31,886 bases of DNA from a virus. Of this stretch, positions 1 through 31,886 are shown piece after piece. The stretch's first letter is position 1. Every line of letters starts with the position of its first letter. The stretch covers positions 1-31,886 of the IMG/VR virus record IMGVR_UViG_3300007734_000571, one strand, 5' to 3'. A model generated the notes under the pieces. The model saw only the letters and a list, made by a program, of their open reading frames with translations. It was not told the DNA's origin and made no database searches. Both the position numbers and the translations under genes were made by a program.

Positions 1-54
1 GATTTTGTCGGTTCAGATGCAAAATTAAGACAAATATTTGTCAGGAGAAGATGA
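1..54 (+). CDS. C-terminal end of an upstream virion gene (partial)
   Basis: Frame 1 is open from the first base and ends at a TGA at 52-54, giving 17 residues that end in DAKLRQIFVRRR. The stop overlaps the ATG at 51 as ATGA, the same stop/start coupling used throughout this genome, which supports a real gene end. The family cannot be identified from 17 residues. By position it should be a late structural gene. If the genome is circular it could be the tail of the gene that begins at 31609; that is inference only. Confidence 0.5.
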   Translation, partial: DFVGSDAKLRQIFVRRR

Positions 55-1148
55 TGGGAATTGGAGCGGCGGCAATTATGGGAGGCGCATCACTGTTAGG
101 TGGTGCAATGCAAAGTAGTGCGGCTAAGAGTGCGGCTCAAGAATCCGCACGAGCGCAACTAGAAGCGGCAAGGATTGCGGCTGAAGCGGCTAAGTTTCGC
201 CCTGTAGGTGTAACTACTCGTTATGGCGCATCAAATTTCCAGTTTGACCCTAGCGGCTATTTAACTGGTGCTGGTTACACAGTCAGCCCTGAGTTAAAGG
301 CTTACCAAGATCGCCTACAAGCATTGACTGAGCAAGGGTTAACCCAAGCAGAGCAAGCACAGGCTCAGTATCAGCCTCTTAGTACTGCGGCTACAGGGCT
401 GTTTGGATTGGGTCAACAGTATTTGGCTCAAAGTCCTGAACAAGTAGCGGCTCAATACATGGCACGACAGCAAGATTTGCTTGCACCTAGCCGTGAGCGT
501 CAATATGCTCAGTTGCAAAACCAGTTGTACCAAACAGGTCGTGGTGGTTTGGCTGTAGGTGCTACAGGTGTTAGACCAAGTGGTGCGGCTGGATTGGGTG
601 CAACAACTCCTGAGATGGAAGCCTACTACAACGCATTGGCTCAACAAGATGCGGCTTTGGCGGCTCAGGCTCAACAGGCTGGTCAGCAACAGGTGGCATT
701 TGGCACAGGATTGCTTGGTCAGGGTGCTGGACTGCTTGGACAGTATCAAGCTGGTCAGGTTGGTGCTTTGAGTCCATTTACGAGTTATTTAGGTGCTGGT
801 TCTACGATTGAACAGCTTGGTCAACAACCTTTGGAAATGGGTTCTGCATTGGGAGGTCGTGCGGCTACTGCTGGTGCTAATGTTGGTCAATTCTTGTATG
901 GTGGTGGAACAAATGCCGCAAGAACAATACAAGGTGCGGCTGGTAGCGGATTAGGTCTTGGATTGATGAATTTAGGTAGAAGTCCTGAGTTTGGTTCGGC
1001 TGTAGCAAACTGGTGGGATAAACAAGATTTTGGATTTGGCGGCTCTCCTACAAATGCGTCTGGATACAGTATTTCTCCAAATGCGTACAGTGGCTACTAT
1101 GGAACAACTCCATCAGCTAATTTGACCAGAAGTCCATTTGGTTCTTAA
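51..1148 (+). CDS. internal virion / DNA ejection protein, Gly-Ala-Gln rich
   Basis: This 365-residue protein opens with a small-residue hydrophobic stretch (IGAAAIMGGASLLGGAM, about residues 4-20), followed by an Ala-rich helix (about 21-48) and a long Gln/Ala/Gly/Leu-rich body (about 85-260). Such composition is typical of podovirus ejection proteins that leave the head with the DNA and cross the host envelope. No enzyme motif is visible. GGAG at 44-47 precedes ATGs at 51 and 54; 51 overlaps the upstream stop, while 54 has the better spacing. It is the first of three consecutive large genes of this type. The class is moderately certain, the exact role inferred. Confidence 0.6.
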   Translation: MMGIGAAAIMGGASLLGGAMQSSAAKSAAQESARAQLEAARIAAEAAKFRPVGVTTRYGASNFQFDPSGYLTGAGYTVSPELKAYQDRLQALTEQGLTQAEQAQAQYQPLSTAATGLFGLGQQYLAQSPEQVAAQYMARQQDLLAPSRERQYAQLQNQLYQTGRGGLAVGATGVRPSGAAGLGATTPEMEAYYNALAQQDAALAAQAQQAGQQQVAFGTGLLGQGAGLLGQYQAGQVGALSPFTSYLGAGSTIEQLGQQPLEMGSALGGRAATAGANVGQFLYGGGTNAARTIQGAAGSGLGLGLMNLGRSPEFGSAVANWWDKQDFGFGGSPTNASGYSISPNAYSGYYGTTPSANLTRSPFGS

Positions 1149-1158
1149 AGGGTAAATC

Positions 1159-2685
1159 ATGGCAACATCAGACATCTTAGGTTTATTCACTACTCCACAG
1201 CAGTATGAGCAACAGCGTCAAGCGGCTATGGAGGCGCAAGCCTTGCAAATGGCAAAACTTAGCCCAATGGAACAAGGACAATTTGGTATTGCTCTTGGCG
1301 CACAGCAATTAGGTCGTGCCATTGGCGGTGCTTTAGGTGGAGAAGACCCACAACTCAAGATAATTTCACAGCGTCAGGCATTAGCTGGTCAACTTGACCC
1401 ATCTAATCCTGAGTCTTATATGAAGGTTGCACAGATTGCCGCACAGTCTGGAGATCAACAATTTGCCATTGCTGTTGCTGATGCAGGAAGACAAGCCGCT
1501 GTTCAAGTTGCACAAGCAAATAAAGAGCGTCAATTGGCTGTGCCAGTGGACATCCAAAAAGCGCAAATGATTCCTCAAATTCAAGACGCTTTAGATCAAT
1601 ACAAGTTATTGCCACCATCACCTGAAAGAGATAGAGCAATTCGTATTTTAGAAAATCAATTGAAAGTTTTGATTGGAGAGAAGGCAACCAACATTGCCGC
1701 ACCATTGCAAGTTGCCAATCGAATTGCTGAAATTACTAGAATACAAGCTAATCTTGATCCTGCAAGTCAAGATTACAAAATTCTTCAAGCTGAAAAAGAC
1801 CAACTTCAAAGACCAGAAAAGCCATTTACACCAGCGGCACAACTTCAAGTTGCATCTCGCATTGCTGAGATTGTTAAGACTCAAGCTAATTTAGACCCAA
1901 ATAGTGAAGAATATAAATTGCTTGAGGCTGAAAAAATACAACTTCAAAAACCTGAAAAGCCAGAACCAAGAATTTCTGTTGGTTCTGATGCAGAAAGAAT
2001 TTCACTTGAATTGTTCAATCTTAATTATGGCGATTTAAACCAGACTCAAAGAGCCGCTGTAAACAAACGAATTGAGACTGAAGCAGTAGCAAAAGCACCA
2101 AAAATAACTGTTGATCTTAAAGACCCAACTGCTGTAGCTAAAGCCAATCTTGATGTTATGAGTAAGTGGGAAGGGTTTTTGAAGGCTGGCGGTGATGTTG
2201 AGACTGCAAGTAGATTTAAGGCTTTGCAATCTTCTGTTGCTTTGGCTCAAGGTGGAAACCCAGCCGCTGATGGCGCAACAATATTTAATATTGGTAAGAT
2301 TTATGACCCATCTGGTGCTGTGCAAGAAGGTGACAAAAATACCATTCTTGGAAATCCATCTATCCCACGAAAAATCCAACTTTTAGCTCAAAGAGTATTT
2401 GAGGGTGGAAGTCTTACTCCAGATCAACGCAATGAATTGTTAAAAGTTGGAACTGAACTTATTAAAGGCAAGCAAGATCAACTGAATATTTATCGTAAAC
2501 AGTACATCAAGAAAATGAAAGACTTGGGTGGTACTGAAGAAGATATATTAGACCCATACCAAGGTTTAATTAAACCTACTGGTGCATCTGTTATCAGTCA
2601 AATACCAACTGAGAAATCTTCAAACCAACCACCTGTAGCGCAACAAAAAGGAAAAGTTGTGAAAAAGTGGTCTGATCTTAAATAA
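1159..2685 (+). CDS. virion protein with internal 42-residue repeat, probable ejection protein
   Basis: A 508-residue, mostly helical, Gln- and Lys-rich protein with no signal peptide. Residues about 1-60 are Gln/Ala-rich and end in a glycine-rich GRAIGGALGGE segment. Residues 181-222 and 226-268 are two copies of a helix-turn-helix-like repeat (LQVANRIAEI...QANLDP...QLQRPEKP). Residues 135-175 may be a third, decayed copy. The C-terminus is Lys-rich. It starts 10 bases after the preceding gene behind AAAGGGT. Position between two other large virion proteins suggests a second internal head/ejection protein. No catalytic motif was seen. Confidence 0.55.
   Translation: MATSDILGLFTTPQQYEQQRQAAMEAQALQMAKLSPMEQGQFGIALGAQQLGRAIGGALGGEDPQLKIISQRQALAGQLDPSNPESYMKVAQIAAQSGDQQFAIAVADAGRQAAVQVAQANKERQLAVPVDIQKAQMIPQIQDALDQYKLLPPSPERDRAIRILENQLKVLIGEKATNIAAPLQVANRIAEITRIQANLDPASQDYKILQAEKDQLQRPEKPFTPAAQLQVASRIAEIVKTQANLDPNSEEYKLLEAEKIQLQKPEKPEPRISVGSDAERISLELFNLNYGDLNQTQRAAVNKRIETEAVAKAPKITVDLKDPTAVAKANLDVMSKWEGFLKAGGDVETASRFKALQSSVALAQGGNPAADGATIFNIGKIYDPSGAVQEGDKNTILGNPSIPRKIQLLAQRVFEGGSLTPDQRNELLKVGTELIKGKQDQLNIYRKQYIKKMKDLGGTEEDILDPYQGLIKPTGASVISQIPTEKSSNQPPVAQQKGKVVKKWSDLK
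1699..1962 (+). repeat. in-gene tandem repeat of about 42 codons
   Basis: Two adjacent segments (1699-1824 and 1834-1962) encode near-parallel sequences. Both contain a RIAEI helix, the QANLDP turn, an YKxLxAEK helix and a QLQxPEKP linker. DNA identity is clearly lower than the protein similarity, so the duplication is old and kept at protein level. Confidence 0.75.
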
Positions 2686-2694
2686 GGGTTAATC

Positions 2695-4557
2695 ATGGAT
2701 ATTGAACTGCCCAATGGTGTAATCATTGAAGACATCCCAGAAGGAACAACTTCAGATGAAGTGATGGCTAAAGCTATTAAAGCTGGTCTTGCCACTCCAG
2801 AAGACTTTAGGCGTGTTTTGGGTATGTCTGAACAAGTAATCCAACCACCACCTCCACCAGAACCATATAGAAAACCATCTTTGGGTGAAAAAATTATTGG
2901 TGCTGGTGAAGCAGGATTAACACTCCTAACTGGTAGCACCACAGGTCTTGCTGGCACTTTTGGCGGTGCTTTATCTGGTGGCTATGAAGAGTTGAAATCT
3001 GGTCAATTTGGCACTCCAGAAGCGGCTAGAAGAATTGAGCAAAGAGCCGCATTAGGTGGTCAGCAATATACCTATATGCCAAGAACTCAAGCTGGTCAAG
3101 AACAAGCTCAATTACTTGGTAGTTTAGGTGCAGAACTTATTCCTTTTGCGCCAGTAACACCTGTAGGATTGTTTACTGAAGGAACAAAACAGGCACTGTT
3201 AAGTCCTGTTCAGCGTGGAGTTTCTACTGTTCGTGGTGCATTTAGTGAGAAGCCACCAATTCCAAGAATTGAGCCTACATTTGGTGAAAGTGTTGGTGCG
3301 GCATCTACACCAATGACTACAGTTCGTGAAGCAACAGCTACTAATTTGCCTGTTCCTGTGACTTTAACAAAAGGTGCAAAAACCCGTGAGGCTGAACAAT
3401 TAGCATTTGAAAAAGAACAGATGAAGGGTCAGTTTGGCGAGCCTTTGCGTAAAAGAGTTGAGCAAAACAACCTTGAGGTTCTTCAAAACTTTGATGCCTT
3501 AATGGAAATGACAGGTGCTGAAGCGGCACAATCTGGATTTGCGGCTACAGGGAACAAAGTAATTGATGCTTTGTCTCAAGGTTGGCAGGGTGCTAAAGCA
3601 AAGACCAGTGCGGCATATGCAAAGGCTGAAAAAGCTGGTGAACTTCAAGCACCAGTAAGCCTTGATTCGTTAGCTGAATATATAAATCAGAATATGCCAG
3701 AGTCAACAGTTGCCCCTATTCTCAATGTTGCAAAAAACAAGGGAATTCAACTTGGAATCTTAGAGCAACTTGATGATGGAACAGTCAGAGCCTTGCCAGC
3801 AGACTTAAAGAATACTGAGTTATTGCGTAGAAGCATTGGCAATACCATTGGCATAGACCCAACAAACAAGAAGTTTGGCGGTGAACTCAAGCAAGTAATT
3901 GACGCATCTACAGAAGGTGTTGGCGGTGATTTGTATAAGCAAGCTAGAGCATTGCGTGAGCAACAAGCTCGAAAATTTGAAGGTCGTGCTATTGTTGCCA
4001 ATTTACTCACAAAAGTAAAAGGCAAGGATGACCCAAAAATTGAGGCTAGTGAAGTATTCCAAAAATCAGTTTTGAATGGCAGTCCAGAAGAAATCACATT
4101 CCTTAAGCGTGTCCTGTACACCAGTGGTAAAGATGGACAGAATGCTTGGAAAGAGATTCAAGGCTCAACTATCAATCACATCCAAGAAGTTGCAACAAGT
4201 GGCGTTGGAACTGATTCAATGGGAAGAAAGATTGTTTCTCCAGCAAAGCTCAATGATGCAATACAAAGCCTAGATAAAAACGGCAGATTGGACATTGTGC
4301 TTGGCAAAGACAAAGCTCAAAAGGTTAGAGATTTAAATGAAGTTTTGCAATATGTTCAAACAGTACCGCCAGGAACTTTGGTAAATACATCTGGTACTGC
4401 TGGCACTATTTTATTGGCAATATCAGAGGTTGGCGGTGGTCTTGCATTTACAGGTTTGCCAGTACCTGTTTTAGCGGGTATTCGTTATGCAAATCAATTT
4501 GTAAAAGACCGCAAGCTAAAAGCACGAATTGAAGATGCTTTGAATAAGGGAGACTGA
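2695..4557 (+). CDS. large internal virion protein, probable ejection protein
   Basis: This 620-residue protein starts with a short module, IELPNGVIIEDIPEGTTSDE (residues 3-22), of a type often found at the N-terminus of large phage internal proteins. A proline run (about 52-57) separates it from a glycine-rich hydrophobic stretch (about 65-100). The middle is long and helical (about 220-540). A hydrophobic segment near residues 570-600 (ILLAISEVGGGLAFTGLP) precedes a basic C-terminus. Weakly hydrophobic, glycine-rich segments suit a protein that inserts in the host envelope during DNA entry. I see no lytic transglycosylase motif (no clear catalytic Glu context). The start follows AAGGGTTAATC, 9 bases after the previous stop. 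Confidence 0.55.
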   Translation: MDIELPNGVIIEDIPEGTTSDEVMAKAIKAGLATPEDFRRVLGMSEQVIQPPPPPEPYRKPSLGEKIIGAGEAGLTLLTGSTTGLAGTFGGALSGGYEELKSGQFGTPEAARRIEQRAALGGQQYTYMPRTQAGQEQAQLLGSLGAELIPFAPVTPVGLFTEGTKQALLSPVQRGVSTVRGAFSEKPPIPRIEPTFGESVGAASTPMTTVREATATNLPVPVTLTKGAKTREAEQLAFEKEQMKGQFGEPLRKRVEQNNLEVLQNFDALMEMTGAEAAQSGFAATGNKVIDALSQGWQGAKAKTSAAYAKAEKAGELQAPVSLDSLAEYINQNMPESTVAPILNVAKNKGIQLGILEQLDDGTVRALPADLKNTELLRRSIGNTIGIDPTNKKFGGELKQVIDASTEGVGGDLYKQARALREQQARKFEGRAIVANLLTKVKGKDDPKIEASEVFQKSVLNGSPEEITFLKRVLYTSGKDGQNAWKEIQGSTINHIQEVATSGVGTDSMGRKIVSPAKLNDAIQSLDKNGRLDIVLGKDKAQKVRDLNEVLQYVQTVPPGTLVNTSGTAGTILLAISEVGGGLAFTGLPVPVLAGIRYANQFVKDRKLKARIEDALNKGD

Positions 4558-4558
4558 A

Positions 4559-5257
4559 ATTGACCCAATCACTATTTGCCTCATGGCGGCAGGGCTGGTC
4601 AAGCAGATTCAGCAAGGTGTTGACCTTTACAAGCAAGCTAAAGATCAGTTTGTCCAAGTCAAAAGAACTGCTGATGAGGTTGTGGCTATCGGCAAGGAAC
4701 TTGGTGGCTTCTGGAGCAAGCTACGCAAGTTCTTTGCTGGTAGCCCAAAGCATCAAGTTGCAAAGCCTGTGGCTAAGTCTAGGAAATCGGATTATGTCGA
4801 TGTTGACGAAACTCAAGTCAAAATAGACATAGTTAAGAACCTAACAGAGTTCTTCAAACTTCAGGAGCAACTGGCGGCACACATCAGAGAAGAAGAAGAA
4901 AAGAGTCTGACAGTCTATGACCCTAATCAGAACCATATGGAGGCGGCTCTAAAAAGGGTGATGGCGCAACAAGAGATGGATAGGTTGGTGATTCAGATTC
5001 GTGAGTGTCTCGTCTACAGTGCGCCTCCAGAAATGGGTGCTTTGTACAGTTCTGTATACGACATGAAGGACAAGATTGAGGAGGAGCAAACTCAGGCAAG
5101 GTTGAAAGAAGAGGCTCTCAAGAGGCAAGAACAATGGCTACGCAAGGAGGAAGAAAGAAACCTACAAGCAAAGCTAGGGGCGGTGACAATGACTTCTATA
5201 TTCCTCCTTTACCTGTGGCTGTGGTTCGTGTTCGTAAGCCATTGGGGGAAGAAATAA
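4559..5257 (+). CDS. tail-anchored membrane protein of unknown function, possible ATT start
   Basis: The first ATG (4583) gives 224 residues but has no ribosome binding site. AAGGGAG at 4546-4552 is ideally spaced (6 bases) from an in-frame ATT at 4559, giving 232 residues beginning IDPITICLMAAGLVKQI. The protein is helical with a charged central region (residues about 95-190, rich in Glu/Lys/Gln) and one strong C-terminal membrane segment (VTMTSIFLLYLWLWFVFVS) followed by a basic tail. The ATT start is inference; a TTG at 4560 opens another frame that looks like a shadow. The stop at 5255-5257 overlaps the next start as TAATG. It sits between ejection and lysis genes; function unknown. Confidence 0.6.
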   Translation: MDPITICLMAAGLVKQIQQGVDLYKQAKDQFVQVKRTADEVVAIGKELGGFWSKLRKFFAGSPKHQVAKPVAKSRKSDYVDVDETQVKIDIVKNLTEFFKLQEQLAAHIREEEEKSLTVYDPNQNHMEAALKRVMAQQEMDRLVIQIRECLVYSAPPEMGALYSSVYDMKDKIEEEQTQARLKEEALKRQEQWLRKEEERNLQAKLGAVTMTSIFLLYLWLWFVFVSHWGKK

Positions 5258-5421
5258 TGGGTTGGATTGCGGCTTGCGTGTTGATTGCTCTACTGCTACC
5301 TATCATGGGTTTTCTTTATCTTGACATCTTGGAAACCAAGAATGAGGCTAAATCTCAGGTCGAGAAGGTTGAACGACTTAGAAGACAAGTGGAACAGAAG
5401 GAAAGGGAGAAAGAGAAATGA
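5257..5421 (+). CDS. small membrane protein with C-terminal coiled coil (spanin-like)
   Basis: 54 residues: a membrane segment at about 3-24 (WIAACVLIALLLPIMGFLYL), then a charged heptad-like helix (about 29-54, ending KEREKEK). A longer reading from an ATG at 5134 is possible, but GGGGGAAG at 5244-5250 and the TAATG overlap with the upstream stop point to 5257. An N-terminal anchor followed by a coiled coil, with a lipoprotein gene directly next (ATGA overlap at 5418), is the layout of an inner/outer spanin pair. A complete Rz/Rz1 pair lies 500 bases downstream, so this could instead be an ejection accessory protein. Confidence 0.6.
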   Translation: MGWIAACVLIALLLPIMGFLYLDILETKNEAKSQVEKVERLRRQVEQKEREKEK

Positions 5422-5591
5422 AAACAGTTTTCTTGATGGCACTGGTTCTGTTGATGGGTTGCCAAGATAGGTTTAGATACCCTTGCCAAGACCCGCAGAA
5501 TTGGCAAAATGCTGAATGTAAGCCCCCAATCTGTACCGCTACAGGTACTTGTCCTGAACAACTCGTAACCCCAGAGAAGGAGAAGAAGTGA
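5418..5591 (+). CDS. small Cys-rich lipoprotein
   Basis: 57 residues with a classic lipoprotein signal: MK, a hydrophobic core, then LMGC with Cys15 as the lipidation site. The mature part has the pattern RYPCQDPQNWQNAEC plus two more cysteines (ICTATGTC), so four cysteines could form two disulfides in the periplasm. I recall similar CQDxxRYPCQDPxNW lipoproteins in other aquatic podoviruses, next to internal virion genes, without a known role. It overlaps both neighbours (ATGA at 5418, TGATG at 5589-5593), so the three genes are translated as a unit. Below the length usually called automatically. Confidence 0.75.
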   Translation: MKTVFLMALVLLMGCQDRFRYPCQDPQNWQNAECKPPICTATGTCPEQLVTPEKEKK

Positions 5592-5908
5592 TGCCAACAG
5601 TAGGATTCAAACCAAACAACCGCATGAGTGCTGAAGAGATTGAGGTACGCATTTGGGCAATCGTGATCTTCTCCCTGACCATGATTCTTCTTGGCTCTGT
5701 AGCCATGTTCCTCTATAGCGTTTCATTTGTCACGCAACCCATGTCAGGCATGGCGGCAATTGATAAGGTTTATACCCAACAAATCAACACCATCATGGTC
5801 TTCATCACTGGTGTGCTTGGCGGTGTAGCTGGTCGTTCTGGCATCAAAGCTGTAGCTAATGCCACAGCAAAGGCTGAAGCCAACGATAACGAGCCACCAA
5901 CACCATGA
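5591..5908 (+). CDS. putative holin, two membrane segments
   Basis: 105 residues. A polar N-terminus is followed by a long membrane segment (about 21-47, IWAIVIFSLTMILLGSVAMF), a periplasmic-type loop, a second segment (about 67-82, TIMVFITGVLGGVAG) and an acidic, hydrophilic C-terminus. Size, two membrane segments and position directly before spanin and endolysin genes suit a holin that opens the inner membrane for the lysin. AAGGAG about 10 bases upstream and the TGATG overlap favour the ATG at 5591 over the GTG at 5588. Holin identity rests on context; sequence alone would only say membrane protein. Confidence 0.65.
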   Translation: MPTVGFKPNNRMSAEEIEVRIWAIVIFSLTMILLGSVAMFLYSVSFVTQPMSGMAAIDKVYTQQINTIMVFITGVLGGVAGRSGIKAVANATAKAEANDNEPPTP

Positions 5909-6390
5909 GCCTATTCAACCCTTATGTGCTTCTTGGCATCCTCATAGCGGTGCTGAGTAGCTTTGGCGGTGGGTATTGGAAGGGTTCGCATGATGAGGTA
6001 ACTCGTCAAGAACTTGAAATAGCGCAACTAAATGCTGAAGCAAGAGCCAAGGAACAGGTGCTGGTTTCAGCCATTCAAACTCAAGCCACTAAACTTCAGA
6101 AAGCAAATCAAGATGCCAAACTTGCGAAACTTAAGCGTGATAGTGACATTGACTCTGGTGCTCTCAAGTTGCGGATTCCTGTCAAAGCCCCCAACTGCCC
6201 CATTTCAGTGTCCGAATCCACCACCACTACCAGCGGAGATAGTGGAGGAGAAACAAGAGCCGAACTTAGTGCAGAGGCTGGAAAAACTCTTTTCCAAATA
6301 GCTGAGGAAGGCGACAAAGCCATTATCAAGCTCAATGCTTGCATTGAATCGTATAACCAAGTCAGAGAAACCTTAAAAGGAAAACCATGA
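5905..6390 (+). CDS. Rz: i-spanin (Rz-like)
   Basis: 161 residues: an N-terminal membrane anchor (about 6-22, PYVLLGILIAVLSSFGGG), a long coiled coil (about 30-85, rich in Ala/Gln/Glu/Lys), a short Pro/Cys region near 93-98, and a C-terminal helical part containing ELSAEAGKTLFQIAEEGDKA, which fits the Rz family pattern. Rz-type inner-membrane spanins pair with an outer-membrane lipoprotein and fuse the two membranes in the last step of lysis. Start overlaps the holin stop (ATGA at 5905). The partner lipoprotein is encoded inside this gene in another frame (6113-6301). Length fits lambda Rz (153 residues). Confidence 0.85.
   Translation: MSLFNPYVLLGILIAVLSSFGGGYWKGSHDEVTRQELEIAQLNAEARAKEQVLVSAIQTQATKLQKANQDAKLAKLKRDSDIDSGALKLRIPVKAPNCPISVSESTTTTSGDSGGETRAELSAEAGKTLFQIAEEGDKAIIKLNACIESYNQVRETLKGKP
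6113..6301 (+). CDS. Rz1: o-spanin (Rz1-like) lipoprotein embedded within Rz
   Basis: A different reading frame wholly inside the Rz gene encodes 62 residues: a short basic N-terminus (MPNLRN), a hydrophobic core (VIVTLTLVL), a lipobox LSSC with Cys20 as lipidation site, then a proline-rich mature part (PPTAPFQCPNPPPLPAE) and a charged C-terminus. This is the lambda Rz1 plan: lipoprotein signal, proline-rich periplasmic region, gene nested in Rz. The frame is open further upstream (to 6032), but the ATG at 6113 gives the proper signal peptide. No strong ribosome binding site is seen, as for many nested Rz1 genes. Easily missed by automatic calling. Confidence 0.85.
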   Translation: MPNLRNLSVIVTLTLVLSSCGFLSKPPTAPFQCPNPPPLPAEIVEEKQEPNLVQRLEKLFSK

Positions 6391-6848
6391 ACCTGTCAGC
6401 AAACTTCACCCTCAAAGAACTTACCAAGTCAGATACCGCAATGCGGTTGGGTTTGGATAACACACCAGATGATGAGGCTTTAGAGAACCTGAAGACTCTT
6501 TGTGAAAAGGTACTTCAGCCAGTGCGTGATAACTTTGGTCGAGTTACTGTGAATTCTGGCTATCGTAGCCCTGAGTCAAATGCGGCTGTGGGTGGTTCTA
6601 AGACATCTGACCATTGCAAGGGCATGGCGGCTGATATTGAGGTTGATGGCGTATCCAATCCTGATCTGGCGCAATGGATTATGGATAACCTTGAGTACAC
6701 CCAATTGATCTTAGAGTTTTACACTCAAGGTCAGCCAAACTCAGGTTGGGTTCATGTTAGCTATGACCCAAATAACTTGAAGAATCAAGAACTGACTGCT
6801 GTCAAGGTGGCAGGGAAGACTCAGTATCTGAATGGACTCGTAGCATAA
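6387..6848 (+). CDS. endolysin, M15-family zinc peptidase
   Basis: 153 residues matching the VanY / peptidase M15A type: NSGYRSPESNAAVGG (56-70), the zinc motif SDHCKGMAADIE with His76 and Asp83, and WVHVSY with the third ligand His123. Glu110 (LILEF) is a candidate catalytic acid. Such enzymes cut the peptide stems of peptidoglycan. There is no signal peptide or membrane anchor, so export would need the holin at 5591. It overlaps Rz by ATGA at 6387 and closes the lysis block. Full length for a single-domain phage M15 lysin; no cell-wall-binding domain. Confidence 0.92.
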   Translation: MNLSANFTLKELTKSDTAMRLGLDNTPDDEALENLKTLCEKVLQPVRDNFGRVTVNSGYRSPESNAAVGGSKTSDHCKGMAADIEVDGVSNPDLAQWIMDNLEYTQLILEFYTQGQPNSGWVHVSYDPNNLKNQELTAVKVAGKTQYLNGLVA

Positions 6849-7005
6849 GCGGTTTCCTGCAAAAGTGCTTGTGGATGAGGTGCTCAAACAAGATCACCTC
6901 ACCACACTTCTGACACAACCAAGCTACACCTTGGTCAACCTTAGTCTGTCTCTCGCCTCGCAGACCCCTTTGTCTGCCATAGAAGGTGCGTATCTTGACA
7001 ATCAT
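6802..7005 (-). CDS. small zinc-finger-like protein, end of minus-strand operon
   Basis: 67 residues with a possible zinc site: WLCQKCGEVILFEHLIHKHF followed by Cys, i.e. C-x2-C...H-x3-H-x3-C around residues 30-49. The N-terminus is basic. Its start overlaps the upstream stop as ATGA (7002-7005). Its 3' end runs 47 bases into the oppositely oriented lysin gene, so the two transcription units converge with a tail-to-tail overlap and no obvious terminator. Function unknown. Confidence 0.55.
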   Translation of the reverse strand: MIVKIRTFYGRQRGLRGERQTKVDQGVAWLCQKCGEVILFEHLIHKHFCRKPLMLRVHSDTESSLPP

Positions 7006-7172
7006 TTCTTGTGGCTCAATGCTTTGGAATAGATAAAGACTTGGTTCTTTTCGTTGATGTCACGCTTGTCCTGCTTGCGTTTGGCGAAATCTTCACCTTG
7101 TTTAAAGCGTTTCATCTTCTCGTCACTCAGCCAAACAGATGGCTGACCCTTGTAGTCGAATGCGTTTGTCAT
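7002..7172 (-). CDS. small charged protein, unknown function
   Basis: 56 residues, polar and Lys-rich (KMKRFKQGEDFAKRKQDKRD), with no cysteine or membrane segment. The frame opens at 7211, but GGAG sits 8 bases before the ATG at 7172, and that ATG forms an ATGA overlap with the upstream stop at 7169-7171. Downstream it overlaps the next start the same way. A real gene by these signals; no family recognised. Confidence 0.6.
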   Translation of the reverse strand: MTNAFDYKGQPSVWLSDEKMKRFKQGEDFAKRKQDKRDINEKNQVFIYSKALSHKK

Positions 7173-7459
7173 GTGTTCTTCTCCTTCAACTTGGCTTCGA
7201 TGGCTCGGCAAAGTACATCTGAATCTACATCGTGATGAACAGCCCTAACGCCTGTATAGATAGCGTCAATCTCCTCATCCGTCAGCCCTACCCATGTGCG
7301 CTGTGGCTGTGCCAAGGCTTCTTTGATGGCGGTGATGGCTGTATTGATAAAGTGGTCTGGTTGGCTCATTACCTGTTGATGTGCATACTGGTTAAAGCAA
7401 GTTGCAACACTACGCTCCAACGCCTCAATCGCCAGCTTCAATGCTTCATCTTTTGTCAT
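7169..7459 (-). CDS. conserved phage protein of EALAQPxx...VGLTDEEI type
   Basis: 96 residues beginning MTKDEALKLAIEALE and containing AIKEALAQPQRTWVGLTDEE and a C-terminal AIEAKLKEKN. I recognise this as a module repeated in many small proteins of Burkholderiales and aquatic phages, function unknown. Mostly helical and acidic. GGAGG lies 8-9 bases before the start; both ends have ATGA overlaps. Best single indicator in the minus cluster for the host group, though only by recall. Confidence 0.75.
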   Translation of the reverse strand: MTKDEALKLAIEALERSVATCFNQYAHQQVMSQPDHFINTAITAIKEALAQPQRTWVGLTDEEIDAIYTGVRAVHHDVDSDVLCRAIEAKLKEKNT

Positions 7460-7545
7460 TGTGGGTTACCTCCGCAATGTGGACAGCGTGTAATGATTGT
7501 CAGAATTTGGCGTTTGCATTTGGAGCATATGTAGATTTGTGTCAT
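7456..7545 (-). CDS. 29-residue zinc-ribbon micro-protein
   Basis: The gene encodes only 29 residues with two cysteine knuckles: ICSKC (6-10) and CPHCGG (21-26), the C-x2-C...C-x2-C pattern of a minimal zinc ribbon. It is supported by a ribosome binding site (AGAGGA, about 8 bases upstream) and by ATGA overlaps at both ends (7542-7545 and 7456-7459). Too short for normal gene calling. Small zinc ribbons often bind nucleic acids or proteins; role here unknown. Confidence 0.65.
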   Translation of the reverse strand: MTQIYICSKCKRQILTIITRCPHCGGNPQ

Positions 7546-7721
7546 CGTTTCATTCCTCTGATAAAAATTCCAAATGAACTCAAGGTATCTTTCCCAAATC
7601 CTTGCATCTTCTCAATCTCAATAGCAACCTCTTCCAAAATGTCGTTTCTCAACTCGTCATAAACCTCTTGTTGGGTCTTGTATTCCTCAACCTGTCTCTT
7701 TCGGTTCAGCGATTCATTCAT
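7542..7721 (-). CDS. small coiled-coil protein, unknown function
   Basis: 59 residues, strongly charged (NRKRQVEEYKTQQEVYDELR then EEVAIEIEKMQGFG), predicted mostly helical. AGGAGAT lies 5 bases before the ATG at 7721. The stop overlaps the next start as ATGA (7542-7545); the start lies 8 bases inside the preceding gene. No known family recognised. Confidence 0.65.
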   Translation of the reverse strand: MNESLNRKRQVEEYKTQQEVYDELRNDILEEVAIEIEKMQGFGKDTLSSFGIFIRGMKR

Positions 7722-7932
7722 GTTCTATCTCCTGAAGTTCCAAGATTCGTTTGTTCAGTCTGGATATTCTTTGCTCGTTGTAATTGACAATTGATTGCGA
7801 GTATTCAACTGAGGTTTCTGCTTGCAGCTTGGCAAGCTGTGCCTCAATGAGCTCCTTTTGCACCATCTCAAGAGGTGTCTTTGCTCTGAGCAAATCCTTT
7901 ACATATTTAATCGTTAAGTCTCGCCAGTTCAT
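7714..7932 (-). CDS. small helical protein, unknown function
   Basis: 72 residues, starting MNWRDLTIKYVKDLL and containing a long coiled-coil-like helix (about 20-70, rich in Gln/Glu/Leu). AAAAGGAAA precedes the start by about 6 bases. The start overlaps the upstream stop as ATGA (7929-7932). No motif suggests a function; heptads suggest self-association. Confidence 0.65.
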   Translation of the reverse strand: MNWRDLTIKYVKDLLRAKTPLEMVQKELIEAQLAKLQAETSVEYSQSIVNYNEQRISRLNKRILELQEIEHE

Positions 7933-8123
7933 GGCTGTTTCCTTTTCTTTGATGGCTTGAACTTACCCGCCTTGCGAAAGATGGTACGCAAGCTGTTGTA
8001 GTTGACACCGAACCTGTTTGCAATCTCCAATTTGCTAAAGCCCTGTTCATAGAGGCTAAACGCTCTACGCTCGTCAATTTGGATGGGTTTACGCCCTGAC
8101 CCTGCTCTAGCACCACCTTTCAT
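7929..8123 (-). CDS. small helix-turn-helix DNA-binding protein
   Basis: 64 residues: a glycine/basic N-terminus (KGGARAGSGRKPIQI, common in phage DNA-binding and small terminase proteins), then a helix-turn-helix at about 18-50 (AFSLYEQGFSKLEIANRFGV, NYNSLRTIFR), then a very basic tail. The fold resembles resolvase-type HTH domains. AGGAGG is placed 5 bases before the ATG, one of the best ribosome sites in the cluster. Probably a regulator or nucleoid-like protein of the early operon; its target is unknown. Confidence 0.72.
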   Translation of the reverse strand: MKGGARAGSGRKPIQIDERRAFSLYEQGFSKLEIANRFGVNYNSLRTIFRKAGKFKPSKKRKQP

Positions 8124-8431
8124 CTGCGCCTCCTATGGTTGAAAACAAATCCTTTTTTGATCTTTGAATTGGCGCAACTGTAGGTTTTGGATGCCACATC
8201 CCTGACCCACTTTGGGCAGTCTTGACACATCACTCTTGTTCGCTTTCTTTTAGTAGCCACAAAACAAACACTACGCACACTGCTATTCCCAATGCGAATG
8301 CGAATATCGCTATCAGCATGAAATTTACTATGGTTTCTAGCATGATTGGTCACCCCTTGATCTTTGCCATCGAAATACAGCAATGCGCCAGCACAAAGCA
8401 ATGCCACCATGACCTTGCGCCAGTGGTTCAT
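8120..8431 (-). CDS. 103-residue ORF with N-terminal membrane segment; possibly two overlapping small genes
   Basis: The frame runs 103 residues, starting with a signal/anchor (KVMVALLCAGALLYFDGK, about 6-23). The middle (about 30-67) looks unconstrained and coincides with another frame that encodes a convincing membrane peptide (8230-8343). The last 36 residues start at an in-frame ATG at 8230 (MCQDCPKWVRD..., with C-x2-C and Cys19) that overlaps the stop of that peptide as ATGA. So the region may hold an anchor peptide whose frame happens to stay open, a 37-residue membrane protein and a 36-residue Cys protein. Outer borders are firm: ATGA overlaps at 8428-8431 and 8120-8123. Confidence 0.45.
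   Translation of the reverse strand: MNHWRKVMVALLCAGALLYFDGKDQGVTNHARNHSKFHADSDIRIRIGNSSVRSVCFVATKRKRTRVMCQDCPKWVRDVASKTYSCANSKIKKGFVFNHRRRR
8230..8343 (-). CDS. 37-residue single-span membrane protein in an overlapping frame
   Basis: The peptide has a long uninterrupted membrane segment (MLIAIFAFALGIAVCVVFVL, about 9-28) between short polar ends (MLETIVNF and LKESEQE). AAGGGG lies about 9 bases upstream. Its stop overlaps an ATG in the other frame, matching the coupling style of the operon. It competes with the 103-residue reading of the same DNA; the clean membrane pattern favours this frame for this stretch. Confidence 0.45.
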   Translation of the reverse strand: MLETIVNFMLIAIFAFALGIAVCVVFVLWLLKESEQE

Positions 8432-8691
8432 TTGGTTGTCGCAATCAGTTCCAACTCAGCATCTTTGAGTTGTTCTTTGATGATTGTTAGCTCCTCCTCC
8501 ACCATCTTGAGTTTCTTTTCCATCCTGTTTCTGGTCGATCTCTCAGCATTGGCATAGCCAATCAAAGCGGCTTCTGTAGCCACCTTGTGAATCAATTGGA
8601 TGATCTGGTCACGAGTCATAAATCCACCAGCAATGTCTTTTGAGGGTGCAATCTTGCTGATGAGTTCTTCCAATTCTTTTTCCATAGTCAT
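8428..8691 (-). CDS. small coiled-coil protein, unknown function
   Basis: 87 residues. The open frame begins at 8808, but AAGGAG 7 bases before the ATG at 8691 and the ATGA overlap with the upstream stop (8688-8691) fix the start there. The N-terminal half contains ELEELISKIAPS and a helix with RDQIIQLIHKVATEAALIGY; the C-terminal half is a coiled coil (about 52-82, EKKLKMVEEELTIIKEQLKD). No family recognised. Confidence 0.65.
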   Translation of the reverse strand: MTMEKELEELISKIAPSKDIAGGFMTRDQIIQLIHKVATEAALIGYANAERSTRNRMEKKLKMVEEELTIIKEQLKDAELELIATTK

Positions 8692-8939
8692 GTTGTTTCT
8701 CCTTGTGGTTGCCGAATATTCCATGCGTGTTGCAAGGCGGTGAAGTTCATGGGTGCAATGGTCACAGTGGACAGGAACAAGCCCTTGCCATGCGTTCTGC
8801 GCCCCCAATCGTCTGTGGCTTTGACATTCTTGAGTTCATGCCTCTTAACAGCGTTGTAGACGCTATGTTGTTTGAATCCTGCATCTACCAACTCATCCAT
8901 AGTGCGAGGTTCTTGACAGAAGTCTTGTAGGGGTGTCAT
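8688..8939 (-). CDS. small winged-helix-like DNA-binding protein
   Basis: 83 residues. The N-terminal two thirds read as a winged helix: PRTMDELVDAGF (about 11-22), a recognition-type helix SVYNAVKRHEL (26-36) and a wing-like stretch (NVKATDDWGRRTHGKGLFLS, 38-57). Similar short proteins that test chromosomal or phage operators are common in early phage operons. GGGAG precedes the ATG, and both ends carry ATGA overlaps. Regulatory role is inferred from the fold only. Confidence 0.62.
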   Translation of the reverse strand: MTPLQDFCQEPRTMDELVDAGFKQHSVYNAVKRHELKNVKATDDWGRRTHGKGLFLSTVTIAPMNFTALQHAWNIRQPQGETT

Positions 8940-9154
8940 TGCTCCCTCGCTTTCAGCATTGCGTCTGCAACGGCATAAGCCACTTCTGCAAGTTTTTCTG
9001 TGCCAGCACTAAATTGAGCATTTTTTCCATTGATAACGGCATCCCAAATTTGAGCACCTGTTAATGCTTGTGCCGCCATGTAGTCTCGCAAGGTCATGCC
9101 AGAGTGGTAAGGCGTTACGCCTGTACCTGTTGGAAATGCTGGTGGGTTGTTCAT
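8936..9154 (-). CDS. conserved phage protein of NNPPAFP...GMTLRDYxAA type
   Basis: 72 residues with the recognisable start MNNPPAFPTGTG, the core HSGMTLRDYMAAQAL and a C-terminal AYAVADAMLKAREQ. Proteins with this layout are widespread in phages and prophages of proteobacteria; no function is known to me. AAAGGAG lies about 8 bases upstream, and both ends carry ATGA overlaps. Confidence 0.8.
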   Translation of the reverse strand: MNNPPAFPTGTGVTPYHSGMTLRDYMAAQALTGAQIWDAVINGKNAQFSAGTEKLAEVAYAVADAMLKAREQ

Positions 9155-9243
9155 TTCACCAACTCCTTTGCAATTTCAATTAAGAAAGGCACAGACAGGA
9201 TCAAGCCCACTAGGGTGGCTTGTAGGGTTTGTTTAAGAGTCAT
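9151..9243 (-). CDS. 30-residue membrane peptide
   Basis: The peptide has a polar start (MTLKQTLQ), a membrane segment (ATLVGLILSVPFLIEIA) and KELVK at the end. Three consecutive ATGs (9249, 9246, 9243) follow GAGGAG; 9243 gives the best spacing of 7 bases, the others add one or two methionines. A longer frame reaching 9375 covers the upstream gene's DNA and looks spurious. The stop overlaps the next start as ATGA (9151-9154). Confidence 0.55.
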   Translation of the reverse strand: MTLKQTLQATLVGLILSVPFLIEIAKELVK

Positions 9244-9385
9244 CATCATTCTCCTCACAGAGTTCACAGGTTGGGTGGTCAGGGTCACGGCAATCGGGGT
9301 GTTGGGACAGAAGATATTGGTAGCGTCTGAGGTGACGAGCCTCAGCCTTGATCTCCTCTGCTTCTGATGGGTCAATCTCTCGCAT
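9233..9385 (-). CDS. small acidic Cys/His protein
   Basis: 50 residues: acidic helix (EIDPSEAEEIKAEARHLR), then a Cys/His cluster HPDCRDPDHPTCELC (29-43), i.e. H-x2-C...H-x2-C-x2-C, and an acidic end. A metal-binding knuckle is likely. AGGAGA sits 7 bases before the ATG at 9385. It overlaps the following membrane-peptide gene by 11 bases. Too short for routine calling. Confidence 0.65.
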   Translation of the reverse strand: MREIDPSEAEEIKAEARHLRRYQYLLSQHPDCRDPDHPTCELCEENDDDS

Positions 9386-9411
9386 CTTCAATTCTCCTGT
9401 TAGGTTGAAAG

Positions 9412-9429
9412 AAGGGGCGCAAGCCCCTT
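9412..9429 (-). terminator. hairpin after first minus-strand gene, possible attenuator
   Basis: On the minus strand AAGGGGC-TTGC-GCCCCTT forms a perfect 7-bp stem with a 4-base loop, followed by a short pyrimidine stretch (CTTTC). It lies 8 bases past the stop of the 66-residue gene and before the next ribosome site. Without a true U tract it may only lower expression of the downstream genes. Confidence 0.4.
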
Positions 9430-9437
9430 GGGGTTGA

Positions 9438-9638
9438 TTAGGCGGCTACTTTCTTTGCATCCATTTTTGTGTTGACTTCAAACTGCTTGCTGGCAACACA
9501 CTTGATGCAACGAAACTGAATAGGCTCTTGTTTGAACTCAGACCAGTTAGTTGAAACTGGAGTACGCAACAAATTGCGTCCACAAGCTGTTTTTGATGAC
9601 CAACCAGTGCCTGATTTGTTAAGGTGCGTCACTCTCAT
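9438..9638 (-). CDS. small Cys-containing protein, first gene of minus operon
   Basis: 66 residues. Contains TACGRN (17-22) and CIKC (44-47), separated by a loop, resembling small phage proteins with a CGRn...C-x2-C layout that I recall as frequent in early regions. AGGAGA is 6-8 bases before the ATG. It is closest to the divergent promoter region and separated from the rest of the operon by a hairpin, so it may be the most strongly expressed gene of the cluster. Function unknown. Confidence 0.7.
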   Translation of the reverse strand: MRVTHLNKSGTGWSSKTACGRNLLRTPVSTNWSEFKQEPIQFRCIKCVASKQFEVNTKMDAKKVAA

Positions 9639-9671
9639 TTTGTATCTCCTATTGCGTTGTTGATGTTGCCA

Positions 9672-9699
9672 ATCATATAGAAGTTAATTAGACAATCAA
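9672..9699 (-). promoter_or_regulatory. putative sigma70-type promoter for minus-strand operon
   Basis: Read on the minus strand: TTGATT (9699-9694), 16 bases, TATGAT (9677-9672), 4 of 6 and 5 of 6 matches to the consensus, 33 bases before the ATG of the first minus gene. Only a pattern match, but orientation and distance fit. Two CCCCC runs (9700-9704, 9716-9720) and two AATCAAC copies (9694-9700, 9728-9734) lie in the same region and could be operator elements. Confidence 0.4.
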
Positions 9700-9752
9700 C
9701 CCCCTTATAACTAATCCCCCACAATTTAATCAACTATTCAATCACAAAAGGC

Positions 9753-9781
9753 TTGACCAATGGGTTGAAAGTCTCTAGACT
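9753..9781 (+). promoter_or_regulatory. putative promoter for the HTH regulator, giving a near-leaderless mRNA
   Basis: TTGACC (9753-9758), a 17-base spacer and TAGACT (9776-9781) resemble a sigma70 promoter. The ATG follows 11 bases after the -10 box, so transcription would begin at or a few bases before the start codon. No Shine-Dalgarno sequence is present ahead of 9793, which fits a leaderless message as known for lambda cI from its maintenance promoter. Confidence 0.4.
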
Positions 9782-9792
9782 CCCCTACCACT

Positions 9793-10023
9793 ATGAACAC
9801 ACAAACCATGCAAACCATTGAAAACATTAAGGAAAAGGCTGAAATTGCTGGCTACACCATCACAGATGTTGCTCGTCATGCTGGCTTTCACCCTGCCCAA
9901 GTTTCCAGATATGCCACTGGTAGAACAATACCACTGGTAACCACCATTAGGCGGCTAGATGAGTCGGTAGATTCCCTGATTCAGGCTCGTTTTAAGGCTC
10001 TACAGGGGCTGTTAAATGACTAG
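9793..10023 (+). CDS. Cro/CI-like helix-turn-helix regulator
   Basis: 76 residues, single domain, with the helix-turn-helix at about 23-42 (TDVARHAGFHPAQVSRYATG) followed by RTIPLVTTIRRLDE, the usual fifth-helix region. No protease or oligomerisation domain, so it is more like Cro than CI. It is the first plus-strand gene after the divergent control region and overlaps the resolvase gene by 8 bases, so it likely controls early or replication transcription from this intergenic region. No ribosome site is visible (see promoter entry). Confidence 0.8.
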   Translation: MNTQTMQTIENIKEKAEIAGYTITDVARHAGFHPAQVSRYATGRTIPLVTTIRRLDESVDSLIQARFKALQGLLND

Positions 10024-10489
10024 GCGCACCTTGGGTATTGATTGCGGTCTGAATGGGGCTATAGCCCTTGTAGTAGATGGTGAACTGGTGAGGGTAGTGG
10101 ATATGCCCACAGTCACCCTTGAGCGCAATGGCAAGACCAAGCGTCAGGTGTCAGTGCCTGAGTTGGTGGACATCATCAAGGAACTTGACCCGACAGAGGC
10201 GTATGTAGAAAAGGTCTTTGCAATGGCAGGACAGGGCGTGACCAGTGTCTTTAGCCTTGGGCGCAGTCTTGGGGTAGTAGAGGGAACACTGACAGCCCTA
10301 CGCATCAAGACAACTCTGATGACTCCACAGACATGGATTAAGGCTATGGGCGTGGTAGGTGGTAAGGATGGGTCAAGAGCAAGGGCTATGGAGTTGTTCC
10401 CTGACCATTTGAGCCTGTTCAAGAGAGTCAAGGATGATGGGCGCAGTGATGCCAGTTTGATTGCACTTTGGGGGTATCGCAATGGATAA
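10016..10489 (+). CDS. RuvC-like Holliday junction resolvase
   Basis: 157 residues with the RuvC/RNase H fold pattern: GIDCGLNGAIAL (Asp9), YVEKVFAMAGQGVTSVFSLG (Glu65), TPQTWIKAMGV, and the C-terminal KDDGRSDASLIALWGY with Asp140/141 and Asp145. All four acidic positions expected of a metal-dependent junction resolvase are present. In phages such enzymes cut branched DNA from replication and recombination before packaging. It overlaps the genes on both sides, in a replication/recombination operon. Confidence 0.85.
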   Translation: MTRRTLGIDCGLNGAIALVVDGELVRVVDMPTVTLERNGKTKRQVSVPELVDIIKELDPTEAYVEKVFAMAGQGVTSVFSLGRSLGVVEGTLTALRIKTTLMTPQTWIKAMGVVGGKDGSRARAMELFPDHLSLFKRVKDDGRSDASLIALWGYRNG

Positions 10490-10703
10490 CAAAGAACGAG
10501 AGACCTTGCGTGAGCATATTGTTTGGCTAGGTTCACAACTTGAACAAGAACGCAAGCAAAACCAAGCAACTGTTGTCTTCTTAAAGCGTGTGCTTGACCC
10601 TGAAGACTTGGGTCATGCGGTATCTCACGAGGTCAGACAACTCGCCTACCAATTACTCATTGAACATCACCACATTGAAAGAGCATCATGGCAAAACAAA
10701 TAA
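10482..10703 (+). CDS. small helical protein, unknown function
   Basis: 73 residues, charged and helical (REHIVWLGSQLEQERKQNQA), ending with a His-rich helix (LLIEHHHIERASWQNK). The frame opens at 10461, but the ATG at 10482 overlaps the resolvase stop and has GGGGG about 7 bases upstream. The 3' end overlaps the nuclease gene by 16 bases. No known family; the position between resolvase and nuclease suggests a replication accessory. Confidence 0.6.
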   Translation: MDNKERETLREHIVWLGSQLEQERKQNQATVVFLKRVLDPEDLGHAVSHEVRQLAYQLLIEHHHIERASWQNK

Positions 10704-11773
10704 TCATCAGACCATCAGGTATCTCTCGCACGATTGCTTGCCCTGCAAGCGTTAGATTGTCAGCACAAGTGCCTTATCAGGAGAGTGGTGAGGCGGCAAA
10801 GATTGGCACCGCCATTCATGCCTTAGCAGAGCACTGCTACAACAGTTTTCTAGACCCGATGAAGTTTGTCGGCAAAGTCTATGAGGGCATCACCATGACA
10901 GAGGAGAATTGTGACTTTGCACAGCAACACTTGAATGCAATTTATGATATTCACAAGGAGTTGGGTGAGGGAACAGTTTCTATTGAGAAACACCTACCTT
11001 ACCAAGAAACCCCTGCATACAAGTGCGGTGGCACTGCTGATGTCATTGCAATCAGTAAAGACAAACGCAAGATCATCATTGCTGACTTGAAAACTGGTAG
11101 AGGGTATGTCGATGCTGAGAGTGACCAACTCAAACTGTACGCATTGGCGGCTATGGAGTCTGATGGTCTGTACCAAGACATTGACACTGTGGAACTCTGG
11201 ATTATCCAACCCCATCATGGTGAAGTACGCAAGCATTCCATGACAACTCAAGAACTCGTTGATTGGGAACACTACATACTGCAACCAGCGATTGAGAATG
11301 CCCTGAATCCTGCATTCCCACCTGTACCCTCAGACTCTGCTTGCCAGTACTGTGCGGCTAAGACAATTTGCCCTGCACAAGCAAACTTGGTTGAGGTGGT
11401 TCACTCAGCACCACCAGTAGAAGTCTTGACAGAAGAACAGATCAGCGTCTTGCTGACAAAGTTCGACATGGTTGAGGACTACATCAAGGCGGTGAGAGAT
11501 CATGCCCTTAAACGCATGGAAAAGGGTGCTGTGATTCAAGGTTGGCAACTCGCACCCAAGAGAGCACTTAGATCGTGGACATCAGAAGAGAAAGCGATTG
11601 AGCATCTCACTTTCCTTGGATTACGCATCCATGAGATAACGAAAACCGAATTGTTGACTCCTGCACAGGTAGAGAAACTGCTACCCAAAGGCTTAAAGGA
11701 GTCTATTGAACCGCTTACTTCTCGCATATCGTCAGGGCTGACGCTTGCCAGAGACAAGGGTATTAGTCAATAA
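10688..11773 (+). CDS. PD-(D/E)XK exonuclease, DUF2800 / Cas4-AddB-like, possible Fe-S site
   Basis: 361 residues. Nuclease motifs in order: GTAIHALAEHC (His44), GGTADVIA (Asp118), IADLKTGRGY (Asp133, Lys135) and SDQLKLYALA (QxxxY-like, 145-154), the arrangement of RecB-type nucleases. Cys18 (IACPAS) plus C-x2-C-x5-C at 219/222/228 repeats the one-plus-three cysteine layout of the iron-sulfur staple in AddB and Cas4. I recognise the whole as the phage DUF2800 family. It is followed by an ssDNA-binding-like gene, so a role in DNA end processing and recombination is likely. An apparent full-length gene. Confidence 0.85.
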   Translation: MAKQIIIRPSGISRTIACPASVRLSAQVPYQESGEAAKIGTAIHALAEHCYNSFLDPMKFVGKVYEGITMTEENCDFAQQHLNAIYDIHKELGEGTVSIEKHLPYQETPAYKCGGTADVIAISKDKRKIIIADLKTGRGYVDAESDQLKLYALAAMESDGLYQDIDTVELWIIQPHHGEVRKHSMTTQELVDWEHYILQPAIENALNPAFPPVPSDSACQYCAAKTICPAQANLVEVVHSAPPVEVLTEEQISVLLTKFDMVEDYIKAVRDHALKRMEKGAVIQGWQLAPKRALRSWTSEEKAIEHLTFLGLRIHEITKTELLTPAQVEKLLPKGLKESIEPLTSRISSGLTLARDKGISQ

Positions 11774-11794
11774 TCCCAACCCCAATCCCCCACA

Positions 11795-11815
11795 GTGACA
11801 TCTGTCACATTTTTT
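11795..11815 (+). terminator. palindrome plus T run between nuclease and ssDNA-binding-like genes
   Basis: GTGACA-TC-TGTCAC (11795-11808) is a perfect inverted repeat followed by A and six Ts. As RNA it would form a short 5-bp stem with a 4-base loop and a U tract, i.e. a weak terminator. The compact palindrome could equally be a protein operator. It sits in the longest gap of this operon (11774-11845), ahead of a gene with its own AAGGA ribosome site. Confidence 0.35.
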
Positions 11816-11845
11816 AACTTCAACTTTTAACAAGGAAAACATTAA

Positions 11846-12436
11846 ATGAATCTAAACCTTTCAAACTCTGGTGGCTCTGGTAATTACATCAGATTCAGCC
11901 CTCAAGCAAACGCATGGACAAATCAAGATGGTGAGTTCACCTTTGAGAAGTCGGTCTTTGACCACGAGAATCTGCAAACTGGTTGGATGCTCATTGCTAC
12001 TGGCATCTTTGAGTTCATGCCTGACAATGGTCTTGGGCAAAAGGGCGCACAACCAAGTGCCGAGCACAAGCGTGGCTTCAAAGCCATTTTCTACAACAAG
12101 ACGATGGGTGTCGCAGAGTTCAGTGCTAATGGTGCAGGGGCAAACATGGGCTTAGAAGCGTTATGGAAGCAAGTGCAAGCACAGGCATCTGCAAACACTG
12201 GCAAGTTGCCTGTGGTGGAGTACAAGGGTTCTCGCCCTGAGAAGGTTGGCAAGGGAACTACACGAGTGCCGCTCTTTGAGGTGGTGGGTTGGGTGGCAAG
12301 ACCAGCGGCTTTGCAAGATGATGGCATGGGAGACGCAGTGGAATCAGCGTCACCCTTTGATGCGCCAAAGCCTGTAGTTAAACCAGCACCCTCTAAGCCA
12401 GCACCATCCATGAGTGATGATGAGATGTTCAGTTAA
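11846..12436 (+). CDS. putative ssDNA-binding protein
   Basis: 196 residues. The N-terminal 150 residues are beta-rich with aromatic and basic positions (NYIRFSPQANAW, EHKRGFKAIFYNKTM, FEVVGWVARP). The last 40 residues are Pro/Ala/Lys-rich linker ending in the acidic tip SMSDDEMFS. A folded OB-like core, a flexible linker and an acidic tail ending in Phe-Ser are hallmarks of SSB proteins (E. coli SSB ends DDDIPF). Direct link to the nuclease gene supports this. Fold assignment is inference; no clear family signature. Confidence 0.6.
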   Translation: MNLNLSNSGGSGNYIRFSPQANAWTNQDGEFTFEKSVFDHENLQTGWMLIATGIFEFMPDNGLGQKGAQPSAEHKRGFKAIFYNKTMGVAEFSANGAGANMGLEALWKQVQAQASANTGKLPVVEYKGSRPEKVGKGTTRVPLFEVVGWVARPAALQDDGMGDAVESASPFDAPKPVVKPAPSKPAPSMSDDEMFS

Positions 12437-12453
12437 ACACTGAACCCAACCGC

Positions 12454-12487
12454 ACCAGAGTTTTCGGGGGAGAACTCTGGTTTTTTT
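12454..12487 (+). terminator. Rho-independent terminator
   Basis: ACCAGAGTT (12454-12462) pairs perfectly with AACTCTGGT (12473-12481), a 9-bp stem with a 10-base loop, followed by Ts to 12487. It lies 18 bases past the ssDNA-binding-like gene and insulates the methyltransferase from upstream transcription. Confidence 0.88.
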
Positions 12488-12511
12488 GTCTCTTGTAAAT
12501 TGGTAGGTGGT

Positions 12512-13585
12512 ATGAGTCATAAATTTCCTTATGAGTGGACTTTAAAAGATGCAGTTTTTACTAAAGACAAAGGCAAAGTATTTTCTTGTTTTGCTTGTGG
12601 CGGTGGTTCTACTATGGGTTATAAATTAGCAGGCTTTGATGTTCTTGGTTGTAATGAGATTGACCCTAAAATGATGGCAGCATATAAAGCCAATCACAAT
12701 CCCAAATTTACATATCTTGAACCCATACAAGAATTTAAGTTGCGCGATGATTTGCCTCAAGAACTCTACAACTTAGATATTCTTGATGGTTCTCCTCCAT
12801 GTTCAAGCTTCTCAATGGCAGGCAATCGAGGTGATGATTGGGGAAAAGAAAAGAAATTTAGAGAGGGTCAAGCAGAGCAAGTGCTTGATACATTATTTTT
12901 TGACTTTATTGATTTGGCAAAGAAGTTACAACCCAAGATAGTTATTGCTGAAAATGTCAAAGGTTTATTAATTGGTGATGCAAGAGATTATGTTTCTCGT
13001 ATATATGAGGAATTTGATGTTGCCGGCTACTATGTCCAACATTGGCTTTTTGATGCATCCACAATGGGAGTTCCTCAAAGAAGAGAAAGAGTTTTTTTTG
13101 TTGCAATGAGAAAGGATTTGGCAGAGCCATTTCTTGAGTCTATAGATATGTTTACTCTTGCCCCTAAGATTAGGTTTGAATTCAATGAAAAACCAATTAA
13201 GTTTGGTGAGTTTTATCAAAAAGGAATTGATGATAGACCATCAAGTAAAGGAAAAATATTTGAATATTGGAATTTAAGACAAGATGGAGATAAATCATTT
13301 TGTGACACATTGATTAGGGAGCATGGCAAGCAATCTTATTTTAATAATGTGTATTTACATATCAATGAAGTGTCCCCTACATATACAGCAAATGGTGATT
13401 GCTTATATTTATTTGATGAATATAGAAAGCCTAATAAATTTGAAAGTTGTTGCATTGGAAGCTATCCACAAGATTATGATTTTTGTAAAAGCCAATATCA
13501 CTACCTTATTGGCATGAGTGTGCCACCAATAATGACTGCTCAAATTGCAAGTTGCATATATGAGCAATGGATTTCTAAATTTTGA
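12512..13585 (+). CDS. C5-cytosine DNA methyltransferase, AT-rich moron-like gene
   Basis: 357 residues from the ATG at 12512 (GGTAGG just upstream; a TTG at 12500 is less likely). Motif I: FSCFACGGGSTMGYKLAGF. Motif IV: DGSPPCSSFS with catalytic Cys97. Motif VI: AENVKGL. Motif VIII: QRRERVFFVAM. Motif X-like: GMSVPPIMTAQIASCIYEQW near the end. All core motifs for transfer of methyl from SAM to C5 of cytosine are intact, so it is probably active. No restriction gene is adjacent, suggesting an orphan enzyme that protects phage DNA. Base composition is clearly more AT-rich than the flanks and a terminator precedes it, so recent acquisition is likely. Recognition site unknown. Confidence 0.93.
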   Translation: MSHKFPYEWTLKDAVFTKDKGKVFSCFACGGGSTMGYKLAGFDVLGCNEIDPKMMAAYKANHNPKFTYLEPIQEFKLRDDLPQELYNLDILDGSPPCSSFSMAGNRGDDWGKEKKFREGQAEQVLDTLFFDFIDLAKKLQPKIVIAENVKGLLIGDARDYVSRIYEEFDVAGYYVQHWLFDASTMGVPQRRERVFFVAMRKDLAEPFLESIDMFTLAPKIRFEFNEKPIKFGEFYQKGIDDRPSSKGKIFEYWNLRQDGDKSFCDTLIREHGKQSYFNNVYLHINEVSPTYTANGDCLYLFDEYRKPNKFESCCIGSYPQDYDFCKSQYHYLIGMSVPPIMTAQIASCIYEQWISKF

Positions 13586-13605
13586 CATCACAGAAAGATA
13601 ACTAA

Positions 13606-15648
13606 ATGTCAGCACAACAAATAGCCACTACCTTGGGCAATGCCAAGAAGGTAGGCAATGGTTACCTAGCAAGTTGTCCAGTACCTCATCATGGTCAAGG
13701 CAATGGGGACAAGAACCCAAGTCTCTCAGTCACAGATGGTGAGGATGGCAATGTTCTTTTTAAGTGTCATGGTGGGTGCGATCAGCATGAGGTTTTCAAT
13801 ACGATCAAGGACATGGGGCTACTCCCTGAATTACCACCCAGACCCGAATACCTTTCAAATGTCAGACCCATCATGCCAGCTATTCCAGTTTTAGAGCACG
13901 AGTGGTTTTACACAGACGAGAATGAACTTCCCCTGTTCGTTAAGCAAAGGTACAAGACTTTTGATGCCAAGGGAAAGACCTATAAGACGCTCAGAATCTT
14001 GGCTGATGGCAGTCGGGTAGGGAAGTTGGGAGATTGCAGAATTGTCCCCTACAGACTCCCCGAACTGCTACAGGCGGTTACCAATGGGAAGGTGGTTTAC
14101 ATAGCTGAAGGTGAAAAGGCGGTAGATGCCTTGTGCAGTCTGGGGGTGACAGCCACCACCTCGCACGCTGGCGCAGGAGGTTGGAATCAAGATTTGAATC
14201 AATACTTCTCTGGCGCAAATGTTGTTGTAGTGCCAGATAACGATGTTGCAGGGTGGAGTTATGCCGCCAAGATTGTGGAATCATTACTGCCTGTGGTCAA
14301 AACCATCAGGGTCTTGGATTTGGGGTTGGACAAGCCAAAGGAAGACGCTTACGAGTTTGTTCACCAATATGGCGGTACAAAGGAAACCCTAGCCGCCAAA
14401 GCCAAGGGCGCAAAGGTCTTGGGGCATGAGGATATTGTCCTGATACCTAAAAGGTTACGAGAGTTACCACCAGAAGAGATAAACCATAGTAAACCTGATA
14501 GAAATGCCTTGGTTGAGGTAAATGAGCCGCAAAGAAAGAAGTTGCTCGTTGAATCTTGGGACTCCATCAAGGATGAGCCAGTGGAATGGCTGGTGGAGTC
14601 GATTATCCCGAAGCGTAGTTTCGTTGCCCTGTACGCACCCCCTGCCTCGTATAAGTCATTCATCTCGCTTGACCTGGCTGAAGCAATAGCCACAGGTCGG
14701 GATTGGATGGGCTACAAGATACCCAAGAAAGGCGCAGTCCTCTACATCTGCGGTGAGGGTCATGGTGGTCTGGGTGCAAGGGTGAAGGCTTGCAAGATAC
14801 AAAACAAGAGTCCTGATGGGGCAAATCTGTACATCATCAGGGCGCAATTGAACCTGAGATCAAGTCCTGAAGACTTTGCGGAACTCCTCAATGCCATCAA
14901 TGACCTGATTGCTGAGATAGATGAACCCTTGGAACTCATCATCTTGGACACCCTGATGCGGATGTCTGGCGGTGGCTTTAACGAGAACTCATCAGAAGAC
15001 ATGGGTGGATTCATCACCCAAGCAGGGAAATTACAGGAAATCTTTGAGTGTGCCTTGATGGTGATTCACCATAGCGGTAAGGATGTGACAAAGGGCTTGC
15101 GTGGGCATAGTTCACTGCTTGGGGCTGTAGACACAGAACTTGAGATTGCCAGACAGGATTTACTCATCAACGCATCAGATGCAAGCGTGATAGGCAATGC
15201 CATCTTGACTGTTTCAAAGCAGAAGGATGGGGCTGACAGCATCCAGATAGGCATTGAAATTGTCTTGGTGGAGATTGGAATATCAGATTTGGGCTTTGAA
15301 ATCACCACCAGTTTGGCTATCAGACATAACCAAGAGATTGCTGGGAGTAACTCAAAAGGTAATAAAAACAATGCTGGTAGCGGCATGAATCAGAGGTTGG
15401 AGATGGATTCGTTGATGAAAGTGATTAAAGCTAAAGGCTCATATCGTGTAGTGGATGGTACTAGTCGTTATGGAGTGGCTTTGGATGATTGGAGGGCTGA
15501 GTTTTGGAGCATGAAGGGTTGTACTGAGGAGGATAAGGCGGCTTTTAAGAAGGCGTGGCTTCGTGCTAGGGAGAGATTGGTAGCCGTGAATAAGATCACG
15601 ATTGGGGACAATTGGGTGTGGTTGAAATCCAGTTCGGAGAATTTTTGA
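13606..15648 (+). CDS. primase-helicase: zinc finger, TOPRIM and RepA-like ATPase
   Basis: 680 residues. N-terminal zinc-binding region: CPVPHH (24-29) with FKCHGGC (Cys54, Cys58). TOPRIM: YIAEGEKAVDAL (165-176) and VVVVPDNDVAGW (206-217). ATPase of RepA/AAA_25 type: modified Walker A ALYAPPASYKSF (Lys350, Ser351), CGEGHGGLGAR (382-392), Walker B LELIILDTL (442-450) and MVIHHSGKD (485-493). The C-terminal 90 residues look like a winged helix. Together this resembles a bifunctional phage primase-helicase at the fork. It is the only replisome enzyme seen; a polymerase is missing, so host polymerase is presumably used. The start follows GAAAGATAACTAA; a weak ribosome site. Confidence 0.85.
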   Translation: MSAQQIATTLGNAKKVGNGYLASCPVPHHGQGNGDKNPSLSVTDGEDGNVLFKCHGGCDQHEVFNTIKDMGLLPELPPRPEYLSNVRPIMPAIPVLEHEWFYTDENELPLFVKQRYKTFDAKGKTYKTLRILADGSRVGKLGDCRIVPYRLPELLQAVTNGKVVYIAEGEKAVDALCSLGVTATTSHAGAGGWNQDLNQYFSGANVVVVPDNDVAGWSYAAKIVESLLPVVKTIRVLDLGLDKPKEDAYEFVHQYGGTKETLAAKAKGAKVLGHEDIVLIPKRLRELPPEEINHSKPDRNALVEVNEPQRKKLLVESWDSIKDEPVEWLVESIIPKRSFVALYAPPASYKSFISLDLAEAIATGRDWMGYKIPKKGAVLYICGEGHGGLGARVKACKIQNKSPDGANLYIIRAQLNLRSSPEDFAELLNAINDLIAEIDEPLELIILDTLMRMSGGGFNENSSEDMGGFITQAGKLQEIFECALMVIHHSGKDVTKGLRGHSSLLGAVDTELEIARQDLLINASDASVIGNAILTVSKQKDGADSIQIGIEIVLVEIGISDLGFEITTSLAIRHNQEIAGSNSKGNKNNAGSGMNQRLEMDSLMKVIKAKGSYRVVDGTSRYGVALDDWRAEFWSMKGCTEEDKAAFKKAWLRARERLVAVNKITIGDNWVWLKSSSENF

Positions 15649-15666
15649 TATGTATATTTATCCAGT

Positions 15667-15780
15667 GACAAACGGGACAAACGGGGACAAATGTCCCAAA
15701 TGTCTCCTTGAGGAGATGGGGACAAACCACCTCAGGTCTATATACCTGAGGTTTGTCTCCTGTCGCTTTGTCTCTTTGTC
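15667..15780 (+). repeat. iteron and nested hairpin array, possible origin or control site
   Basis: The 153-base gap after the primase-helicase holds four GACAAA copies in direct orientation (15667, 15676, 15686, 15721), three to four inverted TTTGTC copies (15752, 15767, 15775), and three inverted repeats in a row: GGGACA/TGTCCC (15684-15697), TCTCCT/AGGAGA (15703-15716), and a large hairpin whose arms GGGGACAAAC (15718-15727) and GTTTGTCTCC (15751-15760) enclose a second stem, CTCAGGT/ACCTGAG, with a 3-base bulge. Such density is not expected by chance. Replication origin, operator of a repressor, or RNA control element are all possible. Confidence 0.75.
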
Positions 15781-15801
15781 TTTTTGTGAAGGAAATTGAA
15801 A

Positions 15802-16434
15802 ATGAGTCGTTTAAAGTCAAGAAGAGAAGTTCCAAAGGTTGAGGTGAAAAGGTATGAGCCAACCACTTGGGATATTCAGGCAAGTGCTTGCCTCACCGAA
15901 TTGGAGACAAGGAAAGAGGAACATCACCAAAAATGGGGTTGTGAGAGATTGATTACTTTAGTTGACAGTGCATTCAGGGAGAAGTTTTGGGTGCAAATGG
16001 CTAGGGTTTGGGATGCGACAGATGCCAAGGACATTGAAAGACTGAGGAAGGCGGTCTATGGCATGGTCAAAGGCTACGATGCTTTGGAAAAGTGGGCAGT
16101 GGACAATGGAGTGCCGCAAAACCCAAAGATCAAGTTCTTGGAGTGGAAGACCTTGGATGGGAAAATCATGGCTGTTACCCAGACCATCCATGAGAGCATT
16201 GACCTACAGCGTGAAAGAAGAGACTTGAGTTGGATTTGGACACTGCAAGAGTTTGAGGTCATCTTGGCTGACCCACTGGTGCAAGAGGTGCTGAAGATCA
16301 AAGCACTTGACCCAACCGCACAGGTCAAGGTGTTCAAGAAGACAGGCGGTGATTCTGGGTTTGATGACATGGAAGATGACCTCCATGTCTTAGAGGGTGA
16401 GCCAGCACCTAAACTTTTCAATGTGCCGAGGTGA
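15802..16434 (+). CDS. phage protein of unknown function, possibly conserved, replication region
   Basis: 210 residues. A basic N-terminus (MSRLKSRREVPKVEVKRYEP) is followed by a helical, Trp-rich body (EEHHQKWGCERLITLVD, VQMARVWDATDAKDIERL, ALEKWAVDNG) and an acidic C-terminus (GFDDMEDDLHVLEGE). I believe related proteins occur beside primase-helicases in other aquatic phages, but know no function. AAGGA lies 8 bases before the ATG at 15802; a TTG at 15796 is less likely. Located just downstream of the hairpin array, which may therefore control it. Confidence 0.65.
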   Translation: MSRLKSRREVPKVEVKRYEPTTWDIQASACLTELETRKEEHHQKWGCERLITLVDSAFREKFWVQMARVWDATDAKDIERLRKAVYGMVKGYDALEKWAVDNGVPQNPKIKFLEWKTLDGKIMAVTQTIHESIDLQRERRDLSWIWTLQEFEVILADPLVQEVLKIKALDPTAQVKVFKKTGGDSGFDDMEDDLHVLEGEPAPKLFNVPR

Positions 16435-16437
16435 TGG

Positions 16438-16674
16438 GTGGCGAGTCCTCAACTCAATACTGTCCAGTTCAGGCGTAAGCTGACCAATGAACAAAGGACA
16501 ATCTTGTTGTGTGCTGGCAAAGGTGACATCACAAAGGGCTTTAAAGAGGTCTTAGATTGCTATGCCATCCTGTGGAGGCTTGGATACCGCCCTAGAAACG
16601 ATTTATACGATTTCTTAGGGGTAGATGAGGATGACCTAGAAAACCTTGCTGTAGGCGATTCTGACGAGGATTAG
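16438..16674 (+). CDS. small protein, unknown function, GTG start
   Basis: 78 residues starting at a GTG with GAGG 6 bases upstream; an ATG at 16434 in another frame stops after 14 codons. A basic helical N-terminal half (FRRKLTNEQRTILLCAGKGD) and a strongly acidic end (GVDEDDLENLAVGDSDED). It begins 4 bases after the previous gene and is the last gene before the 600-base non-coding region. No family recognised. Confidence 0.6.
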   Translation: MASPQLNTVQFRRKLTNEQRTILLCAGKGDITKGFKEVLDCYAILWRLGYRPRNDLYDFLGVDEDDLENLAVGDSDED

Positions 16675-16859
16675 AGGCATTTCTGCCTTGGCGTGTCTTT
16701 TATCCTTGGTTACGATTTAAATGCATAAAGAATGCGTTTTATATTACCCAAAGTCCTTATGACTTAAAGTAGTCTCAAGTACCCCAATAATGCACCCTCC
16801 GCTTCTCTCTCTCTTCGCCTCCACCCCCAAAAACAATTATCAATTCGATAAATACATAG

Positions 16860-16902
16860 TTATCCACAGGTTATCCACAGATTTGAATCGAAGTTATCCA
16901 CA
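16860..16902 (+). promoter_or_regulatory. cluster of three perfect DnaA boxes
   Basis: TTATCCACA occurs at 16860-16868, 16871-16879 and 16894-16902, all in the same orientation and all exact matches to the high-affinity E. coli DnaA box. Starts are 11 and 23 bases apart, about one and two helical turns, so DnaA molecules would bind on one face of the DNA. This points to replication initiation by the host DnaA, or titration of it. Confidence 0.85.
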
Positions 16903-17000
16903 TTTGTCCAAACTGGTTTCAATTTGCGTCTCAGTTTATTTGCGTTTGTAATACTTCCTTTGATTTTGAGTTAACATAATGGACATCGTGTTAAATGGAT

Positions 17001-17022
17001 TTTGTAAGTTATTTGTAAGTTA
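17001..17022 (+). repeat. perfect tandem 11-mer TTTGTAAGTTA
   Basis: Two exact back-to-back copies of an 11-base unit, matching one DNA helical turn, 100 bases from the DnaA boxes. The unit is AT-rich and could be part of the unwinding element or an iteron for a replication protein. Confidence 0.8.
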
Positions 17023-17283
17023 CAGAAAATGTCTAGCAAAATCAACGACTTACAAGCGGCTATCTGCAAAATGAGTTATCAACAGAAAAAAGTTCTCAGT
17101 TTTTTGATGGGGGGGAGGGGGTGGTCGCTGTCGATGAAAATTGTGGGTACATCCGCCCCACCGAAAAAGCGAAAATGGAAAAAGGGGCAACTCCCCCACT
17201 TCCCCACTACGAAAAAAAGAAGACTATCACCCACCAATTTGCTATAGTCCGCATCTATCACGCCCACCAAGACGAGGACAATC

Positions 17284-17709
17284 GTGAAGATAGAACAGAT
17301 GGACAGCATCCAAGATGAAGCCCCACAGCCAGAGAAGAAGAAAGCTGGCAGACCCAAGGGTATCTATGGCTTAAAGCGTCAGATACAGGAGTACGCAAGG
17401 AATCCTGATCTTGCCCTACCCAAGACTGACAACCAGAGAATCAAGGACTTGAAGGATATGCTTATCAAGTCCAGCGGTAAGGATGTGGTCGAGAAGATGA
17501 TTTCCATTGCGTTGAACGACAACCACCCTGCACAGATGGCGGCTATCAAGATGTGCGTTGACCGCACACTGCCAGTGTCCATGTTTGAGAAGGATAAGAG
17601 CCAAAGGAGTGCAGTCACGATCAATATCACTGGCATAGGCGCACCTGTAGCAAGCACCACAACAATTGAGCCTGATGACATACAGGATATAGAGGCTAAG
17701 AATGGCTGA
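17284..17709 (+). CDS. terS: terminase small subunit
   Basis: 141 residues starting at GTG with GAGGA about 5 bases upstream. Basic N-terminal stretch EKKKAGRPKGIYGLKRQ (18-34, AT-hook-like AGRPKG), then helices including NQRIKDLKDMLIKSSGKDVV and HPAQMAAIKMCVDRTLP, and an acidic C-terminus. Small size, DNA-binding look and an 8-base overlap with the large terminase gene identify it by context as the subunit that recognises phage DNA for packaging. Sequence alone is weak, as usual for this fast-evolving family. It lies directly after the putative origin region. Confidence 0.75.
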   Translation: MKIEQMDSIQDEAPQPEKKKAGRPKGIYGLKRQIQEYARNPDLALPKTDNQRIKDLKDMLIKSSGKDVVEKMISIALNDNHPAQMAAIKMCVDRTLPVSMFEKDKSQRSAVTINITGIGAPVASTTTIEPDDIQDIEAKNG

Positions 17710-18961
17710 TCTGAACTTTGCGCTATTGCCGTGGCAACAGGAGGTGTATGCCGACAAGACGAGGTTCAAGGTGGTGGTGGCAGGGCGAAGGTGCGGTAAG
17801 TCACGCCTTGCTGTCACGACACTCTTAATAGAGGGTTTGAGTTGCCCTGCTGGTAGTGCGGTGCTGTATGTTGCCCCGACTCAGGGTCAGGCGAGGCAGA
17901 TCATTTGGGATGTGCTCTTGGACATTGGGCGAGAGATCATCACCAGTAGCCATGTGAACAACATGGAAGTCACGCTTATCAATGGTGCAAAGATATACAT
18001 CAGGGGTTCAGACAGACCCGACACCTTACGAGGTGTCTCCTTGACTTACGCAGTACTGGATGAGGTAGCGGATATCAAGCCTGAGACTTGGGAACAGGTG
18101 ATTCGTGCGTCATTGTCTGACAAGCGTGGAAGGGCGATGTTTATTGGTACGCCAAAGGGTAGGAACTGGTTCTTTGACCTGTACAACTTGGGTCAGGAGG
18201 GTGAGGATGCTGATTGGAAATCTTGGCACTTCACCACCAAAGATAACCCCCTGATCGACCCCTCTGAAATCGAAAGCGCAAAGAAGACCCTATCAAGTTT
18301 CGCCTTTAAGCAAGAGTATATGGCATCGTTTGACAATGCTGGCTCTGATGTCTTCAAGGAGGAGTGGATTCGTTATGGCGAAATGCCAGAGCATGGGAGT
18401 TACTTCATAGCGGTGGACTTGGCGGGGTTTGAGGAGGTGGCAAAGCAAGCCGCCAACTCCAAGAAGAGGCTAGACCAGAGTGCCATTGCGGTGGTGAAGG
18501 TGACTGAGGATGGGAAATGGTATGTGCACAAGATTGAGTATGGGCGGTGGGACATTAGGACTACAGCCGCCAACATCCTGATGGCGATCAGGGACTACAA
18601 GCCTTTGTCCATTGGGATTGAGCGTGGGGCACTGAAAAATGCGGTACTTCCCTATTTGTCGGATTTAATGCGAAAATCCAACATATATGCCCATATTGTG
18701 GATTTGACGCATGGGAATAAGAAGAAGAGTGACCGCATCATTTGGGCATTGCAAGGAAGGTTTGAGCATGGCAGAATCGTGCTCAACAAGGAAGAGGATT
18801 GGTCGGAGTTTGTTGACCAGTTGCTGATGTACCCATCCCAAGGGGTGCATGATGATCTTCCTGATGCGTTAAGTTATATAGATCAGTTATCTATAACCTC
18901 ATACTTTGAGGCAGATGATGAAGACGAGTGGCAACCAATCGACATCATTAGTGGGGTTTAG
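17702..18961 (+). CDS. terL: terminase large subunit
   Basis: 419 residues. ATPase: AGRRCGKS (27-34, Walker A), YAVLDEVAD (116-124, Walker B with Glu121) and the coupling motif MFIGTPKGRNW. Nuclease (RNase H-like): YFIAVDLAG (Asp239), SIGIERGAL (Glu307), and VHDDLPDALSY (Asp388). Both the packaging motor and the headful/site nuclease are intact. It cuts concatemeric DNA and pumps it through the portal. Short for a terminase but complete, similar to other podovirus enzymes of about 420 residues. The stop at 18959-18961 directly abuts the next start. Confidence 0.96.
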   Translation: MADLNFALLPWQQEVYADKTRFKVVVAGRRCGKSRLAVTTLLIEGLSCPAGSAVLYVAPTQGQARQIIWDVLLDIGREIITSSHVNNMEVTLINGAKIYIRGSDRPDTLRGVSLTYAVLDEVADIKPETWEQVIRASLSDKRGRAMFIGTPKGRNWFFDLYNLGQEGEDADWKSWHFTTKDNPLIDPSEIESAKKTLSSFAFKQEYMASFDNAGSDVFKEEWIRYGEMPEHGSYFIAVDLAGFEEVAKQAANSKKRLDQSAIAVVKVTEDGKWYVHKIEYGRWDIRTTAANILMAIRDYKPLSIGIERGALKNAVLPYLSDLMRKSNIYAHIVDLTHGNKKKSDRIIWALQGRFEHGRIVLNKEEDWSEFVDQLLMYPSQGVHDDLPDALSYIDQLSITSYFEADDEDEWQPIDIISGV

Positions 18962-19420
18962 ATGGCAGATGAGATGAATCAAGGGCAAGGCATAGTTAAG
19001 GGAATGTTCCCTGACTTCCTTGGGTCGCCAGATGCAAACTCACTTGCCCCATTTGGGTTGCGTTATTCAGAATCATTATTTGACCAACCTCAAATCAAAG
19101 GTCGTGGTTATATGGGTGCTATACCTACATCAGAAGGTATGCCAATGACAGAGTTGTCATCCTCTTTTGAGTTAGATGGTCAAGTAATTCAGCATCCTTT
19201 GATTGTTCCCACTTTGACAGCACAAGAAATTCAACTCTTGCAAATGGGTGGTGAACCAACACCAGAAATCTATAACAAAGCACAGCAATTTGCTTTGAGT
19301 CGCATAAGACAAGGGCTTAGTCCATTTGCAACACCACAAGATTTGCGAATGCCAATGCCAGAGTCTAGCCCCACATTTACTGACCCCTTTGGAAATACAA
19401 TCGGTTCATCTATAAGGTAA
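18962..19420 (+). CDS. small head-region protein with TELSxxFxLxGxxxxxPLIVPTLT module
   Basis: 152 residues. The core TELSSSFELDGQVIQHPLIV followed by PTLT, then a helix ending FALSRIRQGLSPFA (about 61-122), is a module I recognise in many phage minor virion or internal proteins of unknown role. The N-terminus (about 1-50) is Gly/Pro-rich and probably flexible; the C-terminus is Pro-rich. It begins at the base after the terminase stop and precedes the portal, so a packaging or portal-associated role is plausible. Confidence 0.6.
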   Translation: MADEMNQGQGIVKGMFPDFLGSPDANSLAPFGLRYSESLFDQPQIKGRGYMGAIPTSEGMPMTELSSSFELDGQVIQHPLIVPTLTAQEIQLLQMGGEPTPEIYNKAQQFALSRIRQGLSPFATPQDLRMPMPESSPTFTDPFGNTIGSSIR

Positions 19421-19424
19421 CACT

Positions 19425-21491
19425 ATGGCAACAGACAAACTTGAACAAAACGAATTTTATGAGCCGACTGAGGCTGATAAAGAATTGACAGATTTTGTCA
19501 CTGACCATTGCCAACGCTGGCGGGACTACCGAGACACCAACTTCCTCCCTGATTGGCTAGAGTACGAGCGCATCTTCCGAGGTCAATGGGCTTCTGAAGA
19601 CAAAACTCGTGAGTCTGAGCGTAGCCGTATCGTCACCCCTGCCACACAACAAGCCGTTGAAACACGCCATGCTGAGATCATGGAAGCTATCTTTGGACAA
19701 GGCGAGTTCTTTGACATTGAAGACAATATCCAAGATGTGAACGGTAATGCCATTGATGTTGAGTTAATCAAAGCTCAACTGATGGAAGACTTCAAAAAAG
19801 ACAAGATTAGGAAGTCCATTGACCAGATTGAGTTGATGGCAGAAATCTACGGTACAGGCATTGGCGAAATTATTGTCAAGACTGAAAAAGAATTTATCCC
19901 CTCTACACGACCTATCCCCGGTCAGCCCGGTCAAGCGGCAATTGGAGTCATGGAAAGAGACAGGATTGCAGTCAAGATCATGCCTGTCAATCCCAAGAAC
20001 TTCCTTTTCGACCCTAACGGCACATCCATTGATGACTGCATGGGCGTGGCTATCGAGAAATATGTCTCAATCCACAAGGTTGTTGAAGGTATTGAACGAG
20101 GCATCTACCGCAAAGTAGACATCACGCCCACCTACGAAGACACTGACCTTGAACCTACCCAAGAAGTGTCTCAGTACCAAGACGAGAAGGTGCTTTTGCT
20201 CACCTACTACGGTCTTGTCCCCCGTGAATACTTGAACAACTTAGAAGAAAACAAAGAGATTGTCGAGTTGTTCCCTGAGAACTCTGCCGCTGAAGACTAC
20301 ACAGACATGGTTGAAGCCATTGTTGTGATTGCCAACGATGGTTTGTTGCTCAAGGCTGAGGAAAACCCTTACATGATGAAGGACAGACCCGTCTTGGCAT
20401 ACCAAGATGACACTGTTCCTAACCGTTTGTTGGGTCGTGGCACAGTGGAAAAAGCATTCAATATGCAAAAAGCCATTGATGCACAGACTCGTAGCCACTT
20501 AGACTCACTCGCATTGACTACTTCCCCCATGATTGCGATGGATGCAACACGGTTGCCAAGGGGCATGAAGTTTGAGATTAAGCCGGGCAAGGCAATCCTT
20601 ACCAATGGCGCACCCAGTGAGATTCTTTACCCATTCAAGTTTGGTCAAAGTGACCCCAATAACCTAGCCACTGCCAAAGAATTTGAGCGTATGTTGCTTC
20701 AAGCCACTGGAACACTGGATTCTCAAGGCATGGTCAGCCAATCTGCTAGGGATGGTGGCGGTATGTCGATGGCTGTTGCCTCCATCATCAAGAAATACAA
20801 GCGCACTTTGGTGAATTTCCAAGAAGATTTCTTGATTCCATTCATCAAGAAGGCGGCTTTTCGGTTCATGCAGTTTGACCCAGAGCGTTACCCCTCTGTA
20901 GACATGAATTTTGTGCCTACTGCCACCTTGGGCATCATTGCCAGAGAGTACGAACAACAGCAATTCATTGGTTTGTTGCAGACTTTGGGTGCTGAGACTC
21001 CTGTTTTGCCGATTATCCTCAAAGGAATCATTGGAAACAGCAGTTTGAGCAACAGAATGGAGTTGATTGCCAAGTTGGAAGAAATGATGCAACCTAATCC
21101 TGAAGCACAACAGATGCAACAGGCTCAACAACAGTTGGCTATCCAAGCGGCACAGGCTCAGATTGCAGTTTCTACCACTCAGGCTGAACAAAACAGGGCT
21201 GAAGCACAGAAATTGCTCACAGAAGCACAGTTGATGCCTCAAGAAGTGCAAGCCAAGAACATGGCGGCTGTGACAAAGAATCTTCCGAACCAAGATGACT
21301 TGGCTTCCAAAGAGTTTGACAAGAGAGTTAAGATTGCTGAGTTGATGTTGAAGGAAGCAGACATCAAAAACAAGTCTAAGATTGTTGAACTGCAAATGGC
21401 TGAGAAAAACAACAAGATTTCAGGCATGGAAGAAGATTTCCTCAACCAATTGACCAAGCAGTTAAGTTCTGCTCAAACTGGTACTGAATAA
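19425..21491 (+). CDS. portal protein (podovirus head-tail connector)
   Basis: 688 residues. The N-terminal part (FVTDHCQRWRDYRDTNFLPD, WLEYERIFRGQW, SRIVTPATQQAVETRHAEIM) and middle (RDRIAVKIMPVNPKNFLFDP, RPVLAYQDDTVPNRLLGRG, AFNMQKAIDAQTRSHLDSLA) match podovirus portals. The C-terminal 150 residues are a long Gln/Ala/Glu-rich helix (PEAQQMQQAQQQLAIQAAQA), like the barrel extension of P22-type portals. It forms the dodecameric ring for DNA entry and exit. TAAGG precedes the ATG; the stop overlaps the next start as TAATG. A 243-codon antisense frame inside it is a shadow. Confidence 0.92.
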   Translation: MATDKLEQNEFYEPTEADKELTDFVTDHCQRWRDYRDTNFLPDWLEYERIFRGQWASEDKTRESERSRIVTPATQQAVETRHAEIMEAIFGQGEFFDIEDNIQDVNGNAIDVELIKAQLMEDFKKDKIRKSIDQIELMAEIYGTGIGEIIVKTEKEFIPSTRPIPGQPGQAAIGVMERDRIAVKIMPVNPKNFLFDPNGTSIDDCMGVAIEKYVSIHKVVEGIERGIYRKVDITPTYEDTDLEPTQEVSQYQDEKVLLLTYYGLVPREYLNNLEENKEIVELFPENSAAEDYTDMVEAIVVIANDGLLLKAEENPYMMKDRPVLAYQDDTVPNRLLGRGTVEKAFNMQKAIDAQTRSHLDSLALTTSPMIAMDATRLPRGMKFEIKPGKAILTNGAPSEILYPFKFGQSDPNNLATAKEFERMLLQATGTLDSQGMVSQSARDGGGMSMAVASIIKKYKRTLVNFQEDFLIPFIKKAAFRFMQFDPERYPSVDMNFVPTATLGIIAREYEQQQFIGLLQTLGAETPVLPIILKGIIGNSSLSNRMELIAKLEEMMQPNPEAQQMQQAQQQLAIQAAQAQIAVSTTQAEQNRAEAQKLLTEAQLMPQEVQAKNMAAVTKNLPNQDDLASKEFDKRVKIAELMLKEADIKNKSKIVELQMAEKNNKISGMEEDFLNQLTKQLSSAQTGTE

Positions 21492-23677
21492 TGGATGTCG
21501 AAAAACTTGCCAAGGAGCTAATCCTTAAAAACATGACTCCTGAACAGCAGATGGCTGTTCTTGAGGGCATTAAATCTACTGTTGCCGAAGCCAAAGAGGT
21601 GCAAAAACGCAAGATTGGTGAGAATGTTGACATAGTTGTCCAAGCACTCAAGAAGATTGAGGCTGATATTCGCTCTCGTTATGACGATGTTGGCAATGCC
21701 ATTGAAAAGCGTGTTGCTTCTATCAAAGATGGTCGTGATGGTATCAACGGCAAGGATGGAAGGGATGGCAAAGATGGAAAAGCAGGTCGAGATGGCGCAA
21801 AGGGTGATAAGGGTGACGCTGGTCGAGATGGGCGTGATGGAGTGGATGGTGTTGATGGTGTTTCTGTTACCTCTGCTCGCATTGATTTTGATGGTAGCCT
21901 TGTCATTGTCCTGTCTAGTGGTGTTGAACTCAATGTTGGTGAGGTTGTTGCTCCTGATCTTGCAGAACGCATCAAAGTCATTACTAATGGTGGCGGTACT
22001 TCTCAGTCTGTTCTTGATACTCTAGCCTCTCTACAGACCCAAATCAATAACCTGATTCCTAGTCAGACAGGAAACTCAGGAAAGTTCTTAACTACCAATG
22101 GTTCAGCCCTGTCTTGGGCTTCAGTTGCTGGTGGTTTGAGTTATCAAGGCACATGGAATGCTTCTACCAATACGCCCACATTGGCAAGCAGTACAGGAAT
22201 CAATGGCTACTACTACATTGTTGCAACTGCTGGCTCTACCAATCTAAACGGCATCACTGATTGGGCGATAGGAGATTGGTTACTGTTCAATGGTTCTGTT
22301 TGGCAAAAGATTGACCAATCAGAGACTTTGCAATTTGTCACATCTGCTGATACCAGTGTCACAGTCACGACAACAGGCTCAACTGCTGATCTTGCCGTTT
22401 ACTCTTCTCCAAGACTGATTACTCAGGTTCGCAATGAGACAGGCTCAACGCTGACAAAGGGGACAGTTGTCTACATCAATGGTGCTTCTGGCAACAAAGC
22501 TACTGTAACCAAGGCTCTTGCAACAGGGGACACTACCTCTGCCCAAACACTTGGTTTGATTCTGGCAGATATTTCAACAAACAATAACGGCTATGTGATT
22601 TTGGCTGGCGACATTGCAGGGTTAGACACTTCTGCATTTGCCGCTGGTACACAGTTGTATTTGAGTTCTTCTACGGCTGGCACATACACATCTACCAAAC
22701 AATACGCACCTAACCACTTGGTTTATGTAGGTGTTGTCACTCGTAGCCATGTGAATCAAGGCTCAATTGAGGTTAGGATTCAAAACGGCTATGAGATGGA
22801 TGAGTTGCACAATGTGTCTGCTCAGAATGCCACCAATGGTCAAGTGTTGATTTACAACGAAACAACTGACTTGTGGGAAAAGAACACACTGACTGATGGC
22901 ACAGGTATAACCATTACTGAAGGTGCTGGTTCTATCACGATTGCCAACTCAGGCGTGACTTCAGCAGTGGCTGGCACAGGTATTTCAGTCTCAGGTGCTA
23001 CTGGTGCTGTGACAATCACCAACTCTGCTCCTGACCAAACAGTTGTATTGACTGCTGGTACTGGTATTAGTACGAGTGGTACTTACCCTAACTTCACAAT
23101 CACCAACTCAGCACCAGATCAGACGGTTGCATTGACAGGAGCAGGGACTACCTCTGTTACTGGTACTTACCCTAACTTCACTATCACATCGAATGACCAG
23201 TATTCAGGCACTGTGACATCTATCACTGCTGGTACTGGTTTGACAGGTGGAACGATTACGACAAGTGGCACTGTTGCATTGGCAACCAGTGGGGTGACAG
23301 CGGCAAGCTACACAGCGGCAAACATTACTGTTGATGCTTATGGTCGCATTACATCAGCATCCAATGGAACGGCTGGTGCAAGTATCAGCAATGATACAAG
23401 CACATCAACCAATGTCTACCCATTGTTTGCAAATGCAACATCAGGTACGCCAACTACGATTTACACTGGTAACACCAAATTGCTTTACAAGCCTAGCACT
23501 GGTGAGTTGCAATCAACTGTTTTGGTGGCATCCAATGGCATTGTTGTAAATTCACAGACTATATCTGCTGACTACACTATTGCGGCAGGAAACAATGGGA
23601 TGAGTGCAGGGACAGTGAGTGTCAATTCAGGTGTCACAGTGACTGTTTCAACTGGTTCAGTGTGGACTGTTGTTTGA
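21491..23677 (+). CDS. collagen-like tail fibre / adhesin protein
   Basis: 728 residues. A helical N-terminus (1-78) with coiled-coil character leads into 15 uninterrupted Gly-X-Y triplets (81-125, e.g. GRDGINGKDGRDGKDGKAGR), a collagen-like trimeric rod. Next is a small beta domain (SVTSARIDFDGSLVIVLSSG). The rest is Thr/Ser/Gly-rich beta repeat, including two 28-residue copies with GTYPNFTIT and a TGGTITTSGTVAL...DAYGRITSA region typical of tail fibres. The C-terminus is short and beta-rich. The N-terminus probably docks to the virion. Its place directly after the portal is unusual for a fibre. Function as trimeric receptor-binding fibre is inferred. Confidence 0.8.
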   Translation: MDVEKLAKELILKNMTPEQQMAVLEGIKSTVAEAKEVQKRKIGENVDIVVQALKKIEADIRSRYDDVGNAIEKRVASIKDGRDGINGKDGRDGKDGKAGRDGAKGDKGDAGRDGRDGVDGVDGVSVTSARIDFDGSLVIVLSSGVELNVGEVVAPDLAERIKVITNGGGTSQSVLDTLASLQTQINNLIPSQTGNSGKFLTTNGSALSWASVAGGLSYQGTWNASTNTPTLASSTGINGYYYIVATAGSTNLNGITDWAIGDWLLFNGSVWQKIDQSETLQFVTSADTSVTVTTTGSTADLAVYSSPRLITQVRNETGSTLTKGTVVYINGASGNKATVTKALATGDTTSAQTLGLILADISTNNNGYVILAGDIAGLDTSAFAAGTQLYLSSSTAGTYTSTKQYAPNHLVYVGVVTRSHVNQGSIEVRIQNGYEMDELHNVSAQNATNGQVLIYNETTDLWEKNTLTDGTGITITEGAGSITIANSGVTSAVAGTGISVSGATGAVTITNSAPDQTVVLTAGTGISTSGTYPNFTITNSAPDQTVALTGAGTTSVTGTYPNFTITSNDQYSGTVTSITAGTGLTGGTITTSGTVALATSGVTAASYTAANITVDAYGRITSASNGTAGASISNDTSTSTNVYPLFANATSGTPTTIYTGNTKLLYKPSTGELQSTVLVASNGIVVNSQTISADYTIAAGNNGMSAGTVSVNSGVTVTVSTGSVWTVV
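23026..23193 (+). repeat. 84-bp tandem repeat in fibre gene
   Basis: Copies at 23026-23109 and 23110-23193 encode 28 residues each, starting APDQTV and including GTYPNFTIT. The stretch GGTACTTACCCTAACTTCAC is identical in both (23078 and 23162). Such DNA-level repeats allow length change by recombination and hence variation of fibre length. Confidence 0.85.
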
Positions 23678-23687
23678 AGGATAAGAA

Positions 23688-24320
23688 ATGTCACAAGTAG
23701 CAATCTCAGGAAATGCAAGTGGTACAGGTACGCTGACCATTGCCGCACCTAATACAAACAGCAATTACACGCTGACTTTGCCTCAAGCTACGACTACATT
23801 GGTGGGTACAGATGCAACTCAGACGCTGACAAATAAGACAATTCAAGGCGGGGCTATTACCTCTGGCACTGCTGTTGCCTCTACATCAGGTACAAGCATT
23901 GACTTTACTGGTATTCCTGCGTGGGTGAAGCGGATTACGGTGATGTTGAGTGGGGTAAGTACAAATGGAACATCTCATCAACTAATTCAAATTGGTGCTG
24001 GTTCAGTTGCAAATACTGGTTATACATCAACAGGTATACATACTAATGCAGGGAGTACAACGGGTGGCGCATCTTCAACTGCTGGCATGTTGATGTATGT
24101 GAATAGCGCAACAGATGTTAGATCGGGGATATTGTTTTTAAATTTAATAAACGGAAATATTTGGGTGTCAAATCATTGCGTAAAAAATAGCACTTCTGGC
24201 TCTGTTTTTGGTGGCGGGGATGTAACTCTTGGTGGCACTCTCGATCGTGTACGCATTACCACCGTAAATGGAACGGATACCTTCGATGCGGGTAGCGTAA
24301 ACATCATGTATGAAGGATAA
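23688..24320 (+). CDS. tail fibre / receptor-binding module protein
   Basis: 210 residues, Thr/Ser/Gly-rich. Residues 15-55 carry the common fibre pattern NYTLTLPQATTTLVGTDATQ then TLTNKTIQGG; the C-terminal part begins SIDFTGIPAWVKRITVMLSG and contains GVSTNGTSHQLIQIG, a beta-sandwich head also seen in other phage adhesins. AAGGATAAGAA precedes the ATG. A 22-base stretch at 23818-23839 is nearly identical to one in the fibre gene at 25691, suggesting module exchange. Confidence 0.72.
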   Translation: MSQVAISGNASGTGTLTIAAPNTNSNYTLTLPQATTTLVGTDATQTLTNKTIQGGAITSGTAVASTSGTSIDFTGIPAWVKRITVMLSGVSTNGTSHQLIQIGAGSVANTGYTSTGIHTNAGSTTGGASSTAGMLMYVNSATDVRSGILFLNLINGNIWVSNHCVKNSTSGSVFGGGDVTLGGTLDRVRITTVNGTDTFDAGSVNIMYEG

Positions 24321-24323
24321 ACC

Positions 24324-24488
24324 ATGACACACAGAATCGTTGTAAATGTCCAAACTGGTGAAACCACCATTGTTGAGTACACACCTGAAGAACAAGCGGC
24401 ACATGATGCGGCAGTAGCGGCACAGCTTGCTGAGGCACAGGCTCAGGCTTTGGCAGAGGCGGCACAACCTCAAGAGACTCAACCATGA
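24324..24488 (+). CDS. small acidic fibre-associated protein
   Basis: 54 residues: beta start MTHRIVVNVQTGETTIVEYT, then an Ala/Gln/Glu helix (PEEQAAHDAAVAAQLAEAQ). This layout, tight position behind a fibre gene and ATGA overlap with the next fibre gene (24485) suggest a small fibre chaperone or base protein. GGATAA is the ribosome site. Too short for routine calling. Confidence 0.7.
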   Translation: MTHRIVVNVQTGETTIVEYTPEEQAAHDAAVAAQLAEAQAQALAEAAQPQETQP

Positions 24489-25528
24489 CCATAGCAATTT
24501 CGGGAACAAATGGCATCACCCTTGATGGGCAGTTTAATTCTGCGTCATCAATGGGCTTCAAGAACCGCATCATCAATGGCGGGATGGTGATTGACCAGAG
24601 GAATGCGGGGGCGAGTGTAACGCAAACAACTTCTGCTCCATATACATTGGATAGATTTTATTGTTTTGGCTCAGTATCATCAAAATTTACTGTTCAACAA
24701 AACGCTGGTTCTGTTACTCCACCAACAGGTTTTATTAACTATCTTGGCGCAACTTCTTCTTCTGCATACACAGTAGGCTCTACTGAGCAGTTTAATATTG
24801 CTCAACCAATAGAAGGCTTAAATTGCACAGATTTAGGTTGGGGCGCATCAGGAGCATCATCGGTTACTTTATCGTTTTGGGTGCGAAGTTCATTGACTGG
24901 AACTTTTGGTGGCTCTTTAAGAAATTCTGCAACAAATTATTCATATCCATTTAGTTATACCATTTCATCAGCAAATACTTGGACTTCTATTGCAATAACA
25001 ATTGCTGGCGCAACAAGTGGAACTTGGCTTACCACAAATGGAGTTGGAATTTATGTAAACTTTAGCATGGGTGCTGGTTCTACATTAAGCGGAACTGCTG
25101 GTTCTTGGTCTGCAAATAATTACACATCAGCCACAGGCGCAACATCTGTAGTCGGCACAAACGGTGCAACTTTCTACATCACAGGCGTTCAGCTAGAAAA
25201 AGGCTCAACAGCATCAAGCTTTGATTACCGCCCGTATGGCACTGAGTTGGCGCTTTGTCAGAGGTATTATCAATATGATGGCACGACAACCCCATTTATT
25301 GGAAATACAACAAGTGGTTCTACTTATGGTGGTAATGTATTTTTTAGAACTTCTATGAGAGCCGCACCAACTGTTACGCAAACTCATGTTACTTCTAGCG
25401 GTTTTCCGGGCACTGCTCCTACATCAGGAGAAATAACTACTGAAAAGTTTTATTCTACAAAAGCATCGGATGGAACTGGAAACGGTAATTTTTACAGAAT
25501 GACTTGGGTTGCAACTGTGGAGTTATGA
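24485..25528 (+). CDS. tail fibre protein with KNRIINGGMxIDQRNAG N-terminus
   Basis: 347 residues. N-terminal GFKNRIINGGMVIDQRNAGA (about 24-43) and LDRFYCFG, a beta-jelly-roll middle (carbohydrate-binding-like), and the C-terminal motif GVQLEKGSTASSFDYRPYGT followed by ELALCQRYYQY. I recognise this as a widespread adhesin type of aquatic phage fibres. The domain probably binds surface glycans. The last part after CQRYY is the variable tip. Overlaps the small gene before it by ATGA. Confidence 0.82.
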   Translation: MTIAISGTNGITLDGQFNSASSMGFKNRIINGGMVIDQRNAGASVTQTTSAPYTLDRFYCFGSVSSKFTVQQNAGSVTPPTGFINYLGATSSSAYTVGSTEQFNIAQPIEGLNCTDLGWGASGASSVTLSFWVRSSLTGTFGGSLRNSATNYSYPFSYTISSANTWTSIAITIAGATSGTWLTTNGVGIYVNFSMGAGSTLSGTAGSWSANNYTSATGATSVVGTNGATFYITGVQLEKGSTASSFDYRPYGTELALCQRYYQYDGTTTPFIGNTTSGSTYGGNVFFRTSMRAAPTVTQTHVTSSGFPGTAPTSGEITTEKFYSTKASDGTGNGNFYRMTWVATVEL

Positions 25529-25529
25529 A

Positions 25530-25694
25530 ATGTATAAATTAGTAAAAAACATTGATGGTCCTGCAAATGTTGTTGAGCGTTTATCTGACAATGCCTACAT
25601 CCCATTTGACCCCGCCAATCGTGACTATCAGGAATTTTTGCGTTGGTGCGAACAGGGCAACCAACCATTGCCAGCAGATGAGGAACAGACATGA
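25530..25694 (+). CDS. small fibre-associated protein of RLSDNAYIPFDPAN type
   Basis: 54 residues beginning MYKLVKN and containing RLSDNAYIPFDPANRDYQEF and a C-terminal PLPADEEQ. I recognise this short protein as a frequent companion of phage tail fibres; function unknown, possibly assembly. The ATG at 25530 follows the previous stop by one base; a longer frame from 25509 lies inside the preceding gene. It overlaps the next fibre gene by ATGA. Confidence 0.75.
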   Translation: MYKLVKNIDGPANVVERLSDNAYIPFDPANRDYQEFLRWCEQGNQPLPADEEQT

Positions 25695-26212
25695 CTACCT
25701 TAATAAGCGGAACAGCAGGAGTTACATTCCCAGCAGGGGGTGTAGGCAATCCAGCAGGGGCTGTTGTTGGTACAACTGATTCTCAGACGCTGACAAACAA
25801 GACGCTGACAAGCCCAACACTGACAACACCAAACATCGACTCAGCACAGATTGCTACTGTGTCAGGCACTGCACCTTTGTATATGTGTCGTGCTTGGGTG
25901 AACTTTAACGGCACAGGAACTGTGGCTATTCGTGCAAGTGGAAATGTGACGAGTATTACTGATAATGGTGTGGGTGATTACACAGTCAATCTTACTAACG
26001 CAATGCCTGATACAAATTATGCAGTTTGTGCATGGAATAATAATCCAATGGGTACACTAGGTTCTGGCACATCATTGCGTTGCGGTGGTATGCAGTATGA
26101 AGTTTCAAGAACAACATCAGCATTTAGAAATCTGACTTTTGCTTATGTCGGAAGTACAAATGTCGGCACAGCAGAAGATGTAAACGCAATTTATGTATCC
26201 ATCTTTCGCTAA
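25691..26212 (+). CDS. tail fibre protein, short
   Basis: 173 residues: a glycine-rich start, the fibre repeat TDSQTLTNKTLTSPTLTTPN (29-48), then a compact beta domain CRAWVNFNGTGTVAIRASGN ... GDYTVNLTNAMPDTNYAV common at fibre tips. It is one of several interchangeable adhesins of this island. The start overlaps the small gene before it by ATGA. Confidence 0.78.
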   Translation: MTTLISGTAGVTFPAGGVGNPAGAVVGTTDSQTLTNKTLTSPTLTTPNIDSAQIATVSGTAPLYMCRAWVNFNGTGTVAIRASGNVTSITDNGVGDYTVNLTNAMPDTNYAVCAWNNNPMGTLGSGTSLRCGGMQYEVSRTTSAFRNLTFAYVGSTNVGTAEDVNAIYVSIFR

Positions 26213-26220
26213 GGACAACC

Positions 26221-26412
26221 ATGAATCAAAGAATAATTTTTCCAAATGATGAAGGCGGTGTATCAATCATTGTTCCAGCACCTGAGTGCGGTTTAACCAT
26301 TGAGGAAATTGCCGCTAAGGATGTACCTGCTGGCAAGCCTTACAAGATCGTGGATGTGGCAGACATTCCAACAGACCGCACATTTCGTAACGCATGGGAA
26401 TTTTCAGAATGA
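26221..26412 (+). CDS. small conserved fibre-region protein
   Basis: 63 residues: IIFPNDEGGVSIIVPAPECG, then LTIEEIAAKDVPAGKPYKIV and DVADIPTDRTFRNAWEF. I recognise this as a recurrent small phage protein located next to fibre genes in many genomes, function unknown. AAGGAC lies 5 bases upstream; its stop overlaps the next start by ATGA (26409-26412). Confidence 0.78.
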   Translation: MNQRIIFPNDEGGVSIIVPAPECGLTIEEIAAKDVPAGKPYKIVDVADIPTDRTFRNAWEFSE

Positions 26413-26630
26413 TTACCATCAACATCGACAAAGCTAAGGCTATTGCCCACGACAAGCGCAGAGAAGCAAGGTCTGCTGAGTTTGCGCCTTTGGACATCAA
26501 GGCAACCATTCCATCTGAAGCAACAGCGGCAGAAGCGGCAAGGCAAGCTGTGCGTGAAAAGTATGCGGCTATGCAGACTGCCATTGATTCAGCAACCACA
26601 GTAGACGAGATCAAGGCGGCAATGCCATGA
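26409..26630 (+). CDS. small conserved fibre-region protein, helical
   Basis: 73 residues beginning MITINIDKAKAIAHDKRREA, followed by RSAEFAPLDIKATIP and an Ala-rich helix. It frequently follows the preceding gene's family in other phages, by my recall, so the two probably act together, perhaps in fibre assembly. An upstream in-frame ATG at 26394 exists, but the ATGA overlap supports 26409. Confidence 0.75.
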   Translation: MITINIDKAKAIAHDKRREARSAEFAPLDIKATIPSEATAAEAARQAVREKYAAMQTAIDSATTVDEIKAAMP

Positions 26631-26866
26631 CCCCAGAGTTACAAAAGTACTACGAAAGTAGGTTTGAAATGATGGGGAATCAGGGGTGGAAGGATTTAAT
26701 TATTGATATTGACAATATGATAGAGTCACTCAATAATATAAGCGTAATTCCTGATGAAAAGACCTTGATGTTCAGAAAAGGTGAACTTTCCATCTTGACT
26801 TGGCTGAAAACCCTTAAAGAGGTCAGCGAACGAGCCTACGAGGAATTGAATGAAAAGAATGTATGA
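26627..26866 (+). CDS. small conserved head-region protein
   Basis: 79 residues, helical: MTPELQKYYESRFEMMGNQG, WKDLIIDIDNMIESLNN, EKTLMFRKGELSILTWLKTL. I recall similar small proteins placed just before scaffold and capsid genes in related aquatic podoviruses, function unknown. Overlaps both neighbours (ATGA at 26627, 17 bases with the next gene). Confidence 0.7.
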   Translation: MTPELQKYYESRFEMMGNQGWKDLIIDIDNMIESLNNISVIPDEKTLMFRKGELSILTWLKTLKEVSERAYEELNEKNV

Positions 26867-27077
26867 ATTTGTCTGCGTAAGTGGACACAGAATTGAGAGG
26901 TACTGTGATTATGAGACACAGGAAACTCAGTGTGAGTGCGGTGGTTCAGCCAATCGCACAATCAGCGCACCAAGCGTTAACTTGGAAGGATGGTCAGGTC
27001 ATTTTCCATCGTCATGGATGAAATTTGACAAGAAACATCGTGATAAGTTGGCGGCAGAGCGCAAAACCACAACATAA
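26850..27077 (+). CDS. small zinc-ribbon protein before scaffold gene
   Basis: 75 residues. MYEFVCVSGHRIERYCDYE and QCECGGSANRTISAPSVNLE form a FmdB-like zinc ribbon (Cys9, His13, Cys19, Cys28 and Cys30 available), followed by GWSGHFPSSWMKFDKKHRDK. GAGGAATTG provides the ribosome site for 26850; an ATG at 26859 would remove three residues. Similar small ribbons are common next to phage head genes; role unknown. Confidence 0.68.
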   Translation: MKRMYEFVCVSGHRIERYCDYETQETQCECGGSANRTISAPSVNLEGWSGHFPSSWMKFDKKHRDKLAAERKTTT

Positions 27078-27132
27078 GCATTTATGCCGTTGTGTATCCT
27101 AGAACCCAAAAGTGGCAGGAAAAAGGAAAAAT

Positions 27133-27894
27133 ATGTTGATTGATAACCCAGACGAGATGCAGAGTGAGTTAGATATTGTTGAGCAGAAAAAGCTTGAATC
27201 AACAATTGAGCCAGCGTCAGATGATATTCCTGATAAGTATCGGGGCAAACAGTTATCTGACATTATCAAAATGCACCAAGAGGCAGAAAAGCTGATTGGC
27301 AAGCAAGCTCAAGAAGTTGGGGAAGTTAGGAAACTCGCTGATGAACTCATCAAGCAAAACCTTGCTGGTAAACCTCAACCTATTAAAGAGGAAGAACCTG
27401 AAGTAGATTTTTTCGAGAATCCACAGGCGGCTGTTCGTAAGACTGTTGACAACCATCCCGATGTTCTTGCGGCTCGTCAAGCGAGTCAAGAGTTCAAAAA
27501 GATGCAGATTCAGCAAAAGCTGGCGCAAGAACACCCTGATTTCGGTCAGATTGTTCAAGATGCAGACTTTGTGAATTGGGTGAAATCTTCACCTGTTCGT
27601 ATTGGTTTGTACGCTAAAGCTGATGGTGAGTTTGACTATGACAGTGCAAACGAATTGTTGAGCACCTACAAGCAGTTGAAGGGCGTTAAGGCAAAACAGA
27701 CTAGCGATGCAGGGGAAACCCAACGCAAGTCGAACCTTAAAGCGGCAAGTGTTGATGTGGGTGGTACTGGTGAATCTGGAAAACGAGTCTATCGCAGGGC
27801 AGACCTTATTCGGCTGAAGATGACTGACCCGAACCGATACGATGCCTTGAGTGAAGAAATCATGGCGGCATACGCAGAGGGGCGTGTCAAGTAA
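27133..27894 (+). CDS. scaffolding protein
   Basis: 253 residues, very hydrophilic and helical. Acidic N-terminal half (DNPDEMQSELDIVEQKKLES, PEVDFFENPQAAV), a conserved-looking segment (QQKLAQEHPDFGQIVQDADF, VNWVKSSPVRIGLYA) and a basic C-terminal region (KRVYRRADLIRLKMTDPNRY), the helix-turn-helix end that binds coat protein in known scaffolds. It precedes the capsid gene by 30 bases. AAGGA lies 6 bases before the ATG at 27133; a GTG at 27112 lacks a ribosome site. Confidence 0.82.
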   Translation: MLIDNPDEMQSELDIVEQKKLESTIEPASDDIPDKYRGKQLSDIIKMHQEAEKLIGKQAQEVGEVRKLADELIKQNLAGKPQPIKEEEPEVDFFENPQAAVRKTVDNHPDVLAARQASQEFKKMQIQQKLAQEHPDFGQIVQDADFVNWVKSSPVRIGLYAKADGEFDYDSANELLSTYKQLKGVKAKQTSDAGETQRKSNLKAASVDVGGTGESGKRVYRRADLIRLKMTDPNRYDALSEEIMAAYAEGRVK

Positions 27895-27924
27895 CCCTAA
27901 CTTTTGATTTTTTGGAGTACACAA

Positions 27925-28872
27925 ATGGCAACAGCATTTACCCCCAGTAACTCAGTTACTACCACCACTGGCGCAACATTCATTCCTGAAATTTGGAGTG
28001 ATGAAATTGTTGCGGCTTACAAGAAAAACCTAGTTTTAGCTAACTTGGTTATGAAGATGAACTTCAAGGGCAAGAAAGGTGACACTGTTCACATTCCTGC
28101 ACCTACCCGTGGTTCTGCTTCTGCCAAAGCCGCTGAGACAGCAGTCACTTTGATTGCCGCTACTGAGTCTGAAGTCCAAGTGTCGATCAACAAGCACTAT
28201 GAATATAGCCGCTTGATTGAAGACATCGTGGAAGCACAGGCTCTGAACTCTATGCGTCAGTTCTACACCTCCGATGCTGGCTATGCCTTGGCTCGTCAAG
28301 TCGATACAGACTTGGTGCAGTTGGGTCGTTCAGCCAACGGTGGTGCTGGTACAGCCGCATACGCTGCCGCCTACATTGGTGGTGACGGTACGACTGCCTA
28401 TGTTGCCGCAAGCAACAATGAGTCAGCACTGACTGATGCGGCTATTCGTCGCACTATTCAGCGTTTGGATGACAACGATACTCCTATGGACAATCGTTTC
28501 TTCTTGATTCCTCCATCAAGCCGTAACACCCTGATGGGTTTGGCTCGCTACACCGAACAAGCATTTGTCGGTACGGGTGACGCTATCCGCACTGGTGAAA
28601 TTGGCAACCTGTATGGCATCCCTGTCTTCACCTCTAGCAACGCTGATACCACTTCTGGTTCTGGTGCGGCTCGTGTGTGCTTGATGGGTCACAAAGATGC
28701 GATGGTCTTGGTTGAGCAAGTTGGTGTGCGTTCACAAGTACAGTACAAGCAAGAGTACCTTGCTACGCTGTTCACAAGTGACACTTTGTATGGCGTTGCC
28801 GCCTTGCGTAGTGCCGCTTCTGTGGGTGCGGCTAAGTCCTCATCCATGTTTGCCTTGGCAGTTCCAGCCTAA
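27925..28872 (+). CDS. major capsid protein, HK97-fold type
   Basis: 315 residues. Start MATAFTPSNSVTTTTGATFI, then PEIWSDEIVAAYKKNLVLAN, KGDTVHIPAPTRGSA, ESEVQVSINKHYEYSRLIED, and a C-terminal GIPVFTSSNADT...EYLATLFTSDTLYGVAALRS. These are familiar capsid patterns of aquatic podoviruses. The ATG at 27925 has TTGGAG 8 bases upstream; a frame start at 27904 is not used. Synonymous choices look regular and the gene ends in a strong terminator, both fitting a highly expressed gene. Confidence 0.92.
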   Translation: MATAFTPSNSVTTTTGATFIPEIWSDEIVAAYKKNLVLANLVMKMNFKGKKGDTVHIPAPTRGSASAKAAETAVTLIAATESEVQVSINKHYEYSRLIEDIVEAQALNSMRQFYTSDAGYALARQVDTDLVQLGRSANGGAGTAAYAAAYIGGDGTTAYVAASNNESALTDAAIRRTIQRLDDNDTPMDNRFFLIPPSSRNTLMGLARYTEQAFVGTGDAIRTGEIGNLYGIPVFTSSNADTTSGSGAARVCLMGHKDAMVLVEQVGVRSQVQYKQEYLATLFTSDTLYGVAALRSAASVGAAKSSSMFALAVPA

Positions 28873-28883
28873 TTGCAGTTGTC

Positions 28884-28914
28884 CCCCCTGCCCTAGTGGT
28901 AGGGGGTCTTTTTT
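28884..28914 (+). terminator. Rho-independent terminator after capsid gene
   Basis: CCCCCTGCC (28884-28892) pairs with GGTAGGGGG (28898-28906), 9 bp including one G-U, with a CTAGT loop, followed by TCTTTTTT. It ends the capsid transcript or reduces read-through to the next gene, which has its own AGGAG ribosome site. Confidence 0.88.
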
Positions 28915-28937
28915 AAACTAAATTAGGAGAAATCAAA

Positions 28938-29261
28938 ATGGCAACCGCTTCAGCAGTAGTCTCACGCAGAGGTAATGACCAGTTTCGGGGCTTGTTCTCT
29001 GATACTTGGGCAGTACTTGCAACACTTAACGCTGGCTCACTAGCCGATGGTGTGGGTGAAACAGATGATGTAACAGTTTCTGGTGTCGCTTTGGGTGACA
29101 TGGTTATTGGCGCATCTTTGGGTGTGGATTTGGTTGGTTTGACAGTTACTGGCTATGTCAGTGCCGCAAACACAGTTAAGTTCCGCATTCAAAACGAGTC
29201 AGGTTCTACAGTGGACTTGGCATCTTCAACTTTGCGTATCGTTATCGTTCGCATGGTTTAA
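28938..29261 (+). CDS. putative capsid decoration protein
   Basis: 107 residues, beta-rich, starting MATASAVVSRRGNDQFRGLF and containing GVALGDMVIGASLGVDLVGL and SAANTVKFRIQNESG. The arrangement (small beta-sandwich protein right after the capsid gene and isolated between two hairpins) fits a head decoration or stabilising protein made in high amounts. I recall relatives in the same place in other aquatic phages. Function is inferred. TTAGGAG is 8-9 bases upstream. Confidence 0.65.
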   Translation: MATASAVVSRRGNDQFRGLFSDTWAVLATLNAGSLADGVGETDDVTVSGVALGDMVIGASLGVDLVGLTVTGYVSAANTVKFRIQNESGSTVDLASSTLRIVIVRMV

Positions 29262-29265
29262 GGAT

Positions 29266-29284
29266 AGGGGGGCTAGTCCCCCCT
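29266..29284 (+). terminator. GC-rich hairpin after decoration-like gene
   Basis: AGGGGGG-CTAGT-CCCCCCT is a perfect 7-bp stem with a 5-base loop, followed only by TTCTCATTT. It may be a weak terminator or an mRNA 3'-end stabiliser. The loop CTAGT is the same as in the terminator after the capsid gene. Confidence 0.55.
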
Positions 29285-29303
29285 TTCTCATTTAAGGGGT
29301 TTT

Positions 29304-29528
29304 ATGGCTACTTTTAAGTGTCTGCAATCAGGCAATCTTGTTTCCTTTCACAATCAAGTTGACATTGATTCTATGAAAGGTCATCAGGGTTATGTGAGGG
29401 TAGACGATGTAGAAGTAACCATAGAATCTGTAGAATCAGAGACTAGAACAGATACCGCCTTTCGTGCGCCTGTCATCCCCACAATTAAGCGTATGGGAAG
29501 ACCCAGAAAGGTAGTTTTAAATGTCTGA
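29304..29528 (+). CDS. small conserved phage protein (KCLQSGNxVSF...SMKGHQGYVRV)
   Basis: 74 residues. The start MATFKCLQSGNLVSFHNQVD and IDSMKGHQGYVRVDDVEV are a pattern I recognise from many phage genomes near capsid genes; the end TIKRMGRPRKVVL is basic with an AT-hook-like GRP. No function known to me. AAGGGG is about 6 bases upstream; the 3' end overlaps the next gene by 8 bases. Confidence 0.72.
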   Translation: MATFKCLQSGNLVSFHNQVDIDSMKGHQGYVRVDDVEVTIESVESETRTDTAFRAPVIPTIKRMGRPRKVVLNV

Positions 29529-29724
29529 CATTGATGCCAGAGACTTTGGAAAACTTGAAGCCCAAGTAGAGGCTCTCCAAAAAGAGATGCACACAATTAG
29601 CTCAGATGTAAAAGCCTTACTTGAACTTGCCAACAAAGGCAAAGGTGGGTTTTGGATGGGAATGACTATCGCTTCTTTCATGGGCGGTATCGTTACCTTT
29701 GTTGCTGATCGTATCTGGAAATAA
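29521..29724 (+). CDS. small coiled-coil membrane protein, holin-like
   Basis: 67 residues: a coiled coil (about 5-38, ARDFGKLEAQVEALQKEM) and one C-terminal membrane segment (WMGMTIASFMGGIVTFVADR, about 45-64). This layout is often annotated as a phage holin or haemolysin-XhlA-like protein. A two-span holin candidate already exists in the lysis block, so this could be a second holin, an antiholin or a virion-associated membrane protein. Confidence 0.6.
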   Translation: MSDIDARDFGKLEAQVEALQKEMHTISSDVKALLELANKGKGGFWMGMTIASFMGGIVTFVADRIWK

Positions 29725-29734
29725 GGAGAACTCT

Positions 29735-29919
29735 ATGCCTATGGTCGGAAAAAAGAAGTTTCCTACTCTGAAAAAGGCGAGAAAGAAGCCAAAGAGTACG
29801 GCAAGAAAAAGGGCGTTCCTGTTACCATCATGGTTGCGATTGGAAAGCCAAAAGGTTTGCCTATGCGTGGTAGCAGAACTGCTACAAACATGATGAAAAA
29901 ATCAAGTCGTGGCAAATGA
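29735..29919 (+). CDS. small Lys-rich protein apparently made by -1 frameshift
   Basis: The ATG at 29735 (GGAG 6-7 bases upstream) opens a frame that ends at 29893 after a poor-looking stretch. Seven codons in, GGA AAA AAG contains the heptamer A AAA AAG (29749-29755), the classic bacterial -1 slippery sequence. Shifting there continues in a frame that has no start of its own but encodes a protein-like sequence (EVSYSEKGEKEAKEYGKKKG, then MVAIGKPKGLPMRGSRTAT) and ends at a TGA (29917-29919) overlapping the next start as ATGA. The fusion is 61 residues. Alternative: one T lost at 29759-29761 (mutation or sequencing error), which would give KKFSYSEKG. Confidence 0.6.
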
Positions 29920-30083
29920 AAAAGACCAAAGCACAAGCCAAAATCAGCAAAGTCATGCGTGAGTACAAGGCTGGTGAGTTGCACTCAGGCAAGGGTGGCA
30001 AGGTTGTAAAGAATCCTCGCCAAGCAGTTGCGATTGCTCTGTCTGAGGCAGGGATGTCTAAGCCAAAGAAGAAGATGAAATGA
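29916..30083 (+). CDS. small Lys-rich DUF6496-like protein
   Basis: 55 residues with KISKVMREYKAGELHSGKGG (about 9-28) and VVKNPRQAVAIALSEAGMSK (31-50), which I recognise as the DUF6496 pattern (KVMxEFKxGxLHSG...QAIAIALSEA). Function unknown; the strong positive charge suggests DNA or RNA contact, perhaps within the head. ATGA and TGA/ATG overlaps join it to both neighbours. Too short for routine calling. Confidence 0.82.
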   Translation: MKKTKAQAKISKVMREYKAGELHSGKGGKVVKNPRQAVAIALSEAGMSKPKKKMK

Positions 30084-30238
30084 AGCAAGGACTCTACGCC
30101 AACATTCATGCCAAACAAGCCAGAATCAAGGCTGGTTCAGGCGAAAAGATGCGCAAGGTAGGTAGCAAAGGTGCTCCTACTGCTGAAGCCTTTAAACAGG
30201 CGGCAAAGACTGCAAAGAAACCAAAAAAGGTGAAGTAA
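30080..30238 (+). CDS. small Lys-rich protein (MKQGLYANIHAKxxRI type)
   Basis: 52 residues: MKQGLYANIHAKQARIKAGS, then GEKMRKVGSKGAPTAEAFKQ and a Lys/Ala tail. I recognise it as a common small protein of phages and environmental viral contigs, function unknown. It overlaps the preceding gene (ATGA) and the following gene (TAATG). Confidence 0.8.
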   Translation: MKQGLYANIHAKQARIKAGSGEKMRKVGSKGAPTAEAFKQAAKTAKKPKKVK

Positions 30239-30543
30239 TGAAAACTCCAGCTTGGCAACGCTCCGAGGGCAAAAATCCCAAAGGGGGGTTGAATGCCAAG
30301 GGGAGAGCATCCTATAATGCGCAAACTGGTGGAGAACTCAAAGCACCAGTAAAGTCGGGGGATAACCCTCGCAGAGCAAGTTTCTTGGCTCGCATGGGCA
30401 ATATGGCTGGTGCAGAGTACAAGGATGGTGAACCGACAAGACTGCTTCTTTCGCTTAAAGCATGGGGTGCATCCTCAAAGGCTGACGCAAAGGCAAAAGC
30501 TAAAGCTATATCCGCAAGGAACAAAGCGAAGGCAAGCAGATGA
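30238..30543 (+). CDS. DUF6321-like small basic protein
   Basis: 101 residues. WQRSEGKNPKGGLNAKGRAS, GGELKAPVKSGDNPRRASFL, ARMGNMAGAEYKDGEPTRLL and LSLKAWGASSKADAKAKAKA follow the pattern of the DUF6321 family as I remember it. Role unknown; highly basic and probably nucleic-acid-binding, and maybe a head-internal protein. Third in a run of Lys-rich genes between capsid and adaptor. Confidence 0.82.
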   Translation: MKTPAWQRSEGKNPKGGLNAKGRASYNAQTGGELKAPVKSGDNPRRASFLARMGNMAGAEYKDGEPTRLLLSLKAWGASSKADAKAKAKAISARNKAKASR

Positions 30544-31187
30544 CATACTTAGAACTTGTAAACGATGTTTTAGTTAGGTTGCGTGAAGCAACCGTTTCAA
30601 CTGTTTCCGAAACAACATATTCTTCCCTCATTGGCAAGTTTGTCAATGATGCAAAGCGTCAGATTGAAGATGCTTTTGCATGGAATGTGCTTGGCACAAC
30701 TATTACTCTTAGCACTACATCAGGCACATATTCTTATGCTTTGACAGGTGCTGGTCAAAAATTCCAAGTTCTTGATGTGTTGAATGTCACAAGCAACATT
30801 CGCATGAAGAACATCGACTTTGCCACTATGAACAGGTTTCAGAATTTCTCTACGCCTGTTAATGGAATCCCTACCTATTACGCATTTGATGGTGTTGATG
30901 GTAGTTATGACACAAAGGTCACAATTTATCCTCGTCCTGATGGCGTGTATAGCATCCCATTTAGCCTAACAGTTCCACAAGCCACATTGTCTTCTGACTC
31001 AACTGTTGTTAAAGTTCCTGACACATTGGTTGCTCAGAATGCTTATGCTCGTGCTTTGGTTGAGCGTGGTGAAGATGGTGGATTGTCTTCATCTGAGGCT
31101 TATTTGCTCTACAAAGCAATGTTGTCTGATTACATTGCATTGGAAGGCACACGCTATCCTGAGAATCAGGAGTTTGTTGCGATATGA
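30540..31187 (+). CDS. head-tail adaptor protein
   Basis: 215 residues. MTYLELVNDVLVRLREATVS, YSSLIGKFVNDAKRQIEDAF (27-46), TLSTTSGTYSYALTG, and the C-terminal NAYARALVERGEDGGLSSSE, YLLYKAMLSDYIALE match adaptors of SU10/gp4-like podoviruses that ring the portal and start the tail. An ATGA overlap joins it to the previous gene; its stop overlaps the inserted HNH gene start. Confidence 0.82.
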   Translation: MTYLELVNDVLVRLREATVSTVSETTYSSLIGKFVNDAKRQIEDAFAWNVLGTTITLSTTSGTYSYALTGAGQKFQVLDVLNVTSNIRMKNIDFATMNRFQNFSTPVNGIPTYYAFDGVDGSYDTKVTIYPRPDGVYSIPFSLTVPQATLSSDSTVVKVPDTLVAQNAYARALVERGEDGGLSSSEAYLLYKAMLSDYIALEGTRYPENQEFVAI

Positions 31188-31612
31188 GCCAATTATCTTG
31201 TAATTCTTGTAAAGAAGAAAAAGATAAAAGCCTTTTCCCAAAGGCTAATGGTAAGTCTCGTGGGTATGCATGGGTTTGTAAACAATGTAAAAAAGAAATT
31301 AGAGTTGCAAAACATAACTCAATGACAGTAGATGCCGTAAAAGCTCAAAATAAAAATTATTGGCTTAAGACATCTTATGGAATTACTTTAGATGAATTTA
31401 ATCTTAAATTAAGAAGCCAAAATCACAAGTGCGCTATATGTGGATGTGATGAGACTGAAGCATATAGTCAAAAATTATTTGTTGACCACTGTCATGCAAC
31501 AAAAAAAGTTCGTGATTTATTGTGTCATTCTTGCAATGTAGCTATTGGTAATTTTAAAGATTCAACAGAAAATTTAAAAAAAGCCATTGCGTATTTGGAG
31601 AAGCATAAATGA
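31184..31612 (+). CDS. HNH endonuclease, recombination endonuclease VII type
   Basis: 142 residues. An N-terminal zinc finger (Cys6/Cys9, Cys32/Cys35) precedes the endonuclease VII domain: HKCAICGC (Cys83, Cys86), LFVDHCHATKKVRDLLCHSC (98-117, with Asp101-His102 and Cys114/117) and NVAIGNFKDS. T4 endonuclease VII resolves branched DNA, but stand-alone copies with an extra N-terminal zinc finger often act as homing endonucleases. It is more AT-rich than its neighbours, lies between two tail genes and repeats the ATGAGYCA start context of the gene after it, all pointing to insertion. Confidence 0.9.
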   Translation: MSQLSCNSCKEEKDKSLFPKANGKSRGYAWVCKQCKKEIRVAKHNSMTVDAVKAQNKNYWLKTSYGITLDEFNLKLRSQNHKCAICGCDETEAYSQKLFVDHCHATKKVRDLLCHSCNVAIGNFKDSTENLKKAIAYLEKHK

Positions 31613-31886
31613 GTCAGCAAATACAAACTTTTTCAATTAGTGCGCCCGGATTTTTTGGACTCAACACTCAAGACTCGCCTCTTGATTTGAATGCTGGATT
31701 TGCATTGGTTGCGACTAATTGCATCATTGACCAATATGGTCGTATCGGCTCACGCAAAGGATGGTCGAGAGTCAATTCTTCTTCTGGAAACCTTGGCGCA
31801 AATGATGTCAAAGTCATTCACGAATTGGTACAAACTGATGGCTCTTTGACTGTATTGTTTGCTGGAAACAATAAGATATTCAAGTT
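31609..31886 (+). CDS. large virion protein, N-terminal part (runs off window)
   Basis: The first 92 codons: MSQQIQTFSISAPGFFGLNT, QDSPLDLNAGFALVATNCII, DQYGRIGSRKGWSRVN, then VKVIHELVQTDGSLTVLFAG. I recognise this start as a frequent tail or stabilisation protein following the adaptor in aquatic podoviruses (place of the tail tubular protein B or gp10-like protein). Open to the last base. It starts inside the HNH stop (ATGA at 31609). Confidence 0.7.
   Translation, partial: MSQQIQTFSISAPGFFGLNTQDSPLDLNAGFALVATNCIIDQYGRIGSRKGWSRVNSSSGNLGANDVKVIHELVQTDGSLTVLFAGNNKIFK

Follow-up and report, generated by a model that had tools for sequence, protein, structure and literature searches.

What does a cluster of DnaA boxes do in the genome of a tailed phage, just in front of its terminase genes? 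The window, a viral record 31,886 bp long that was analysed whole, raises this question, as an earlier note made from its letters had proposed that the phage starts replication by recruiting host DnaA, or titrates DnaA to stop host initiation. Here we find that the boxes belong to a conserved control region which also holds an IHF site, an easily melted interval and an XerCD-type site. Reading the sequence against that of relatives, we think that the region is probably an origin of plasmid-like type that depends on DnaA and IHF and contains an Xer site for the resolution of multimers.

Clustered DnaA boxes lie between replication and terminase genes

The description of three perfect boxes in the same direction holds: TTATCCACA occurs exactly three times in the window, each time on the plus strand and within the cluster, with start-to-start spacings of 11 and then 23 bp (Table 1). 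Second-order Markov shuffles (n=1500) contained a mean of 0.21 exact boxes per window, and even two boxes within 50 bp appeared in 0 of the 1500. The surrounding DNA had been called a gene-free region next to the terminase genes, and it is one, running from 16675 to 17283 between the g78 gene and the terS-like gene.

Table 1. Features of the control region and its flanking genes, in window coordinates.
Feature	Position	Strand	Sequence	Basis
Primase-helicase (AAA_25)	13606-15648	+		PF13481, PHROG primase/helicase families
g212, 209-aa conserved protein without assigned function, companion of the box-bearing origin	15805-16434	+		no Pfam or PHROG family
g78, 78-aa conserved protein without assigned function	16438-16674	+		
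DnaA box 1	16860-16868	+	TTATCCACA	exact match; mean column conservation 0.80
DnaA box 2	16871-16879	+	TTATCCACA	exact match; conservation 1.00, 31 non-redundant relatives
DnaA box 3	16894-16902	+	TTATCCACA	exact match; conservation 0.97
AT-rich easily melted interval, candidate duplex unwinding element	16903-17039	.		duplex-stability minimum
Candidate XerCD-type site, 28 bp	16969-16996	-		dif-matrix match and recurrence
XerD arm	16979-16969	-	TTATGTTAACT	
XerC arm	16996-16986	-	ATTTAACACGA	
Tandem 11-mer repeat, TGTAAG motif at 11-bp spacing	17001-17022	+	TTTGTAAGTTA	conservation 0.83
IHF consensus	17040-17052	+	AATCAACGACTTA (WATCAANNNNTTR)	consensus match
Decayed DnaA box 4	17076-17084	+	TTATCAACA	same alignment column exact in relatives
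G-run, terminase side	17109-17121	+	GGGGGGGAGGGGG	
Probable terminase small subunit (terS)	17284-17709	+		position only: directly 5′ of TerL, conserved
Terminase large subunit (TerL)	17702-18961	+		PF03237 and PHROG terminase large subunit

On its 5′ side the window encodes a PD-(D/E)XK exonuclease (DUF2800) and a C5 methyltransferase, then the primase-helicase, g212 and g78; on the 3′ side, the probable terS and TerL are followed by portal, tail and capsid genes. Pfam and PHROG searches with the probable terS returned no match, and the AlphaFold model of g212 (pLDDT 75) found no confident match in the PDB. Neither an Rfam family nor a tRNA was found in the window. At 15655-15793, in the gap that separates the primase-helicase gene from g212, we also observed a strong hairpin whose GACAAA/TTTGTC repeats are both direct and inverted (DNA folding z-score -5.1), which is possibly an operator or a single-strand initiation site.

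No closely related isolate phage was found, every TerL and helicase match falling below 60% identity. Two related records wrap round and can be drawn as circles, one of 33.3 kb and one of 36.9 kb. As the overlapping ends of the smaller map are only 86-96% identical (97% for the larger), the 33.3-kb circle is an assembly of mixed strains; measured against it, the window is about 2.3 kb short. The suggestion that the phage is virulent finds no support here. GC skew, which had been put forward as a check on the origin, was computed for the window and the two wrap-around contigs and gave no origin signal: the cumulative curve turns neither at the cluster nor at 15661-15790, the other place that had been considered. 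Because skew tracks gene direction in these genomes, it is uninformative for the origin.

The boxes keep a fixed register among relatives

The earlier note had named conservation of the boxes in related phages as a check, and their absence there as grounds for giving up the proposal. To examine relatives we searched viral contigs with TerL alone, which returned at least 80 loci, 58 of them with upstream DNA that could be examined; counts from this and the other collection scans are samples drawn from the matches listed, and group counts may include near-identical strains. Among the matches listed in the TerL-only sample, clustered exact boxes precede the terminase genes at 37 of 38 loci whose TerL is at least 86% identical, the exception (L027) having just 985 bp of upstream sequence. 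At 82-84% TerL identity, 19 of 20 loci in the same sample of listed matches are without boxes, and the remaining one, L052, has a different box arrangement.

The phages of the window's type, which we call group 1, also preserve the geometry of the cluster. An exact triple at the 0/+11/+34 register is present in 42 of the 56 distinct group-1 regions among the matches listed, so the boxes are conserved in a fixed register; the subgroup of L020 and L028 has box 1 displaced or lacks it. The near-match at 17076 is a decayed fourth box: its alignment column reads exactly TTATCCACA in the close relatives L001, L002 and L005 and TTGTCCACA in L007 and L011, and an exact right-side box occurs in 50 of the 56 distinct group-1 regions listed. 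The number of exact boxes varies from three to six per relative, all at one place, and none was found elsewhere in the relatives' records.

An easily melted interval and an IHF site accompany the boxes

We aligned the intergenic regions of 31 non-redundant relatives, which share 67% identity on average between pairs, and compared single elements with the column mean of 0.73. Besides the boxes, the parts that stand above this mean include an IHF site (0.91), the XerD arm (0.96) and centre (0.94) of an Xer site, and a G-run (0.97). Reading from the 5′ side, the region consists of the left box array, the AT-rich interval, the tandem 11-mers, the IHF site and the right box array. An AT-rich stretch before the boxes (16829-16858) had been counted as part of the origin, but it is unconserved, and it is the AT-rich interval after box 3 that is conserved.

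This interval contains some of the least stable DNA of the locus. When the stretch from box 3 to the IHF site was scored in 25 relatives, its 80-bp stability minimum fell within the lowest 0-0.7% of the locus every time (25 of 25) and was the local minimum in 20; in the window itself, positions 16945-17044 rank 122 of 31,786 in stability. A lone match to the IHF consensus in a window is in itself not rare. Among the matches listed, it is present in 56/56 group-1 regions (fixed offset 43-44), in 24/35 regions of a second phage group and in 0/8 of a third. The region thus combines a box cluster beyond chance, an adjacent unstable AT-rich element and an IHF consensus. The same plan is seen in classical origins that use DnaA and IHF, among them oriC, R6K gamma and that of pSC101 (PMC5043065).

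The tandem 11-mer reported after the boxes is present as well. Its TGTAAG repeats adjoin the XerC arm of the Xer site and an inverted CTTACA copy overlaps the IHF site; the repeats may be iterons or a site for a regulator, possibly a response regulator.

A candidate XerCD site is embedded in the easily melted interval

Both the IHF site and a conserved XerCD-type site had escaped the earlier reader. The latter lies inside the AT-rich melting interval, where the plus-strand block AGTTAACATAATGGACATCGTGTTAAAT reads ATTTAACACGA-TGTCCA-TTATGTTAACT on the minus strand. We scored it with a matrix built on published dif sites (n=29; PMC2731167), which themselves score 10-39 bits. At 12.5 bits it is the best match of the window, and 9 of 200 shuffles score as high; as this score alone is modest, the case for the site rests on comparison. 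Nearly every box-bearing relative has its best matrix match at the aligned site (12-17 bits), and a scan with exact patterns found it in at least 119 contigs that fall into three phage groups with different terminases. It has two 11-bp arms, a centre in the 6-8 bp range and an inner palindrome, and the XerD arm is the best conserved part. An invariant XerD arm beside a variable XerC arm, as in the phage site, is also the pattern of dif sites (PMC2731167).

The phage XerD arm is identical to that of proteobacterial dif except at one base, and the whole site matches the dif of Rhodoferax ferrireducens at 22 of 28 bases in the window and at up to 23 in relatives. Its centre, TGTCCA, differs from TGTATA, the usual betaproteobacterial dif centre, and is closer to plasmid sites: the psi site of pSC101 has GATCCA, and a short BLAST of the 28-mer against plasmids led to a ColRNAI plasmid site with TGTCCA itself. 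The same short search against phages gave chance matches only. In plasmid-type sites such as psi and cer, ArcA or ArgR binds accessory DNA together with PepA. This accessory DNA of plasmid sites extends over some 200 bp next to the XerC arm (PMC11724359). On that side the phage site has conserved DNA with repeats spaced by 11 bp, a likeness to plasmid-type accessory DNA that is suggestive only. As a sigma-70 promoter the 28-mer is ruled out, as its hexamer spacing is wrong and the promoter scan was empty there.

Independent variants of the site occupy the same place before the G-run in more distant phages. In L312, a phage contig assigned to the MAG of a betaproteobacterium, AATGCAGATAA-CCAGCA-TTATGTAAAAT (834-861) lies 64 bp before the G-run, with no DnaA boxes, and scores 26.5 bits on its arms; L052 reaches 17.0 bits, and L067, with ACTTGATGCAA-TAAATA-TTATGTTAAGT, 12.0. 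Most other relatives with 82-84% identical TerL had no convincing site. One MAG contig and the XerC arm, which resembles Rhodoferax ferrireducens dif, suggest a betaproteobacterial host, and the Xer site may serve as a hint at the host. Rhodoferax-type dif patterns had no match among relatives of the MAG of L312 (sets of 61 and 300 genomes), a classical dif was present in 17 of 60 genomes in the host-dif search, and a search with the L312 arms matched the phage contig itself and nothing else.

Boxes and IHF site follow the replication module

The three groups differ in which genes they share. Group 2 phages have a related primase-helicase (about 37-52%) and g212 (about 34-43%) and an unrelated TerL; their Xer site lies between terS and terL and is accompanied by one to four exact boxes. 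In group 3, whose putative replication gene is a different one (HTH_36), boxes and IHF site are both absent, yet the Xer site is kept. As in group 1, the region is placed just 5′ of terS in group 3.

Within the window-type TerL family, the presence of the primase-helicase/g212 module goes with that of the boxes. Two or more boxes occur at 62 of 62 loci with the module, and no box at all at 16 of 16 loci that lack it and have an 82-84% identical TerL, both counts among the matches listed. Because part of these 62 and 16 loci had been fetched by motif, the TerL-only sample is the cleaner test; it agrees with the link except for L052. The comparison of groups therefore indicates that the boxes and IHF site follow the primase-helicase module and the G-run the terminase, and that the Xer site is common to all. 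As group 3 has the Xer site without boxes, the two functions are separable.

The G-run itself was considered as a part of the origin and rejected, for it persists where boxes are absent: a run of at least six G precedes TerL in 21 of 21 examined relatives without the group-1 origin. C-runs replace it in groups 2 and 3. It is possibly a packaging, R-loop or G-quadruplex element.

A model for the region and the alternatives to it

The part of the earlier proposal that concerned an origin using host DnaA is thus strongly backed by comparison: the box register, the IHF site, the easily melted interval and the link to the replication module speak for it, and with the boxes kept in relatives it withstands the conservation check set for it. 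Titration of DnaA stays as its alternative. In the origin model, host DnaA would bind the three phased direct boxes of the left array and, where a right array exists, as it does in most relatives, that array too; IHF would bend the DNA between the arrays, and the AT-rich interval would melt. The phage primase-helicase and the host replisome could then start theta replication of the circle. A family-A DNA polymerase (PolA) was found in none of 17 records, which fits reliance on the host replisome. At the dif/psi-type site, multimers of the circular genome would be resolved by host XerC and XerD; insertion of the genome into the chromosome is a less likely role for that site. Gene content lends no support to a plasmid-like resident state: neither a ParA-type partition gene (PF13614) nor a tyrosine recombinase/integrase (PF00589) was found in 21 records.

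Three other readings deserve attention. The region could be a decoy whose boxes and IHF site sequester or inactivate host DnaA while replication starts elsewhere with the phage primase-helicase. The chromosomal DnaA control loci datA and DARS likewise combine DnaA boxes with IHF, the phage does have a primase-helicase of its own, and the number of boxes varies between relatives. However, there are merely three to six exact boxes at a single place, they go with the replication genes when modules are exchanged, and a decoy does not need the conserved melting interval between the arrays; this reading is unlikely. The phage element further differs from datA and DARS in being phage-borne and in holding an unstable interval and an Xer site. 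A role in packaging (cosB- or pac-like) or late-operon control, or as a DnaA-regulated terminase promoter, appears very unlikely. The site does lie just 5′ of terS in groups 1 and 3, the cosB site of lambda also uses IHF, and the G-run at 17109 is retained 5′ of TerL in all examined relatives. Yet nearly all relatives with the same terminase and G-run, and another replication module, are without boxes and IHF site, the group-2 site lies between terS and terL, and no good sigma-70 promoter was found in the cluster.

The Xer site could also be an attP through which the phage, lacking an integrase, uses XerCD to integrate at the host dif, with the boxes serving the excised form. Such integration is known for filamentous phages and for elements of Vibrio and Neisseria (PMC5357621) and has been proposed for the tailless phage Jorvik (PMC10589892), and it would suit both the absence of PF00589 and an XerD arm one base away from that of proteobacterial dif. 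Against it, the 94 listed distinct contexts of the site are all phage-flanked wherever sequence extends, though in a collection, IMG/VR, that trims hosts; none is a copy at a host dif, and we therefore see no sign of integration. The genome scan found no prophage: a TerL query of genome contigs matched a single sequence, a phage contig of 4.7 kb that belongs to a metagenome bin. The TGTCCA centre, too, is unlike that of betaproteobacterial dif. We consider integration improbable. With CTXphi, VGJphi and the GGI, which are integrative elements exploiting Xer (IMEX), and with Jorvik the phage shares the lack of an integrase and a dif-like site, but it is a tailed dsDNA phage with no integrated form among the 94 contexts.

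Among known replicons, pSC101 is like the phage in joining a DnaA/IHF-dependent origin (PMC5043065) and a 28-bp XerCD site in one molecule, and its psi, GGTGCGCGCAA-GATCCA-TTATGTTAAAC, resembles the phage site in the centre and XerD arm. In pSC101, however, psi (6.8 kb) stands apart from the lone DnaA-box match (5.0 kb), whereas the phage Xer site is inside the origin interval, and the origin depends on RepA, whereas the phage has no recognised Rep/iteron system. Like the phage, E. coli oriC has high-affinity phased DnaA boxes, an IHF site and adjacent unstable DNA; the phage has few boxes, no 13-mers that we could identify, an embedded Xer site and its own primase-helicase. R6K gamma is similarly an AT-rich origin with IHF, bounded by DnaA sites (PMC5043065), but the phage is without a pi-type initiator and has no iteron array beyond two 11-mers. 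In the open-access literature searched, no example came up of a DnaA/IHF origin with an embedded Xer site in a tailed phage, which does not prove that none exists.

A wider and rather doubtful generalisation is that a widespread group of uncultured tailed phages replicate as DnaA/IHF-driven plasmid-like circles in which an XerCD resolution site within the melting interval couples initiation and monomerisation physically, with DnaA and IHF acting as the Xer accessory complex. If true, environmental tailed phages would use the host initiator and chromosome-dimer resolvases in place of phage-coded initiators and recombinases, and their replication would be tied to the cell cycle of the host. It would then be worth searching metagenomic phages for DnaA boxes and Xer sites as marks of a plasmid-like or chronic way of life, and the region would offer a small system for testing how initiation and dimer resolution are coupled.

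Box pairs and Xer-like sites also occur together outside the three groups. Among loci retrieved solely by their box pair and unrelated to these groups, three (L102, L121 and L147) have an Xer-like site of at least 11 bits within 300 bp, where the remainder of that DNA predicts 0.6. In L121, whose TerL is only distantly similar and seems to hold an intein, a G-run, two exact boxes and the Xer-like AGGATATATAATAAGTATTATGTTAACC (18.4 bits) fall within about 75 bp (9740-9815), 5′ of the terminase genes. Five further phages with about 55% identical TerL (L086, L103, L161, L169 and L176) carry five to eight exact boxes about 0.8-1.4 kb 5′ of terL.
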